Shown here: piece by piece, positions 1-64,000 of the stretch
How positions within the stretch are numbered: position 1 is the first letter of the stretch
Layout: each line of letters opens with the position of its first letter
Source of the DNA: Thermoanaerobacterium sp. RBIITD
Lineage (GTDB): Bacteria; Bacillota; Thermoanaerobacteria; Thermoanaerobacterales; Thermoanaerobacteraceae
Assembly: GCF_900205865.1 (NCBI RefSeq)
Contig: NZ_LT906662.1
Coordinates: 3,237,411 to 3,301,410, forward strand
Direction: 5' to 3'
DNA: 64,000 nucleotides
Notes under the pieces: model-generated
The model's input: only the letters and a program-made list of their open reading frames with translations
Told to the model about the DNA's origin: nothing
Databases searched by the model: none
Translations under genes and position numbers: made by a program

Positions 1-660
1 TTCGTTTAAATGTCTTCTTGTCTTGGATTTCTCTGCCCTAAATGTAGGCCCAAAGCTGTAAACTTTGCCAAAAGCCATGGCAGCCGCTTCTTGATATAAT
101 TGACCAGTCTGTGATAAATATGCATTTTCGCCAAAATAGTCTATTTCAAAAAGATCTGATGTACCTTCACATGTGGATGGTGTTATAATAGGTGAATCCA
201 CCCTTATAAAACCATTATTATTTAAAAACTCTTGAATCGCCTTTATAACTTCATGCCTTATAGAAAGTAATGCATGTTGTCTTGGTGTTCTAATCCATAA
301 ATGTCTATTATCAAGGAGAAAATCAACGCCATGTTCTTTTAATGATATAGGATAATCATTAAAAGCCATCTGCACTAATTTAACATCTAAAACTGTAAGT
401 TCATAACCTGATGGTGCTCTTCTATCTTCTCTTACAATACCTGTTACAGAAATTGATGACTCTTGTGTTAGCTTTTCGCAAAGGTCAAAAACATCTTCTG
501 AAACATCATTTTTGGCTACAACACCTTGGACGAAACCTGAGCCATCTCTTATTTGCAAAAATTTTATTTTACCACTTGATCTTTTATTGTACAACCATCC
601 ATTTATTACAATTTCTTTTCCTACAAAGTTTTTCATTTCATTTATTCTGATTTCATTCAT
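1..660 (-). CDS. asnS: Asparaginyl-tRNA synthetase, N-terminal part (cut by window edge)
   Basis: Charges tRNA-Asn with asparagine in the cytoplasm. The N-terminal 220 codons are visible and the rest lies beyond base 1. The N-terminal part reads as the OB-fold anticodon-binding domain ([11 protein letters not shown], then IQIRDGSG-like [12 protein letters not shown]). The last visible residues carry class II motif 2 ([16 protein letters not shown]). The start is ATG at 660, an [12 protein letters not shown] reading preceded by GGAGG 12 bases upstream; the next ATG, 8 codons in, is a less likely alternative. An extended -10 promoter sits just upstream, so asnS may be transcribed separately from purB. 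A nearby aspartate aminotransferase is consistent with the aspB-asnS pairing known in Bacillus. AspRS is less likely because the extended anticodon-domain insertions of bacterial AspRS are not seen. Confidence 0.93.
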
Positions 661-689
661 TTATCATTCGAGCCTCCTATACACGTAAG

Positions 690-698
690 ATTATAGCA
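690..698 (-). promoter_or_regulatory. Extended -10 promoter for asnS
   Basis: The minus strand reads TGCTATAAT, that is TGn followed by a perfect TATAAT, 29 bases before the asnS ATG and just after the purB stop. No good -35 is seen 17 bases upstream, which is usual for extended -10 promoters. The inferred leader is about 20 nt and contains the GGAGG. Confidence 0.6.
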
Positions 699-707
699 TA
701 AATATAT

Positions 708-2132
708 TTATACTTCTATAACGGAATTTACATCTTCTATAACATTCTGTTTCAAAATTGGCTTTACTACATTATTTATATATTCTAAAGTTTGATTTTC
801 TGCTCTACCTATAAATTTTTTGGGATCTAATAAGTTATCAATCTCCCTTTCAGTTAGATTAATTCTCTTATCATTTTTAAGGTAATCTAAGAGCATATTT
901 TCTTCCCCATCTTTTATGGCTTCTTGTGCCTTTAGTGAATTAATCCTTATAACCTCATGTATTTCTTGTCTGTCTCCGCCTTTCATTACACATTCCATTA
1001 AAATTGTTTCTGTTGCCATAAAAGGCAGTTCATTCATAACATGTTTTTCAATTATTTTTTCGTTTACTTTAAGCCCAGATGCAACATTTAAATATAGATT
1101 AAGTACTGCATCTGTAGTAAGAAACATCTCTGGAATAACTATTCTTCTATTTGCCGAATCATCAAGTGTTCTTTCAAACCATTGTACAGATGATGTGATA
1201 GATGTATTTAACAAAGTTGTTATTATATATCTGCATAATGAGGCCATCCTTTCACATCTCATCGGGTTGCGCTTATATGCCATTGCTGACGAACCCACTT
1301 GTTTTTCTTCAAAGGGTTCTTCTATTTCTTTTAAATGTTGTAATAGTCTTATATCATTGCTAAATTTATGGGCACTTTGTGCTATACCGCTTAATACAGT
1401 AAGTAGCATAAAATCATATTTTCTTGTATATGTTTGACCAGTAACATCAAACACTTTATTAAAACCCATTTTTTTCGCAACAAGTTTATCAAGTGCTTTG
1501 ACTTTTCCTTCATCACCATTAAAAAGTTTCATGAAACTTGCTTGTGTACCTGTAGTACCCTTAACACCTCTTAGTGCCATATTTTTAAGCCTATAGTTTA
1601 AATCTTCATAATCTAGTATCAAATCTTGAATCCACAGACACGCTCTTTTCCCAATTGTAGTCAATTGGGCAGGTTGAAAATGAGTAAATCCCAATGTTGG
1701 AATGTCTTTATATTTTAATGCGAAATCAGAAAGCACATCAATAACTTTTAGTAATTTATTTTTTATTAATTTAAATGCTCTATCCATTAAAATGATATCT
1801 GTGTTATCATCTACAAATGCTGATGTTGCACCAAGATGGATAATGGGTTTTGCTTTTGGGCATTGAATGCCGTATGCTCTTATATGTGCCATGACATCGT
1901 GACGCAATTCTTTCTCAAATTTTTTAGCATCTTCGTAATTTATGTCATCAATGTGGTTTTCCATTTCTTTAATTTGTTCATCAGTAATATTTAAGCCCAA
2001 TTCTTTTTCACTTTTGGCAAGTGCAATCCATAGTTTTCTCCATGTTTTAAATTTTTCATCATCTGAAAATATTTCAGCCATTTCTTTACTTGCATAACGT
2101 GTTATTAAAGGATTTTCATATAAATTAGACAT
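708..2132 (-). CDS. purB: Adenylosuccinate lyase
   Basis: Cytoplasmic fumarase/aspartase-superfamily enzyme that removes fumarate from SAICAR and from adenylosuccinate in purine synthesis. The 474 residues match the longer PurB class. Superfamily signatures are in place: HLGATSAFVDDN (about 99-110), THFQPAQ (about 150-156) with the acid-base His, and the flexible signature loop GSSAMAYKRNPMRCER (about 280-295) with the catalytic Ser. The start is ATG at 2132. It lies 18 bases after aspB, so the two are probably cotranscribed. Aspartate is substrate or product in both flanking functions (aspartate aminotransferase, asparagine charging), a modest metabolic grouping. Argininosuccinate lyase or fumarase are less likely given the KRNP loop context. 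Confidence 0.96.
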   Translation of the reverse strand: MSNLYENPLITRYASKEMAEIFSDDEKFKTWRKLWIALAKSEKELGLNITDEQIKEMENHIDDINYEDAKKFEKELRHDVMAHIRAYGIQCPKAKPIIHLGATSAFVDDNTDIILMDRAFKLIKNKLLKVIDVLSDFALKYKDIPTLGFTHFQPAQLTTIGKRACLWIQDLILDYEDLNYRLKNMALRGVKGTTGTQASFMKLFNGDEGKVKALDKLVAKKMGFNKVFDVTGQTYTRKYDFMLLTVLSGIAQSAHKFSNDIRLLQHLKEIEEPFEEKQVGSSAMAYKRNPMRCERMASLCRYIITTLLNTSITSSVQWFERTLDDSANRRIVIPEMFLTTDAVLNLYLNVASGLKVNEKIIEKHVMNELPFMATETILMECVMKGGDRQEIHEVIRINSLKAQEAIKDGEENMLLDYLKNDKRINLTEREIDNLLDPKKFIGRAENQTLEYINNVVKPILKQNVIEDVNSVIEV

Positions 2133-2150
2133 TTTTTACCTCCATTGTTT

Positions 2151-3338
2151 TTATATATTATTTAAAACATCATCGATTCTACTAAGTCCCTTTTCAATAT
2201 TTTCAATTGATGTAGCATAAGATAATCTGATGTAATTATCTACTCCAAAGGGTAAGCATGGAATGACCGCGACATTTGCTTTCTCTAAAAGAAAATTAGC
2301 AAAATCAATTGAACCATTAATTATTATGCCGTCAATATTTACGCCTATATAATTGCTTATATTAACCATAACATAAAATGCACCTTGCGGTTTGTTGCAT
2401 TTTAATCCCTTAATTTTGTTTATTCTTTCGACCATAAAATTTCGTCTTCTATCAAATTCTTTAACCATACTATTTATTATGTCATTGTCAGATCTCAAAG
2501 CTTTGATGCTTGCATACTGCGCAATCGAATTAGGATTTGAAGTTGTATGACTTTGTATATTACCTATTAATTTTGCTATATTTCGATCTGATGCTGAATA
2601 ACCGATTCTCCATCCTGTCATAGCATAAGCCTTGGACATACCATTAATAACAATTGTCAATTTTTTTATGTCATCATTAAAAGAAGCTATGCTAACATGT
2701 TTTCCTTCATATATGAGCTTTTCATATATTTCATCAGATATTACAAATATGTTGTGCTTTATAGCAATATTTGCGATATTTTTAAGTTCCATTTCGCTAT
2801 ATACTGTCCCTGTAGGATTATTAGGGCTATTGATTATAATAGCTTTTGTTTTATTATTAATTGCCATTTCTAATTGTTCTTCTGTTATTTTAAAATCATT
2901 AGAAGCATCTGTATCAATAAAAACGGGAATACCATCAGCTAATCTAACCATCTCTGGATAACTAAGCCAATATGGAGATGGTATTATTACCTCATCTCCA
3001 GGGTTTAGAATTGCACATAATGCATTATATATCGAATGCTTTGCGCCATTAGATATAACTATCTGTGATGGATCATATAATAAATTATTATCTTTTTTTA
3101 ATTTTTCCGATATAGCTTCTTTTAATTCAAATATACCTGATGCGGGAGTATATTTTGTAAAGCCCTTATCTATAGCTTCAATAGCTGCTTTTTTTATATA
3201 ATCAGGTGTTTGAAAATCTGGTTCGCCAGCCCCAAAACCTATAACATCAATTCCTCTTGATTTCATTTGATTTGCTTTTGCAGTTATCTCTAATGTCATA
3301 GATGGAGCTATTTTTGATGCTTTTTCCGATAAATTCAT
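2151..3338 (-). CDS. aspB: Aspartate aminotransferase (PLP-dependent, class I/II)
   Basis: Interconverts aspartate and 2-oxoglutarate with oxaloacetate and glutamate. The 395 residues are typical of the I-gamma/I-beta aminotransferases. The PLP lysine is in GMSKAYAMTGWRIGYS (Lys about 236). Other family marks are FGAGEPDF (about 35-42), SPYWLSYPEM, NSPNNPTGTVYS (about 170-181) and SDEIYEKLIY (about 201-210). The start is ATG at 3338 with GGAGGTG just upstream. It belongs to the asnS-purB-aspB run, and aspB-asnS adjacency is known in Bacillus. Exact substrate preference (aspartate, prephenate or aromatic amino acids) cannot be fixed from sequence alone. Confidence 0.92.
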   Translation of the reverse strand: MNLSEKASKIAPSMTLEITAKANQMKSRGIDVIGFGAGEPDFQTPDYIKKAAIEAIDKGFTKYTPASGIFELKEAISEKLKKDNNLLYDPSQIVISNGAKHSIYNALCAILNPGDEVIIPSPYWLSYPEMVRLADGIPVFIDTDASNDFKITEEQLEMAINNKTKAIIINSPNNPTGTVYSEMELKNIANIAIKHNIFVISDEIYEKLIYEGKHVSIASFNDDIKKLTIVINGMSKAYAMTGWRIGYSASDRNIAKLIGNIQSHTTSNPNSIAQYASIKALRSDNDIINSMVKEFDRRRNFMVERINKIKGLKCNKPQGAFYVMVNISNYIGVNIDGIIINGSIDFANFLLEKANVAVIPCLPFGVDNYIRLSYATSIENIEKGLSRIDDVLNNI

Positions 3339-3364
3339 TTGTCCACCTCCTGATATTATATTTA

Positions 3365-4213
3365 TTATTTTAACTTATTTTTAATATTATTTCTATATTT
3401 TCGATTAGCTTCTTTTAATTTTTCAACATAACTATAATCAAGCTTAATTGTTCCTAATAAATTTTTTCCATCAAGTTCAATGCCGTGAAAATCAGATCCA
3501 CCTGTAATTAAAAGGTTATTTTTTTCGGCATAATTTTTATAAAACAACGTATCTGACTCGCTATGTTTAGAATGAAATACTTCTATTCCCTTTAATCCGT
3601 TTTTAATTAATGAATCGATAATATTATTGTCTTTTAAGAGTCCTGGATGTGCTAAAACCGGAATTCCGCCAGACTCTAAAATCAATTTTATAGATTTAAA
3701 GGGATGCAATCTATATCTTTCAACATATGCAGGGCAAGCATCACCTATATATCTATCGAAAGCTTCCTTTACGCTTCCAACATAACCACCTTTCACAAGT
3801 GCTCTTGCAATATGTGGACGGCCTATAAATCTTTCATTAGTAAATGATAATACATCATTATATGATATATTAATTCTTAGTTCATTCAGCTTATTAATTA
3901 TTTTTTTAGCTCTTAAAATACGAGAATCACTTATACTTTTTAGCTCATTTAAGAAATTTTCATTTTTGTAATCTATGAAATATCCAAGTATATGAACGTC
4001 TTGATGTCCATCAAAAGAATTAATTTCAATACCTGGAATAAGTTCGATATCATACATTATTGAAGCTGATTTAGCTTCATCAATTCCACTTACTGTGTCA
4101 TGGTCTGTAAATGCGATAGCACAAAGTCCATTTCTTTTTGAAAGTTTTACAACATCTTTGGGTTTATTTGAGCCATCAGATTCCGTTGAATGTATATGTA
4201 AATCCGCAAACAT
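3365..4213 (-). CDS. PHP-domain metal phosphoesterase (TrpH/YciV-like)
   Basis: PHP-family protein of 282 residues resembling the COG0613 group, whose studied members are nucleoside 3',5'-bisphosphate phosphatases and 5'-3' exoribonucleases (RNase AM). Metal-binding motifs are DLHIHSTESDG at the N-terminus, FTDHDTVSG near 40, PGIEIN near 66, VLAHPGLL about 185-192, and GGSDFHG near 245. The start is set at ATG 4213 (MFADLH), which has GGAGTG six bases upstream. The ATG 18 bases earlier has no ribosome site. It precedes aspB by 26 bases. It sits next to spoVS, ymdB and rny, and RNA metabolism would suit that company, but the substrate is inference. Confidence 0.85.
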   Translation of the reverse strand: MFADLHIHSTESDGSNKPKDVVKLSKRNGLCAIAFTDHDTVSGIDEAKSASIMYDIELIPGIEINSFDGHQDVHILGYFIDYKNENFLNELKSISDSRILRAKKIINKLNELRINISYNDVLSFTNERFIGRPHIARALVKGGYVGSVKEAFDRYIGDACPAYVERYRLHPFKSIKLILESGGIPVLAHPGLLKDNNIIDSLIKNGLKGIEVFHSKHSESDTLFYKNYAEKNNLLITGGSDFHGIELDGKNLLGTIKLDYSYVEKLKEANRKYRNNIKNKLK

Positions 4214-4236
4214 ATAATTCACTCCAATCATATATA

Positions 4237-4266
4237 CTTAAAAACAACCTGCAAAGCAGGTTGTTT
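4237..4266 (-). terminator. Intrinsic terminator of spoVS, stem includes the stop codon
   Basis: An 11-bp perfect stem (arms AAACAACCTGC / GCAGGTTGTTT) with a 3-nt loop is followed on the minus strand by a T-rich stretch. The upstream arm takes in two bases of the spoVS TAA, so the ribosome reaches the stem as it terminates. Confidence 0.85.
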
Positions 4267-4528
4267 ATCTTGGTTCTACAATTAACTTTATAGCTGTCCT
4301 TTCTTCGCCATCGATTTCAATGTCCGTAAAAGCCGGTATACAAATCAAATCAATACCCCCTGGTGCAACAAATCCTCTCGCAATTGCTACTGCTTTTATT
4401 GCCTGATTTAATGCACCCGCTCCTATTGCCTGTACTTCAGCCCCACCACGTTCTCGTAAAACTCCCGCCAGTGCACCTGCTACTGAATTTGGATTAGACT
4501 TTGCTGAGACCTTTAAAACCTCCATCAT
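4265..4528 (-). CDS. spoVS: Stage V sporulation protein S
   Basis: Small Alba-fold-like protein of 87 residues, close to the 86 usual in Bacillus. It influences spore assembly and septation and is thought to bind nucleic acid. The near-invariant family text is visible: EVLKVSAKSNPNSVAGALAG, ERGGAEVQAIGAGALNQA, and IAFTD-type PAFTDIEIDGEERTAIKL. The start is ATG at 4528 behind GGGGG; a second ATG directly follows, so the first residue is uncertain by one. A sigma-H-like promoter lies 35-63 bases upstream, matching the sigma-H control known for Bacillus spoVS. The gene is monocistronic in appearance, bounded by that promoter and a strong terminator. Confidence 0.97.
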   Translation of the reverse strand: MMEVLKVSAKSNPNSVAGALAGVLRERGGAEVQAIGAGALNQAIKAVAIARGFVAPGGIDLICIPAFTDIEIDGEERTAIKLIVEPR

Positions 4529-4562
4529 TTATCCCCCTTTTAATATATCGAATACATTATGT

Positions 4563-4591
4563 ATATTCTACAAAAATATTAAAAATCCTTC
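4563..4591 (-). promoter_or_regulatory. Sigma-H-like promoter of spoVS
   Basis: The minus strand reads GAAGGATTT (4583-4591), 11 bases, then GTAGAATAT (4563-4571). This fits every position of the Bacillus sigma-H consensus RnAGGAwWW-N11-12-RnnGAATww. The expected start site lies near 4556, giving a leader of roughly 28 nt. Bacillus spoVS is a known sigma-H gene. Confidence 0.8.
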
Positions 4592-4601
4592 TTTTTTAAA
4601 A

Positions 4602-5381
4602 CTATGTATAATTTTTGTTAATTCTATAAATATCAGTACATTTTCCACTAACTTCATCGATTTTAACAACAATCCCATTTATCTGTGCTGGACCTTTAGC
4701 CAAATCAAATTTTACAGGTATAGAAGATGTAAATTTTTGAATTATTCTTTCTTTATCCATACCAAGTATTGAATCATATGGACCTGTCATTCCAACATCG
4801 GTTATAAATGCTGTACCTTCAGATAGTATTTTCTCATCTGCGGTTTGTACATGTGTATGTGTTCCATAAACACATGATACCCTGCCATTGAGAAAATGCC
4901 CCATTGCAATTTTTTCTGATGTTGCTTCGGCATGAAAATCTATAATTATAATATTTGTAGATTCTCTTAAAGCATTAACTTCTTGTTCTGCAATTAAAAA
5001 TGGGTTTCTATTGCATGGCATAAAAACTGTTCCTTGCAAATTTATGATTCCGACTTTCATATCATTTATATTCAAAAGAGATGATCCTCTTCCAGGGGTA
5101 TTTGGTAAGTAATTAGCAGGCCTTATAATTCTTTTCTCATCGTCAATAAAATTAAAAATATCCTTTTGATCCCATACATGATTTCCCATTGTTAATGCTG
5201 ATATACCGATTTCGAACAATTCATCTGCAACTTTTCGCGTTATTCCATTGCCACCTGCAGCATTTTCTGCATTAGCAATAACGAGATTTATTTCATTTTC
5301 TGCTATTATACCTTTCAGTTTATCTTTTAAAATATTCCTTCCAGTTCTTCCTACTATATCACCTATAATAAGGGTGTTCAT
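4602..5381 (-). CDS. ymdB: YmdB-family metallophosphoesterase (TIGR00282 type)
   Basis: Dimetal phosphodiesterase of 259 residues. Bacillus YmdB hydrolyses cyclic nucleotides and affects biofilm, motility and nanotube phenotypes, acting with RNase Y-linked RNA control. Visible metal motifs are GDIVGRTGR at the N-terminus, NAENAAGG, TMGNHVWDQ (about 66-74), DFHAEATSEK (about 150-159) and YGTHTHVQTAD (about 176-186). The start is ATG at 5381, six bases after GGAGG; the ATG four codons earlier overlaps that ribosome site and is rejected. rny lies upstream, separated by 99 bases and a terminator-like hairpin, reproducing the rny-ymdB-spoVS order of Bacillus. Confidence 0.94.
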   Translation of the reverse strand: MNTLIIGDIVGRTGRNILKDKLKGIIAENEINLVIANAENAAGGNGITRKVADELFEIGISALTMGNHVWDQKDIFNFIDDEKRIIRPANYLPNTPGRGSSLLNINDMKVGIINLQGTVFMPCNRNPFLIAEQEVNALRESTNIIIIDFHAEATSEKIAMGHFLNGRVSCVYGTHTHVQTADEKILSEGTAFITDVGMTGPYDSILGMDKERIIQKFTSSIPVKFDLAKGPAQINGIVVKIDEVSGKCTDIYRINKNYT

Positions 5382-5447
5382 ATATACCTCCACATTTAAT
5401 ATATTAGTATTATTATATTACAATAATTATAATTTATTTATAAATCT

Positions 5448-5471
5448 AAAAGCGTGCATTTGCACGCTTTT
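5448..5471 (-). terminator. Hairpin terminator between rny and ymdB
   Basis: Perfect 11-bp inverted repeat AAAAGCGTGCA / TGCACGCTTTT, about 10 bases after the rny stop. It is flanked by A-run and T-run so it could act in either direction. The minus-strand T tract is short (TTTTAGATTTA), so read-through into ymdB is likely. Confidence 0.7.
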
Positions 5472-5480
5472 TTTTCATAT

Positions 5481-7031
5481 TCATTTTGCATAGTCAACAG
5501 CAACAGTTTCTCTAACAACTATAACTTTTATTTGTCCAGGGTATTCTAACTCTTCTTCAATTTTCTTTTTAATATCACGGGCTAATAAAACCGTCGATTC
5601 ATCATTAACAACTTCTGGCTTTACCATTATTCTGATTTCACGCCCGGCCTGTATCGCATATGATTTTTCGACTCCATCAAAGGAATTTGCAATTTCTTCT
5701 AATTTATCAAGACGCTTTAAATATGATTCAAGTGTTTCACGCCTTGCACCAGGTCTTGCCGCAGATATTGCATCTGCAGATTGCACCAATACTGCCTCAA
5801 CGGTCTGTGGTTCAACATCATTATGATGTGCCATTATAGCATGTATAACATCATTAGATTCGTGATATCTCTTTGCTAACTCTGCACCTATCATAACATG
5901 GGGTCCTTCTACCTCATGGTCGACAGCTTTACCAAGGTCATGCAGTAAACCAGCCCTTTTTGCTATATTAGCATCTGCACCAAGTTCATATGCCATAAGT
6001 CCAGCTAAATGTGCTACTTCTATAGAATGTTTTAATACATTTTGACCATAACTTGTTCTAAACTTAAGTCTACCAAGCAATTTAATTATCTCAGGATGCA
6101 AACCATGCACACCTGTCTCAAATGTCGCTTCTTCGCCAGCCTTTACAATTACATTATCGACTTCTTTTTTAGCCTTTTCTACCATCTCTTCAATTCTTGC
6201 TGGATGTATCCTTCCGTCTTCTATTAATTTTTCTAAAGCTATTCTTGCAACTTCTCTTCTTATCGGGTCAAACCCTGAGATTACGACAGCTTCCGGTGTA
6301 TCGTCAATAATTAAATCAATACCGGTAAGTGTTTCAAGGGTTCTAATATTTCTGCCTTCACGTCCTATAATCCTACCCTTCATTTCATCATTTGGTAATG
6401 CGACAACAGAAACGGTAGTTTCAGCCGCATGGTCAGCTGCACATCTCTGAATAGATGTAGCTATTATTTCTCTTGCACGTCTCTCCGCTTCTTCCTTAGC
6501 TTTTGCTTCTATATCCTTTATCATTAAAGCAGCTTCATGGGATATTTCATTTTTAACATCGTTTAACAAAATGTTTCGTGCTTCATCTCTCGTTAATTCT
6601 GATATTCTTTCTAATTCTTCAACTTCCTTTTGATGCATCGACTTTATTTCTTCTTCTAAATCATTAATTTCCTTTTGCTTTCTTTCAATCAAAGCATCTT
6701 TTTGCTCTAACGTTTCTGCTCTCCTATCAAGAGATTCTTCCCTTTGTATTAAACGCCTTTCTAATCTTTGCAGTTCTCCTCTGCGATCTCTTACTTCCTT
6801 TTCTAGCTCTGTTCTCTGTTTGTGAATTTCTTCCTTTGCTTCCAGCAGCAACTCTCTCTTTTTATTTTCACCATCTTTTTTGGCATTTTCCAAAATAGTA
6901 TGTGATAATTCTTCTGCACTTTTTATTTTGGATTCTGCTATAAATTTTCGTATAAAATATCCAATAAAAAGACCAATTGCTACAGCAATTAATACAATTA
7001 TAGCTAAAATTAATGGACTAATGTTGTTAAT
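5481..7031 (-). CDS. rny: Ribonuclease Y, apparent ATT start
   Basis: Membrane-anchored endoribonuclease that starts bulk mRNA decay in Firmicutes. Domains in order: N-terminal membrane helix ([21 protein letters not shown], about residues 5-25), long coiled coil (about 30-190), KH domain with [13 protein letters not shown] domain ([27 protein letters not shown]) and a C-terminal conserved region. In frame there is no ATG, GTG or TTG between the upstream stop and a TTG at 6893, which would delete the membrane helix. An ATT at 7031 follows AAAGGAGG by 9 bases and gives 516 residues, the usual RNase Y length. I therefore place the start at this ATT. A sigma-A promoter lies upstream. Confidence 0.93.
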
Positions 7032-7065
7032 ATGCCTACACCTCCTTTGTAGATACTCATTTTAT

Positions 7066-7094
7066 ATTTTAGTCCTCTTTCAAAATTATGTCAA
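7066..7094 (-). promoter_or_regulatory. Sigma-A promoter of rny
   Basis: The minus strand has TTGACA (7089-7094), a 17-base spacer, then TAAAAT (7066-7071). The leader to the rny ribosome site is about 25-30 nt. The promoter separates rny from the upstream sbcC operon. Confidence 0.8.
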
Positions 7095-7111
7095 GTTAAG
7101 CGAATTCTCAA

Positions 7112-9673
7112 TCATGCATAAATTATATGTGAGCCATTTTCATCCTTTGTAATTTCTATTGTATATGGAAAGATATCTTTAAATTCATCGATATGTGTTA
7201 TGACAACTACCAATTCAAACTCATCCTTTATCATATTAATAACGTCTATAATGTTCTGACGCCCTATTTTATCTTGAGATCCAAAGCCTTCGTCTATTAT
7301 TAATGTTTGTAACTTAACACCCGCTCTTTTTGATAACAATTTTGATAAGGCAATTCTCAATGCAAAATTTATTCTAAAAGCTTCACCACCACTATAAAGT
7401 TCATATTTTCTTTTACCAAGCTCGTCGGAGATTTCTATATCAAGTGTTTCTTGCACTGAACCACTTTTGTTAGTTTTTTGTGTTATTAAACTTACATACA
7501 TTTTTCCGTCTGTAAGTTTTGCAAGTAAATTATTCGCTGTATCTTCAAATTCAGGTAATGCATTCTCTATTATAAGAGCTTGTATTCCTTTTTTGCTAAA
7601 AGAATATTCTAAAATTTCATAATAATGCCTTTCTTTTAAGTTTCTATCTCTTTCTTTTTTTAACTCATTAATTTTTATTTCTATATTTTCGATGTTTTTT
7701 ATTTTATCTAATATAGAGGTAAGTCTTACATTTATATCTAAATAATCCTTATTTGCCTTCTCAATTTTGTTTTTTAAATTTTTAATATCGTTAACTAGAT
7801 TATCATAACCCTTGCTTTGTTCTTTAAAATACTCCATTGTTTTTTTATCATTATTAAGATTTTCCCTGTATATATTGATATTTTTTTTATAAGTATCATA
7901 TGTATTTTTGTGATCCTCAATATTTTGTTTAGATATACTGAGCCTTTCCATTAATTTTTCGTAATTTTTGTATTTTTCATATTTATCTTTTGTCTCTTTA
8001 TACAATTCAAGAGAAAAATTTAACTCCAATAACATATTATCTATATATTTGAGCTTGTTTTTTTCATCATTTGCATAATCGTTATTATTTAATATATTTG
8101 TAAGTTCTTTGATATTGCTATCTAATTCCTTTAATTTGACCAATGTACTATCTTTCTCTGAAAGATTATTTTTTATCGTAATTATGTTTATATTTAATTT
8201 ATCTTTTTGCTTTTGTAAAATTTTTAATTTTGCTCTATCATTTTTAAGTTTTTTTAATTCATCTTGTAAATGAATTCCTAAATCTTTTATCTTAATAATT
8301 TGTTTTTTATAATTATTTATTTTTTCTGTAAAGTCATTTAGCAAATTATTTTTTTTATCATCGTCAAGTGGTGAATTGCAAACAGGGCAAGTAGCATCAG
8401 TATTTGATATTGTGGTGTAATTTTCTTTAAGTTCATCTATCTTTTTATTATAACTGTTAAATTCTGCCTTTAATTCCGCTAATTTTTCATTGTATTCTTG
8501 AATTTTTTCCTCATTTTTTAATAAATCATCATCGATAGAATCAAATTCTTTCATTTTTTCTTCAAGAGCCTTTAATTCCTCACCATCTGCTTCTAACTTT
8601 TTATATTTATCAAGTGTTTCATTGTATTTAATCTTTAAATTGTTAAGCAAAAGTTCGTTTTCTCTTCTAATTATATTTATCTTATTTTTTATATTTATTT
8701 TTTCTTTTTCAAATTCATTAAATTTAATATATTTAGCATCAAGTTCCTCTAATTGATCCTGAAGTGATTTAAAAATATTATATCCATTTACTATTTCATC
8801 TTCTTTATTTAATAGTTCTTTTAATTCTCTTATTTTATTTTCAAGATCTATTATCATACTATCATATTCTGATATAACTTTTTCATCTAATTTAATTCTT
8901 TCACTGTATTCCTTATATTTAATTAATATATCATCCATCTTACGTTTATTTTCTTGCAATATGTCCATTTCCTTAGTTAAATTATCTATTTCAATTTTTT
9001 TGTTATTATATTTTTGAGATAGTTCTACTTTTTGATTTATTATTTCATCTTTGTTTTCAATTTCTTTTAGGTATAATTTTAACTGCTCATCAATTATAGC
9101 AATATTCTTCTCGTATTCACTTCTTTTCATCTTAGCTTTTTCTTGTAACTTATCATATATATCTAAGCCTAATACTTCAGAGAATATTTGTTTTCTCTTT
9201 GTTGGATCAGCTTCCGAAAAGAAGCCAGACTTATTTTGTGGCATAAACGATGATGACACAAAAGTGTCATAATCAAGCATAATGGTATTTTCAATTTTTT
9301 CTTTTGTATCTTCAATCTTCTCCTGCGTTAATGATTTTAATGTTCCATCATCATTTATTATATTAAATTCCAAAATAGAATTAGAATTTCTCTTTTTCTT
9401 TCTCAAAATTCTGTATTTAGTATTATCTATTTTAAATAGAAATTCGACTTCCATTTCATCGGCACCTATTCTTATAAGGTCATCACTACCTCTTCCTGCA
9501 GCATCTAGTCCTCTTGCTCTCCCCCAAATGCACCAGGTAATCGCATCCCATAGAGAAGATTTTCCATTTCCATTTTGGCCTATAATTACAGCAACATGAA
9601 ACCGAGTAAAATCCATCGTTTCATATTCTGAGTATGACATGAAATTTTTTAAAGTAAGTTTAAGTGGTATCAT
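7112..9673 (-). CDS. sbcC: SbcC/Rad50-like ATPase of the Mre11-Rad50-type complex
   Basis: SMC-like DNA-end-processing ATPase that partners the SbcD/Mre11-like nuclease encoded just upstream. The 853 residues show Walker A GQNGNGKSS (about 32-40), two long coiled-coil arms rich in Lys, Glu, Ile and Asn, a zinc hook CPVC at about 429-432, then the ABC signature LYSGGEAFRINFALRIAL and Walker B LIIDEGFGSQD near the C-terminus. It is shorter than E. coli SbcC (about 1050), nearer archaeal Rad50. The start is ATG 9673, overlapping the sbcD end by 4 bases (translational coupling). It is the last gene of the recA-downstream resection operon. Confidence 0.94.
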   Translation of the reverse strand: MIPLKLTLKNFMSYSEYETMDFTRFHVAVIIGQNGNGKSSLWDAITWCIWGRARGLDAAGRGSDDLIRIGADEMEVEFLFKIDNTKYRILRKKKRNSNSILEFNIINDDGTLKSLTQEKIEDTKEKIENTIMLDYDTFVSSSFMPQNKSGFFSEADPTKRKQIFSEVLGLDIYDKLQEKAKMKRSEYEKNIAIIDEQLKLYLKEIENKDEIINQKVELSQKYNNKKIEIDNLTKEMDILQENKRKMDDILIKYKEYSERIKLDEKVISEYDSMIIDLENKIRELKELLNKEDEIVNGYNIFKSLQDQLEELDAKYIKFNEFEKEKINIKNKINIIRRENELLLNNLKIKYNETLDKYKKLEADGEELKALEEKMKEFDSIDDDLLKNEEKIQEYNEKLAELKAEFNSYNKKIDELKENYTTISNTDATCPVCNSPLDDDKKNNLLNDFTEKINNYKKQIIKIKDLGIHLQDELKKLKNDRAKLKILQKQKDKLNINIITIKNNLSEKDSTLVKLKELDSNIKELTNILNNNDYANDEKNKLKYIDNMLLELNFSLELYKETKDKYEKYKNYEKLMERLSISKQNIEDHKNTYDTYKKNINIYRENLNNDKKTMEYFKEQSKGYDNLVNDIKNLKNKIEKANKDYLDINVRLTSILDKIKNIENIEIKINELKKERDRNLKERHYYEILEYSFSKKGIQALIIENALPEFEDTANNLLAKLTDGKMYVSLITQKTNKSGSVQETLDIEISDELGKRKYELYSGGEAFRINFALRIALSKLLSKRAGVKLQTLIIDEGFGSQDKIGRQNIIDVINMIKDEFELVVVITHIDEFKDIFPYTIEITKDENGSHIIYA

Positions 9674-10890
9674 TTGCTGTTCACCTCTTCTCTTAACTCT
9701 TTATATAAAATATTTGCTCTTTTAATTAGCTCATCTTTATCGACATCTAAATCAATAGATAAAAAGTATTTTGAAAGTGCATCTATTGGGTTAAGGCGTT
9801 CATTTACTTCAGGATTTCTTAATGAGCCTTTATCGATATCAAAGTCCCTTTTAATACCAACAAAATGATAACATTTTTGCAATAATAATTTATTTATTTC
9901 CCTATATCTTATGTGTTTATCAATTTCTTTTGTGGTTTTTATGTTTAGTCTGACGATAGAATCACTTAGATCTAATGATTTTATTCTTTCTAATATATCT
10001 TCTGTCGGCGTATCACTTTCAACATCGATTTTTATTGTTTTGAATGGCCTTGAATTTGTACTTATAAATTTATGTGTTACATTATCACCGTCTATAATAA
10101 CATGACAAAACCCTTTTTCGTCTTTCTCTTCTCCAAAATCAATCTTTTCAATGCTACCACTATATACTGTAAGTGGCATATCCCATACAACTTGGTACTT
10201 GTGTATGTGACCGAGCGCAATATATTTATACTGAGGCCTTGCAATAACACTTATTGGAACTATAATATCATCACCTATCATAATACTCTTTTCACTACTT
10301 GTTACGGCCCCCGTTACAGAAAGATGGACTGACAATACAGATGGTATAGATGGATTAAGCTTTGATGTCAGTATACTTAAAATACTGTCTATTTTTTCGA
10401 CCATTTTCTTATTAATTTCATCTATACTTAAATTTTTACTATCTTCTAATTTTAATAAAAAGCTTTTGGGAAAATATGGCAGACACGCAATTTGTATTGG
10501 GCCATTTTTCGTATTTATTAGAAAGATATTGGGTTTATTTGCTACATAAACATTATTAACTTCCAATATCTTATAAATATCAAACGCTCTAGCTTTTGAA
10601 TCAGAATTTGGTTGATCATGATTACCATTATTTATTACTACAGGTATTTTTAGTGATAGCTTCTTTATCCTTTTTGCTAATTCTCTTTGCTGAGTTGGAT
10701 TTGGTTCCCTCGATTTATACATATCACCCGATATTATCGCTATATCACAATTTTCTATAGAATAGTCAACAAACCTATCAAAAGCATTTAAAAAATCCTC
10801 GAGTCTTGTATTCATTCCGGTTTCTTTATCAATAGTTCCATAATTTTCAATACCAATGTGTATATCCGCTGCATGTGCTATATTAATCAT
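9670..10890 (-). CDS. sbcD: SbcD/Mre11-like DNA nuclease
   Basis: Dimanganese nuclease subunit of the Mre11-Rad50-type complex, acting on DNA double-strand ends. The 406 residues carry the five phosphoesterase motifs: ADIHIGIENYG (Asp9, His11), SGDMYKSREP, NGNHDQPNSD, SVHLSVTG (metal His) and ALGHIHKYQ. The region after about 290 is the capping domain and the helices that would contact the Rad50-like coiled-coil base. The start is ATG at 10890 after GGGGGAATTT. It lies 16 bases downstream of herA and overlaps sbcC. Linkage to herA and nurA mirrors archaeal mre11-rad50-herA-nurA operons rather than E. coli sbcDC. Confidence 0.94.
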   Translation of the reverse strand: MINIAHAADIHIGIENYGTIDKETGMNTRLEDFLNAFDRFVDYSIENCDIAIISGDMYKSREPNPTQQRELAKRIKKLSLKIPVVINNGNHDQPNSDSKARAFDIYKILEVNNVYVANKPNIFLINTKNGPIQIACLPYFPKSFLLKLEDSKNLSIDEINKKMVEKIDSILSILTSKLNPSIPSVLSVHLSVTGAVTSSEKSIMIGDDIIVPISVIARPQYKYIALGHIHKYQVVWDMPLTVYSGSIEKIDFGEEKDEKGFCHVIIDGDNVTHKFISTNSRPFKTIKIDVESDTPTEDILERIKSLDLSDSIVRLNIKTTKEIDKHIRYREINKLLLQKCYHFVGIKRDFDIDKGSLRNPEVNERLNPIDALSKYFLSIDLDVDKDELIKRANILYKELREEVNSK

Positions 10891-10906
10891 AGAAATTCCC
10901 CCTATG

Positions 10907-12505
10907 TCAATCTGGAAAAAGTTCGTCTATCTTCTCCTTTTTCATTAAATCTAAAAAAGGTTTATCAATAAATTCATCACCATTAAAAGGTGATATTTCT
11001 TTATAAAATTCTTGATCGTAATTTCTTGTTTTAATAACTACTGGCATTGGAACTGCATGTCCTAAAATTAATGCTTGTTGTTTTTGGTCAAGGCTTGCTA
11101 ATACATTTCGTAATTTACTGGCATTATTAACACCAGATAAAAATGAGCTTATATCATTGTCATCTTCAAGTCTACATGTAATCTTAGTGCCTATCTGTGA
11201 CATTACTTCAGAATCAATCTGTGATGTTCTTTGATCAACAATTAATAGAGTAACATTGTATTTTCTCATTTCTCTTGCAATTTCACCCATTGTAGTTTCC
11301 TTAGATATTGATGGGTCCAAGAATCTATGGGCTTCTTCTATTGTTATAACTAGCGGTATAGGGCCTTTACTATTATTTGCAATGGACTCTTCTGTTTTTT
11401 TTACATACATATCGTGTATATGCCGAGTTATAATATTTGCTACTAGCATGTATCCAAGTGTCGAAACACTTCCAAATTCTATAACAACATTTATTCCCTT
11501 TTGTAAAAAATCCATGATTTGTTTTATACTGTCTGTTGGAACAATATTCATTAAAAACGGCAATTTAATTAGCCTCTCAAGTTTTCTTCTTAAAGCCTGT
11601 AATGAACTTTCATTTGCGCCTATTTCCTTGGCATATTCTTCCATATCGGCTGCATCAATATTTATGAAATTATAGAGCCAATTTTCTTTTTCTTTTTTCA
11701 TTATTTGATAAATACTTTCTAGTGCAGTGCTATTTAAATTTAACATTGAATTTAAAAGCATAATATCATCAGGTGTAATTTGATTATAAGCAATATTTAA
11801 TATGCCATCTATAGGAACATGCCTACGTAATGAAGATTCCCTATCAAGAGTGAAAATCGCAACTTGACTACCAAATAGCTGTTTTAAACCTTTTACATTC
11901 GTGCTTCCCTCTTTTTTAGCTCCATAACCATATTCATTATGTGCATCAAAGATAAGACTTACAGCAGCCTTCGACTTAGCAAGGCCTGATAATAAAAGCC
12001 TTGTTAAATATGTTTTACCAGTTCCAGCCCTTCCAAAAACACCCGTACTGCGTTCGACAAGCTTTTTTAAATTTATACATATAGGTATATCCATTTCCGG
12101 TGGCGTTCCTATATAAAAATTTTCGTCTGAAGGTTCACCAAAAACTGCATATATATCAGTTTTATCAGCGTCTTTTGCATGGGAACCATAGGCTGGTATT
12201 GATTTTACAGTTAAAGCATTTTGATTTTCATCAACCTGAATCATTGGGGAAAGTGTAACAACACCATATACTCCAGTACCATCTATTATTTTTTCATCAA
12301 TTTCGTTATCTACATCGGCTCCATCTACCATGATTTGAGGATTTACAGCCTCATATTTTATATCTGTTACCATACATAAATATTTATTCTTTTTTCCCTG
12401 AATTACAACAAAATTGCCTACTTTTACATCTTCTATAAGACTTCCTTCTGAAAGCTTAATGTCAAGACCAGATGAGATTGATCCTCTAAAAAGTTTACCA
12501 TTCAT
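10907..12505 (-). CDS. herA: HerA-family hexameric DNA translocase (DUF87)
   Basis: FtsK-like ring ATPase that, with NurA, unwinds and degrades DNA ends in archaea and some bacteria. The 532 residues begin with a HAS-barrel (about 1-100), then Walker A GRAGTGKT (158-165), LIFDAHNEYG, Walker B ITIEEAHRFLDP (about 385), a sensor-like VTLLIVDQRTSQIDSEVMSQIGT and a C-terminal lid. The start is ATG 12505, overlapping the preceding HAS-like gene by 4 bases. NurA is encoded two genes upstream and Mre11/Rad50-like proteins directly downstream. Some HerA relatives serve in anti-phage systems, but the recA linkage and housekeeping context favour DNA repair. Confidence 0.93.
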   Translation of the reverse strand: MNGKLFRGSISSGLDIKLSEGSLIEDVKVGNFVVIQGKKNKYLCMVTDIKYEAVNPQIMVDGADVDNEIDEKIIDGTGVYGVVTLSPMIQVDENQNALTVKSIPAYGSHAKDADKTDIYAVFGEPSDENFYIGTPPEMDIPICINLKKLVERSTGVFGRAGTGKTYLTRLLLSGLAKSKAAVSLIFDAHNEYGYGAKKEGSTNVKGLKQLFGSQVAIFTLDRESSLRRHVPIDGILNIAYNQITPDDIMLLNSMLNLNSTALESIYQIMKKEKENWLYNFINIDAADMEEYAKEIGANESSLQALRRKLERLIKLPFLMNIVPTDSIKQIMDFLQKGINVVIEFGSVSTLGYMLVANIITRHIHDMYVKKTEESIANNSKGPIPLVITIEEAHRFLDPSISKETTMGEIAREMRKYNVTLLIVDQRTSQIDSEVMSQIGTKITCRLEDDNDISSFLSGVNNASKLRNVLASLDQKQQALILGHAVPMPVVIKTRNYDQEFYKEISPFNGDEFIDKPFLDLMKKEKIDELFPD

Positions 12506-13071
12506 AAATTACACATCCTTTTGATAGTTATAAATCTGTCAAAATCATTTTTCAAAAATCTTATTAATTCTTTACCGACCTTTATTAGATATGAATCTTT
12601 GTCATCAGAGATATAAGATAAATTTCGTATTGCAGCAGCAACAAGTTCATCTTCGATACCTGTTTTTCCATTTAATATATATTTTACAAAATTTAAATCT
12701 TCTTTTATATCTATTAAATCATCATTATCACAGGCATACGCGAATGTGTGTATCTTAGCGGGTTTTGGTGGTATTATACCCATATATTTATCTCTTCTGT
12801 AACCTATTATTTGTACATCAAAATATGTATGCATTAGCTCAAATATTTGTGGTTGCTGCATTTTAAGCTCTTCTTCAGAAAGACCAAAAGCAACTGGCCT
12901 CCTTGTCTGATCTTCACTCATCGTAGAAACATTATATACAATACCATATATAGTTATATCATTGGATATGGCTTTTACAAAACTTCCAAAATCAGGGCTT
13001 TCATCTAATTTTACAGATTGGCATGTGAATCCTAAGGTGTTTGTTTCTATTATTTCGCCAATGTGGTTCAT
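12502..13071 (-). CDS. HAS-barrel-like accessory protein of the HerA-NurA operon
   Basis: I recognise no named family with certainty. The protein has 189 residues. Its N-terminal 60 (GEIIETNTLGFTCQSVKLD, FGSFVKA, IYGIVYNVSTM) look like the small beta-barrel found at the N-terminus of HerA and ATP synthase subunits. A middle segment follows (IIGYRRDKYMGIIPPKPAKIH) and then a helical C-terminus with a FLKNDFDRF tail. There is no Walker motif or nuclease motif. It overlaps nurA upstream and herA downstream by 4 bases each, so tightly coupled production with both is expected. A role as adaptor or regulator of the HerA-NurA complex is inference. The start is ATG 13071 behind AAGGAG. Confidence 0.85.
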   Translation of the reverse strand: MNHIGEIIETNTLGFTCQSVKLDESPDFGSFVKAISNDITIYGIVYNVSTMSEDQTRRPVAFGLSEEELKMQQPQIFELMHTYFDVQIIGYRRDKYMGIIPPKPAKIHTFAYACDNDDLIDIKEDLNFVKYILNGKTGIEDELVAAAIRNLSYISDDKDSYLIKVGKELIRFLKNDFDRFITIKRMCNL

Positions 13072-14252
13072 AAGATACCACTCCTTTTTCTCTGTGATTT
13101 ATACGAGCGGGATACCTTAATTCCATTTTTAATACATATATTCGATAGCATGTTATAAAACATATCCCTTTCAGAACCTGTAACAACTGCTTGTTCATGG
13201 GCCTCTTGTAATGATATAGGATATCCCTTTCCCTTTTGTGCCTGGTCATAACATATGTAATGTATTAAATCTAAATAATTTGCATCATTTGCTGCCCATA
13301 ATGGTAGTTCTATTCTCGCAACTTCACTCCCTATATTTAAATAAAAGAATGCTATCTTATGTTTGCCATAATTCTCAAGTATGTGGGATGTACTTAAAAA
13401 TAGTGGAGACCTTTCACCATCTTTTAATATCTTTGAAAATATATTTACATCATTAATTTTTGTAATACCACTACACGGCAAATCCCTATCATTTTTTAAA
13501 TAAATACAGTTATTGCAGTTAACAATATCCTGTGGGCATAAAGAGATGTGAAGCATATTAATAAAATCATTGCTTTTAGGTGAACTAATATATCCTACAA
13601 TAGGCGTATTTAAATCCAGTGCTGTATCAAAAGCCTTTAATATGTTTTTAATTATAAATTGTTCGTTTGTATCGCCTTGAACCATCCATTCAATCAAAGT
13701 TCCATCTATAAAAGCTATCTTATTACCAGCTTTTATTTCCTTAATGCATTCTACAACTTTATCATATTCCATAATAGTTCTTTTAAATGTAATATCCTTT
13801 GGTGTAATTAACATTTTTATTCCATTAAAATCTTTAAACAAATCTTCATCATCAAAAAATAATGTTGGTTCAGATTGCATTTTTGCATATGAATTTCTTC
13901 CATAACTAAATATAACATAGCCAATATTGATTAAATAGCATAACTTGATTTCATGCCTATCGGGCATAATTTGAGATCCGTCAACAGCTAAAACGCTATA
14001 ATCTGATGATAATTTCGGTACAGATCTTATATTATCTAAATTTTCTAAAGGAATTGCTGTAAGCCATGAAGTATTACTCGATTCTATTTTTTTTATTAAT
14101 TCTTTTTCACTACCTACTATTTTATTAAATTCATTTAGAGCCTTTTTTACATCATCTATTAATTCACTGTATAAGTTTTTTTCATTTTTTATTAAAGAGT
14201 TTATCATAGGTAATAATTTATTACTATTTAGCAATTTAGTTAACCTCCTCAT
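13068..14252 (-). CDS. nurA: NurA-type 5'-3' nuclease
   Basis: RNase H-like nuclease that couples with HerA in DNA end resection. The 394 residues contain the NurA motifs: LAVDGSQIMPDRH (metal Asp about 91), AFIDGTLIEWMVQG (about 175-188) and the C-terminal YPISLQEAHEQAV (about 345-358), with an aromatic YICYDQAQKGKGYP just before it. A cluster CPQDIVNCNNC could hold metal, but that is speculation. The start is ATG 14252 with GAGGTTAACT upstream, overlapping the end of recX by 17 bases. The C-terminus is basic (RSYKSQRKRSGIL). Function is assigned from motifs plus herA in the same operon. Confidence 0.92.
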   Translation of the reverse strand: MRRLTKLLNSNKLLPMINSLIKNEKNLYSELIDDVKKALNEFNKIVGSEKELIKKIESSNTSWLTAIPLENLDNIRSVPKLSSDYSVLAVDGSQIMPDRHEIKLCYLINIGYVIFSYGRNSYAKMQSEPTLFFDDEDLFKDFNGIKMLITPKDITFKRTIMEYDKVVECIKEIKAGNKIAFIDGTLIEWMVQGDTNEQFIIKNILKAFDTALDLNTPIVGYISSPKSNDFINMLHISLCPQDIVNCNNCIYLKNDRDLPCSGITKINDVNIFSKILKDGERSPLFLSTSHILENYGKHKIAFFYLNIGSEVARIELPLWAANDANYLDLIHYICYDQAQKGKGYPISLQEAHEQAVVTGSERDMFYNMLSNICIKNGIKVSRSYKSQRKRSGIL

Positions 14253-14835
14253 CTGTGAGGACTTTATTTATATCATCTATTTTAAAACCACTTCTATATA
14301 GGTAATTTTTTATTTTTATAATGTCGTTATTGTTCTTAAATTTTTTATTGATAATTTTCTTTATTGTACCTATTTCATCAACATATAAATCCTCAAGCTT
14401 TTTTTTAATGAGAGTCGATTCTATTCCTTTCCGTATTAATTCATTATATATTCTATACTTGCTATAAAGCTTATCTTTCTTTTCCTGTATATATAGTTCT
14501 GTATAATATGCATCGTTTATATAATTTAACTCTCTTAATTTTAATAAAACATTGTTTATAGCTGATTCATTATAATCCTTAGACCTTAATTTGTCTATTA
14601 ATTCTTTTTCTGTTCTCATAGAGTATGAAAGATATTTTAATGCTTCTTTATAGGCGCTTTTTTCTAAAATATAGTTTACATAATATTTATATTGTTCATC
14701 ATTTATTTCTTTTCCTTCTTTTAAATCAAATTCTATAATCTCGTAAATAGAAACAGAAAAAGCATATTCATTATCTATATAGATATTAAATCTTTTATCG
14801 CTCTTTTTTTGCCTTTCAATAGTTGTAATTATCAT
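14236..14835 (-). CDS. recX: RecX regulator of RecA
   Basis: Modulates RecA filament length. The 199 residues have the RecX repeat architecture of three-helix units: ALKYLSYSMRTEKELIDKLRSKDY, VLLKLRELNYINDAYYTELYIQ, YRIYNELIRKGI and a final GFKIDDINKVL. An N-terminal beta extension (IITTIERQKKSDKRFNIYIDNEYAFSV) is typical of Firmicute RecX. The start is ATG 14835. It lies 43 bases after recA, just beyond a terminator that overlaps the recA stop, so recX and the whole resection operon likely depend on partial read-through from recA. Its 3' end overlaps nurA by 17 bases. Confidence 0.92.
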   Translation of the reverse strand: MIITTIERQKKSDKRFNIYIDNEYAFSVSIYEIIEFDLKEGKEINDEQYKYYVNYILEKSAYKEALKYLSYSMRTEKELIDKLRSKDYNESAINNVLLKLRELNYINDAYYTELYIQEKKDKLYSKYRIYNELIRKGIESTLIKKKLEDLYVDEIGTIKKIINKKFKNNNDIIKIKNYLYRSGFKIDDINKVLTDEEVN

Positions 14836-14856
14836 ATCATCACATCACCCTTTATA

Positions 14857-14881
14857 GAAAAATAACCCCTCTTAAGGGTTA
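14857..14881 (-). terminator. Attenuating terminator at the end of recA
   Basis: The minus strand has TAACCC, a short loop, GGGTTA (arms 14863-14868 and 14876-14881), followed by a run of T. The upstream arm includes the recA TAA stop codon. The stem is only about 6 bp, so it probably gives partial termination before recX and nurA. Confidence 0.75.
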
Positions 14882-15913
14882 CTCTTCGTGAGCTTTTTCA
14901 TCATCATTTATTGGCTTTGAATTTGCTACAGCAAGATTAAAGTTTTCTCTAATCTTTTTCTCTATTTCATCTGCTATTTCTTTATTATCTTTTAAATACT
15001 GTTTTGCATTTTCCCTTCCTTGTCCAAGCCTTACATCACCATATGAATACCATGCACCACTTTTATCTATTAAGTCGATGCTCGTCGCAACATCTAAAAT
15101 ACTTCCTTCTCGTGATATACCTTCTCCGTACATTATATCAAATTCTGCTTGTTTAAATGGTGGTGCGACTTTATTTTTAACGACTTTTACCCTTGTCCTA
15201 TTTCCGACTACGTCATTTCCTTGCTTTAAGCCATCAACTTTGCGTACATCAAGCCTTATTGTTGAATAAAACTTTAAAGCTCTCCCACCAGGTGTTGTCT
15301 CGGGATTTCCAAACATTACTCCAACCTTTTCTCTAAGTTGATTTATAAAAACTGCTACACATTTAGTCTTGCTTATAACTCCTGAAAGTTTTCTTAAAGC
15401 CTGTGACATAAGCCTTGCTTGAAGGCCAACATGAGCATCACCCATATCACCATCTATTTCAGCTTTTGGTACAAGGGCAGCGACAGAGTCAATTACTATC
15501 ACGTCAACAGCTCCGCTTCTAACTAAGGCTTCAACAATTTCGAGTGCTTGTTCACCTGTATCAGGCTGTGAAACTAGTAAACTGTCTATATTGACGCCGA
15601 GTCTTTTTGCATATAGAGGATCAAGGGCATGTTCTGCGTCAATAAAAGCACCTGTACCGCCTAATTTTTGTGCTTCAGCTAATATATGTAAGGCAATTGT
15701 AGTTTTACCTGATGATTCTGGTCCAAATATTTCGATTATTCTTCCTCTTGGGACTCCTCCAACCCCAAGTGCAATATCAAGCTCGATAGAACCTGTCGGA
15801 ATAACCTCTACATTCAACTTGCTATTGTCCCCTAGCCTCATAATTGAGCCTTTTCCGAATTGTCTCTCAATTTGATTTATGGCCATATCAAGAGCCTTTT
15901 GTTTTTCTATCAT
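14879..15913 (-). CDS. recA: RecA recombinase
   Basis: Strand-exchange ATPase and SOS co-protease. It has 344 residues from the chosen start. Motifs: Walker [10 protein letters not shown] (about 64-72), [18 protein letters not shown], Walker [16 protein letters not shown], loop L1 [19 protein letters not shown] and loop L2 [19 protein letters not shown]. The C-terminus is acidic. The start is ATG at 15913, right after GGGAGGAG; a longer reading from a TTG six codons earlier would put the ribosome site inside the gene. It has its own sigma-A promoter overlapping the end of cinA, so the Bacillus cinA-recA order is kept. No convincing LexA box was found. Confidence 0.98.
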
Positions 15914-15954
15914 AATTTCTCCTCCCGCCAAATTTAGGCATATGCTCTCATTTA

Positions 15955-15983
15955 ATTATATATTATGACATTTTAATAGTCAA
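15955..15983 (-). promoter_or_regulatory. Sigma-A promoter of recA
   Basis: The minus strand has TTGACT (15978-15983), a 17-base spacer and TATAAT (15955-15960). The -35 lies within the last codons of cinA. The leader to the recA ATG is about 35 nt. GCATATGC in the leader is palindromic but does not match the Firmicute LexA box. Confidence 0.8.
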
Positions 15984-17217
15984 TTTTTAATCCCAACATA
16001 TGTCTTCTTAACATATCCATTGCATTCATTACAGAATTTAACCTAACTTTCTGACGATTGCCACTGCTTATTATTTTTTTAATATACAATTCATCTTTAT
16101 ATGAAAGTCCAATATATACTAATCCGACAGGCTTTTCAGATGTACCACCATCAGGACCAGCTATTCCTGTAATTGATATACCATAATCGGTACTTGAAAT
16201 ATTTCTTACATTTATTGCCATTTCTCTTGCTGTTTCTTCACTTACAGCACCATAACGATCTATAGTATTTTTCGAAACGCCAAGAATCTTTTCTTTTGCT
16301 TCATTGCTATATGTCACAGCACCAAATTTAAATACTTCTGATGCACCAGGTATATTGGTTATTTTTTCTGAAAGCAATCCACCTGTACAGGATTCTGCAG
16401 TTGCAAGTGTTAATTTTTTATTCTTTAGTAAATTCAAAACAACAAATTCTATAGTATCAGTATCTGTGCCAAATATATATTCGCCAAGAATATCTCTTAT
16501 CGATGATTCCGTTTTGCTTATCATTTCTTTTGCACTTTTTGAATCACTCGATTTAGCGGTAATCCTTAATGTAACAAAACCATCACTTATTAATGGTGCA
16601 ACAGTAGGATTTTCAGACATTAAAATGTCATGTACCATAGTTTCTACTTTTGATTCACCTAAGCCAAATATCTTTAAAACTTTTGATATTATTATTTCTT
16701 TACTAAACATTTTTAAATATGGATATACATGATTATCAAACATAGGTATTAATTCAGATGGAGGACCTGGCAATATTATAATTTTTTTATTATCTTTTTC
16801 AAAAATACATCCGGGTGCGGTGCCATTTGCGTTAGGTAAAATTTTCGAACCTACTGGAAATAATGCCTGTTTATAATTGTTAGATGTAATTTCTCTGTTT
16901 GACTTTTGAAAGTACTCTTCAATTTTTAACTTTGTATTAACATCTTCTACAAGTGGAATGCCAAAGAAATCTGCCGCTGTTTCCTTAGTAAGGTCATCCA
17001 TTGTAGGTCCGAGACCACCTGTCAAAATTATTAATTCTGATCGATTTGAAGCTATACGAAGACATTCTTTTAACCTTTCTGCATTATCACCTACATTTGT
17101 ATGAAAATAAACATCGATACCTAAGGAAGATAATTTCTCTGAAATAAATTTTGCATCTGTATTTGCTATTTGCCCAAGAAGCAATTCTGTACCAACTGAA
17201 ATAATCTCGCATTTCAT
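15973..17217 (-). CDS. cinA: CinA-family nicotinamide-nucleotide amidohydrolase / competence-damage protein
   Basis: The 414-residue full-length form has an N-terminal MoCF-like domain (CEIISVGTELLLGQI, LTGGLGPTMDDLT, LPGPPSELIPMFD) and a C-terminal CinA domain (about 255-405; TLATAESCTGGLLSEKIT, GAVTYSNEAKEKILGV, GIAGPDGGTSEKPVGLVYIG). Studied members hydrolyse nicotinamide mononucleotide and/or ADP-ribose; in Streptococcus the protein links competence to RecA. The start is ATG 17217. It lies 13 bases after pgsA and just before recA, matching the pgsA-cinA-recA order of Bacillus. Confidence 0.95.
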   Translation of the reverse strand: MKCEIISVGTELLLGQIANTDAKFISEKLSSLGIDVYFHTNVGDNAERLKECLRIASNRSELIILTGGLGPTMDDLTKETAADFFGIPLVEDVNTKLKIEEYFQKSNREITSNNYKQALFPVGSKILPNANGTAPGCIFEKDNKKIIILPGPPSELIPMFDNHVYPYLKMFSKEIIISKVLKIFGLGESKVETMVHDILMSENPTVAPLISDGFVTLRITAKSSDSKSAKEMISKTESSIRDILGEYIFGTDTDTIEFVVLNLLKNKKLTLATAESCTGGLLSEKITNIPGASEVFKFGAVTYSNEAKEKILGVSKNTIDRYGAVSEETAREMAINVRNISSTDYGISITGIAGPDGGTSEKPVGLVYIGLSYKDELYIKKIISSGNRQKVRLNSVMNAMDMLRRHMLGLKIDY

Positions 17218-17230
17218 TTAAAACACCTTC

Positions 17231-17767
17231 TTATTCAAGGATTATTTTTTTACATTTTATTATATAATCTACACCTGAATATACAGTCATAAATAAAGCC
17301 AAATATATTGCAATCGATGAAAAAGGAAAAAATATATAACTAAATGGAATATTGTTTAGCATTAATGATATAATCGCAACTATTTGAAGAGTGGTTTTAT
17401 ATTTTCCCAAATTACTTGCCGCAATCACAATTCCTTTATTGGCGGCAATAGTTCTTAGGCCGGTTACTATAAATTCTCTTGATAGTATGACAATAACAAT
17501 CCAGCTTTGTATGCGACCAAGCTGGATTAATGCAATAAAGGCCGATGATACCATGACTTTATCGACAAGTGGGTCCATAAATTTACCAAGGTTTGTTATT
17601 TGATTATACCTTCTTGCTACATATCCATCAAGCTTATCCGTAAGGGAAGCCATGGTAAATAAAATGGCTGATATTATATCGCCATATTTAATATTCGATA
17701 GCATTATAACTATGAAAATTGGTACCAAGATAAGCCTCGTTATTGTAATTTTATTTGCTATATTCAC
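17231..17767 (-). CDS. pgsA: CDP-diacylglycerol-glycerol-3-phosphate 3-phosphatidyltransferase
   Basis: Membrane enzyme making phosphatidylglycerol phosphate, the first committed step to phosphatidylglycerol and cardiolipin. The 178 residues hold about four to five membrane helices and the CDP-alcohol phosphatidyltransferase motif, split as [11 protein letters not shown] and [11 protein letters not shown] (about 43-72) with the invariant Asp residues. N-terminal [18 protein letters not shown] is typical of PgsA. The start is ATG 17767, overlapping the end of rimO by 4 bases. The C-terminus is short and basic. Confidence 0.95.
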
Positions 17768-19077
17768 ATTAACTCCCCCATAAGATCATATTCAAATGCA
17801 TTTGTTATTCTTACGTTAATAAATTCACCATAATTTAATTTTTTATTTGATTTTATATAAGTAACGCCATCTATTTCTGGTGCATCCATATAACTTCTTC
17901 CATAATACAATCCATTTTCAAAGCCTTCAACTACAACTTCAAAATTACATCCAATATATTTAATATTATTTTTTAATGATATATCTTTTTGTATTGACAT
18001 TATTTCATCATATCGTTTAAGCTTTAAACTTTCTTTTATCTGTTTTGGCATATTATATGCTTCAGTATCTTCTTCTCTTGAATAAGTAAATACACCAAGT
18101 CTTTCAAATTTCTTTTCAATTATAAATTCTTTTAAGTCATTAAATTCTTCATCTGTCTCACCAGGAAATCCTACAATAAATGTCGTTCTTATAACCATGC
18201 CTGGTATTTGACGTAATTTTTTTATTATTTCTTCTATATTTTTTCTTCTTGTATACCGCTTCATTCTTTTAAGAACATTATCATTTGAATGTTGAAGCGG
18301 CATATCAATATATTTAACAACTTTATCGTTAGTCTTAATCTCATCTATCAATTCGTCATTTATGCCATCAGGATATGCGTATAAAATTCTTATCCATTTT
18401 AAACCTTCTACTTCTGATAATTTTCTCAATAAAGTAGGCAGCATTAACTTTTTATATATATCAATTCCATACTTTGTAGTATCTTGAGCTATCAAAATAA
18501 TTTCCTTTACGCCATTATTAACCATCCTTTTTGCTTCATTAACTAAATCCTCTATTTTGATACTTCTGTAATGTCCTCTTAGTTTAGGTATTATGCAAAA
18601 AGTACATTTATTATTGCACCCTTCAGAGATTTTTAAATATCCGTAATGCTTCGGTGTACTTAAAATCCTTGGTAAATTAGTATCATCAAAATTGTCTGCA
18701 TGACCGTATTCTATTACACGGTCACCATTTAATGTACTATTTATTATTTCAGATATTCTTAAAAAATCTCCTGTACCTATAACTGCATCAAGCTCTGGAA
18801 GCTCTTTAAGCAACTCCTCTTTGTATCTTTCAGACAAGCATCCGGCTGCAATTAATACTTTTAACTTCTTCTCCTTAAGTTTGCCCATTTCAATTATATA
18901 ATCTATCGACTCACGCTTTGCACTTTCAATAAATCCACAGGTATTTACAATTAACACATCTGCATCATTTTCATCGCTTACTATATTGTATCCGTTATTT
19001 TTTAGTATACCAAGCATTTTTTCAGAATCTACGGTATTCTTCGCACAACCCAAGGAAATTATACCAACATTAACCAT
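17764..19077 (-). CDS. rimO: Ribosomal protein uS12 methylthiotransferase
   Basis: Radical-SAM enzyme that methylthiolates an Asp of ribosomal protein S12. It has 437 residues. The N-terminal MTTase domain supplies three cluster cysteines (about 11, 47, 80; [23 protein letters not shown]). The radical SAM motif is [14 protein letters not shown] (Cys 154, 158, 161), and a C-terminal TRAM domain follows (about 375-437). [10 protein letters not shown] and the SLGCAKN start favour RimO over MiaB or MtaB. The start is ATG 19077 with AAAGGAGTTG upstream. Confidence 0.95.
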
Positions 19078-19131
19078 TTACAACTCCTTTCAATATTTTA
19101 TATATGAAATATATGAACGCTAATTTTCGCT

Positions 19132-19183
19132 TTGTGTAAAGACAATATTTCTCATTAGGGGTCTGAGATTTGTCTTTGTACAA
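19132..19183. repeat. Imperfect inverted repeat between ftsK and rimO
   Basis: TTGTGTAAAGACAA (19132-19145) pairs with TTGTCTTTGTACAA (19170-19183) at 12 of 14 positions. The pairing continues imperfectly inward (ATTTCTCA against TGAGAT) and leaves a GC-richer loop near GGGGTC. There is no T tract, so it is not a clear terminator. It lies in a 145-base gap that otherwise shows only the rimO ribosome site. Confidence 0.5.
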
Positions 19184-19222
19184 TGAAAAGTATATACCAT
19201 ATAGATAACATTGTAAAGAATA

Positions 19223-21391
19223 TTATTTACCTATTATTTTTTTTATCTCATCTTCTGAAAGCAAAATTTGTCTAGATTTTGAGCCATCATATCCACTTAT
19301 AATTCCTTTTTGCTCTATCTGATCAATTATTCTAGCTGCTCTTGCATATCCTATCCGTAATCTTCTTTGAAGCATCGATATCGAAGCCTGACCTGTTTCA
19401 ACAATTATAGAAATTGCATCGTTCATCAGTTCGTCTTCTTCTATATTTTTATTTATTGTGCTTTTATTCTCTACAATTATTTCTTCATAATTAGGTTCTC
19501 CTTGATTCGATTTTAAAAAGTTAACAACTTCTTCTACTTCTTTATCAGATATAAATGCGCCTTGTACTCTAATAGGCTTTGATTCACCGATTGGATAAAA
19601 TAACATATCACCTTTGCCAAGTAATTTTTCTGCACCAGACATATCAAGTATTGTTCTTGAATCAATCTGGGATGTAACGGCAAAAGATATGCGAGATGGA
19701 ATATTTGCTTTGATCACACCTGTTATTACATCAACAGATGGTCTTTGTGTTGCAATGACAAGATATATTCCCGCGGCTCTTGCCATTTGTGCCAATCTGC
19801 ATATGTATTCTTCTACTTCTGCAGGTGATACCATCATGAGGTCTGATAATTCGTCTATTATAACAACAATTTTAGGCATAATATTAACATTATTTAATTT
19901 ATTATATCCTTCTATATCTCTCACATTATTATCTGCAAATAACTTATACCGATTTGTCATCTCCTGCACAGCCCAATTCAATACACCAGCAGCTTTTTTA
20001 GGATCTGTTACAACAGGTGTCAGTAAATGAGGAATTCCGTTGTATATATTTAATTCAACAACCTTAGGGTCAATCAAAATCATTTTGACCTTTTCAGGAG
20101 TTGCTTTATAAAGAAGGCTTATTATCAGCGTGTTTATACAGACGCTTTTACCAGAACCGGTTGCGCCAGCTATCAACAAATGAGGCATTTTTGATAAATC
20201 AGCTATGACAATGTTACCTGCAATGTCTTTTCCCAATGCTATAGAAAGATCAGATTTGCTACTTCTAAATTTTTTCGTATCTATAACTTCTCTTAAATTT
20301 ACAGTTGCTATCTTTTCATTTGGCACTTCAATTCCAACAGCAGATTTACCAGGAATTGGCGCTTCTATTCTTACAGATGGTGTAGCAAGACTTAGAGCAA
20401 TATCATCTGTAAGGCTAACTATCCTACTTACTTTAACGCCAGGACTTGGCTGTATTTCAAACCTCGTAATAGCAGGTCCTCTGCTGACCTGCATGACCTT
20501 TGCTTCAATTCCAAAATTTCTTAAAGTCTGTTCTAGTTTTTTAGCATTTTCTAAAATCAAATTGTTATTTATCTTCTGCTGTGGCTTACCTTCTTTCAAA
20601 AGGGTTATAGGAGGGTAAGTATATTTACTTGTACTTTTAATATTATCATCAAATTTAATCGGTATTTGTTCACCTTCACCGTTCGCATAAATTTTATCTT
20701 CATTGATAGGCTGAATTATTTGAAGCTTATTGTCATCTTTTTTATCGATTTTGCCGTCTTCAATAACTGAATCTGCGTTTTCTTTTGTAATTACATTTTC
20801 GATAGATATATCATCTGATTCATTTTTTGTTATTATATTTTTTTTATTCTTGATTAAATCTATTTTATCGACAATAAATTTAACTAAAGATTTTACAATA
20901 TTAACAAAAGAGGTATCGGTCAAAATTATTCCACATATGATAATAGTAGCAATTAAAAATAACCAACTACCAATAATACCTAATAATTTTATCAAGGTAA
21001 ATACTATTATACCTGCTATAGCACCACCACCGGTGTTTTGATTACCATTTCTTATACTTTCTGATATGTAATCCTTAAAAATTGATAAATCATTAAACAC
21101 ATAAATATGTGCTAGACTAATCATACATAAAAATATTATTGAAAGTGAAATAACTTTATTCGTATTTAAAAATTCCTTACTTTTAAATAAAAAAACTAAT
21201 GCATAAACAAGTATTAGCAATGACAAAGCATATGCACCTATGCCAAATAAACTTTTTAATAATATCACTATTTCTTTTCCTATAACACCTGTTGAATTAG
21301 AATAAAGACTTATCAAAGATATAATCGAAAAAGTGCAAAATATTATTCCCAATATTTCACCCTTGTAATTATTTTTAGTTTTGGTTCTCAT
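19223..21391 (-). CDS. ftsK: FtsK/SpoIIIE DNA translocase
   Basis: Septum-anchored double-stranded DNA pump that clears or packs chromosome DNA through closing septa. In spore formers it moves the chromosome into the forespore. Order of parts in 722 residues: about four N-terminal membrane helices (about 10-165), a charged linker (about 170-265), alpha-beta motor domain with Walker A AGATGSGKSVC (about 405) and Walker B VVIIDELSDLMM, then a C-terminal gamma winged helix (AISMLQ-type SISMLQRRLRIGYARAARIIDQ) that reads KOPS/SRS sites. The start is ATG 21391 with GGGTGAT upstream. A sigma-H-like promoter sits immediately upstream, which would tie it to sporulation entry. Confidence 0.96.
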   Translation of the reverse strand: MRTKTKNNYKGEILGIIFCTFSIISLISLYSNSTGVIGKEIVILLKSLFGIGAYALSLLILVYALVFLFKSKEFLNTNKVISLSIIFLCMISLAHIYVFNDLSIFKDYISESIRNGNQNTGGGAIAGIIVFTLIKLLGIIGSWLFLIATIIICGIILTDTSFVNIVKSLVKFIVDKIDLIKNKKNIITKNESDDISIENVITKENADSVIEDGKIDKKDDNKLQIIQPINEDKIYANGEGEQIPIKFDDNIKSTSKYTYPPITLLKEGKPQQKINNNLILENAKKLEQTLRNFGIEAKVMQVSRGPAITRFEIQPSPGVKVSRIVSLTDDIALSLATPSVRIEAPIPGKSAVGIEVPNEKIATVNLREVIDTKKFRSSKSDLSIALGKDIAGNIVIADLSKMPHLLIAGATGSGKSVCINTLIISLLYKATPEKVKMILIDPKVVELNIYNGIPHLLTPVVTDPKKAAGVLNWAVQEMTNRYKLFADNNVRDIEGYNKLNNVNIMPKIVVIIDELSDLMMVSPAEVEEYICRLAQMARAAGIYLVIATQRPSVDVITGVIKANIPSRISFAVTSQIDSRTILDMSGAEKLLGKGDMLFYPIGESKPIRVQGAFISDKEVEEVVNFLKSNQGEPNYEEIIVENKSTINKNIEEDELMNDAISIIVETGQASISMLQRRLRIGYARAARIIDQIEQKGIISGYDGSKSRQILLSEDEIKKIIGK

Positions 21392-21408
21392 CTATATCAC
21401 CCAATATT

Positions 21409-21437
21409 CTATTCTACATTTATTTCTAAAATCCTTT
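21409..21437 (-). promoter_or_regulatory. Sigma-H-like promoter of ftsK/spoIIIE
   Basis: The minus strand reads AAAGGATTT (21429-21437), 11 bases, then GTAGAATAG (21409-21417). The core AGGATTT-N11-GTAGAAT is the same as at spoVS; only the last -10 flank base departs from consensus. The inferred leader is about 10-15 nt. Confidence 0.65.
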
Positions 21438-21439
21438 TT

Positions 21440-21481
21440 ATTTTAAAAAATATAATAGATGTGTTTAACACATCTATTATA
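21440..21481 (-). terminator. Intrinsic terminator after ylzJ
   Basis: A 12-13 bp perfect stem (ATAATAGATGTG / CACATCTATTAT, 21452-21463 and 21469-21480) is followed on the minus strand by TATTTTTTAAAAT. It begins 7 bases after the ylzJ stop and insulates the ftsK promoter. Confidence 0.88.
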
Positions 21482-21488
21482 ACATAAA

Positions 21489-21704
21489 TTATATTAGCTT
21501 TAAATTAATTGTATTTCCTGGTGTATATTTATTATCTAAATAATCATTGGGATTTGTCGAATACATCCTTATTATTTTATAACTATTATCTGTTATCTTT
21601 TCTAATAACAAATGCCTATTTTCTATAGTTGTTTCTAAATAACCATTTTTTATATCATCGCGTTTCTCAAAAATCAGCTCATATGGTATGATTGTATATA
21701 GCAT
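21489..21704 (-). CDS. ylzJ: YlzJ-like protein
   Basis: Small protein of 71 residues similar to Bacillus YlzJ, which is also encoded between tepA and spoIIIE. Recognisable features are the N-terminal LYTIIPYELIFE and the C-terminal YTPGNTINL. No catalytic motif, signal peptide or membrane helix is visible and its function is unknown. The start is ATG 21704 behind AAGGTGATG. It lies 12 bases downstream of tepA and is followed by a strong terminator, so it closes the tepA transcript. Confidence 0.85.
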   Translation of the reverse strand: MLYTIIPYELIFEKRDDIKNGYLETTIENRHLLLEKITDNSYKIIRMYSTNPNDYLDNKYTPGNTINLKLI

Positions 21705-21716
21705 TAAACATCACCT

Positions 21717-22391
21717 TTAATTATTTTTCTTATCAATTAATTGTTGAAGTTTTTTAATAGCTTCTGAAACACCTCCTACCTCATCAATTAATCCATAGTC
21801 AACAGTTTCCTTCCCTACTAATATTGTTCCAACATCATTTGCAAGTTCTCCGATCTTTAGCATAAGATTCATAAATACATCTCTTTTAATTCTCGAATTT
21901 CTAATAACAAATTCAACAATCCTATCTTGCATTTTATTAAAGTAATCAAATGTCTGTGGCACACCAATGACGAGTCCCGTTATTCTTATAGGGTGTATAG
22001 TCATTGTAGCACTTGGAACAATAAAAGAATAATTTGAAGAAACGGCAAGTGGAACGCCTATACTATGTCCCCCCCCCAAAACTATCGATACTGTTGGTTT
22101 AGATAAGCTTGATATCATTTCAGCAATGGCTAATCCCGCTTCAACATCACCACCCACGGTATTTAGTAGTATTAATAATCCTTTTATTTGAGGATTTTCT
22201 TCAATCGCTACTAATTGCGGTATTATATGTTCATATTTCGTCGTTTTATTTTGCGGTGGCAGAATAAGATGTCCTTCAATCTGTCCTATAATTGGAAGGC
22301 AATGAATACTACTTTCATAATTTGGTATATTTGTCTGCCCAAAATTTTGTATATTTTGTTGTACCGATGGCATTATTTGTGTTGAACTCAT
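21717..22391 (-). CDS. tepA: TepA/ClpP-class serine peptidase
   Basis: ClpP-fold protease of 224 residues related to Bacillus TepA (translocation-enhancing, spore germination-associated). Motifs are [20 protein letters not shown] (oxyanion region), [14 protein letters not shown] with the nucleophile Ser about 110, and TMTIHPIR with the catalytic His about 133; the third residue is probably an Asp near 182. There is no signal peptide. The start is ATG 22391 behind GGAGTG. The codons for the glycines before the serine form a 9-G homopolymer, unusual in this AT-rich sequence. It lies between dapG and ylzJ as in Bacillus, except that dapA is missing. Confidence 0.9.
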
Positions 22392-22418
22392 TGTATCACA
22401 CTCCTATAATTTAGTATT

Positions 22419-22443
22419 AAAAAAAAAGCGCATAATATGCGCT
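22419..22443 (-). terminator. Intrinsic terminator of dapG, overlapping its stop codon
   Basis: The palindrome AGCGCATA / TATGCGCT (22427-22443) is followed on the minus strand by an uninterrupted run of at least 8 T. Two bases of the dapG TAG lie in the upstream arm. Confidence 0.88.
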
Positions 22444-23701
22444 AATTGTAATTTTCAAGTTTGAATTCATCATGTAAAATTTTAATAGCTTTATCAGCTT
22501 TATCTTGGCTTACAAGGCATGATATTGTGTTGTGTGAGTCGGCTGTTTGATATATCTCAATACCGTTTTTAGATAATGCTTTAATTATCCTTGACATGAC
22601 TCCTGGTACACCACGTATTTTATTGCCTATTATAGAAACTTTGCTGCAATTTTTTCTTATGTTATATTTAATAATATTACTTTTTAATAATTCTTCTAAT
22701 TTTTGTAAATCTGATTCTGATATAGTAAAAATCTTTTTATCAGGAAATATATTTATAAGATCTATGCTTATTTTACTTTCAGCAATTTTTTCAAATATAT
22801 CTTTGTCATCTGAATCTACTTCCATAATTACTTGTACTCTATTATTCATATTTGCAATACCTGTAACAAGATTATCCGTTTCATAAATGTTGCTGTATGC
22901 GTTATTGTATTGTGTAATTATAGTACCAGGACTATCTGTCATCGTATTTTTTATTATTAAAGGGACATTACCCCTCATAGCTATTTCCACGGCTCTTGGA
23001 TGTATGACTTTTGCGCCTTGTTCTGCCATTTGGAAAACTTCATTATAGCTTATCTTCTTTAATATGTGGGCATTTGTAACAATTCTTGGATCTGCAGTCA
23101 TAATCCCGTCTACATCTGTATAGATTTCAACTGCATATGCTTTTAATGCTTCTCCAAGTAATGCTGCTGTAGTATCACTTCCCCCCCTTCCAAGTGTTGT
23201 AATATCACCATCTATAGTCATTCCTTGAAATCCGGCAATGACTGGTATTATGTTTTGATTTATAGAGTCAAGAATATATTTTGGTTCAACCCTTATTATA
23301 TCTGCACTTCCAAAATTATCATCTGTTATTATTCCTGCTTGTCCACCTGTAAAAACTTTAGCCTTATATCCCTTACCTATTAATGTATTTGCAAATATTA
23401 CGCTTGATATAACCTCACCACAAGACATCAAAATATCAAGTTCTCTTCGCGGAATATCTTTATTTATAGATTTTGCAAAATTAATTAGAGTATCTGTTGC
23501 ATATGGGTCACCACTTCTTCCTATTGCTGAAACTACGACTACAGGCATAAAACCTTCCTCAATAGCATTTACTACTTTGGATACAGCCATGTTTCTTCTT
23601 TCATTTGTTGATACTGATGTTCCACCAAATTTTTGTACTAAAATATTCGTAAAAACCACCCTTTCAATTCTGTATAATAAAAAGCGTAATAGATCATTCA
23701 A
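22442..23701 (-). CDS. dapG: Aspartate kinase (start uncertain)
   Basis: Phosphorylates aspartate, the first step toward lysine, diaminopimelate, threonine and methionine. Family marks: VQKFGGTSVS at the N-terminus, VVVVSAIGR, TLGRGGSDTTAALLG, TDVDGIMTADPRIV, and two C-terminal ACT domains (about 280-419) for allosteric control. The longest reading starts at ATG 23701, but the first 17 codons (LLRFLLYRIERVVF) look unconserved and lack a ribosome site. GAAAGGGTGG lies just before an ACG at 23650, which would give the family-typical MNILVQKFGG start. I keep the ATG as outer limit. It resembles the monofunctional DapG/LysC class. Confidence 0.93.
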   Translation of the reverse strand: MNDLLRFLLYRIERVVFTNILVQKFGGTSVSTNERRNMAVSKVVNAIEEGFMPVVVVSAIGRSGDPYATDTLINFAKSINKDIPRRELDILMSCGEVISSVIFANTLIGKGYKAKVFTGGQAGIITDDNFGSADIIRVEPKYILDSINQNIIPVIAGFQGMTIDGDITTLGRGGSDTTAALLGEALKAYAVEIYTDVDGIMTADPRIVTNAHILKKISYNEVFQMAEQGAKVIHPRAVEIAMRGNVPLIIKNTMTDSPGTIITQYNNAYSNIYETDNLVTGIANMNNRVQVIMEVDSDDKDIFEKIAESKISIDLINIFPDKKIFTISESDLQKLEELLKSNIIKYNIRKNCSKVSIIGNKIRGVPGVMSRIIKALSKNGIEIYQTADSHNTISCLVSQDKADKAIKILHDEFKLENYN

Positions 23702-23702
23702 A

Positions 23703-23736
23703 GTCTTCTATAATAGATAATATATTTTTAGAAGAC
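23703..23736. repeat. Inverted repeat directly upstream of dapG
   Basis: GTCTTCTA (23703-23710) and TAGAAGAC (23729-23736) are perfect 8-bp arms around an AT-rich 18-base spacer, ending one base before the ATG at 23701. It could be a leader hairpin or a dyad operator. It is not a lysine riboswitch, which would need well over 150 bases. Confidence 0.45.
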
Positions 23737-23765
23737 CTTTTTGTTATAAATATTATACTTTATTA

Positions 23766-23805
23766 TATTAATAAAGGAAAGGATTTTTCCTTTCCTTTAT
23801 TAATA
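23766..23805 (-). terminator. Strong hairpin after ymxH
   Basis: A perfect 18-bp stem (left arm ATTAATAAAGGAAAGGA plus one pair) with a 4-base loop starts one base after the ymxH stop. The sequence after it on the minus strand is AT-rich but not a T run, so it may end transcription weakly or protect the 3' end. Confidence 0.65.
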
Positions 23806-23806
23806 A

Positions 23807-24064
23807 TTATAAATATCTTCTGTTCTTTTCTGTTTCCATTTCAACTATAATCATGTCATTACCTATTTTTTTAATAAATTCCCAGGGTATTTCAATATAA
23901 TTAAGTTTGTTTCTAAATAATGACCCTTTTGCTTCGTAAACAATTATTGAATTAATTTCACCTGTATTTTCATCTATGATAAGATCCGAATCTTCTATGA
24001 GACCGAGCCGCTTACCATCATTTAAATTAACAATTTCTTTATAGCCGAATTCACTTAATCTCAA
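23807..24064 (-). CDS. ymxH: YlmC/YmxH-family PRC-barrel protein
   Basis: Sporulation-associated small protein of 85 residues with a PRC-barrel fold: SEFGYKEIVNLNDGKRLG, DLIIDENTGEI, IEIPWEFIKKIGNDMIIV. Its biochemical role is not known. The start codon is TTG at 24064, spaced 8 bases from GGAGGG. It follows dut and the M16 peptidase as in the Bacillus mlpA-ymxH pair. Downstream the Bacillus genes spoVFA, spoVFB and asd are absent; dapG comes next. Confidence 0.88.
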   Translation of the reverse strand: MRLSEFGYKEIVNLNDGKRLGLIEDSDLIIDENTGEINSIIVYEAKGSLFRNKLNYIEIPWEFIKKIGNDMIIVEMETEKNRRYL

Positions 24065-24082
24065 CTTACTGCCCTCCTTACA

Positions 24083-24535
24083 TTATAAACCAGTATGACC
24101 AAATCCAGATGTTCCTCTTTCAGTATCATTAAGTTCTGAAACTTCTACAATTCTAGGGATTTCGACTTTGTTTATAACCATTTGAGCAATTCTTAAACCT
24201 CTTTCAATTTTAAAATTCTCTTTTCCATGATTTATCAATATTAATTTTATTTCACCTCTATAGTCTGAATCAATTGTACCTGGTGAATTTAGCATTGTTA
24301 TTCCGTATTTTAATGCAAGTCCACTTCTTGGACGAATCTGTGCTTCATATCCCTCTGGCAATTGAATCATTATACCAGTATCAATTAATTTTATTTCACC
24401 AGGTTTTATAACTACAGTATCGTCAACTTTTGCATATAAGTCCATTCCAGCTGCACCACTGCTCATATATTGTGGTAATGGCAAATCTTTAGCATCATTT
24501 GTTCTTTTTATCATAAGTACTATTCTATTATCCAA
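24083..24535 (-). CDS. dut: dUTP diphosphatase
   Basis: Trimeric dUTPase of 150 residues that hydrolyses dUTP to dUMP and pyrophosphate, keeping uracil out of DNA. All five family motifs are visible in order: [43 protein letters not shown] and the C-terminal [10 protein letters not shown] phosphate-binding arm. The start is ATG 24535, overlapping the end of the M16 peptidase gene by 8 bases. Its placement between the peptidase and ymxH differs from Bacillus, where no dut lies here. Confidence 0.96.
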
Positions 24536-25775
24536 TTTTTAACCATCCTATCTTTTTTTCATTTATTTTTCCAACTAATGAGATACTAAGTTTTTCTATC
24601 TGAAATAAATTTTTAGCAAGGCTATTTACTTCTTCATTTGTAATTGCATTAATTTTATTTAAAATATCATCAAGTGTATATACTTTCCCAAGCAGAAGCA
24701 TGGACTTTCCGAGTCCAGACATCCTGCTACTAATACTGTCCATATCCATTAAAATTCCTATTCTCAATTGCTCTTTAAATTTATTTATTTCATCATTTGA
24801 AAAACCTTTTTCTCTTATATCACATATCTCTTCTATTACTAAATCATAAACTTCTTTTAAATTGTCATATGACATACTTGCAAAAATAGTAAACGCACCT
24901 GTATCAACATATATTGATGGAAAAGAATATATTGAATATACAAGTCCCTTTTCTTCACGTATTTTTTGAAACAACCGTGAACTCATACCACCTCCAAATG
25001 CATTGCTTATAATTGATAATGTGTAGATATCATCAAAAGAATATTTAATCCCTGGCATACTTAAACAAATATTTATTTGTTCAAATTCTTTATTTTTTAT
25101 AGCTACTCCTTTATTCCATAAAGGTTTATATAAGTTTCTATTAATATTAAGTGATTTTATGTTTTCAGTCTTTTCCCTAATTGTATTAAATATTGAATCA
25201 TCAAAGTTTCCTGCAATTGAAATAACTATATTTTCCTTTATATAGTTTTTATTATAATATTCTATGATAGTTTCTCTTTTAAAAGATTTAACACTACCTT
25301 CTGTACCAAGTACAGGAAATGATAAGGGGTTACCCTTCCATATAGTTTCTGCCAGCATATCATATGCGAGGTCTTCAGGTGAATCATTATTCATATATAT
25401 TTCTTCGTTTACTACCTTTTTCTCTTTTTCAATGTCATTATCATCAAACAATGGATTAAAAACCATATCAAAAAGGATATCAATGCCCTTTTCAATATAT
25501 GTTTTAAATACTTTTATGTAAAAGCACGTACTTTCCTTTCCTGTAAAACCATTCATCTGGCCACCGATATTGTCGATTTCTTCTGCTATTTGTTTGGAAC
25601 TTCTCTTATTGGAACCTTTAAAAACCATGTGTTCTATAAAATGTGAAATACCATTTTCTTCTGCATTTTCATACCTCGATCCTACTTTTAACCATATCCC
25701 AAGATAGACTGAATTAACATAAGGCATTTTATATGATACAACATCAATTCCATTTATCTTCTTATGTATATACAT
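24528..25775 (-). CDS. mlpA: M16-family zinc metallopeptidase (MlpA/YmxG-like)
   Basis: Insulinase-family peptidase of 415 residues. The inverted zinc motif HFIEH (His 45, Glu 48, His 49) with the distal ligand in VVNEEIYM near 120 indicates an active N-terminal domain. The C-terminal half has the R/Y pair region [24 protein letters not shown] used for substrate binding. No signal peptide is seen. Bacillus MlpA (YmxG) sits in the same place before ymxH. The start is ATG 25775 with GGGAGGAAG upstream. Substrate unknown. Confidence 0.9.
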
Positions 25776-25790
25776 GTACTTCCTCCCTTG

Positions 25791-26498
25791 TTATTTTAAT
25801 ATATCTGAAATATTTGTTATGACATAACCCTTTTCTTTTAATTCTTTAATCATTGTAGGCAATGCTTCTACAGTACCTTTAGTCGGATGCATTAAAACTA
25901 TCGCACCGTTGTGGGCCTTTTTTACAACTCTATCAATAATATTATTTATTCCGGGATTGCTCCAATCAATTGTATCAAGACTCCAAAGTATAACTTTATA
26001 GTCTAATCCTTCGGCGGTTTTTACAACATCATCATTAAAATCGCCATAAGGTGGAGCAAAAAGTTTTGGTTTGACACCACATATTTTCTCTAATATATCA
26101 CCTGATTTTTTAATGTCTTCAGCATATTTATCCTTACTCCACTGTGTATATTTAACATGTGTATATCCGTGGCTAGCAATTTCATGCCCATCTGTAGCTA
26201 TTTTTTTAACTATATCAGGGTTTTTCTCTGCCCATTGTCCTTCAAAGAAAAAAGTTATTTTAATATTGTTCTCTTTAAATATATTAAGCATTTTTGGTAT
26301 ATATTCATTTCCCCATGCAACATTACATGCAAAGGCTATCTTCTTATCATTAGTATCTCCTTTATATATCGGATCATTTACATTAAATGTTGTTATGGCT
26401 CTATTAACTAATAAACTTAATAAAATTATTGCAATAATAATTATAGCAATTATTATAATGATTGATTTTTTAGGATATTTTATATAGTATATCTTCAT
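25791..26498 (-). CDS. YlxY-like polysaccharide deacetylase relative, degenerate first motif
   Basis: NodB-fold protein of 235 residues with one N-terminal membrane helix (about 12-31), so probably exposed outside the membrane. The zinc-histidine motif is present as ASHGYTH (His about 110 and 114), and APPYGDFN, LWSLDTIDW and LMHPT match later motifs. The first motif, normally TFDD/TFDV with the catalytic Asp, reads AFACNVAWG with Asn about 59, so deacetylase activity is doubtful. Its position before pnp and after the M16 peptidase equals Bacillus ylxY, a sporulation-associated member. The ATG is at 26498; its ribosome site AGGTGGTG can pair with an upstream CCACCTA. Confidence 0.88.
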   Translation of the reverse strand: MKIYYIKYPKKSIIIIIAIIIIAIILLSLLVNRAITTFNVNDPIYKGDTNDKKIAFACNVAWGNEYIPKMLNIFKENNIKITFFFEGQWAEKNPDIVKKIATDGHEIASHGYTHVKYTQWSKDKYAEDIKKSGDILEKICGVKPKLFAPPYGDFNDDVVKTAEGLDYKVILWSLDTIDWSNPGINNIIDRVVKKAHNGAIVLMHPTKGTVEALPTMIKELKEKGYVITNISDILK

Positions 26499-26505
26499 TA
26501 TAACA

Positions 26506-26545
26506 CCACCTATGTTATTTTTTCTAATTAAATTTTATTAGGTGG
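26506..26545 (-). promoter_or_regulatory. Possible ribosome-site-sequestering hairpin of the YlxY-like gene
   Basis: On the minus strand CCACCTA (26539-26545) is complementary to TAGGTGG (26506-26512), which is the Shine-Dalgarno of the gene starting at 26498. The 26-base loop is AT-rich. If the transcript starts upstream of 26545 the hairpin would mask the ribosome site. A TATAAT lies about 12 bases further upstream, near 26557, with a poor -35. Confidence 0.4.
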
Positions 26546-26610
26546 CATACTATTATATTACATAATTTATATAAAAGTTAATAAAATAAAAAAGTTGACA
26601 AATTAAAAGA

Positions 26611-26644
26611 AATAAATAAAAAACATAAACCAATACGGTTTATG
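26611..26644 (-). terminator. Intrinsic terminator of pnp
   Basis: An 8-bp stem CATAAACC / GGTTTATG with a 5-base loop begins 4 bases after the pnp stop and is followed on the minus strand by TTTTTTATTTATTTC. Confidence 0.85.
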
Positions 26645-26648
26645 CATT

Positions 26649-28745
26649 TTATTCTTCTTTTTCGTTTTCTTCAGGTAAAGCATCTTTTCTTGATAATTTT
26701 ATTCGTCCTTGTTTATCTATTTCTGTTACTTTTACTAAAATTTCGTCACCAACTTTTACTACATCCTCGACTTTATTAACATGTTTTTTAGCAAGCTTTG
26801 AAATATGCACAAGGCCTTCTTTACCTGGAGCAATTTCAACGAATGCACCAAATGAAACAATTCTAGTAACTTTTCCGAGGTATATAGCTCCAGCTTCGAC
26901 ATCCTTTGTAATTGCCTCAATCATCATTTTTGCTTTTTCACCGGCTTTTAAGTCTACTGAGGAGATAAATACTCGCCCATCATCTTCAATATCTATTTTA
27001 ACACCAGTATCAGCAATTATTTTATTGATTGTTTTACCGCCAGCACCAATGATATCTCTAATTTTATCTGGATCTACATTTAATCTTATTATCCTTGGAG
27101 CATATGGTGAAAGCTCTTTCTTTGGTTCTTTAATGGTTTCTAACATTTTATTTAGTATAAAAAGCCTACCCTTTCTTGCCTTTTCTAACGCCGTTGATAG
27201 AATCTCTCGACCTATACCAGCTATCTTTATATCCATTTGTATAGCTGTTATGCCCCTTTCAGTACCGGCTACTTTAAAGTCCATATCACCAAGAAAGTCT
27301 TCTATACCTTGAATATCTGTAAGCACTGAAACAGAATCTCCTTCTTTTATAAGTCCCATTGCTACTCCTGCAACAGGTGATTTAATGGGTACACCAGCAT
27401 CCATCAGTGCTAAAGTACTACCACATACACTAGCTTGAGATGTTGAGCCGTTTGAACTTAATACTTCAGAAACAAGTCTTATAGTATAAGGGAATTCTTC
27501 TTCTGATGGAATCATCGGTTCTAATGCCCTTTCTGCAAGTGCACCATGCCCGATTTCTCTTCTCCCCGGTCCTCTTAATGGTCTTGTTTCGCCAACACTA
27601 AATGGAGGGAAATTATAGTGGTGCATATACCTTTTTGACTCTTCATCACCTAGCCCATCCAGTATCTGTATATCTCCGAGTGGACCTAATGTAGCAACAG
27701 TCAAAACCTGTGTTTGTCCACGCGTAAAAACTGCAGAGCCATGTGTTCTTGGAAGAATACCTACATCACAAGTTATTGGTCTAATATCATCAAGTCCTCT
27801 TCCATCAACTCTAATTTTTTCGTCTGTAATCATCTTTCTCATTTGTTCTTTTGTTATAGTATATAAAACTTCGTCTATATCTGCAAGATTATCTGGATAC
27901 TCGTCTTTAAAATGCTCCAAAACCTCTTCTTCTACTTTATCGATATTATCATTTCTTTCTTTCTTTTCCTCAGTTCTTAACGCATTGTATATCTTTTCTG
28001 TTGCATATTCTCTGACAAGATTTTCAAGATCACCATCTATTTCATGTAAAATAACTTCGGATTTTGGTACTCCCACTTCTTTAACTATTCCTTCGATAAA
28101 TTCTACTATTTTTTTTATGTACTCATGTGCATACATAATAGCATCTAACATCACTTCTTCTGGTATTTCATTTGCACCAGCTTCAACCATCATTATCGCA
28201 TCTTTTGTACCAGAGACGGTTAAGTGAAGTGAACTTTTTTCTCTAGTTTTAAGATCAGGATTTATTATAAATTTCCCATCTACAAATGCGACAGATACAG
28301 ACCCTGTCGGCCCATTAAAAGGTATATCAGATATAGATAATGCAATAGACGAACCAATCATAGCTACTATTTCAGGTTGAACTTCTGGATCAACTGACAA
28401 AACTGTTGCTATAACTTGAACATCATTTCTGTATCCATGTGGGAATAATGGTCTTATCGGTCTATCTATTAGTCTAGAAGTTAGTATAGCTTTCTCTGTC
28501 GGTTTTCCCTCTCTTTTTATAAAACCACCAGGTATTTTACCTACAGAGTATAATCTTTCTTCATAATCTACACTTAAAGGAAAGAAATCAACACCTTCCC
28601 TTGGCTCTTTTGAGGCACAGGCTGTAACTAACACAACGGTATCACCATACCTGACAAGTGCACTACCATTTGCTAATTGTGCAAGTTTTCCTGTTTGAAC
28701 TGTTAATTTTCTGCCCGCAAGATCCATTTCAAATACTCTTTCCAT
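26649..28745 (-). CDS. pnp: Polyribonucleotide nucleotidyltransferase (PNPase)
   Basis: Phosphorolytic 3'-5' exoribonuclease, major RNA-decay enzyme and RNase Y partner. The 698 residues run: first RNase PH domain (about 1-215; [23 protein letters not shown]), all-helical segment, second RNase PH domain (about 300-540; catalytic site with [23 protein letters not shown] and [19 protein letters not shown]), KH domain (about 555-615, [10 protein letters not shown]), and S1 domain (about 622-690, [15 protein letters not shown]). The start is ATG 28745 with AAAGGAGG upstream. It follows rpsO, separated by a terminator hairpin, the order conserved in most bacteria. Confidence 0.98.
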
Positions 28746-28800
28746 ATTATCCTCCTTTCGTTCTTATCATATTTTCTCATATAATAAAAACTTTAATACA

Positions 28801-28826
28801 TAAAAAAGAGCGAGGCTACCCGCTCT
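28801..28826 (-). terminator. Terminator of rpsO, stem touches the stop codon
   Basis: AGAGCG / CGCTCT with an 8-base loop, then TTTTTTA on the minus strand. The upstream arm takes in two bases of the rpsO TAG. Partial read-through into pnp is likely, as no strong separate pnp promoter is seen in the 79-base gap. Confidence 0.8.
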
Positions 28827-29091
28827 ATTTTCTTAAATCTAATTTATCAACGATGGCACGGTACCTGTCGATATCTTTATTCATCAGATAGTTTAACAAT
28901 CCTCTTCTTTGACCAACCATCTTAAGCAGTCCACGTCTTGAATGATGATCTTTTTTGTGAACTTTTAAATGCTCATTCAATGTATTAATTCTTTCGGTAA
29001 GTAAAGCAATTTGTACTTCAGGGGAACCTGTATCTCTTTCATGAATTCTGTTTTGTTCTATGATTTCATTCTTTTTTTCTTTATTTAGCAT
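28825..29091 (-). CDS. rpsO: Ribosomal protein uS15
   Basis: Primary 16S rRNA-binding protein of the 30S platform; 88 residues, the standard bacterial length. Recognised by [47 protein letters not shown] and the C-terminal [12 protein letters not shown]. The start is ATG 29091 with GGAGGTG upstream. It has its own sigma-A promoter at the end of ribF and an 85-base leader with a hairpin, a setting in which S15 autoregulation is common. Confidence 0.98.
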
Positions 29092-29130
29092 TAATATTTC
29101 ACCTCCATTTTATGAATTCGCCTATGAGCA

Positions 29131-29157
29131 TTGATATCGCCGGTGAACGAATATCAA
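29131..29157 (-). promoter_or_regulatory. Leader hairpin of rpsO (candidate S15 autoregulatory site)
   Basis: In the transcript TTGATAT plus CG pairs with CGATATCAA around the loop TTCACCGG, with one bulged T in the 5' arm, 40-66 bases before the rpsO start. S15 represses its own translation through unrelated leader structures in several bacteria. A match to a known leader class was not tested. Confidence 0.45.
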
Positions 29158-29180
29158 AGCAAAAGGTAACTACGGATATT

Positions 29181-29209
29181 ATTTTACCATAAAAATTTAA
29201 TAATGTAAA
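29181..29209 (-). promoter_or_regulatory. Sigma-A promoter of rpsO
   Basis: The minus strand has TTTACA (29204-29209), a 17-base spacer and TAAAAT (29181-29186). The -35 lies inside the last codons of ribF. The leader is about 80-85 nt. Confidence 0.7.
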
Positions 29210-30129
29210 ATATCTTTATAATCCTTTGCAAATAAATAATCTTTTTCCATCTGTTTAATAAGATTCTCAGTATTATTAAATTTTATTTCATCTCTTATTC
29301 TCTTAACAAATTCTATTTCTATAAAAAAGTTATAAATATCTTCACAAAAATCTATAATATATGTTTCAACTGATATGTTGCTCATTCCAAATGTAGGATT
29401 AATACCAACATTTGTTATCCCTAAAAAATAATTGTTTGAAACTTTTACTCTTGTCACATATACTCCGTTAAGTGGCAATATAAAATCCCTGGGAATGTTT
29501 ATATTTGCAGTTGGAAATCCAAGCTTCCTCCCAACTTTTCTTCCACTTTTAACGTAGCCTTCTAGGCTAAAATAGCGTCCTAAACATTTATTAGCTTCTT
29601 CAATATTTCCATCTTTAATCAATTCTCTTATATAACTACTACTCACTATCATTTCATTTACTTTAACGGGTTCTATTATGTCAACATCATAATTATATTT
29701 CGTAGATAAATCTTTAAGTAAATTTACATCGCCTTTGGCTTTATATCCAAACTTATAATCTTCACCTACTATTGCAATCTTCATATTTAATTTATCAATA
29801 AGTATATTTTTAATAAATTCTTCCGGTGATAGCATTGAAAAATTTTTATTAAAATCGAAAAATATAGCATAATTTAATGAAAATTTAGATAACTCCTCTT
29901 CTTTTTTTCTGTTAGTTGTTAAAAGTTGTGGCATCCTATCGGGACATATTATTTTCATAGTATGCTGTTTAAATGTAAAAACTGAACTTAATATATTGTT
30001 TATCCTTGACAATTCAATAGCTCTTTTAATTAGAGCCTGATGGCCAAGATGCACTCCATCGAAATTGCCAAGTGCGATAGCTTTTTTATCATTATAAAGA
30101 TTTATATTATTTTCATCTAGTATTAACAA
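29197..30129 (-). CDS. ribF: Bifunctional riboflavin kinase / FAD synthetase
   Basis: Converts riboflavin to FMN and FMN to FAD. The 310 residues have an N-terminal nucleotidyltransferase domain (ALGNFDGVHLGHQALI with the HxGH motif, EDYKFGYKAKGD, SSSYIRELI, about 15-170) and a C-terminal flavokinase domain (GRKVGRKLGFPTANI, NGVYVTRV, VETYIIDF, about 185-305). The start is TTG at 30129, directly abutting the truB stop, with GAGGAG inside the truB end. No FMN riboswitch is present, as expected for a gene inside the truB-ribF unit. Confidence 0.96.
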   Translation of the reverse strand: MLILDENNINLYNDKKAIALGNFDGVHLGHQALIKRAIELSRINNILSSVFTFKQHTMKIICPDRMPQLLTTNRKKEEELSKFSLNYAIFFDFNKNFSMLSPEEFIKNILIDKLNMKIAIVGEDYKFGYKAKGDVNLLKDLSTKYNYDVDIIEPVKVNEMIVSSSYIRELIKDGNIEEANKCLGRYFSLEGYVKSGRKVGRKLGFPTANINIPRDFILPLNGVYVTRVKVSNNYFLGITNVGINPTFGMSNISVETYIIDFCEDIYNFFIEIEFVKRIRDEIKFNNTENLIKQMEKDYLFAKDYKDILHY

Positions 30130-30999
30130 TTACTCCTCAGCTCCAAATAATAATCTTTCAACATAAATTTTTGAATTTCTGATATTGCCAATACCTATAA
30201 ACATTTTATCGCTATTATATAATTTTACAATTTTTTCAGTATTAAATAAATATTTATTTTCTATACACTGTCCATGCATTATTTTTTTAGAATCTATATA
30301 GTCCAAATAAACAGAAGGTAAAGACAAAATACTATCCATATCAAGAAGTTTATAATTATCTAATTTAATATCTTCTAATGTATATGAATTATCAATATTA
30401 AATAAGCCAACACTTGTTCTGATTAACATTGACATATAACCTGCTACTGATAAACTTTTGCAAATATCTCTTACGAGAGCTCTTATATATGTTCCCTTTG
30501 AGCACTTAACATCAATTAATAATTTATACGGGATTTCATAAGATAAAACTTTAATTTCATATATATTTATTGTTGATGGCTTAATATTTATTTCTTTACC
30601 AGCTCTTGCATATTCATATAATTTTTTCCCATTAATTTTTTTTGCAGAGTATATCGGAGGAATCTGTAATATATTTCCTTCAAATTTTTTAATTACATTC
30701 TCTAATATATCATTTGTAAATTGACGTACTGGTGTTACTTCAACAATATTACCGTACTTATCAAGTGTATCCGTAGAAAATCCAAAAGTTATCTCAGCTC
30801 TATAAGATTTTTTTAAATCAAATATGTATTGAGATAACCTTGTAGCTTTCCCTATAGAAATAGGCAATACCCCTGCAGCTCCTGGATCAAGGGTTCCAAG
30901 GTGGCCAATTTTTTTAATATTAAGTTTTTTACGCAAAAAGGCCACTACATCATGTGACGTCATCCCGGGCGGCTTTAGTACATTCAAAAAGCCGTCCAC
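30130..30999 (-). CDS. truB: tRNA pseudouridine-55 synthase
   Basis: Isomerises U55 of the T-loop in all elongator tRNAs. The 289 residues include LNVLKPPGMTSHDVVAFLRK at the N-terminus, the catalytic GHLGTLDPGAAGVLPISIG with Asp about 40, YRAEITFGFSTDTLDKYG and KCSKGTYIRALVRDI. A C-terminal PUA-like extension (about 240-289) is present but short. The start is GTG at 30999, overlapping the nrnA stop by one base (TAGTG). It is part of the rbfA-nrnA-truB-ribF chain. Confidence 0.97.
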   Translation of the reverse strand: MDGFLNVLKPPGMTSHDVVAFLRKKLNIKKIGHLGTLDPGAAGVLPISIGKATRLSQYIFDLKKSYRAEITFGFSTDTLDKYGNIVEVTPVRQFTNDILENVIKKFEGNILQIPPIYSAKKINGKKLYEYARAGKEINIKPSTINIYEIKVLSYEIPYKLLIDVKCSKGTYIRALVRDICKSLSVAGYMSMLIRTSVGLFNIDNSYTLEDIKLDNYKLLDMDSILSLPSVYLDYIDSKKIMHGQCIENKYLFNTEKIVKLYNSDKMFIGIGNIRNSKIYVERLLFGAEE

Positions 31000-31958
31000 T
31001 AATACCCCTCATTCAATTCATTTTTTATTGCTTTTAAAATTTGCTCTTTAATATTACTTAATTTACCATTTATAGTAAAGCCTGATGCCCTTACATGTCC
31101 GCCACCATTAAATTCTTTGGCTATCTTATTAACATTGATATAATTTTTTGATCTTAGGCTACCTTTTACTTCATCATTATTTTCAACTAGCAATACAGCA
31201 ACTTCTACACTATCTATATCCCTTCCATAATTAATAATATTCTCCACATCAGTTAAATCTGTGCCTGTCTCTATAAAATCCTCATTTTTAATTTCCATGT
31301 AGGCAATTTTATTATTTTCATATAGTTCTATTTTATTTAAAATCTTTCCTATCAATTTAAGTTTATTAAATTTGATGTTATGAAATATTTTATCTGATAT
31401 TTCACTAACTGATACGCCATTGTTTATTAAATCACCAGCTACTTCATGTGTAAATGATGTTGTTGAACTGTACATAAAACTTCCTGTATCTGTTACAATA
31501 CCTGTGTAAAGGCATTTCGCAATATCGCTATCAATATCAATACCAAGCATTTTAATTATCTGATATATAATTTCTGCAGATGATGCAGCATTTGTATCAA
31601 CATAGTTCATTGTAGCATATAGTGTATTTGAAATATGGTGATCAATATTTATTGAAATAGGTATTGTTTTTAATAATTCTTTCGCATTACCCATCCTATT
31701 TTCATCAGCACAATCAATTATAAAAAGAAGGTCAGCCTTTTTATCGAATGGCTTAGTTATCTTTTCTATATATGGTAAAAATCGATATATATCGGGTAAT
31801 TTATCATCTATAAAAACATTGACATTTTTATTTATTTTTATCATCGCTTTGTACATGGCTGTAACACATCCTAATCCATCACCATCAGGTGAAATATGTG
31901 TTACGATTATCATATCATTTGCTTTTTTTATACCATCTATCATATCATTTAATATCAT
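30999..31958 (-). CDS. nrnA: DHH/DHHA1 oligoribonuclease and pAp phosphatase, NrnA-like
   Basis: Degrades 2-5 nt RNA left by PNPase and RNase R and hydrolyses 3'-phosphoadenosine 5'-phosphate. The 319 residues show DHH-family motifs ITHISPDGDGLGCVTAM, FIIDCADENR, SINIDHHISNTLYA and TDTGSFMYSSTT, then a DHHA1 domain with FNGGGHVRASGF near the C-terminus. The start is ATG 31958, overlapping rbfA by 4 bases. Its location between rbfA and truB is common in Firmicutes. Confidence 0.94.
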   Translation of the reverse strand: MILNDMIDGIKKANDMIIVTHISPDGDGLGCVTAMYKAMIKINKNVNVFIDDKLPDIYRFLPYIEKITKPFDKKADLLFIIDCADENRMGNAKELLKTIPISINIDHHISNTLYATMNYVDTNAASSAEIIYQIIKMLGIDIDSDIAKCLYTGIVTDTGSFMYSSTTSFTHEVAGDLINNGVSVSEISDKIFHNIKFNKLKLIGKILNKIELYENNKIAYMEIKNEDFIETGTDLTDVENIINYGRDIDSVEVAVLLVENNDEVKGSLRSKNYINVNKIAKEFNGGGHVRASGFTINGKLSNIKEQILKAIKNELNEGY

Positions 31959-32314
31959 TTATGCTCACCTCCTTGATCACCTAAATCCTTTAAAATCTCT
32001 GATATATGCGCTCCATATTCTATTGAATTATCTAATTCGAACATTAATTCAGGTGTGTATCTCAATTTAATTCTTTTCCCAAGTTCATGCCTGATAAAAC
32101 CAGTAGCACTTTTAAGGCCATCTATTGTATTCGTCTTATCTTCAGTACTTCCATATACACTTATAAATATTTTCGCATATCTCAAATCTTTTGATACTTC
32201 AATATCTGTTACACTGGTCATACTACTTATTCTCGGGTCCTTTATTTCTTCAAAAATCATTTTGCTTATTTCTCTTTTTATCTCTTCTGATAGCCTACCA
32301 CTTCTGTAATGCAC
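31955..32314 (-). CDS. rbfA: 30S ribosome-binding factor A
   Basis: Late 30S maturation factor binding helix 45/44 of 16S rRNA. It has 119 residues and a KH-type fold; MHYRSGRLSEEIKREISKMI, EIKDPRISSMTSVTDIEVSKD, FIRHELGKRIKLRYTPEL and FELDNSIEYGAHI are family text. The start is ATG 32314 with GAAAGGATGAAT upstream, 14 bases after infB. Bacillus ylxP, normally between infB and rbfA, is absent here. Confidence 0.97.
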   Translation of the reverse strand: MHYRSGRLSEEIKREISKMIFEEIKDPRISSMTSVTDIEVSKDLRYAKIFISVYGSTEDKTNTIDGLKSATGFIRHELGKRIKLRYTPELMFELDNSIEYGAHISEILKDLGDQGGEHK

Positions 32315-32328
32315 TTTGATTCATCCTT

Positions 32329-34374
32329 TCAACGTGGTATTTCCTCCATTTGATATGCTTCAAATACATCGCCCTCTTTGATATCATTAAATCTTTCTAT
32401 TCCAATTCCGCACTCAAAACCTTCTTGTACTTCCTTGACATCGTCCTTGAATCTTTTAAGTGATGAAATTTTGCCTTCGAAGATTACAATACCATCTCTA
32501 ACAACTCTAATATCAGCATTTCTAGTTATTTTCCCCTCAGTAACATAACACCCTGCTACATTTCCAACACCTGGTACTCTAAAGATTGCTCTGACTTCAG
32601 CCTTTCCGAGCTCTTTCTCTTTAAATTCTGGTTCTAGCATGCCTTTCATAGCAGCTTTTAAATCATCTATTGCATCATATATTATTCTGTATAATCTTAT
32701 ATCAACTTTTTCCTTTTCAGCCAATGATTTTGCATTTCCATCAGGTCTTACGTTAAACCCTATAATTATTGCATTTGAAGCAGATGCAAACATTACATCA
32801 GTTTCAGTAATTGCTCCAACAGCACCATGTATGACTTTAATTCTGACTTCTTCATTGCTTAATTGTTCTATTGATTTTTTTAATGCTTCAACAGAACCTT
32901 GAACATCTGCTTTTAATATCAGGTTAAGCTCTTTTACATTACCTTCCTTTATCTGATTAAATAATTCGTCAAGAGAGATTTTTTGTTTTTGCTTTATTTC
33001 TTCTTCCCTCTGCTTTTCTTTTCGCTTTTCGGATATAGAACGAGCTTTTTTTTCATCGTCAAGCACTACAAGTATATCACCGGCCTCTGGTACATCAGAA
33101 AGTCCAAGTACTTCGACTGGAATTGATGGTGCCGCCTTTTTAATTTTTCTTCCTTTGTCGTCAAACATCGCCCTTACTTTTCCGTAAGCTGTTCCAGCTA
33201 TAATAATATCTCCAGTCTTTAAAGTACCTTTTTGTACTAATACAGTTGCAACAGGTCCCCTACTTTTATCAAGCTGAGCTTCGATGATTGTACCCCTTGC
33301 AGATCTATTTGGATTTGCTTTAAGTTCCAACATTTCAGCTTCTAGAAGTATCATTTCAAGAAGGTCATCGAGACCTATTTTCTTTTGTGCCGAAACATTA
33401 ACGCAAATTGTGTTACCGCCCCAATCTTCTGGTACTAAACCCTGTTCTGCTAATTCCTGTTTCACTCTATCAGGATTCGCATTAGGCTTATCAATTTTAT
33501 TTATAGCCACAATTATAGGTACATTTGCTGCTTTAGCATGATTTATAGCTTCAATCGTTTGCGGCATTACACCATCATCTGCAGCAACAACTAAAACTGC
33601 TATATCTGTAACGCTGGCTCCTCTTGCCCTCATTGCAGTAAATGCCTCATGCCCAGGCGTATCAAGAAATACTATCTTTTTGCCATTTATTTCAACAACA
33701 GATGCGCCTATATGTTGTGTTATACCGCCTGCTTCATGTTGTGTTACCTTTGTTTTTCTTATAGCGTCGAGAAGAGATGTTTTACCATGATCAACATGGC
33801 CCATAACAGTTACAACAGGTGGCCTTAAACGCAAATCTTTTTCGTCATCTTCTTTATCAACTATTTCAAGATTATCTACGTCTTCTTCTTTTTTATCTAA
33901 TAAAAATCCATACTCTTCTGCTATCTGTGCTGCGCTATCATAATCAATTTGTTGGTTTATTGTAACCATTATTCCTCTCGATATTAATTTTTTAATAATA
34001 TCTGATGGATTTATCTTCATTTTCTCAGAAAGGTCTTTTACCGTGATAAATGACGGTATAGAAATTATTTTTACAGTGTCATCGGCCTTCTCTGCTACAA
34101 TATTTTTTTCCCCTTTATTTTTACTTTTTTTAGATTTTTTTGTAGATTTTTTTGAGGGCTTTTCTTTAATTTCATCGTATCCATCCAAATCATCATTATC
34201 ATTATCTGATTCTGGTTTTTCAGACAATAAATCTATTATAAGACTGACTTCATCATCTTCAAGTGTACTCATATGGTTTTTTACATTTATGTCAAGTTCA
34301 TTTAATTTGGATATAAGTTCTTTGCTTGTTAATTTCAATTCCTTTGCCAACTCATAAACTCTTGTTTTTGACAT
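32329..34374 (-). CDS. infB: Translation initiation factor IF-2
   Basis: GTPase that brings initiator tRNA to the 30S subunit. It has 681 residues from the chosen start. Two IF2-N modules (about 1-50 and 100-160) flank a short charged Lys/Glu/Asp linker (about 55-100). The G domain carries GHVDHGKTS (about 192-200), DTPGHEAF and AINKIDKP; domains II-IV include the C-terminal fMet-tRNA-binding part near [18 protein letters not shown]. It is shorter than Bacillus or E. coli IF-2 because the linker is short. The start is ATG 34374, 8 bases after GGAGG; the earlier GTG overlaps that site and is rejected. Confidence 0.97.
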
Positions 34375-34375
34375 T

Positions 34376-34699
34376 TCATTCACCTCCACCAGTTAGTACC
34401 TCCTTTGCTAGATTTATTATTTTATTTGATAGATGAACATCTGCTATACTTACCACAGCTACATCATTTTTTCCAATACTTTTTCCTATTAGCTCTTTAT
34501 TGCCTATAAGTAAGTAAGGTACATTTTTGGTTTTACATAAATTTATAAATTTTTCCTTTGTATTGTTTGACGCATCACAAGATATAATAACTAAATACGA
34601 TTTAGAATCATTAATACTTTTTTCAACTCTAAAACTTCCAATAAATAAATTACCAGATTTTCTACATATCCCGAGCATTGAGTATAACTTATTGTTCAT
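34376..34699 (-). CDS. ylxQ: L7Ae-family RNA-binding protein YlxQ
   Basis: Kink-turn-type RNA-binding protein of 107 residues; [22 protein letters not shown] and [18 protein letters not shown] match the L7Ae/YlxQ fold. Function in bacteria is not settled. The start is ATG 34699, six bases after GAGG; a TTG two codons earlier overlaps the ribosome site. It overlaps ylxR by 11 bases and ends one base before infB, the nusA-ylxR-ylxQ-infB order typical of Gram-positives. Confidence 0.9.
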
Positions 34700-34961
34700 T
34701 AACAACCTCTTTTCTTATTATATCAACAAGATTCTCTGGCAAAGGACATTCCAGTGCCTTTTCAATTCGTTTTGATTTTAATGCCTTTTCAAGACAATCT
34801 ATATTTCTACATACATAACAGCCTCTACCAGAAATTTTTCCTGTTAGGTCAACTTGTACATCATCGCTATGAGCTTTTTTTACAATTCTTAATAACTCTT
34901 TTTTGGGCTTCATTTCTTGGCAACCAAGACACATTCTCATTGGCACTTTTTTAGCTTTCAT
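34689..34961 (-). CDS. ylxR: YlxR-family RNA-binding protein
   Basis: Small basic protein of 90 residues (DUF448 fold). RMCLGCQEMKPKKELLRIVKK and GKISGRGCYVCRNIDCLEKALK are the family core; the four cysteines could bind zinc. Family members have been linked to RNA binding, nucleoid-associated regulation and RNase P. The start is ATG 34961 behind GGGGTGAT; a GTG three codons earlier is inside that site. It lies 16 bases after nusA. Confidence 0.92.
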   Translation of the reverse strand: MKAKKVPMRMCLGCQEMKPKKELLRIVKKAHSDDVQVDLTGKISGRGCYVCRNIDCLEKALKSKRIEKALECPLPENLVDIIRKEVVNEQ

Positions 34962-34977
34962 ACATATCACCCCAAAA

Positions 34978-36015
34978 TTAAGTTTGAGTCATTGATTCGC
35001 TTGTTATATCAATTTTCCATCCTGTTAACTTAGCAGCCAACCTTACATTCTGCCCCTCTTTACCTATAGCAAGTGAAAGTTGATAATCTGGCACAATAAC
35101 TTTAGCTATTTTTTCTTTTTCATCTATATCAATACTCAATACTTTTGCAGGACTTAATGCATTTGTTACGAATTCCTGTGGTTTTGAACTCCATTTTACT
35201 ATATCAATTTTTTCACCTTTTAGTTCATTAACAACGGCTTGAACCCTTGCGCCTTTATATCCAACACAAGAGCCTACAGGATCGACATTTTCGTCTTTAG
35301 CATACACAGCCATCTTTGTTCTTGAACCTGGCTCTCTTGAAATACTTCTTATTTCTACAATACCTTGTTGTAATTCTGGAACTTCCACTTCAAACAATCT
35401 TTTTACTAACCCAGGGTGTGAACGTGAAATAAGTATTTGTGGACCTTTTGTTGTTTTTTTAACTTCAACAATATAAACCTTGATCCTATCTCCATGATTA
35501 TATGTTTCATTTGGTATTTGTTCATTTGGCGTCAAAGTTGCTTCAGCTTTTCCTAAATCAATTAAGACGTTTTTTCTTTCTATCCTCTCGACAATACCTG
35601 TTACCACTTCGGATTCTTTACTTAAAAAATCTTCATATATTATACCACGTTCCGCTTCCCTTATTCTCTGTACAACAACTTGCTTTGCATTTTGTGCAGC
35701 TATTCTGCCAAAGGACCTCGGGGTTACTTCGATATCTACTATATCGCCTACTCGATACTTTTTATTTAGTTTTTGAGCATCCTCAAGGCTTATTTCAAGT
35801 AAATCATTATATAAATTTTCTACAACAGTTTTTTGAGCGAAAACTTTCACATCACCGGTTTCTCTGTCCATTGTTACTTTTACATTCTGTGATGTGCCAT
35901 AATTCTTCTTAAATGCTGACACAAGTGCAGCTTCAATTGCATCAAACATTGTGTCTTTTGAAATACCCTTGTCTTTACATATTTGGTCTAATGCCTCGAT
36001 AAATTCGCTGTTCAA
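34978..36015 (-). CDS. nusA: Transcription termination/antitermination factor NusA
   Basis: RNA polymerase-binding factor acting in pausing, termination and antitermination. It has 345 residues, the short Firmicute form without the acidic repeats of E. coli. Order: N-terminal RNAP-binding domain (about 1-130; FIEALDQICKDKGISKD), S1 domain (about 135-200), KH1 (GYKGARVQAVVNELKGEKID, about 245-265) and KH2 (LAIGKEGQNVRLAAKLTGWKID, about 315-336). The start codon is TTG at 36015, six bases after GGAGGGG. It heads the ylxR-ylxQ-infB chain after rimP. Confidence 0.97.
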   Translation of the reverse strand: MNSEFIEALDQICKDKGISKDTMFDAIEAALVSAFKKNYGTSQNVKVTMDRETGDVKVFAQKTVVENLYNDLLEISLEDAQKLNKKYRVGDIVDIEVTPRSFGRIAAQNAKQVVVQRIREAERGIIYEDFLSKESEVVTGIVERIERKNVLIDLGKAEATLTPNEQIPNETYNHGDRIKVYIVEVKKTTKGPQILISRSHPGLVKRLFEVEVPELQQGIVEIRSISREPGSRTKMAVYAKDENVDPVGSCVGYKGARVQAVVNELKGEKIDIVKWSSKPQEFVTNALSPAKVLSIDIDEKEKIAKVIVPDYQLSLAIGKEGQNVRLAAKLTGWKIDITSESMTQT

Positions 36016-36034
36016 TTATATCCCCTCCTTTTAT

Positions 36035-36490
36035 TTAAAATTTAATCACAGGTTTAACAAGACTTACATTCTTAATGTCAAATTCTCGCTGAATACCCTT
36101 ATCAGAGATTACAACTTTACTATCAATCAAGCCAACAAGCTCACCTTCATATTTCTTTTTTTTGTCAATTGATTGATAAAGTGATACTTCAACTAAATTA
36201 CCTTTAAATTTGTCATAATCCTTTTTAGTTTTAAGAGGCCTGTCAATACCGGGCGATGATACTTCTAGTATATAACTATTCTCTATAGGGTCAACTTCAT
36301 CAAGTTTTTCACTAAGATATTCACTTATAATTTGGCAATCGTCCAATGTTATGCCTCCATCTTTGTCTATATATACTCTCAAATACCAATTATTGCCTTC
36401 TTTTTTATATTCGACATCAACAAGTTCAAAATTATTTTCTTCGATTGCAGGAATTACAAGATTTTTTGTTAACTCTTCTATTTTTGACAA
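36035..36490 (-). CDS. rimP: Ribosome maturation factor RimP
   Basis: 30S assembly factor of 151 residues; VSSPGIDRPLKTKKDYDKF and LRVYIDKDGGITLDDCQIIS are diagnostic. An N-terminal alpha/beta domain and a C-terminal SH3-like barrel (about 85-150, SKVVISDKG region) are inferred from the family. The start codon is TTG at 36490, eight bases after GGAGG. It is first in the rimP-nusA-infB operon. The 140 bases upstream hold the polC terminator and a TATAAT without a clear -35. Confidence 0.95.
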   Translation of the reverse strand: MSKIEELTKNLVIPAIEENNFELVDVEYKKEGNNWYLRVYIDKDGGITLDDCQIISEYLSEKLDEVDPIENSYILEVSSPGIDRPLKTKKDYDKFKGNLVEVSLYQSIDKKKKYEGELVGLIDSKVVISDKGIQREFDIKNVSLVKPVIKF

Positions 36491-36539
36491 TCTTAAAACC
36501 TCCTTATTTTTATTTTTATCTTTTGTTTAAATTTAAATT

Positions 36540-36571
36540 ATATAATATGAAAGAGTGGGAAATCCCACTCT
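36540..36571 (-). terminator. Intrinsic terminator after polC
   Basis: A 9-bp perfect stem (AGAGTGGGA / TCCCACTCT, 36552-36571) sits about 60 bases after the polC stop, followed on the minus strand by TTCATATTATATAAT. The T tract is weak, and the TATAAT there could belong to a rimP promoter. Confidence 0.7.
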
Positions 36572-36630
36572 CAAGTTTAATCCCTATTTTGCCATAACAA
36601 TTATAACATACACCATTTGCCAATGCAATA

Positions 36631-39600
36631 TTAAAATAAACTTAATTGATTAGATTCTGGCATATTATCAAGGCATCCATGATTTTTTAAGATATCTATA
36701 GCTGTTTTACTTATTCTAGTTCTATTTCTAAGATCTTCTATAGATGAGAATTTACCATTACATCTTTCTTCAGCAATTATTTTTGCAGCTTGCTTTCCTA
36801 TACCTTCTAATGAATTTAGCGGTGGTAAAATACCTTCATCTGTTATTAAAAACTTTAGTGCATCTGATTTATATAAATCCACATTAATAAACTTAAATCC
36901 TCTTAAATACATTTCAAGTCCAATTTCTAATATTGTTAATTGTCCCTTTTCTTTTGCTGTGGCATTATTTCCTTTGGCTTCGATTAACTTTATATTTTCT
37001 TTTATTTTTTCTAATGAATTCATTATATCAAGATTAAATTCATCTGCTCTAACAGTAAAATATGTAGCATAAAATGCTTCAGGATAATGTACTTTGAAAT
37101 ATGCAATTCTAAATGCCATTATTACATATGCTACTGCATGTGCTTTAGGAAACATATATTTAATTTTTTTACATGATTCAATAAACCACTCAGGGACATT
37201 ATGCTTTTTCATCTCTTCAATTTCTTCTTCTTTTATACCCTTTCCTTTACGGACACTTTCCATTATTTTAAATGATAATTTTTTATCCATTCCTTTACTT
37301 ATAAGAAAAAGCATTATATCATCTCTTGTTGATATTACTTCTTTAAGAGTAGCTTTTCCCTCTTTTATTATATCCTGTGCATTATTAAGCCATACATCTG
37401 TACCATGTGACAGTCCACTGATTCTTACAAGTTCAGCAAAAGTTGTTGGTTTAGTATCAACAAGCATTTGCCTTACAAACCTTGTCCCAAATTCAGGTAA
37501 ACCTAATGTGCCTACATTGCAATTTATATCTTCTGGTTTTATATGAAGAGCATCAACACTAGTAAATAAGCTCATAGTTTCTTTATCATCAAGCGGTATT
37601 TTTCTTGCATCTAAGCCTGTTAAATCTTCTAACATCCTTATCACAGTAGGATCATCATGACCTAAAATATCAAGTTTAAGTAATCTGCCACTAATAGAAT
37701 GATAGTCAAAATGTGTAGTTATGATATCCGTATCTTGGGCATCTGCAGGGTGTTGTATAGGAGTAAATTCATAGATACTTTTATCTTTGGGAACTACCAT
37801 TACACCTCCAGGATGTTGCCCGGTAGTTCTTTTTACACCAGTACACCCAGCAACGAGTCGCCGAATCTCAGCATTATGTGTTACTATATTTTTTTCTTCA
37901 AAATATTTCTTTACAAATCCATAAGCCGTTTTATCAGCCAGTGTTCCTATTGTACCTGCTCTAAAAACATGTCCGACACCAAATATTTCTTCTGTATATT
38001 TATGTGCTATTGGTTGGTATTCACCTGAGAAATTTAAATCAATATCAGGCTCTTTATCACCTTCAAACCCAAGAAATACTTCAAACGGTATATCATGGCC
38101 ATCTTTTTTCATTTTTATATTACAATTTGGACAATTTTTATCGGGCATATCGACACCAGAGCCATAGCTGCTATTTAATACAAATTCCGAATGTTTGCAT
38201 TTAGGGCAAACATAATGAGGTGGTAACGGATTTACTTCTGTAATGCCGCTCATTGTAGCAACAAAAGAAGAACCGACAGAACCTCTTGAACCGACAAGAT
38301 ATCCATCATTTAAAGACTTAGTAACGAGCTTTTGAGCAATTATATACATTACAGCATATCCATTATTAATTATAGAATTTAGTTCTTTTTGTAATCTTTT
38401 CTCGACAATATCCGGTAATATATCTCCATAAATTTCATGTGCTTTTCTGATTGTTATATTTTTTAATTCTTCTTCTGCTCCTTCAATAGATGGGGGAAAT
38501 GTACCATCAGGTATCGGTTTTACATCGTCTATTAAATCTGCTATTTTGTTAGGATTATCTATAACAACTTCCTTCGCTATGTCTCTTTCAAAGTAATTAA
38601 ATTCATCCAACATTTCATCAGTTGTTCTAAAATAAAGCGGTGGTTGTCTATTCGAATCCTTAAATCCCTTTCCATACATTAAAATTTTTCTATATACATC
38701 ATCCCATGGCTCTAAAAAGTGCACATCACATGTAGCAACAACAGGTTTATTATTTTGTTTACCTAGATCAAATATTCGTTTATTTATCTTCTTTAGTTCG
38801 TCTATATTTTTGACTTCACCTTTTTCGATTAAAAATTCGTTATTACCTATTGGTTGAATTTCAAGGTAATCATAGAAGTTAATTATATCATTTAATTTAT
38901 TATTATCATAATTAGCAACTATTGCTCTAAATACTTCTCCCTGTTCACAGGCTGAACCAATAAGGAGGCCATCTCGCATTTGAGTTAAAAGGCTTTTAGG
39001 TATTCTAGGATTTCTATGGTAGTATTCAAGGTTTGATTTAGATACCATCTCATATAAATTTTTTAATCCTTTTTGATTTTTAACAAGTATTATCACATGA
39101 TATGAAGGCATTTTTTTTATATCCACTTTATTTTTTAAGTAAGTATTTACATCTACAACATTATATATGCCATTATTTTTCAACTCATTTATACTTTTTA
39201 AGAATATTTCGGCCGTAGCTTTTGCGTCATCTACAGCCCTGTGGTGATTTTCAAGATTTACTCCGAGATATTCTGCTACTGTATCAAGTTTATAATTTTT
39301 TAGATTGCTGTACATATGCCTACTTAATTCAAGTGTGTCAAGTACTGCATTATTAATTTCAATACCCATATTTTTTGCTTTTGTTTTTATAAAAGTAACA
39401 TCAAAATTAGCATTGTGTGCAACGAGTATTGCGCCTTTTATAAATTCGATAAATCTAGGCAATATCTCATCTATTGTAGGATAATCTTTAACCATTGTAT
39501 CATTTATTCCAGTTAATTTTGTTATAAAATTCGATATATGTGTTTGAGGATTTATGAATGTTTCAAAAGTATCTATAACCTCCATATTTTTAATCTTAAC

Positions 39601-40860
39601 TGCACCTATTTCAATAATTTTATCATTTATACTTGAAAGGCCAGTTGTTTCTATATCAAACACAACAAACTCATCGTCAAAAGTTCCATCACAAATTCCT
39701 GAAATGATTGGTACGCCGTCATTAACAAGATACCCTTCAACTCCATAAATCACTTTTATACCATATTTTTTAGCTGCAGCCTGTGCTTCAGGATATGCTT
39801 GCAAAACGGCATGATCTGTAATAGCTATAGCTTTGTGGCCCCATTCATGTGCCCTTTTAATTAGAGACTCTGCCGAACTTACTCCATCCATGCTGCTCAT
39901 CTGGGTATGTACATGTAGTTCTACTCTTTTTGTAGGTGCATTGTCAACTCTTATCTTCTTTTCAGCTAATTCTATATCTTTTGCATTTATTATAAGATCC
40001 CTTTCATATTTATCATATATTACTGTTCCTCTTACTTTTACATAGCTATTTATTTTTAAATTATCCTTTATTATGTTGTATTTTTCCTCATTTAAGAATG
40101 CCTTAACAGAAAATGATGATGTATGATCAGTTATATCAAAAGTCATAAGATATTTTGACTTAATTTCTTTAAAATCTATTGTGAATATTTCCCCTTCAAT
40201 TGTAATATCGTCACCTTCTTGGGTAATTTCTGATATCTTTGTTATATCAGATTTGATTTCTTTTCCAAGTAAAACTTTTGTTGTATCTGCTATATTTTCG
40301 TGAATTTTATGCTGATCTTCTTCAAAATTCGTTGTAATAATGTCCTGTGCAAATTTCTCTTCATCTTTCTGTATTTTTTCCTTTATAATATTATTTATTG
40401 TTTTATCGAGAGTTAACTCGATTTTTGCAGTTATATCGTAATGTCTCTTTATTACTTCACACATATATAAATCAATCTTATTCTTTTTTAAAAAATTGTA
40501 TGCTAATTCATTTGAAGCTTTAATCACAATATGTTCATCATCGCAGTATACATCACAAGACTTGATAAAGCTTAATGTGCCAGGATATCTTTCACTTGTT
40601 TCTTTTATGATACTGTCCCAATATTTTTTAATTAAAGCATCAATTCTGTCAATTTGCAGTCTTTCAAATCGGAACTCAATGTTATCTAATAATGGAATTT
40701 TTGATTTAATAGCTGATTTTAATTTTTTTAATGCATCAATATCGTTTTTTAACGTAAAAGGCAAGAAGACAATAAGTTTTTTTTGTTTTATTGATAGGCA
40801 TATTCTTTTTATATCTATATTATTTATCTCAAAATCTTCTTTTAAAAAAGAAGGTAACAT
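36631..40860 (-). CDS. polC: DNA polymerase III alpha subunit, PolC type
   Basis: Replicative polymerase of low-GC Gram-positives with built-in proofreading. The 1409 residues run: N-terminal domains (about 1-220), OB domain (about 225-310), PHP domain (HVHTQMSSMDG near 325) split by an inserted DEDD exonuclease (VFDIETTGLSS near 405; HNANFDVTF; HHRAVDDAKAT), then the C-family polymerase with PDIDLNFSGEYQ active-site Asp pair, a Zn module with CPKCKH and CPNC, beta-clamp-binding and C-terminal duplex-binding region ending in QLSLF, a clamp-binding motif. The start is ATG 40860 with GGGGGTAT upstream. proS, which precedes polC in Bacillus, is absent here. Confidence 0.98.
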   Translation of the reverse strand: MLPSFLKEDFEINNIDIKRICLSIKQKKLIVFLPFTLKNDIDALKKLKSAIKSKIPLLDNIEFRFERLQIDRIDALIKKYWDSIIKETSERYPGTLSFIKSCDVYCDDEHIVIKASNELAYNFLKKNKIDLYMCEVIKRHYDITAKIELTLDKTINNIIKEKIQKDEEKFAQDIITTNFEEDQHKIHENIADTTKVLLGKEIKSDITKISEITQEGDDITIEGEIFTIDFKEIKSKYLMTFDITDHTSSFSVKAFLNEEKYNIIKDNLKINSYVKVRGTVIYDKYERDLIINAKDIELAEKKIRVDNAPTKRVELHVHTQMSSMDGVSSAESLIKRAHEWGHKAIAITDHAVLQAYPEAQAAAKKYGIKVIYGVEGYLVNDGVPIISGICDGTFDDEFVVFDIETTGLSSINDKIIEIGAVKIKNMEVIDTFETFINPQTHISNFITKLTGINDTMVKDYPTIDEILPRFIEFIKGAILVAHNANFDVTFIKTKAKNMGIEINNAVLDTLELSRHMYSNLKNYKLDTVAEYLGVNLENHHRAVDDAKATAEIFLKSINELKNNGIYNVVDVNTYLKNKVDIKKMPSYHVIILVKNQKGLKNLYEMVSKSNLEYYHRNPRIPKSLLTQMRDGLLIGSACEQGEVFRAIVANYDNNKLNDIINFYDYLEIQPIGNNEFLIEKGEVKNIDELKKINKRIFDLGKQNNKPVVATCDVHFLEPWDDVYRKILMYGKGFKDSNRQPPLYFRTTDEMLDEFNYFERDIAKEVVIDNPNKIADLIDDVKPIPDGTFPPSIEGAEEELKNITIRKAHEIYGDILPDIVEKRLQKELNSIINNGYAVMYIIAQKLVTKSLNDGYLVGSRGSVGSSFVATMSGITEVNPLPPHYVCPKCKHSEFVLNSSYGSGVDMPDKNCPNCNIKMKKDGHDIPFEVFLGFEGDKEPDIDLNFSGEYQPIAHKYTEEIFGVGHVFRAGTIGTLADKTAYGFVKKYFEEKNIVTHNAEIRRLVAGCTGVKRTTGQHPGGVMVVPKDKSIYEFTPIQHPADAQDTDIITTHFDYHSISGRLLKLDILGHDDPTVIRMLEDLTGLDARKIPLDDKETMSLFTSVDALHIKPEDINCNVGTLGLPEFGTRFVRQMLVDTKPTTFAELVRISGLSHGTDVWLNNAQDIIKEGKATLKEVISTRDDIMLFLISKGMDKKLSFKIMESVRKGKGIKEEEIEEMKKHNVPEWFIESCKKIKYMFPKAHAVAYVIMAFRIAYFKVHYPEAFYATYFTVRADEFNLDIMNSLEKIKENIKLIEAKGNNATAKEKGQLTILEIGLEMYLRGFKFINVDLYKSDALKFLITDEGILPPLNSLEGIGKQAAKIIAEERCNGKFSSIEDLRNRTRISKTAIDILKNHGCLDNMPESNQLSLF

Positions 40861-40872
40861 TTCTATACCCCC

Positions 40873-41502
40873 TTATATCCAAACTTTTAATATATCTCTA
40901 TACATTTTTAATCTTGAATAAAAGCCCCTTATAAGTCCTAATTTTTCTTCTTTCATAATATGTGTCATGTTTTCAAATGGGACATGTTGCACCCTTAATT
41001 TTTTCGACTTAGCATATTTTGTTAGAGCAACTTCCAAGCCATATTTGCATACATCAATATTTTTTTCTTCAATGAATTCCATAAATAATTTTTTTTTCAT
41101 AGCCCTTTGGCCCGATAAAAAAGGTGCGATTTTTTGTGCCCAATCAGTGGTTTTTCTACCCGATGAAAATATTCCTATTGTCATATCAGCATTATTATCT
41201 AAAATTGGTTCTACAAGTTTTTTAAAATGATTTTCTGTTAATCCTACAAGATCTGCATCAAGCATTACAATTATATCACCAATAGATTTTTGAATGCCTA
41301 TTTTTATGGCAGCACCCTTTCCCATATTTTTTTCTTGATTAACTATTGTTACATTAAAGTTGCTTGCAACTTTTGCAGTATTATCTGTTGAACCATCATT
41401 AACAACAATTATTTCACCAATAACGTCAATATGTTCTAGTATACATAAAACATTCTTTATGTTTTTTTCTTCATTATATGCCGGCACAATAACAGATATC
41501 AT
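40873..41502 (-). CDS. Family 2 glycosyltransferase
   Basis: GT-A fold transferase of 209 residues: ISVIVPAYNEEKNIKNVL at the N-terminus, VVNDGSTDNT, NMGKGAAIKIG, and the DxD motif VMLDADLVGL (about 79-88), followed by SGQRAMKK. There is no membrane helix. It resembles dolichyl-phosphate-mannose-synthase-like enzymes using a polyprenyl phosphate or a soluble acceptor, but the substrate is unknown. The start is ATG 41502, overlapping ispG by 4 bases, and polC follows 12 bases on. A location among undecaprenyl-phosphate genes (uppS, ispG, dxr) hints at a lipid-linked sugar, as inference. Confidence 0.85.
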   Translation of the reverse strand: MISVIVPAYNEEKNIKNVLCILEHIDVIGEIIVVNDGSTDNTAKVASNFNVTIVNQEKNMGKGAAIKIGIQKSIGDIIVMLDADLVGLTENHFKKLVEPILDNNADMTIGIFSSGRKTTDWAQKIAPFLSGQRAMKKKLFMEFIEEKNIDVCKYGLEVALTKYAKSKKLRVQHVPFENMTHIMKEEKLGLIRGFYSRLKMYRDILKVWI

Positions 41503-42563
41503 AAAGTATTCTCCTTTAATACATTGCGTAATTCTTTCATAAACTCGTCAAGAAGCTTATCTTCGGGTACCTTTTTATATACTTTACCATGCTTAAAAAT
41601 AAGTCCTTCACCAGCACCACCTGCAATACCTATATCAGCTTCTCTTGCTTCGCCTGGTCCATTAACTGCACATCCCATAACAGCAATTTTTACATTTTGC
41701 TTTATATCCCTTGTTAACTCTTCAACTTTTTTAGCTAAATCTATTAAATTAATTTTAGTTCTACCACATGTTGGACATGAAATAAGTTCTATACCTTCTT
41801 TTAATAATCCTAGTGATCTTAAGATTTGCCTCCCAACTCTGACCTCTTCAATTGGGTCACCTGTTAATGAAACTCTTATAGTATCGCCAATCCCTAAATA
41901 TAAAAGACTTCCAATTCCAATTGCAGATTTTATTGTTCCAGAAAATGATGTCCCAGCTTCTGTAACACCGACATGAAGAGGATAAGCGACTTTTTCTGAA
42001 ATCAATTTATATGATTCTATTGTTAAAGGAACACTTGATGTTTTTAAAGAAATTACTATATCATAAAAACCGTACTTTTCTAGTAAAGAAACATTTTTTA
42101 AAGCACTTTCTACGATTCCTTCTGATGTAACACCACCATATTTATTTAAAATACCCTTCTCTAAAGATCCTGAATTTACACCAACACGAATAGGAACACC
42201 ATTATCTTTGGCAGCATCCACAACTAATTTTATTTTGTCTTCACCACCAATATTTCCTGGATTTATTCTGATTTTGTCAGCTCCATTTAAAATAGCTTCA
42301 ATCGCAAGCTTATAATCAAAATGAATATCTGCGACAATTGGTATATTTATTTCCCTTTTTATTTCTTTTATAGCCTTTGCAGCATCCATATCAAGAACCG
42401 CTACTCTGATTATATTGCATCCTGCATTTTGAAGGTCTATTATTTGATTTATAGTCTTTTTTACATCCCTTGTATCTGTATTTGTCATAGATTGTACCGC
42501 GATAGGATTATTCCCTCCGATTTTTATATTTCCTATCTTTATTTCTTTTGTTTTTTTTCTCAT
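41499..42563 (-). CDS. ispG: 4-hydroxy-3-methylbut-2-enyl diphosphate synthase
   Basis: 4Fe-4S enzyme of the MEP isoprenoid pathway, reducing MEcPP to HMBPP. It has 354 residues; an N-terminal TIM-barrel (NNPIAVQSMTNTDTRDV, VRVGVNSGSLEKGIL) and a C-terminal cluster domain with SCPTCGRTKINL and MGCAVNGPGEAREADIGIAGG supplying the cysteines. The start is ATG 42563. It lies 12 bases after rseP and overlaps the glycosyltransferase. Dxr of the same pathway is encoded two genes upstream. Confidence 0.97.
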   Translation of the reverse strand: MRKKTKEIKIGNIKIGGNNPIAVQSMTNTDTRDVKKTINQIIDLQNAGCNIIRVAVLDMDAAKAIKEIKREINIPIVADIHFDYKLAIEAILNGADKIRINPGNIGGEDKIKLVVDAAKDNGVPIRVGVNSGSLEKGILNKYGGVTSEGIVESALKNVSLLEKYGFYDIVISLKTSSVPLTIESYKLISEKVAYPLHVGVTEAGTSFSGTIKSAIGIGSLLYLGIGDTIRVSLTGDPIEEVRVGRQILRSLGLLKEGIELISCPTCGRTKINLIDLAKKVEELTRDIKQNVKIAVMGCAVNGPGEAREADIGIAGGAGEGLIFKHGKVYKKVPEDKLLDEFMKELRNVLKENTL

Positions 42564-42575
42564 ATAATCACCTAA

Positions 42576-43595
42576 TCATTTAAATATATTTATTCTGATT
42601 AAATCTCTATATGTCGCAAAAAGCATAAGAGCTATCAATAATATAAAACCAATATAATGAACAAATCCTTCTTTTTCAGGGTCCACAGGTTTACCTCTTA
42701 ATCCCTCTATTATGACAAAGAGAATTCTACCTCCATCAAGTGCAGGAAATGGCAATAAATTGAATAACCCCAAGTTGACACTTATTAATGCTGCAAATGT
42801 CATCAAATTTAAAAATCCTGTCCTTGCTACAGTGCCGACCGCCTGTACAATTCCAACTGGACCCATAAGGTCGTTTGCTGAAACTTTACCGGATACTAGC
42901 ATATACAATGATGCTATAATCATTTTAGAAAAATATATGGTCTGCTGAATCCCTATTTTTATCGCTAAATATATTGATCTTTCATATTGTGGTATTATTC
43001 CAATCATTGGTTTTGAAGCTTTTTTATCATAATTTGGCACTATATTTTTCGTTAATGTTATATTATCTCTTTTAATAGTAAACTTTAATTCAACACCGTT
43101 ATTAGAATTAATGATATTCTCCAAAGAATTCCAGTCATTTATTTTTGTGTCGTTGACCATAACAATTTTGTCACCAGGCAAAATACCAGCTTTTTGTGCT
43201 GGATATCCCTCCATAACTGTTTTAACAGTAGGTATTGGACTTCCCACAATATAAAAGACTAAAAACAATAGGACAAATGTCATAGCAATATTCATTAATG
43301 GTCCAGCTGCAAATATACCCAATCTTATATACCATGGCTGATTCGTTACTGCCCTTCTATCATTCGATTTTTCATCTTCACCTGCTAATGCACAGTAACC
43401 ACCAAACAATAGTATTCTAAATGAATACTCTGTATCACCATATTTTTTTACAAATAATCTTGGACCAAAGCCGATAGAAAATTCATTTACCTTTGTCCCT
43501 GATATTTTTGCCATAATAAAATGTCCGAATTCGTGTATCATGACAAGTATGCTAAGAACAATAAGACTTACAAAAATGTAAAAAAGTATTATCAA
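42576..43595 (-). CDS. rseP: Site-2 intramembrane zinc protease RseP/RasP
   Basis: Cleaves membrane-bound anti-sigma factors, signal peptide remnants and cell-division proteins within the membrane. The 339 residues have the first helix with HEFGH (about 21-25), a PDZ domain (about 115-195; GILPGDKIVMVNDTKINDW), and the later helix with NLLPFPALDGG holding the third zinc ligand. Four membrane segments are expected. The start is ATG 43595, only 4 bases after dxr. The uppS-cdsA-dxr-rseP order is widely conserved in Firmicutes. Confidence 0.96.
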   Translation of the reverse strand: MIILFYIFVSLIVLSILVMIHEFGHFIMAKISGTKVNEFSIGFGPRLFVKKYGDTEYSFRILLFGGYCALAGEDEKSNDRRAVTNQPWYIRLGIFAAGPLMNIAMTFVLLFLVFYIVGSPIPTVKTVMEGYPAQKAGILPGDKIVMVNDTKINDWNSLENIINSNNGVELKFTIKRDNITLTKNIVPNYDKKASKPMIGIIPQYERSIYLAIKIGIQQTIYFSKMIIASLYMLVSGKVSANDLMGPVGIVQAVGTVARTGFLNLMTFAALISVNLGLFNLLPFPALDGGRILFVIIEGLRGKPVDPEKEGFVHYIGFILLIALMLFATYRDLIRINIFK

Positions 43596-43599
43596 AATA

Positions 43600-44748
43600 T
43601 CACCTCAAATATTCGTTAAGAATTTCTTCCCTAATATTTTTATCTACTTCTAGTATATCATTTAAATCAGGATTCATGATATTTTTATGTTTATACATGT
43701 ATCGTTCTATAATTTGGGGAATATCTACAAAATTAATATGTTTTTGTAAAAATAGATGTACAGCAACTTCATCTGCCGTATTTAATACTGTTGTCATGGT
43801 TCCGCCTTCTTTTATAGCTTCATATGCTAATTGAAGGCATTTAAAAGTCTTAATATCTGGTTTTTCAAAGGTTAACTTTCCTATTTCAGTAAAATCTAAA
43901 TATCTGATACCCTCTATATATTCTCTATCAGGATAATATAAAGCATATTGAATTGGTATTCTCATATCAGCTGTTGCCATTTCAGCAATAATACTCCCAT
44001 CTATAAATTCAACCATTGAATGTACAACACTTTCTTTATGTACTACAACATCAATTTTGTCTAATGATATATCAAAAAGCCATTTTGCTTCTATAACTTC
44101 AAACCCCTTATTCATTAGTGTAGCCGAATCAATAGTTATTTTTTTCCCCATACTCCAATTTGGATGTTTTAATGCTTCTTCGACTGTAACGTTTTTTAAT
44201 TCATCAATAGATTTGCCCTTAAATGGTCCCCCAGAAGCTGTAATAATCAATCTATTTACAAATTCTTTTTTATTGTTTTGCAAGCACTGAAATATGGCAT
44301 TATGCTCACTGTCAACGGGTAGTATCTTAACATTATATTTATTTGCGAGTTTTGTAATTATATGCCCACCTGTAACTAAGCATTCTTTATTTGCAAGTGC
44401 TATATTGTGTCCTGATTCTATTGCTTTAATTGTAGGCACAAGTGCCGCCATACCTTCAATTGCTACGACAACTGTTTGTACATTATCATACATTGCAACT
44501 TCATTTATCCCATCTTCACCTGATAATACTTTTGTTCTTGTATCAATAATATTTTCTAATTCTTTTGCTTTTTCAGTATCTTTAACTGCGACAATTTGAG
44601 GTTTAAACTCATCTATTTGTTCCTTTATTAATTCTATATTATTATAACATGTCAAACCTAAAACACGAAATTCATTTGATTTTCTAACTACATCAAGTGT
44701 TTGAGTCCCAATTGAACCAGTGGAACCCAATATAACTATATTTTTCAT
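43600..44748 (-). CDS. dxr: 1-deoxy-D-xylulose 5-phosphate reductoisomerase
   Basis: NADPH-dependent second step of the MEP pathway, giving 2-C-methylerythritol 4-phosphate. The 382 residues carry the Rossmann start VILGSTGSIGTQTLDVVR, LANKECLVTGG, the active-site ASGGPFKGKS loop, HPNWSMGKKITIDSATLMNKGFEVIEA and metal-ligand DSEHNAIFQ. The start is ATG 44748 with AAAGGAGTT upstream. It lies 12 bases after cdsA. Confidence 0.97.
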   Translation of the reverse strand: MKNIVILGSTGSIGTQTLDVVRKSNEFRVLGLTCYNNIELIKEQIDEFKPQIVAVKDTEKAKELENIIDTRTKVLSGEDGINEVAMYDNVQTVVVAIEGMAALVPTIKAIESGHNIALANKECLVTGGHIITKLANKYNVKILPVDSEHNAIFQCLQNNKKEFVNRLIITASGGPFKGKSIDELKNVTVEEALKHPNWSMGKKITIDSATLMNKGFEVIEAKWLFDISLDKIDVVVHKESVVHSMVEFIDGSIIAEMATADMRIPIQYALYYPDREYIEGIRYLDFTEIGKLTFEKPDIKTFKCLQLAYEAIKEGGTMTTVLNTADEVAVHLFLQKHINFVDIPQIIERYMYKHKNIMNPDLNDILEVDKNIREEILNEYLR

Positions 44749-44760
44749 AATTAACTCCTT

Positions 44761-45543
44761 TCACCTATGTACATAAGTAAAGAAAAGATATAAATAAGGT
44801 GCTACATATAATATACTATCAAATCTGTCAAGAATTCCACCATGGCCAGGGATTATTTTACCATAATCCTTTATGTGACAATTTCTTTTTACTGATGATG
44901 CAAAAAGATCTCCTATTTGTGCTACTATACTTCCAATTAAGCTTAAGACTATCACTAAAAATATATTTAATTTAAGTTTTTCATAGAAAAGAAAAGTAAA
45001 AACAATGCTTCCAATTATCGCTCCTATTAAGCCTCCAATCGACCCTTCCAAAGTCTTATTTGGACTTATTGAAGGACATAACTTATTTTTTCCCAAAAAT
45101 TTACCCCAAAAATATGCTGATGTATCTGTTAGCCATGAGATAATAAAAATAAACCAAACAAGTAAATAACCATTATCCAATTCTCTTAGTTTTCCTATGT
45201 ACGAAAAAAATATCATATATAATACACCTATTATAGTTATGGATACATCCCTTATATTATATTTTTTGTTTAACACAGGCATAGCAAAAATAGCCATTAA
45301 TATTATGATAATTGAATCAGCAGTCTTGATTGAATATTCAGTTATATAAAAAAATAAAATTGATAAATACCCGACATATTTAATAGGTTTTATATCAATA
45401 TTGTCAAATACGGTATAAAATTCATATAGACCTATCAAACTTATAATAATTAAAAAAAATCTTAAATACAAGCCCCCCATTAACAATGCAAAAAAAACTA
45501 ATGGTAGCCCAATGAGCGCACTTGCAATTCTTGTTTTTAACAT
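44761..45543 (-). CDS. cdsA: Phosphatidate cytidylyltransferase
   Basis: Integral membrane enzyme making CDP-diacylglycerol from phosphatidate and CTP, feeding PgsA encoded elsewhere in this window. The 260 residues comprise about seven to eight hydrophobic helices and the C-terminal family signature SVKRNCHIKDYGKIIPGHGG, with LDRFDS following. SPNKTLEGSIGG and DTSAYFWGK are further family marks. The start is ATG 45543, 16 bases after uppS. Confidence 0.95.
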   Translation of the reverse strand: MLKTRIASALIGLPLVFFALLMGGLYLRFFLIIISLIGLYEFYTVFDNIDIKPIKYVGYLSILFFYITEYSIKTADSIIIILMAIFAMPVLNKKYNIRDVSITIIGVLYMIFFSYIGKLRELDNGYLLVWFIFIISWLTDTSAYFWGKFLGKNKLCPSISPNKTLEGSIGGLIGAIIGSIVFTFLFYEKLKLNIFLVIVLSLIGSIVAQIGDLFASSVKRNCHIKDYGKIIPGHGGILDRFDSILYVAPYLYLFFTYVHR

Positions 45544-45559
45544 ATATTCAACCCCTCAT

Positions 45560-46321
45560 TTATATGCCGCCAAATCGTCTATTTCTTTTTTGATAATCAG
45601 CTATTGCATCAATAAGATTCTCTTTATCAAAATCAGGCCACAATATATCAGAAAACCATAATTCAGAATATGCCGATTGCCATAACATGAAATTACTAAT
45701 CCTTAATTCGCCACTTGGTCTTATAATTAAATCAGGGTCAGGCTGTCCTGCTGTATATAAATTATTACTTACAACATTTTCATCAATGTCTGATAAATTC
45801 AGTTTACCCTCCAAAATAGATTTACATATATTTTTAACTGCGTTTACAATTTCATCCTTTCCACCGTAATTCAACGCAATGTTAAGCACGAGGCCTGAAT
45901 TATTCATTGTAATTTTTTCCGCTTCTTCTATTTTGCTTTTACATTTATCTGGTATTTTAGATATATCACCTATAAAATTTATTTTAACATTATTTCTATT
46001 GAGCTCATCAATTTCTCTTCCAAGATATTCTATTAAAAGATTCATTAGACTATTTATTTCATCAACAGGTCTTTTCCAGTTTTCAGTTGAAAAAGCATAT
46101 AGTGTTAGATATTTAACACCTATTTCGGATGACGCTTTTACAACTCTTTTAACAGCTTCCATGCCAGCTCTGTGACCAAGACTTCTCACTAATCCTCTTT
46201 TTTTTGCCCATCTACCATTCCCATCCATAATTATAGCTATATGCTGAGGTATATTGCTCATATCTATTTTTTCTCCTGTTTTCTTAGCCACGTCCTTTTT
46301 TTGATTAAATAGAAAACTCAT
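45560..46321 (-). CDS. uppS: Undecaprenyl diphosphate synthase (isoprenyl transferase)
   Basis: cis-Prenyltransferase that builds C55 undecaprenyl diphosphate for peptidoglycan and other envelope glycans. The 253 residues show [16 protein letters not shown] with the catalytic Asp, [37 protein letters not shown] and the C-terminal [21 protein letters not shown] 25-residue N-terminal extension before [10 protein letters not shown] is present. The start is ATG 46321 with AAGGAGG upstream. The upstream gap contains a 58-codon gene and a hairpin. Confidence 0.97.
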
Positions 46322-46349
46322 TAATTTTCCTCCTTATAATATGGGCAAT

Positions 46350-46369
46350 ACCCCCTCATTTGAGGGGGT
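46350..46369 (-). terminator. GC-rich hairpin at the end of the 58-codon gene
   Basis: ACCCCCTCA pairs with TGAGGGGGT across a tiny loop; its upstream arm includes the last base of the TAA stop. No T run follows on the minus strand (ATTGCCC), so it may be a processing or pausing hairpin before uppS instead of a true terminator. Confidence 0.55.
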
Positions 46370-46545
46370 TAAAATTTAGAAATTGTTACCTTTAAAATAT
46401 CATTGTAAATTTTAGTTCTAATTACTCGATATTGATAGCCGTTATATATCTTTGTTGGCTTTGTTTCTATTATTTCAAATTTTACTTTGTTATTTAAAAG
46501 CATCTTCTTAGCGATATCCAAATCATAACCAATTATATCTATCAA
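46369..46545 (-). CDS. Small 58-residue protein between frr and uppS
   Basis: Unrecognised family. The reading starts at TTG 46545, overlapping the frr stop by 4 bases (TTGA), with AAGGAG 11 bases upstream inside frr. The protein begins [20 protein letters not shown], continues with KFEIIETKP and a [13 protein letters not shown] strand, and ends VTISKF. The composition is coding-like, with Lys and Ile in step with neighbours, and alternating hydrophobic residues suggest a beta-alpha-beta or PASTA-like fold. A 4-base overlap and no other use of this 220-base gap support a translationally coupled gene. The function is unknown. Confidence 0.65.
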
Positions 46546-47096
46546 ACTTCCATAATCTCCTTCTCTTTTTGTTCAAGAACTTTATCTATTTCTTTTATGT
46601 ATTTGTCTGTTAGCTTCTGTACACTTTCTTCATTTTTTAATCTTTCATCTTCAGAAATTTCTCCATTTTTATCCATCTTTTTTATAGTATCATTTGCTTC
46701 CCTTCTAATCTGTCTTACAGCTACTTTTGCTTCTTCTCCTTTTTTGTGTACGAGCTTAACAAGTTCCTTTCTTCTTTCTTCTGTTAAATCAGGAAATACG
46801 AGCCTTATAATTTTTCCATCTGATGTAGGGTTTATATTTAAATCAGATTTCTGTATGGCTTTTTCTATTTCTGATATTTTTGATGTATCCCAAGGCTGTA
46901 TTATAATTAGTTTTGGTTCTGGAGCTGTTATTGAAGCAATCTTATTTATAGGTGTCATAGTACCATAATAATCAATTGAAATTCTATCAAGCAATGAAGG
47001 ATTAGCTCTACCTGCTCTAATTGACACTAATTCATTTTTCAGAACAGCAAGAGACTTTTTCATCTTTTCTTCGGTGTTTTTTAATAAATCTCCCAT
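46542..47096 (-). CDS. frr: Ribosome recycling factor
   Basis: Releases 70S post-termination complexes with EF-G. The 184 residues match the family length of about 185. Text includes [75 protein letters not shown] and [16 protein letters not shown]. The start is ATG 47096, 4 bases after pyrH. It forms part of the pyrH-frr-uppS-cdsA unit. Confidence 0.98.
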
Positions 47097-47100
47097 TTTA

Positions 47101-47811
<711 letters not shown>

Positions 47812-47828
47812 TTAAACACCTCATTTAT

Positions 47829-47857
47829 TAATTCTATAAAAATATAAAAAATCCTTC
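47829..47857 (-). promoter_or_regulatory. Sigma-H-like promoter of pyrH
   Basis: The minus strand reads GAAGGATTT (47849-47857), 11 bases, then ATAGAATTA (47829-47837), a full match to RnAGGAwWW-N11-RnnGAATww. It lies between the tsf terminator and the pyrH ribosome site, giving a leader of about 10-15 nt. Confidence 0.65.
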
Positions 47858-47865
47858 TTAATTTA

Positions 47866-47893
47866 TTAAAAATGGGACACAACCGTGTCCCAT
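47866..47893 (-). terminator. Intrinsic terminator of tsf
   Basis: A 9-bp perfect stem (ATGGGACAC / GTGTCCCAT, 47872-47893) with loop of 4 is followed on the minus strand by TTTTAATAAATT. It separates the rpsB-tsf transcript from pyrH. Confidence 0.85.
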
Positions 47894-47919
47894 CTATTTA
47901 GGTTGCCTATTTAATTTTA

Positions 47920-48534
47920 TTATTCTTCAGAAGAATTTTCAATACCCTCTCCTCTTTCAAATCTTGCAAATCTCCTAATTATTATATTCTCGCCAAGTTT
48001 TGCTATTGTTTCATTGAGTAGGTCTTTTATAGTCTTCTTATCATCTCTTATATATAACTGCTCTAAAAGACAGTTTTCTTTATAAAACTTTTCAAGACGA
48101 CCCTCAATAATTTTTTCAATGACCTTTTCAGGCTTTCCTTCGTTTAATGATTGTACTCTTAATATTTCTCTCTCTTTGTCAAGAACTTCTTGTGGCACAT
48201 CTTCTTTTTTTATGTATTGTGGATTTGCCGCAGCTATTTGCATACATATTTCTTTAACAAAAGATTTAAAATCATCCGTATTTGCAACAAAATCCGTCTC
48301 GCAATTTACTTCAACAAGTACACCGATTCTTCCACCACCATGTACATATGATTCAACGAGACCTTCATTAGCAACTCTCCCTGCCTTTTTAGCTGCTGCT
48401 GCTAATCCTCTTTCCCGTAATAAGTCTATTGCTTTTTCAATATCACCATTAGAATCTGTTAGTGCTCTTTTGCAATCCATCATACCTGCGCCGGTACGTT
48501 CTCTTAGTTCTTTTACCTGCTGTGCAGTAATCAT
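47920..48534 (-). CDS. tsf: Elongation factor Ts
   Basis: Guanine-nucleotide exchange factor for EF-Tu. It has 204 residues, the short form typical of thermophilic and Gram-positive bacteria (E. coli 283). The N-terminal UBA-like part reads [37 protein letters not shown]; the core has [21 protein letters not shown]. The start is ATG 48534 with GGAGG upstream. It follows rpsB by 67 bases containing a strong hairpin. Confidence 0.98.
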
Positions 48535-48563
48535 TTATTTACCTCCTGTTCTTTATATAATTA

Positions 48564-48594
48564 GTGGTAAGGATAAATAATAATTCCTTACCAC
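48564..48594 (-). promoter_or_regulatory. Hairpin between rpsB and tsf
   Basis: A 10-bp perfect stem (GTGGTAAGGA / TCCTTACCAC) with an AT-rich 11-base loop begins 7 bases after the rpsB stop. No T run follows, so it is more likely a processing, pausing or attenuation element that sets the rpsB:tsf ratio than a full terminator. Confidence 0.6.
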
Positions 48595-48601
48595 AATAAA
48601 A

Positions 48602-49309
48602 TTATTCTTCTACTGCAGTTAATTGTTCGCCTTGCTTAGCTTCTATAACAGCATCGGCTATTTTAGAAGCAATTAATTTTACTGCACGTATTGCATCATC
48701 ATTTCCTGGAATAGGATAATCAACCTCTTCAGGATCACAATTTGTATCCACAATGGCGACTACCGGGATGTCAAGATTCTTTGCTTCAGCAATTGCTATA
48801 GCTTCCTTTTTAGGGTCAACTACAAATAATGCTGCAGGAATTCCCTTCATATCTTCAATTCCACCGAGATATTTCTGAAGTTTTTCTTTTTCTTTTTTTA
48901 ACTGAATAACTTCTTTTTTTGGCAAAACTTCAAAAGTACCGTCTTCTTCCATCTTTTTTAATTCTTTTAATCTGTCAATTCTGCTCCTGATTGTTTTATA
49001 GTTTGTTAACATCCCACCAAGCCATCTTTGATTAACATAATACATGCCACATCTTTCGGCTTCTTCTTTTACTGAATCCTGAGCCTGCTTTTTGGTACCA
49101 ACGAAAAGAATCGTTCCATTATCAGACACAACTTGTTTTATAAATTCATAAGCCTCTTCAATCTTTTTTACCGTCTTTTGTAAGTCTATAATATATATTC
49201 CGTTTCTTTCGGTAAAAATGTACGGAGCCATTTTGGGGTTCCATCTTCTTGTCTGGTGACCAAAATGCACGCCTGCTTCTAAAAGTTGTTTCATTGATAT
49301 AACTGACAT
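48602..49309 (-). CDS. rpsB: Ribosomal protein uS2
   Basis: 30S protein needed for S1 or mRNA docking. The 235 residues show [61 protein letters not shown], and [24 protein letters not shown]. The start is ATG 49309 with GGAGGTG upstream. It has its own sigma-A promoter and a roughly 90-nt structured leader. It marks the border between the fla/che operon and the translation genes, as in Bacillus. Confidence 0.98.
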
Positions 49310-49333
49310 ATTTTCACCTCCTGGTTATTCCTC

Positions 49334-49392
49334 CGTTCAAATCATCTTATAAAAAAACCTTATAAGGCACCAATTTTTATAATCATTGAACG
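49334..49392 (-). promoter_or_regulatory. Structured leader of rpsB
   Basis: In the transcript CGTTCAA (49386-49392) can pair with TTGAACG (49334-49340), just before the ribosome site. Between them lie CCTTATAAGG followed by seven T, and an alternative stem CTTATAA/TTATAAG. The two inner hairpins exclude each other, a layout suited to attenuation or S2 autoregulation. Function is inference. Confidence 0.45.
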
Positions 49393-49409
49393 TGTGTTAT
49401 CCACAAATT

Positions 49410-49438
49410 AATATATTATATAATAATTAAAATGTCAA
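49410..49438 (-). promoter_or_regulatory. Sigma-A promoter of rpsB-tsf
   Basis: The minus strand has TTGACA (49433-49438), a 17-base AT-only spacer and TATATT (49410-49415). The start site is expected near 49403, about 94 bases before the rpsB ATG. It lies immediately after the last flagellar-operon gene. Confidence 0.75.
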
Positions 49439-49446
49439 TATATTTT

Positions 49447-49719
49447 TCATATTTTAATATCTATATGTCCTAAAAGTGTCTTTTTATTATTCTTTGAATA
49501 GTTCTTTTTCTTTATTCTGTCTTTATTATTTTTTATATACAATTTTGCTGTTTCATTTGTCTTATTTGTCCTACTTTTTTTTATGTCGTTTTCGTGATTT
49601 ATCATTTCAGCAAATTGTTCTACATATATATCTTGCCTTTGAATTTCTACCTGCTTTATATTGCTTATTTCAACCATTTTTGGTATGGCTACCTGTAAAT
49701 CAATAGGATTAACCGTCAT
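49447..49719 (-). CDS. Small Lys/Asn-rich protein at the end of the flagellar operon
   Basis: Unrecognised family; 90 residues. The N-terminal third is regular and hydrophobic (TVNPIDLQVAIPKMVEISNIKQVEIQ); the rest is strongly basic and probably disordered (KKSRTNKTNET, KKKNYSKNNKK). No cysteine, membrane helix or catalytic motif is present. It lies 14 bases after fapA, in the place where Bacillus has swrB. The start is ATG 49719 with GGGGGAG upstream. Co-transcription with sigD and fapA suggests a motility link, not demonstrable from sequence. Confidence 0.7.
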   Translation of the reverse strand: MTVNPIDLQVAIPKMVEISNIKQVEIQRQDIYVEQFAEMINHENDIKKSRTNKTNETAKLYIKNNKDRIKKKNYSKNNKKTLLGHIDIKI

Positions 49720-49733
49720 TATAAATCTCCCCC

Positions 49734-51095
49734 TTACCCATATGGTAAAATCTTGATATCAGCTTCATCCTTTATAAATGTAACATATTTAATAGGTTCT
49801 TTTATTTTTTGCGAAACATCATCAATTGTTATTTTTGTACCTGGATAAACTGTATCAAGTACTTTTATTATACCATATGTTTCATCTTTTGTAATTAAAT
49901 TTAGTTCCTCATATTCCTCATAAAGTTGTTTATTATCAAAATTCAATTTAGATAAGGATAATAATGATTTTTCATATATATTTTTTTTATCTTCAGGTAT
50001 TCCATTTTTCTCAAGGTACAAAATTATTTTATTTAAATCATCTATTGACTTTTTATTTTCTTTAATTTTTTTTATAATTTCTTCTTTTCTTTTTCTTTTT
50101 TCCGGTGATATACCTACTTTTAATTCTGTTTGTGCATACATTTTAGAACCAACATTGATTGCATGTATTTCTTTTGTTGCAATAACTACACTTCCAACTA
50201 TTAATCCCTTATTTCCTATTAACTTCACTGATCGATTACTTTTAACATTGCTGTATATAATTGCTTCACAGGTTATATCACCTTCAGCAACAATATCACA
50301 ATTTTGTATATATTTTGATATAATATTGCCGCCAGAAGTTATTTTTGCTTTGCCATTACCCTGTATTCCTCTATGTATAATAATGTTCCCCTTAGCTACT
50401 ATTGTTGAACCCTCTACAACACCATATATTTCAATGTCTCCTTCGCTTTCGATTGTAAACCCAGAACTTATATTTTTATATATTTTAAGGCTTGCAAACG
50501 TTTTTATATTTCCTGTTGAAGTATCAACATCCTTAACTTCTATAAGTGGGGTTACATCTATTCCAACATTTTTTTTAGTAATATGACCATCAATAGAAGA
50601 ATACAAACTATCATCTTTTATATAAGTATTTTTCCCTATTGGGAGTTTTACATCTCTACCGTCTTTTGCTTTTATGACTTCACCAAATATATTTTTACCA
50701 TCTTTTCCCATCTCTGGTTTTGTCTTTTTAGCGAGAATTTGATCCTTTTTAACGTTTTTAAATATTTGTAAATCTTTATAGTCGACTCTTCCATCATCAA
50801 GTACTTTAGGTTCAAAATTTTTATCGAGGTCTACAAAAAAATCTATCTTCCCATCTTTCCCGTTAACTGGTTTAATCCCTTGTGCAACTAAATATCTTTT
50901 TCCTACAATATGTTCATTACATAAATTCATGATATTATCATAGTTTATGCCATAATTTATATTATATCCTTTTATTATGTTCAAAACCTTCTCCTGATTT
51001 AACATTTCTCCGTTCAAATCCTCTTTTATTGTGATATATGCTTCCATTCTATCTTTTGTTATATCTATCTTATAAGAATATTTAGTATTATGCAC
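49734..51095 (-). CDS. fapA: FapA-type polymer-forming protein (DUF342)
   Basis: Protein of 453 residues with the DUF342/FapA layout: an N-terminal domain (about 1-170), a central beta-helix of short glycine-rich repeats (EGDIEIYGVVEGSTIVAKGN, RGIQGNGKAKITSGGNI, AEGDITCEAIIYSN, about 215-310) and a C-terminal coiled coil (about 325-385). Members occur in flagellar operons of Gram-positives and Vibrio; the Vibrio protein influences polar flagellum assembly. It lies 20 bases after sigD. The start is ATG 51095 with TGGAGGCC upstream. No signal peptide, so it is cytoplasmic. Confidence 0.88.
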   Translation of the reverse strand: MHNTKYSYKIDITKDRMEAYITIKEDLNGEMLNQEKVLNIIKGYNINYGINYDNIMNLCNEHIVGKRYLVAQGIKPVNGKDGKIDFFVDLDKNFEPKVLDDGRVDYKDLQIFKNVKKDQILAKKTKPEMGKDGKNIFGEVIKAKDGRDVKLPIGKNTYIKDDSLYSSIDGHITKKNVGIDVTPLIEVKDVDTSTGNIKTFASLKIYKNISSGFTIESEGDIEIYGVVEGSTIVAKGNIIIHRGIQGNGKAKITSGGNIISKYIQNCDIVAEGDITCEAIIYSNVKSNRSVKLIGNKGLIVGSVVIATKEIHAINVGSKMYAQTELKVGISPEKRKRKEEIIKKIKENKKSIDDLNKIILYLEKNGIPEDKKNIYEKSLLSLSKLNFDNKQLYEEYEELNLITKDETYGIIKVLDTVYPGTKITIDDVSQKIKEPIKYVTFIKDEADIKILPYG

Positions 51096-51115
51096 TTTAA
51101 TGGCCTCCAGTTCAC

Positions 51116-51856
51116 TTAAACAAAATCTGTTAACCTTTCTCTTAATTTTTTTATTGCCTTGGAATGTATTTGTGATATTCGTGATTCTGTTAATCCAAGA
51201 ATTTTGCTTATCTCCTTATAATTCAAATCTTCAAAATAATAAAGTGTGACAATAAGTCTTTCTTTTTCTTGCAACATGTCTATAGCTTTGGCAATATTAT
51301 TCTTTAAGTCAGATGACAAAACCTCATCTTCTGGATTTATTATCTCAACATCAGATACAGATGAAATCTTTAAATTATTCTCGATAACTTCGTCAAGAGA
51401 ACTTATATACCCAGCATTCATATAACTAAGAGTTTTTAATACATCGTTCTTTGATATACCGGTAGCAGCCATTATTTCATCGATAGATGGTTCTCTCTTA
51501 AATTCTTGTTCCAATGTTTCAATAGTCTTTTCAATATTCTTATATCTTTTCTTTAAGCTTCTCGGAATCCAATCCTTTTTTCTTAGATAATCGATTATTT
51601 CTCCTTTTATTCTAATTGATGCATATGTTTCAAATTTTACACCCTTCGTTATGTCATATCTATTAACGGCATCAATAAGTCCTATCATTCCTTGGCTCAC
51701 TAGGTCATCAATATCTTCCTTACTTACATCTGAAATACATATTCTTTTAACTATATGTTTAACAAGAGGCATATATTTTACTATTATATCGTTTTTAACA
51801 CTATCATCTCTAAATTTTGTATATTTAACCCATAAATCTTGTTCGAGAATTGACAT
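51116..51856 (-). CDS. sigD: Flagellar sigma factor (FliA/SigD)
   Basis: RNA polymerase sigma factor for late flagellar, chemotaxis and autolysin genes. The 246 residues contain region 2 (VSQGMIGLIDAVNRYDITKGVKFETYASIRIKG is the -10-binding core, seen in pieces such as GLIDAVNRYD and FETYASIRIKG), region 3 (PRSLKKRYKNIEKTIETLEQ) and region 4 helix-turn-helix (YKEISKILGLTESRISQIHSKAIKKL). An anti-sigma FlgM would be the expected partner but is not in this window. The start is ATG 51856; GGAATGT lies upstream. It follows cheD. Confidence 0.95.
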   Translation of the reverse strand: MSILEQDLWVKYTKFRDDSVKNDIIVKYMPLVKHIVKRICISDVSKEDIDDLVSQGMIGLIDAVNRYDITKGVKFETYASIRIKGEIIDYLRKKDWIPRSLKKRYKNIEKTIETLEQEFKREPSIDEIMAATGISKNDVLKTLSYMNAGYISSLDEVIENNLKISSVSDVEIINPEDEVLSSDLKNNIAKAIDMLQEKERLIVTLYYFEDLNYKEISKILGLTESRISQIHSKAIKKLRERLTDFV

Positions 51857-51878
51857 TTTAATACATTCCTTTCATGCC

Positions 51879-52367
51879 TTAAATGAATTTTATTCCATGC
51901 CCTATAGTTTTTACTAATAACTTACCATTTTCAGAATTAAATTCTATAGTTCTGCCATAGTTTCCGCCTGTATCCTCGGATATTATCGGAATCTTTAAAG
52001 AGTTCAAAACTTCTCTTGTTGCAATTACATTTCGTGTCCCAATGTTCATAATATCTAAATTTGCCTTAGTTGCGAACATCTGTGCGCCACCAGCTATTTT
52101 GCTGATTATTTTTCTTCTATTTGCGCCAATTTCAATCATCATATCAATTAATGTATATATACCTGTATCTGCAAATTTTAATTTATTTGTATTGTTATTG
52201 CTTTTCGTACTATATGGTAGCATTATATGTACAAGACCCGATATTTTAGTTAATGTATCAAATAAAACAATGCCAACACATGAACCAAGACCTACAGTTA
52301 TTAATTTGCCCGGATATTTTGTTATTTTAGCATCTGCCATTCCAACCCTCAAAATAAAATTATCCAT
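51879..52367 (-). CDS. cheD: Chemoreceptor glutamine deamidase CheD
   Basis: Deamidates receptor glutamines and binds CheC to adjust adaptation. The 162 residues hold the Cys-His-Thr triad region: GLGSCVGIVLFDTLTKISGLVHIMLP with Cys about 30 and His about 47. IGANRRKIISKIAGGAQMF and NIGTRNVIATREVL are family text. The start is ATG 52367, overlapping cheC by 8 bases, fitting the CheC-CheD complex. No cheB lies nearby. Confidence 0.95.
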   Translation of the reverse strand: MDNFILRVGMADAKITKYPGKLITVGLGSCVGIVLFDTLTKISGLVHIMLPYSTKSNNNTNKLKFADTGIYTLIDMMIEIGANRRKIISKIAGGAQMFATKANLDIMNIGTRNVIATREVLNSLKIPIISEDTGGNYGRTIEFNSENGKLLVKTIGHGIKFI

Positions 52368-52974
52368 CTAATTCAACTCCAAGTGCGTTAAGTATTTTAT
52401 CAAAAGATTCTATATCCGGTATCAAAAAGAAATCGCCCTTAATTAATCTATTATCTTCAAAAAATTCAGTCTCTATAAACAAAATTTTATCTGATAGTTC
52501 ACCAAATTTGATTGCAGGTACACTTAATATAGCGCCGGCCATATCTATACTTATTGCTGGAGGTGATATCTTCATTTCAAGAGACGTTAAAGTAGATAAG
52601 GAAGATATATAACTGCCTGCCATTATATTTCCAATCTCTTGAAGTGCTGATTTTTCTATATCATTAAATTCCCCTTTTACATTTACACCTATAAGGTATT
52701 CTACTAAATATGAAGCGCTATCAACATCAAGGGAAAATAAAATATTGCCTTTTACACTACCTTCAAGGTCAAAGTATACACCAATAATAATAGCATCTGG
52801 AGAACCAAAAATATCTTCTATTTCACTAAAATCCATTATTTTAACAGAGGGAATTTTCATATCAATTCTTTTGCCAATAATCGATGCTAAAGCAGTAATC
52901 GCATTTCCAGAACCTATATTTCCAAGTTCTTTTAGTATGTCAAGATATTTTTCATTTAATTTATCAATGTTCAT
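52360..52974 (-). CDS. cheC: CheY-P phosphatase CheC
   Basis: Dephosphorylates CheY-P and is stimulated by CheD. The 204 residues have two conserved helices with ExxN signatures: LKELGNIGSGNAITAL (Glu about 16, Asn 19) and SALQEIGNIMAGSYISSL near 113, so both catalytic sites look intact. The start is ATG 52974, overlapping cheW by 4 bases. The set cheA-cheW-cheC-cheD-sigD equals the Bacillus fla/che order. Confidence 0.95.
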   Translation of the reverse strand: MNIDKLNEKYLDILKELGNIGSGNAITALASIIGKRIDMKIPSVKIMDFSEIEDIFGSPDAIIIGVYFDLEGSVKGNILFSLDVDSASYLVEYLIGVNVKGEFNDIEKSALQEIGNIMAGSYISSLSTLTSLEMKISPPAISIDMAGAILSVPAIKFGELSDKILFIETEFFEDNRLIKGDFFLIPDIESFDKILNALGVELDG

Positions 52975-53405
52975 TTTTTCACTTCCTGTTGTGTTGTTAA
53001 TTTATCAGTATCAAATATAAGTAATATTCTTTTATCAACTTTTCCTATCCTGCTAATAAAACTATCCCTTTTATATAAATTACTATTTACATCTATCGTA
53101 TCAATGTTTTCTTCTGGTATCTCTATAACTTCATTTGCGCTATCAACAATAATTCCTAGTATAACATCATTATTTCTTATTATAACAATCCTTGTATTCT
53201 CATTCCAATTGCTTTCCTTTAATCCTAATCTCATTCTCAAAGAAATAACAGGTATTATTTCGCCTCTTAAATTGACAACACCCTTAACAAATAATGGAGC
53301 TTTCGGAACTCTTGTTATTTTCATCATCTTTTCTATTGATTGCACCCTATCAATATCTATTCCATATTCTTCACTTTCTAATTTTGTTATTACAAATAAA
53401 CTCAT
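52971..53405 (-). CDS. cheW: Chemotaxis coupling protein CheW
   Basis: SH3-like adaptor joining receptors and CheA. The 144 residues include EYGIDIDRVQSIEKMMKITRVPKAP, VKGVVNLRGEIIPVISLRMRLGL and ILGIIVDSANEVIEIPEE. The start is ATG 53405 with AGGAGGTG upstream, 13 bases after cheA. No receiver domain is attached, so this is CheW and not CheV. Confidence 0.95.
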   Translation of the reverse strand: MSLFVITKLESEEYGIDIDRVQSIEKMMKITRVPKAPLFVKGVVNLRGEIIPVISLRMRLGLKESNWNENTRIVIIRNNDVILGIIVDSANEVIEIPEENIDTIDVNSNLYKRDSFISRIGKVDKRILLIFDTDKLTTQQEVKK

Positions 53406-53418
53406 CTACTACACCTCC

Positions 53419-55377
53419 TTAAAATAAGTTATTAGAGTCTATTATCAATGCAACTTGCCCATCTCCGAGTATTGTCGCACCAGCAATTATTTTTACATTA
53501 TTCAAATATTTCCCAAGAGGTTTTATAACAATTTCTTGCTGTCCAATAAGTTCATCTACATTACAAGCCGCCAAATTTTCGCCCTTTTTGATTATTACAC
53601 ATACAAAGTTTTCGTGATCGTTTTTAGATTCAATATCAAGAACATTATTAAGCCTTATTAGTGGTATTACCCTTCCCCTATATATAACAACTTCTTTACC
53701 TTGTACCAAATGTATTTCATTGTTATTTTTATTTACTATTTCCGATATGGAATTTAATGGAAAAGCATATTTCTCACTTCCGATTTTTACCAATAATGCT
53801 TGGATAATTGCCAATGTCAATGGCAATTTAATAATAAATTTCGTACCTTTATCAACTTCTGTTTCAACTTCAATAGTTCCGTTTAATGATTCTATTTTAT
53901 TTTTAACAACATCGAGTCCTACACCTCTACCAGATATATCAGATACTGTATCAGATGTGCTAAAACCCGGTTCAAACAGCAACTTGATAAGGCGATCTTT
54001 TGATATTTGAGCCAATTCATCATTTGACAGCAAGCCCCTTTCTAGAGCCTTATTTTTAACTTTTTCAAAATTTATTCCAGCACCATCGTCAGTAACTTCA
54101 ATAATTACGTTATTTCCTTCATGGTATGCCTTAAGATTAATAGTTCCATTTTCAGGTTTTCTTTTATTTATTCTAATATCAGGTGTTTCTATACCGTGAT
54201 CTATAGAATTTCTAATAATATGTACAAGTGGATCCCCAATCTCATCTATGACAGTACGATCAACCTCTGTCTCCTGTCCAAACATATTCAATATTATTTT
54301 TTTATTTAATTCTCTTGACAGATCCCGAACCATTCTTGGAAAGCGGTTAAATACCCTTTCAACAGGTACCATCCTCACTTTCGTAACAGCATCATGTAAA
54401 TTTGTAGTTATTCTTTCTAAATATTCAATTGTCGAAATAGTATCAGGGTTTTTTTCATTAGATTCTATTCCTTCCAATCGGGTTTTAATAATAATAAGTT
54501 CACTTACTAAATTCATTAGATTATCTAATCTTCCAATGTCAACTCTTACACTTTTATTAGTCTTATTATGCTTAATTTCCATATTTACATTTTGATTATT
54601 ATTTTCTTCTTTTTTAGTCTCTTTAATTTCTCTAGAAAACAATATTTCTTCTATATTTATATTATTTATTTCTGATATAGAAAGCAATTTTTCCTTAATT
54701 ACTTCTTTGTCAAACTTACTTATTAAATGCACTGTAAATCGATTATCAAATTTTTCATCTTCAATGTCTTCAACAGTAGGCGTCGAATCAATAATATCAC
54801 CAAGATTATCAAGAGTATTAAAAACGATAAAAGCCCGCGCCGATTTCATTACACAATTCTTATCAATAACTACCTCAATACTAAATGTTTTGTAACCTTG
54901 TGACACCGCTTTTTCAATGATATCTTCTTCATACAAATTCACATCTTTTTTATTGTTAGATTTTGCTGTCTCTACTTTTGTTGATGCTACCTCTTCGACT
55001 GTTGAATTAATAGATTCTAACATACTAATTAGATTTTCAATATTATAGGAGTCATTACCATTCTCTGAAATAATTCCAAGTATAGAACTTAATGCATCAA
55101 CGCATTTAAAAAGTATATCCATTATATTGCTGTTTACTTCTATTGAGTTACTCCTTATTTCTTGCAAAATATCTTCCATTTTATGGGTTAATTTAGTCAT
55201 ATTTTCAAACCCCATAGTTGCAGCCATTCCCTTAAGTGTATGGGCAGATCTAAAAATTTCATCGACAAGATGTGAATCATTAGAATTTTTTTCAAGATTA
55301 AGCAAATTTTTATTTAAACTTTCTATATGCTCTTCAGATTCTTCTAAAAATATCTCTAAATACTGATTGTTATCCAC
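53419..55377 (-). CDS. cheA: Chemotaxis histidine kinase CheA
   Basis: Receptor-controlled kinase that phosphorylates CheY. The 652 residues run: P1 Hpt domain with IFRSAHTLKGMAATMGFE (His 46), a P2-like CheY-binding domain (about 150-245), P3 dimerisation (about 265-330, VRVDIGRLDNLMNLVSELII), P4 ATPase with NSIDHGIETPDIR, VTDDGAGINFEKV and GRGVGLDVVKNKI, and a C-terminal P5 CheW-like domain (about 505-650). The start codon is GTG at 55377 with GGAGGAAG upstream. It is 20 bases downstream of the PilZ-protein gene. Confidence 0.97.
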   Translation of the reverse strand: MDNNQYLEIFLEESEEHIESLNKNLLNLEKNSNDSHLVDEIFRSAHTLKGMAATMGFENMTKLTHKMEDILQEIRSNSIEVNSNIMDILFKCVDALSSILGIISENGNDSYNIENLISMLESINSTVEEVASTKVETAKSNNKKDVNLYEEDIIEKAVSQGYKTFSIEVVIDKNCVMKSARAFIVFNTLDNLGDIIDSTPTVEDIEDEKFDNRFTVHLISKFDKEVIKEKLLSISEINNINIEEILFSREIKETKKEENNNQNVNMEIKHNKTNKSVRVDIGRLDNLMNLVSELIIIKTRLEGIESNEKNPDTISTIEYLERITTNLHDAVTKVRMVPVERVFNRFPRMVRDLSRELNKKIILNMFGQETEVDRTVIDEIGDPLVHIIRNSIDHGIETPDIRINKRKPENGTINLKAYHEGNNVIIEVTDDGAGINFEKVKNKALERGLLSNDELAQISKDRLIKLLFEPGFSTSDTVSDISGRGVGLDVVKNKIESLNGTIEVETEVDKGTKFIIKLPLTLAIIQALLVKIGSEKYAFPLNSISEIVNKNNNEIHLVQGKEVVIYRGRVIPLIRLNNVLDIESKNDHENFVCVIIKKGENLAACNVDELIGQQEIVIKPLGKYLNNVKIIAGATILGDGQVALIIDSNNLF

Positions 55378-55397
55378 TTTTCTTCCTCCTTTATTTC

Positions 55398-56030
55398 TTA
55401 ATATTCAGTTTCGCGCTTTTTTAATTTTCTTTGTTCTTCAAATATAAATGATATAATTCTTTCTCGTATTTTGTCTTCTAAGTCAATATATTGCACTGCA
55501 ATTTCATATCCATCATCAACAAAATTACACCTTATAATCTTACATTTTAGCATTATTTCTTTAAAAAGCTCATTTAATTTTATATAACATAGTATTGTTG
55601 ATTCTTCAGGCAATTTTTTCTTTACTTTTGCCTTAAAACCGCCTCCACTAATATCTTTAATAATACCATTTTCTACACCTTCTTCATCTTCAGATAATTT
55701 ATAATTAAATTCTAAAACTTTTTCTAGTCTATAATACTGTCTTCTCTGTAATCTGGTAATATCTGTTATTTTCTTTAATTGTAATAATGATAGATTCCCA
55801 GAGAATCTGTTTATAACAATACTATCAAATGTAAACAATCCTTTTTTATTAAAATAGCTTATATTAAGCTTAGCACCTATTCTAACTGGAACAAGGTGAC
55901 CATTATGTATTGGAGCTTCTATTAATAATGTTCCATCTTTTGACATATCTTCAACCTTAGATACATATGTATTTTTACTTTTCCCAATTTTTATTTCAAT
56001 CTTTTGCCCCGGCTTTAAATTTAGCATCAT
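55398..56030 (-). CDS. PilZ-domain c-di-GMP receptor (YcgR/MotI-like)
   Basis: Protein of 210 residues with an N-terminal YcgR-like beta domain (about 1-90, PGQKIEIKIGKSKNTYVSKV) and a C-terminal PilZ domain. The c-di-GMP motif is complete: RRQYYR (Arg 97 and 101 as RxxxR) and DISGGG (126-131, matching D/NxSxxG). It should slow or stop flagellar rotation when c-di-GMP is high, as YcgR and Bacillus YpfA/MotI do. It occupies the position between flhG and cheA where Bacillus has cheB. The start is ATG 56030, the first of two adjacent ATG codons. Confidence 0.92.
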   Translation of the reverse strand: MMLNLKPGQKIEIKIGKSKNTYVSKVEDMSKDGTLLIEAPIHNGHLVPVRIGAKLNISYFNKKGLFTFDSIVINRFSGNLSLLQLKKITDITRLQRRQYYRLEKVLEFNYKLSEDEEGVENGIIKDISGGGFKAKVKKKLPEESTILCYIKLNELFKEIMLKCKIIRCNFVDDGYEIAVQYIDLEDKIRERIISFIFEEQRKLKKRETEY

Positions 56031-56040
56031 ATTCTCCCCT

Positions 56041-56877
56041 TTATCCTAAAAGCATCTTTTTAAATATTCCAAATAAGCCTTCTTTTGAACGATTGCTTAC
56101 ATTATTTGAAAGTTTTTTGGCAATATCTGTAATATCTCTTGCCGTTTTGCTAAACTGATACTTTAAAATAATTGGATTCTGTAACTTTATGCATTCACTA
56201 ATTTTTGGGTCATCGTGTATGCATCCTAAATTATTTATCGTGATGCCTAAAAAATTATATAATGCGTTATTTATCTTCTCATAAACTTTGCTATATTCGT
56301 AGTTATTTTTTGTTTTATTTACAATAAGGTATAATTCTTTTTCACATAATTTATTAATTGATTTTATTAATATATAAGCATCCATTATTGATGTTGGCTC
56401 GGGAGTCGTAACTATAACTACGTCATCCGATAAATCAATAAAATTTTTAATTGTTTTGTTAATTCCAGCACCAGTATCAACTATAATGAAATCAAAGTAA
56501 TTGTCAAGAATACTTAAACTATTAAAAAATATATTCAAATCTATATCACCAAGTGTAAGATCAAAATCACCACCTGTTGATATATATTTGATACCTATTG
56601 GTCCTTCATTTATTATATCGGATATTTTTTTATTTCCATATAGTACATCATACAAAGTATTTTTTGATACAACACCTAATTCAATTTCTACATTTGAAAA
56701 ACCTATATCAGCGTCCATAATTAAAACGTTGTAACCCATTTTTCTAAGTGCTAGAGATATATTAACGGCAATACATGTCTTGCCAGTACCACCTTTACCA
56801 CCTGTAACAGTGATTACTCGGCATCTTTTTACTCCATTATTTCTAAATAAATATCTTAACTTCTCTGCCTGATCCAT
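56041..56877 (-). CDS. flhG: MinD-like ATPase FlhG/YlxH
   Basis: Partner and GTPase activator of FlhF; controls flagellar number and placement. The 278 residues contain the deviant Walker A TGGKGGTGKTC (about 25-35), VLIMDADIGFSNVEIELG, VDTGAGINKT and TTPEPTSIMDAYILIKSI. The N-terminal RYLFRNNG resembles the DQAxxLR activator helix of FlhG (DQAEKLRYLF). The C-terminus KEGLFGIFKKMLLG is an amphipathic membrane-targeting helix. The start is ATG 56877, one base after flhF. Confidence 0.95.
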   Translation of the reverse strand: MDQAEKLRYLFRNNGVKRCRVITVTGGKGGTGKTCIAVNISLALRKMGYNVLIMDADIGFSNVEIELGVVSKNTLYDVLYGNKKISDIINEGPIGIKYISTGGDFDLTLGDIDLNIFFNSLSILDNYFDFIIVDTGAGINKTIKNFIDLSDDVVIVTTPEPTSIMDAYILIKSINKLCEKELYLIVNKTKNNYEYSKVYEKINNALYNFLGITINNLGCIHDDPKISECIKLQNPIILKYQFSKTARDITDIAKKLSNNVSNRSKEGLFGIFKKMLLG

Positions 56878-56878
56878 A

Positions 56879-57892
56879 TTAATTCCCCTTTAGTATATTT
56901 TGAGCAATAAGTCTCCTATCAGCTATACTAATATCATCTGGGACGATTTGTCCATTTGTTATATATGATAAAGGTTTTTTTGAATAAAATATTGAATTCA
57001 AGATTACACTATAATTATCTGTTTCATCTAATTTTGTAAAAATCAGATTATAATCATTAATAAAATCATAAGACTTAACTATATTTTTAATATCAGAATC
57101 CTTTGTAGCTGCACTTAAGCATAAATAAATTTCATCACATGAACTGTATTGCAAAAATGTCTTCAATTCATGCATTTTTCTTTCATCATTATGGCTTCTT
57201 CCCGCTGTATCAACTAATACTATGTCATACATATCAAGTTCATTATTTAACTTATGTAAATCAAATATATTATTCACTACCTTTACAGGTACTCCAAGAA
57301 TATCTCCATAAATTTTTAACTGCTCAGCTCCAGCGATTCTAAATATATCGGCTGTTATCAATAGCACTTTTTTATTTTCCTTTAAAATTAAATTAGATGC
57401 AATTTTGGCAATTGTTGTTGTTTTCCCTACACCAGTAGGTCCAATAAAAATAATCCTTTTTTTATCATTAGAAAAATTTATCTTTCTCGGCGTACCTATA
57501 AAATTTATAATTCTTTTTTGCAACAATTCCATATTATTATCCGAAATATTTTCAATTCCTTCTGTTAAAATATTAGCTAAATTTTCATTGACTCCCTTAC
57601 CTACAAGAAAATCAGTAGTACTAATATTTTTTTCTTCTTGTTTTACATCTTTTTTTAATGTCATTAAAAGTGATTTTATTTCATATATATCTTTGTAAAA
57701 AAGGTCATCTTTATTTATTTTATTTTCTTCAACAGCTGCTAAAACTTCTACCTTCTTTTTTTGAAATAACCCTCTAATTCCCTTATCTTTATAACTATTT
57801 TGCTGTAATATAACAGCATTGCTACCCATTTCAGTCTTTATCATTCTCATTGCCTCTTGATAATTATCAGCTATGTAGCGTTTAACCTTCAT
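56879..57892 (-). CDS. flhF: SRP-type GTPase FlhF
   Basis: Signal-recognition-type GTPase that sets flagellar position. The 337 residues have a basic N-terminal B domain (VKRYIADNYQEAMRMIKTEMG), an N domain (about 65-135) and the G domain with P-loop GPTGVGKTTTIAK (151-163), ITADIFRIAGAEQL, VDTAGRSHNDERKMHEL and FTKLDETDNYSVILN. The start is ATG 57892, overlapping flhA by 11 bases. The C-terminal DISIADRRLIAQNILKG is family-typical. Confidence 0.95.
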   Translation of the reverse strand: MKVKRYIADNYQEAMRMIKTEMGSNAVILQQNSYKDKGIRGLFQKKKVEVLAAVEENKINKDDLFYKDIYEIKSLLMTLKKDVKQEEKNISTTDFLVGKGVNENLANILTEGIENISDNNMELLQKRIINFIGTPRKINFSNDKKRIIFIGPTGVGKTTTIAKIASNLILKENKKVLLITADIFRIAGAEQLKIYGDILGVPVKVVNNIFDLHKLNNELDMYDIVLVDTAGRSHNDERKMHELKTFLQYSSCDEIYLCLSAATKDSDIKNIVKSYDFINDYNLIFTKLDETDNYSVILNSIFYSKKPLSYITNGQIVPDDISIADRRLIAQNILKGN

Positions 57893-59903
57893 TTAACTTC
57901 ACCGTCCCTAAAGAAAATACTTCAACATCTGGTAACAGTTCATTGTATGATAAAACTACTATATCCTTTGATATCTGTTCAACCAATTTTCTTAAATAAA
58001 ATCTTATGATTGGTGCTGTTAAAATAATTGGTTGTTCACCTTTAATTGTTATTTTATTAATTATACTATGAATTGCCTTTACAATTTTCTGCATCATATC
58101 TGGTTGCAAGGCTAAATATGTACCATGATCCGTTTGATTGATGGCGTTTTGAATAGATTGTTCAATATTAGGATCTAATGTTATAACTTGTAATTTACCA
58201 TTTTTTACGTATTTATTTGAAATAGCTCTTTTTAAGGATTGTCTAACATACTCTGTTAATACATCTGTATCTTTAGTATTCGGAGCGTAATCTTCTAATG
58301 TCTCAAGTATTGTGACCATATCCCTTATTGAGATTTCTTCCCTTAGCAAATTACGCAATACTTTTTCTATATCACCAAGATTAAGTAGTTTGGGAACAAT
58401 CTCTTCTATAAGTGCCGGATTTGTTAACTTTATATTGTCAAGCAATTCTTTAACTTCTTGCCTTCCTAAAAGTTCATCTGAATGCTTTTTAATTACACTA
58501 GTTAAATGTGTAGCTAATACAGATGGAACATCTACAACTGTATATCCTAGTGACTCAGCTTTTGATTTTTCACTGTCATCAATCCATAGGGCGGGTAACC
58601 CAAATGCTGGTTCTTTCTCGCTAATGCCTTTTAGATCGCTGCTTAAATCTCCAGCATGCATACATAAATATCTATTTACGTATACTTTCCCTCTTCCTAC
58701 CTCTGTACCTCGAATTTTAATAATATATTCATTAGGCTTAAGTTGAATATTATCTCTTAATCTTACCATCGGTACAACTATACCAAGATCTAGGGCAATT
58801 TGTCTTCTTATCATAACAATTCTATCAAGTAACTCATTGCTTGCAATCGGTATTAGTTCGTAACCAAATTCTAGTTCTATAGGATCTACCTGTAAAAGAT
58901 CGTAAGCATGTTTTGGATCTCTTATATCTTCCAGTTCTTTTACATCCTCATTCTTTTCTTGTTCATCTACATTATTTTTTCTTCTATTTGAAAATCCAAG
59001 ATATCCAAATAGTGATCCCATAATTAAAAGTGGAATAGCTGGAAGCATAGGTACAAAAGCCATTAAAATAAGTAATACTCCAGTTATTTGCAATACTCTT
59101 GGTTCTCTCGAAAGTTGCTTCATTACTTCGTTTCCCATATTTGTATCAGAAGCAGATCTTGTGACAATAATACCAGTAGCTGTTGAAATTAAAAGTGCTG
59201 GTAATTGACTTACTAATCCATCACCTACAGTTAAGATAGTATACGTATTTACTGCCTGATTTATATCCATACCTTTCATTGTCATGCCAATTATTAACCC
59301 TGCGATTATATTTATGACCGTAATGATAATTCCAACAATAGCGTCGCCCTTTACAAATTTGCTTGCACCATCCATGGAGCCAAAAAACTTAGCTTCTTCT
59401 TGTATCTTATTTCTTCTTTCCTTAGCCTCTCTATCATTTATTATTCCTGCATTTAAATCGGCATCAATAGACATTTGCTTACCGGGCATTGCATCAAGAG
59501 TAAATCTTGCCGATACTTCTGAAACTCTTTCTGCACCCTTTGTAATTACTATAAACTGAACAATAGCAATAATTATAAAAATCAAAAAACCTACTATAGG
59601 ATTATTGCCTATAACAAAGCTACCAAATGCATGTATAACATTTCCAGCAAAGCCATTAGTTAAAATAAGTCTTGATGAAGAAATATTAAGGGATAATCTC
59701 ATCAGAGTCGTAATAAGAAGTATAGACGGAAATATTGAAAATTCCATCGAATCCTTAACATACATTGTAGTTAACAAAATAATTATAGATATAGAAATAT
59801 TAAGTATCAATAAAAAATCTAAAAAAATCGATGGTACTGGTATAATTATAATAAGTATAATTCCAACTACAAATATTGCCGCTATTAAATCTGAAAATTT
59901 CAA
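57882..59903 (-). CDS. flhA: Flagellar export gate protein FlhA
   Basis: Core of the flagellar type III export gate. The 673 residues hold about eight N-terminal membrane helices (about 1-310), including the FHIPEP-loop region with RFTLDAMPGKQMSIDADLNAGII (shown in pieces: RFTLDAMPGKQM, DADLNAG) and a linker, then a large cytoplasmic domain (about 340-673) that forms the nonameric docking ring; MVRLRDNIQLKPNEYIIKIRG is typical. The start is ATG 59903 with AGGAGGGAT upstream. It lies 10 bases after flhB. Confidence 0.96.
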   Translation of the reverse strand: MKFSDLIAAIFVVGIILIIIIPVPSIFLDFLLILNISISIIILLTTMYVKDSMEFSIFPSILLITTLMRLSLNISSSRLILTNGFAGNVIHAFGSFVIGNNPIVGFLIFIIIAIVQFIVITKGAERVSEVSARFTLDAMPGKQMSIDADLNAGIINDREAKERRNKIQEEAKFFGSMDGASKFVKGDAIVGIIITVINIIAGLIIGMTMKGMDINQAVNTYTILTVGDGLVSQLPALLISTATGIIVTRSASDTNMGNEVMKQLSREPRVLQITGVLLILMAFVPMLPAIPLLIMGSLFGYLGFSNRRKNNVDEQEKNEDVKELEDIRDPKHAYDLLQVDPIELEFGYELIPIASNELLDRIVMIRRQIALDLGIVVPMVRLRDNIQLKPNEYIIKIRGTEVGRGKVYVNRYLCMHAGDLSSDLKGISEKEPAFGLPALWIDDSEKSKAESLGYTVVDVPSVLATHLTSVIKKHSDELLGRQEVKELLDNIKLTNPALIEEIVPKLLNLGDIEKVLRNLLREEISIRDMVTILETLEDYAPNTKDTDVLTEYVRQSLKRAISNKYVKNGKLQVITLDPNIEQSIQNAINQTDHGTYLALQPDMMQKIVKAIHSIINKITIKGEQPIILTAPIIRFYLRKLVEQISKDIVVLSYNELLPDVEVFSLGTVKLNEG

Positions 59904-59913
59904 AATATCCCTC

Positions 59914-60987
59914 CTATTCTTCTTTCAGACTATAAACGTAAGCTAAAACCTCAGCAACCGCCTTGTACAAATCAGGTGGTATACTATCGCCTACCTCAGT
60001 TGTCTTATATAACGAATGTGCCAGTGGTCTATTTTCAACAATAGCAATTGAATATTTTTTTGCTTCTTCTTTAATCTTCTCAGCAATATAATCTAGTCCT
60101 TTAGCTACAACAATTGGTGCGTCATTTATTTCATTATCATACATAAGAGCTATTGCAATATGTGTCGGATTTGTAATAACAACGTCGGCTTTTTTTACAT
60201 CTTGCATCATCCTTCTCATTGAAATTTGTCTTTGCTTTTTCTTAATTTCTGATTTTATTTGTGGATTTCCTTCTGTTTCTTTAAATTCTTCTTTTATATC
60301 ATCCTTGCTCATCTTAATATTTGATTCGTAATCTTTCCATTGAAAAACGTAGTCAATAATACCAAGTGCAATTAAAACAATCGAAATTCGCAAAAGTATA
60401 CCGCTAAATATATTTAAGCCGTATTTAATCAAGTCTTGTACTGACATATCTAATAGCTGAGGTATTCCCTTGTACTGCCATATTAAAAAAGAATACATGA
60501 CATAACCCAAAACACCGATTTTTAAAATAGCTTTTGTCAGTTCTACTATACCTCGTCTTGAAAACATCCTCTTAAATCCTTCTATAGGATTTAATCTTTC
60601 TAATTTCAAATTTAAAGGCTCTAAAGTAAATAAAAATCCAACTTGTGCATATGTTGATATTAGTGATATTAAAAATACTACTAATATTATTGGAAGTATT
60701 AACCTTAAAAATATAGGGAATATAATCATAAAAAGTTTGGATATCCCATTTACTGTGAATACATCATCACTAGCACCTCCGTAGTTATAAAACAGATACT
60801 TGAATAAATTAATAAATTCGCCCATGATATTTGACGTTGTAAAATATATCATTAAAAAGCCAATTACTATAATCATTGCAGATGTAATCTCTCTACTTTG
60901 AAAAACTTGGCCTTTCTTTCTTACATCTTGTCTTTTTTTAGGGGTTGCCGGTTCCGTTCTTTCTCCCGCAAACATCTGTAAATTCAT
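59914..60987 (-). CDS. flhB: Flagellar export switch protein FlhB
   Basis: Membrane protein whose self-cleavage changes export from rod/hook to filament substrates. The 357 residues contain an N-terminal ERTEPATPKKRQDVRKKGQVFQS, four membrane helices (about 35-215) and a cytoplasmic domain with the autocleavage site NPTH (Asn about 273) in ITNPTHIAIALMY, then ENRPLAHSLYKTTEVGDSIP. The start is ATG 60987. It lies 9 bases after fliR. FliR and FlhB are separate here, unlike the fusion seen in some clostridia. Confidence 0.96.
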   Translation of the reverse strand: MNLQMFAGERTEPATPKKRQDVRKKGQVFQSREITSAMIIVIGFLMIYFTTSNIMGEFINLFKYLFYNYGGASDDVFTVNGISKLFMIIFPIFLRLILPIILVVFLISLISTYAQVGFLFTLEPLNLKLERLNPIEGFKRMFSRRGIVELTKAILKIGVLGYVMYSFLIWQYKGIPQLLDMSVQDLIKYGLNIFSGILLRISIVLIALGIIDYVFQWKDYESNIKMSKDDIKEEFKETEGNPQIKSEIKKKQRQISMRRMMQDVKKADVVITNPTHIAIALMYDNEINDAPIVVAKGLDYIAEKIKEEAKKYSIAIVENRPLAHSLYKTTEVGDSIPPDLYKAVAEVLAYVYSLKEE

Positions 60988-60996
60988 ATTCTACCT

Positions 60997-61779
60997 TCAT
61001 CCTTTTAACATGGATTTTAAAAGTAAAAATATGTCGGAATACATTCCATTAAATAATACATCAATAATTGCCAAGTACATTGGTAACATAATAAACATTG
61101 TAAATATACCGACAAAAATTTTAAGTGGCATGCCAACCATAAAAACATTAAGTTGAGGTATAGTCCTTGATATTATACTTAATGTTAGGTCAGATAACAA
61201 TGTTGATAGAACGATAGGTGCGCTGATCCTAAACCCTAGAGCAAACATATCTGTAACTATTTTAGTTATTACAGCATTTATGTTATCAAACTGTAAAACT
61301 GCACTTCCTGCGGGTATCATATTATAACTTTGAGCTAACATTATAAAAATTTTATGATGACCATCGATTAACAAAAATAATAATAAAGTAAGTATATAGA
61401 TAAAATTGCCCATCAGTGGTACCTGTGTTTCTTTTTCTACATCTAGTATATTTACAATTCCGAATCCTAATTGATAATCAATAAGCTGACCTGCAAGATA
61501 TATAGCACTAAAAGATATCATTGAAGCAAGTCCTATTAAAAGCCCAATCAAAAACTCATTGAATACAAGAATAAAATATTGATACAAATTATTTACATCT
61601 ATATTAATTTTAACTAAGTCAAACAAAATAATAGATGTAAAAAATGCTAATCCAATTTTAAACATCGCCGGTAATGTTTTGGTACCAAATAATGGAGTAA
61701 GTATAAAAATTCCCAGCATACGTACAAAAACAACTAAAAAATATTGAATATTATTTAAAATATAAAAGCTCAGTTCCAT
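60997..61779 (-). CDS. fliR: Flagellar export gate protein FliR
   Basis: Gate component assembled with FliP and FliQ into a helical pore. The 260 residues are strongly hydrophobic with about six helices; LVVFVRMLGIFILTPLFGTKTLP at the N-terminus (read in parts: RMLGIFILTPLFGTK), YLAGQLIDYQLGFGIVN in the middle, and QLNVFMVGMPLKIFVGI are family marks. The start is ATG 61779, 7 bases after fliQ. Confidence 0.95.
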   Translation of the reverse strand: MELSFYILNNIQYFLVVFVRMLGIFILTPLFGTKTLPAMFKIGLAFFTSIILFDLVKINIDVNNLYQYFILVFNEFLIGLLIGLASMISFSAIYLAGQLIDYQLGFGIVNILDVEKETQVPLMGNFIYILTLLLFLLIDGHHKIFIMLAQSYNMIPAGSAVLQFDNINAVITKIVTDMFALGFRISAPIVLSTLLSDLTLSIISRTIPQLNVFMVGMPLKIFVGIFTMFIMLPMYLAIIDVLFNGMYSDIFLLLKSMLKG

Positions 61780-61786
61780 TTTAGCC

Positions 61787-62056
61787 CTACTTTATAAAAT
61801 TATTTATATTTAAGATTAAGTGCTGCGTATAATTTATCATTGTTGTAAGCATCCACGGTCCAAATAATATTATTGAAGCAAATATAGCTAAAATTTTGGG
61901 TACAAATGTCAAGGTTTGCTCTTGTATCTGAGTTGTCGCTTGAAAAATGCTAATTATAAGTCCTATTAATAGCGATATAATAAGTAAAGGTGCAGAGATA
62001 ATCATGGTTATCATCAAAGCTTCTCTTCCAATATCAAGAACTACTCCTGGATTCAT
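61787..62056 (-). CDS. fliQ: Flagellar export gate protein FliQ
   Basis: Small two-helix gate protein, 89 residues from the chosen start, the normal FliQ length. VLDIGREALMITMIISAPLLI and GLIISIFQATTQIQEQTLTFVPKIL (seen as ISIFQATTQIQEQTL) are diagnostic. The start is ATG 62056, six bases after AGGAGG. The GTG/TTG-type reading eight codons longer would place that ribosome site inside the gene and is rejected. It lies 10 bases after fliP. Confidence 0.95.
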   Translation of the reverse strand: MNPGVVLDIGREALMITMIISAPLLIISLLIGLIISIFQATTQIQEQTLTFVPKILAIFASIILFGPWMLTTMINYTQHLILNINNFIK

Positions 62057-62066
62057 ATATATCCTC

Positions 62067-62816
62067 CTATCTAAATCCAATTATTAAAGATTTCACAAGT
62101 ATGTTCCAACCGTCTACAAGAATAAAAAGTAGCAATTTAAATGGCAATGAAATAAGTACTGGCGGCAGCATAAACATGCCCATGGACATTAAAACACTAG
62201 CAACAACCATATCGATTATCAAAAATGGTATGTATATAATGAAGCCAATTTCAAATGCTGTTTTTAATTCACTTATTATAAAAGAAGGTATAACAACCCT
62301 CATTGGTATTTCATCTACATTCTTTACCCTTATCTTTGAAAGATTAACAAATAAGTTAAGGTCATTCTTTCTTGTCTGTTTTAACATAAAGTTTTTTAAT
62401 GGATCTCTAGCTTTAACGTATGCTACTTGTGGAGTTATCTTACCCTCAATGTATGGCTGTATTGAATTATTATTAATTTGTGTTCCTACAGGTGCCATAA
62501 TAAAAAATGTCAAAAACAGCGCAAGCCCGATAAGGACTTGATTTGGTGGCATTTGTTGCAAACCCATAGCATTTCTCAAAAATGATAAAACAATAATGAT
62601 TCTCGTAAAAGATGTCATCATTATAAGTATCGATGGTAATAGTGTCAAAATACTTAATAATAATACTATCTGTATGCTTGTAGCAACATCTTTCGGATTG
62701 GATGATGTACCTATAGATATCCACGGTGTAACAGGATTTGGTGCCGCATAAACAGCTTTTGTCATTAAAATCAATATAACTGATACAATTGAGCTAATTT
62801 TCATTATCTTGATCAC
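62067..62816 (-). CDS. fliP: Flagellar export gate protein FliP
   Basis: Pore-forming gate protein synthesised with a cleavable signal. From the chosen GTG at 62816 it has 249 residues: signal-like [20 protein letters not shown] ending near VYAAPNP, then [57 protein letters not shown] (seen in parts) and a C-terminal [23 protein letters not shown]-type helix. Three starts are possible: GTG 62828, GTG 62816 (GGGTGG eight bases upstream, preferred) and ATG 62804. It overlaps the end of fliO. Confidence 0.93.
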
Positions 62817-63177
62817 GTTTATTACCACCCAAAAACATTTTTGATAAATTCTTAATATTATCCAGTGATATATTAAAATTTAGCTTATAATCGATTTTTT
62901 TATTGTTCATTACAATGTCATCACTATCAAGAGTTTTTATATAATTTATTGAATTATTTGTAACACTCAAAAGTATGAATTCCTTGCATACTCTAACAAT
63001 ATATAAATTTTTATCCCGACCTAAATATAAATGATCTATAACATCAAAATTGTTACTTTTTGTTATATTTATTGTCTTTTTATTAAGAAATATCGTAATG
63101 TAATAAGCTAAAAATACAACAAATATAAATATCAATATAGATGAAATAACTTGAAAAATTGTATATGTACTTGACAC
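62794..63177 (-). CDS. fliO: Flagellar biosynthesis protein FliO/FliZ-like
   Basis: Protein of 127 residues with one N-terminal membrane helix (about 8-30) and a small cytoplasmic domain: [29 protein letters not shown] is typical of FliO (read as [14 protein letters not shown]). It acts as assembly chaperone for the FliP ring. The C-terminal [14 protein letters not shown] overlaps the fliP start. The ATG is at 63177, 10 bases after cheY. Sequence conservation in this family is low; position between cheY and fliP secures the call. Confidence 0.88.
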
Positions 63178-63187
63178 AGCGTGTTCC

Positions 63188-63547
63188 TCACTTTAACATT
63201 TTTTTAATAGCTTCGATCACTCTATCCGGCTGAAATGGCTTTACAATAAAATCTTTAGCGCCAGCTTGAATTGCTTCAATTACCATAGCCTGCTGACCCA
63301 TTGCAGAACACATGATTATTTTAGCATCTGGATCCATTTCTTTTATATGTTTAACAGCTTGTATGCCGTCCATTTCCGGCATCGTAATATCCATCATTAC
63401 AAGGTCTGGTTTTTCTTGTTGGTATTTTTCAACAGCAACAGAACCATCTTCTGCTTCCACTACACTTCCAAGATTATTTTTTGTTATTATATCTTTTATC
63501 ATCATTCTCATAAATGCTGCATCATCAACTATCATAATTTTACTCAC
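63188..63547 (-). CDS. cheY: Chemotaxis response regulator CheY
   Basis: Single receiver domain of 119 residues. The phosphorylation site is VMMDITMPEMDG (Asp 53), with the acid pocket VDDAAF (Asp 8, 9), switch Ser/Thr in MCSAMGQQ and Lys in FIVKPFQPDRVIE. It carries the CheA signal to FliM/FliY. The start codon is GTG at 63547 with GGAGGAATT upstream. Its place between fliY and fliO matches Bacillus. Confidence 0.97.
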   Translation of the reverse strand: MSKIMIVDDAAFMRMMIKDIITKNNLGSVVEAEDGSVAVEKYQQEKPDLVMMDITMPEMDGIQAVKHIKEMDPDAKIIMCSAMGQQAMVIEAIQAGAKDFIVKPFQPDRVIEAIKKMLK

Positions 63548-63565
63548 GAATAATTCCTCCTCATA

Positions 63566-64000
63566 TTATATTGAATTTACTCTTTTGCTCTGTTTAACTA
63601 TGTCTATAATCCTTACCCCAAAATTTTCATCGATAACAACCACTTCGCCTTTTGCTATAAATTTCCCATTTACTAATATGTCTACAGGCTCACCGGCTAA
63701 TTTATCGAGCTCAATTATAGACCCCTCATTTAATTCAAGTATATCTTTTATTAATTTTTTTGTTCGTCCTAATTCGACAGTCACACTTAGCGGAATATCC
63801 ATAATTAAATTAATATTTTCTTTCCCGTTTGATTCTAGTACATCACTCTCATCAAAATCCTTAAATATAACAGGTTTTACAGATACTTTTCCTGCTTTTT
63901 TACTACTATCAATACTTTTATGGTCATCCATTGTACCGTCAATATTACTATTCTCTTTAATTATATCATCAACATTTGCCTCCTGAAAAGATTTATTTTT
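63566..64000 (-). CDS. fliY: Flagellar switch protein FliY/FliN, C-terminal part (cut by window edge)
   Basis: The open frame runs off the right edge; 144 codons are visible. The last 80 residues are the FliN/SpoA C-ring domain: [66 protein letters not shown] (seen in parts such as [16 protein letters not shown]). The upstream part is a Ser/Asp/Lys-rich linker ([15 protein letters not shown]). An internal ATG at 63931 is not taken as start because the frame continues. Being followed by cheY it is most likely FliY with a CheC-like domain beyond the edge; plain FliN is the alternative. Confidence 0.9.

Follow-up and report, generated by a model that had tools for sequence, protein, structure and literature searches.

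Gene arrangement at the locus

The window, a 64,000-nucleotide stretch of a Thermoanaerobacterium genome, carries on its minus strand the genes recA, recX, nurA, a small gene encoding a stand-alone HAS barrel, herA, sbcD and sbcC, in this order. From upstream to downstream, the following features were assigned:

14879-15931, minus strand: recA, upstream of recX (named by sequence reading)
14236-14835, minus strand: recX, overlapping nurA by 17 bp at 14236-14252 (named by sequence reading)
13068-14252, minus strand: nurA, 394 aa, long form with four-cysteine motif (PF09376, 121 bits)
13081-13085: Shine-Dalgarno-like AGGAG inside nurA, near the overlap of nurA and the HAS gene
13068-13071, minus strand: 4-bp overlap (ATGA) of nurA and the HAS gene, from ORF coordinates
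12502-13071, minus strand: stand-alone HAS-barrel gene, 189 aa, intact ORF with ATG start
12790-13062, minus strand: HAS-barrel domain, residues 4-94, full-length PF09378 match
12823-12876, minus strand: predicted helix in the barrel domain, residues 66-83 (low-confidence models; conserved E68, P74 and Q75)
12505-12729, minus strand: C-terminal region, residues ~115-189, probably all-helical (helices from low-confidence models; conserved E142, Y161, G166-K167 and D176)
12514-12520: AAGGATG inside the HAS gene, near its overlap with herA
12502-12505, minus strand: 4-bp overlap (ATGA) of the HAS gene and herA, from ORF coordinates
10907-12505, minus strand: herA, 532 aa, short form with its own N-terminal HAS barrel (DUF87, 121 bits; partial PF09378 match, 21.9 bits)
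9670-10890, minus strand: sbcD (Mre11-type nuclease), 406 aa (Pfam and NCBIfam)
7112-9673, minus strand: sbcC (Rad50-type ATPase with zinc hook), 853 aa (Pfam and NCBIfam)

As recX runs into nurA, the five-gene set from nurA to sbcC directly continues the recA-recX transcription unit. The set lies upstream of a ribonuclease Y-like gene (5481-6893). The initial annotation had described an overlap of exactly four bases between the HAS gene and both of its neighbours, and this was seen at either end. Such ATGA overlaps are common in operons and nothing special in themselves. They are present in Thermoanaerobacterium and close relatives; in Caldicellulosiruptor the genes of the cluster are spaced by 7-20 bp with no overlap, and in one genome (G079) 430 bp lie between nurA and the HAS gene. 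As overlaps are absent from some carrier loci, the gene order and not the overlap is the conserved trait. An Rfam search found no RNA element, and a search for SOS boxes across the window led to no excess over chance and to none near recA.

Domain content and predicted fold of the HAS protein

Residues 4-94 aligned to positions 1-90 of the 90 positions of PF09378 with 36.5 bits (E 5e-9; curated cut-off 25.2 bits), so that the HAS-barrel-like N-terminus, previously noticed as a resemblance, turned out to be a match to the full profile. PF09378 also matched in six of twelve diverse family members (E<0.1). The reported absence of a nuclease or ATPase motif held as well: no enzyme family was matched in Pfam, NCBIfam or PADLOC, the latter two giving no match at all, and since neither a Walker A motif nor a DUF87 match was detected, the protein is not a HerA/FtsK ATPase. 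Searches of PDB sequences with the protein or the family profile led to no significant relative. Two AlphaFold2 models, for which only the window protein and three close loci served as input sequences, gave no confident fold (pLDDT 41.6 and 37.9); both contained strands within residues 4-45, a helix at about residues 66-83 and four more helices beyond residue ~117. As models of this confidence are unusable, the fold and the docking surface rest on the sequence profile. Residues ~115-189 are, judging from the modelled helices, probably a helical domain of no named family, and helix 66-83 may be regarded as a candidate docking element by analogy with helix alpha1 of the HerA HAS domain (PMC12977600). 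The HAS protein is undescribed in its function, as had been claimed, yet its domain is not: PF09378 already has a name in Pfam, and a 'HAS barrel domain protein' is annotated in UCYN-A (PMC12234771).

A HAS barrel had also been proposed for the N-terminus of HerA itself. The match is partial in the window, and orthologues from HAS loci exceed the cut-off: that of G007 scores 28.7 bits and that of G071 30.4 bits, the latter along nearly all of the profile. Fission of HerA as the origin of the HAS gene was rejected, as the HerA of these operons keeps its own barrel; the HAS protein is therefore an additional barrel and not a split-off one, and every set in the operon comprises two proteins that bear a barrel. 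Comparison of the HAS family with HerA by hhalign was not significant with these shallow alignments. The source genome, which entered the whole-genome profile search as one contig of 3.4 Mb, also contains a second HerA of 564 aa (C1:2163168; L117 3148-4842), distant from nurA, with the top HAS-barrel score of the genome (53-56 bits).

Conservation and selection

The stretch 12502-13071 is a real gene. Its reading frame is intact in every carrier examined, and dN/dS values of 0.07-0.11 (versus three congeners or close relatives) reflect purifying selection. Over twelve loci the identity of the HAS protein averages 40% with a minimum of 23%, and residues G5, E6, P26, G29, A61, P74, Q75, F84, G90, H108, Y161, G166 and D176 are invariant. 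As conserved residues are found both in the barrel and in the C-terminal region, the second half is more than just a tail. The distance matrices of HAS, HerA, NurA and SbcD were correlated with Spearman coefficients of 0.73-0.85. The N-terminal domain common to the HAS protein and HerA might also be explained if the HAS gene were a decaying duplicate of the HerA barrel that persists in the operon as a functionless passenger. This explanation is effectively refuted by the purifying selection and further opposed by a pattern that stays invariant between families sharing about 25% identity and by the intact frames, so that we consider it hardly credible.

Distribution of the HAS gene

A search of 299 genomes from the phylum with a profile of the HAS family (A1), built from twelve members, detected 11 carriers. 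NurA (PF09376) is present in 57 of the same genomes, including all 11 carriers (hypergeometric P 5e-9, ignoring kinship), and as the HAS protein is missing from the other 46, it does not belong to the core of NurA-HerA systems in general. A sample of 398 genomes, overlapping the 299, gave 15 carriers including one further family (G375), whose locus has the identical five-gene order. Every carrier locus examined, in six families altogether, has the order nurA-HAS-herA-sbcD(-sbcC); with only six families in the sample, kinship inflates the counts. Among the 61 nearest genomes, the HAS gene and the matching HerA subtype (members at least 336 bits, next best 47) occur in the same 23 genomes, and neither is found in any of the ten genomes of genus g3, which belongs to the same family, indicating that the set is gained or lost as a unit in this sample. 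All nine Thermoanaerobacterium genomes that were searched, the source genome included, carry the HAS gene.

No HAS relative lacking herA and nurA was detected in about 400 sampled genomes of one phylum. The exclusive occurrence with nurA-herA in these genomes and the conserved gene order thus lend good support to the suggestion of the initial annotation that the protein is a component of a known machine. As the five genes always occur together, co-occurrence cannot single out HerA, NurA or SbcCD as its partner. Viral contigs gave no match, and the HAS protein itself was unmatched in phages and plasmids.

Replacement of AddAB by the cluster was considered and rejected, as two genomes (G009 and G032) have the cluster plus a full AddB. 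AddB is absent in the Caldicellulosiruptor-like g7 genomes. The AddB-like protein of Thermoanaerobacterium is divergent (about 1040-1070 aa; best pieces 56-133 bits; G000 C1:2646458-2649001) and scores far under the AddB cut-off met by sister genera.

Subtypes of nurA-herA loci

In the carriers, HerA has 531-555 aa and NurA mostly 379-403 aa (422 in one; range about 380-420). Every carrier NurA examined contains four cysteines spaced C-x6-C-x2-C-x9-C (CPQDIVNCNNCIYLKNDRDLPC), which might form a zinc or iron-sulfur knuckle of this nuclease. The two-gene nurA-herA(-sbcD-sbcC) loci of the same phylum resemble the HAS loci in gene order, many of them with sbcD and sbcC, but differ in having no barrel gene, a longer HerA (mostly about 595-650 aa) and a mostly shorter NurA (mostly 302-352 aa), and the four-cysteine motif was absent from 14 NurAs of such loci as well as from three haloarchaeal NurAs tested. 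In a minority of the NurA-positive non-carriers HerA is of a third type and longer still, with about 670-700 aa. In two non-carrier loci nurA and herA are about 2 kb apart, with no barrel protein in between. One of these gaps (G209; L066 5645-6952) holds an IscB-like gene with an HNH motif and a RuvC-like start, the other a beta-lactamase-like gene named by sequence reading. Two Caldicellulosiruptor-like genomes (G025 and G026 of g7; L110 and L111) have a second pair of a NurA-like protein and a long HerA (about 680-700 aa) elsewhere on the chromosome.

Possible counterparts in haloarchaea and cyanobacteria

When plasmids were searched by tblastn with NurA, one haloarchaeal match was obtained, at a locus with the order mre11-rad50-nurA-X-herA, in which X is a 'hypothetical' protein of 221 aa. 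X adjoins herA on three more plasmids, and two of these have the full order. Like the HAS gene, X lies between nurA and herA, encodes a protein of similar length (~220 aa) and has a short overlap with herA; it differs by about 20% identity only, the lack of a Pfam match and longer loops. Comparison of the HAS family with X by hhalign was not significant with shallow alignments. The profile scores in both directions were reached by none of 500 column-permuted controls, which preserve how closely the rows are related, and what aligns is the barrel motif, in register. From these sequence comparisons, X is a probable distant homologue of the HAS protein. The haloarchaeal plasmid clusters (L130 1-11657, L131 and L132) have a defence-like neighbourhood, with genes for TerB-N, DEAD-box helicase, phospholipase D or UvrD next to them.

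The cyanobacterium UCYN-A1 has 20 orthogroups absent from UCYN-A2. They include entries annotated as 'HAS barrel domain protein', 'NurA domain-containing protein' and 'putative ATPase', whose gene numbers are unlinked (PMC12234771). That this HAS barrel domain protein belongs to the same family is a lead from its annotation. If the genes were of the same family, their joint loss without adjacency would argue for a functional and not merely positional linkage.

Proposed role of the HAS protein and alternatives

We consider it likely that the HAS protein is a physical or functional subunit of the DNA-end-processing NurA-HerA machine of these heat-loving bacteria. With somewhat more reserve we favour a third subunit dedicated to one NurA-HerA subtype, the barrel probably being at the HerA/NurA interface; a position specifically between HerA and NurA, drawn from the known complexes, is put forward tentatively. 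The subtype would comprise a short HerA, a long NurA, the extra HAS barrel, and SbcD and SbcC of the break-sensing SbcCD complex, in one cluster. The NurA dimer of Deinococcus uses the acidic HerA residues D78, E80 and D81 to dock on the six HAS barrels of HerA (PMC9960219), and in Thermococcus all HAS alpha1 helices and their preceding loops are involved in docking (PMC12977600). In such known complexes the six HerA barrels make up the ring face that seats the NurA dimer, via HAS helix alpha1 and nearby acidic residues. A HAS barrel co-produced with HerA and NurA most simply belongs at this face, and the extra barrel would most likely sit there by using the same kind of surface. It may act as an adaptor, either from HerA to NurA or from the HerA-NurA assembly to SbcCD, and the helical C-terminal region would hold the other partner. 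The HerA barrel of this subtype has an acidic stretch that might dock NurA directly, in which case an adaptor would be unnecessary. A wider version appears rather doubtful, namely that the third subunit is conserved in Bacillota, haloarchaea and probably cyanobacteria, and that an extra barrel layer on the HerA ring couples NurA and Mre11-Rad50.

As the HAS barrel would mimic the HerA surface bound by NurA, the protein might instead be an assembly factor or inhibitor that keeps either the barrel face of HerA or the docking site of NurA capped as long as no DNA end has been found, and that is displaced once the complex is active. The gene overlaps, together with Shine-Dalgarno-like sites in the gene ahead, point to translational coupling and a matched dosage, which would suit such a cap. 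However, the conserved second, helical region suggests more than mimicry, and we regard a cap as unlikely. A similarly low probability is assigned to a loader, in which barrel and helical region would bind DNA or Rad50/Mre11 and bring HerA-NurA to SbcCD-processed ends. This would agree with sbcD and sbcC being next wherever a carrier locus was examined far enough downstream, with mre11-rad50 upstream in the haloarchaeal clusters, with a HAS-like barrel of a BREX helicase being classed among DNA-binding small beta-barrels (PMC12839542) and with the reported binding of HerA by Sulfolobus Mre11 (PMC2288612). But many two-gene nurA-herA loci adjoin sbcD-sbcC and have no HAS protein; therefore, the SbcCD linkage alone does not require it.

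A further alternative concerns the purpose and is compatible with any of these roles: the whole set might serve in defence against phage or plasmid DNA and not in housekeeping repair. Haloarchaeal versions on plasmids near helicase, TerB-N or phospholipase-D genes, the patchy presence within families and the proposal of foreign-DNA degradation in a 2026 study of Thermococcus HerA-NurA (PMC12977600) would be in line with it. Against it, the set directly follows recA-recX in the window and occurs in all the genomes of the genus searched, both as expected for a repair operon, and the PADLOC models match neither the barrel protein nor NurA, so that defence as the main purpose seems improbable to us.

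A dedicated third subunit, as favoured above, would reveal a definable NurA-HerA subtype with a subunit missing from the biochemically studied systems, and lineages with and without the HAS protein would offer a natural comparison. We know of no detailed description of the way in which HerA-NurA is loaded onto DNA ends and cooperates with Mre11-Rad50; a small obligate partner encoded between nurA and herA would be a direct handle on both.

Comparison with known HerA-NurA systems

The domain of the HAS protein is the same as in HerA helicases, with a full-length PF09378 match, but in the HAS protein it is encoded by a separate gene and followed by a probably helical region of ~75-95 residues and not by a RecA-like motor. 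The nearest solved structure to the window HerA is that of Sulfolobus HerA (4d2i). No description of the HAS protein as a subunit was found in the open-licence literature, a search outside which the original HerA superfamily papers lie. As in the window, nurA and herA of archaea (Sulfolobus, Thermococcus) are clustered with mre11/rad50 homologues. The HerA-NurA complexes studied so far from Sulfolobus, Thermococcus and Deinococcus are described as a HerA hexamer and a NurA dimer, with no third barrel subunit in the papers examined. If the wider version given above, which we hold to be rather doubtful, is correct, the machine in the lineages with the HAS protein would be a three-part resection complex, unlike the two-part one that has been studied.
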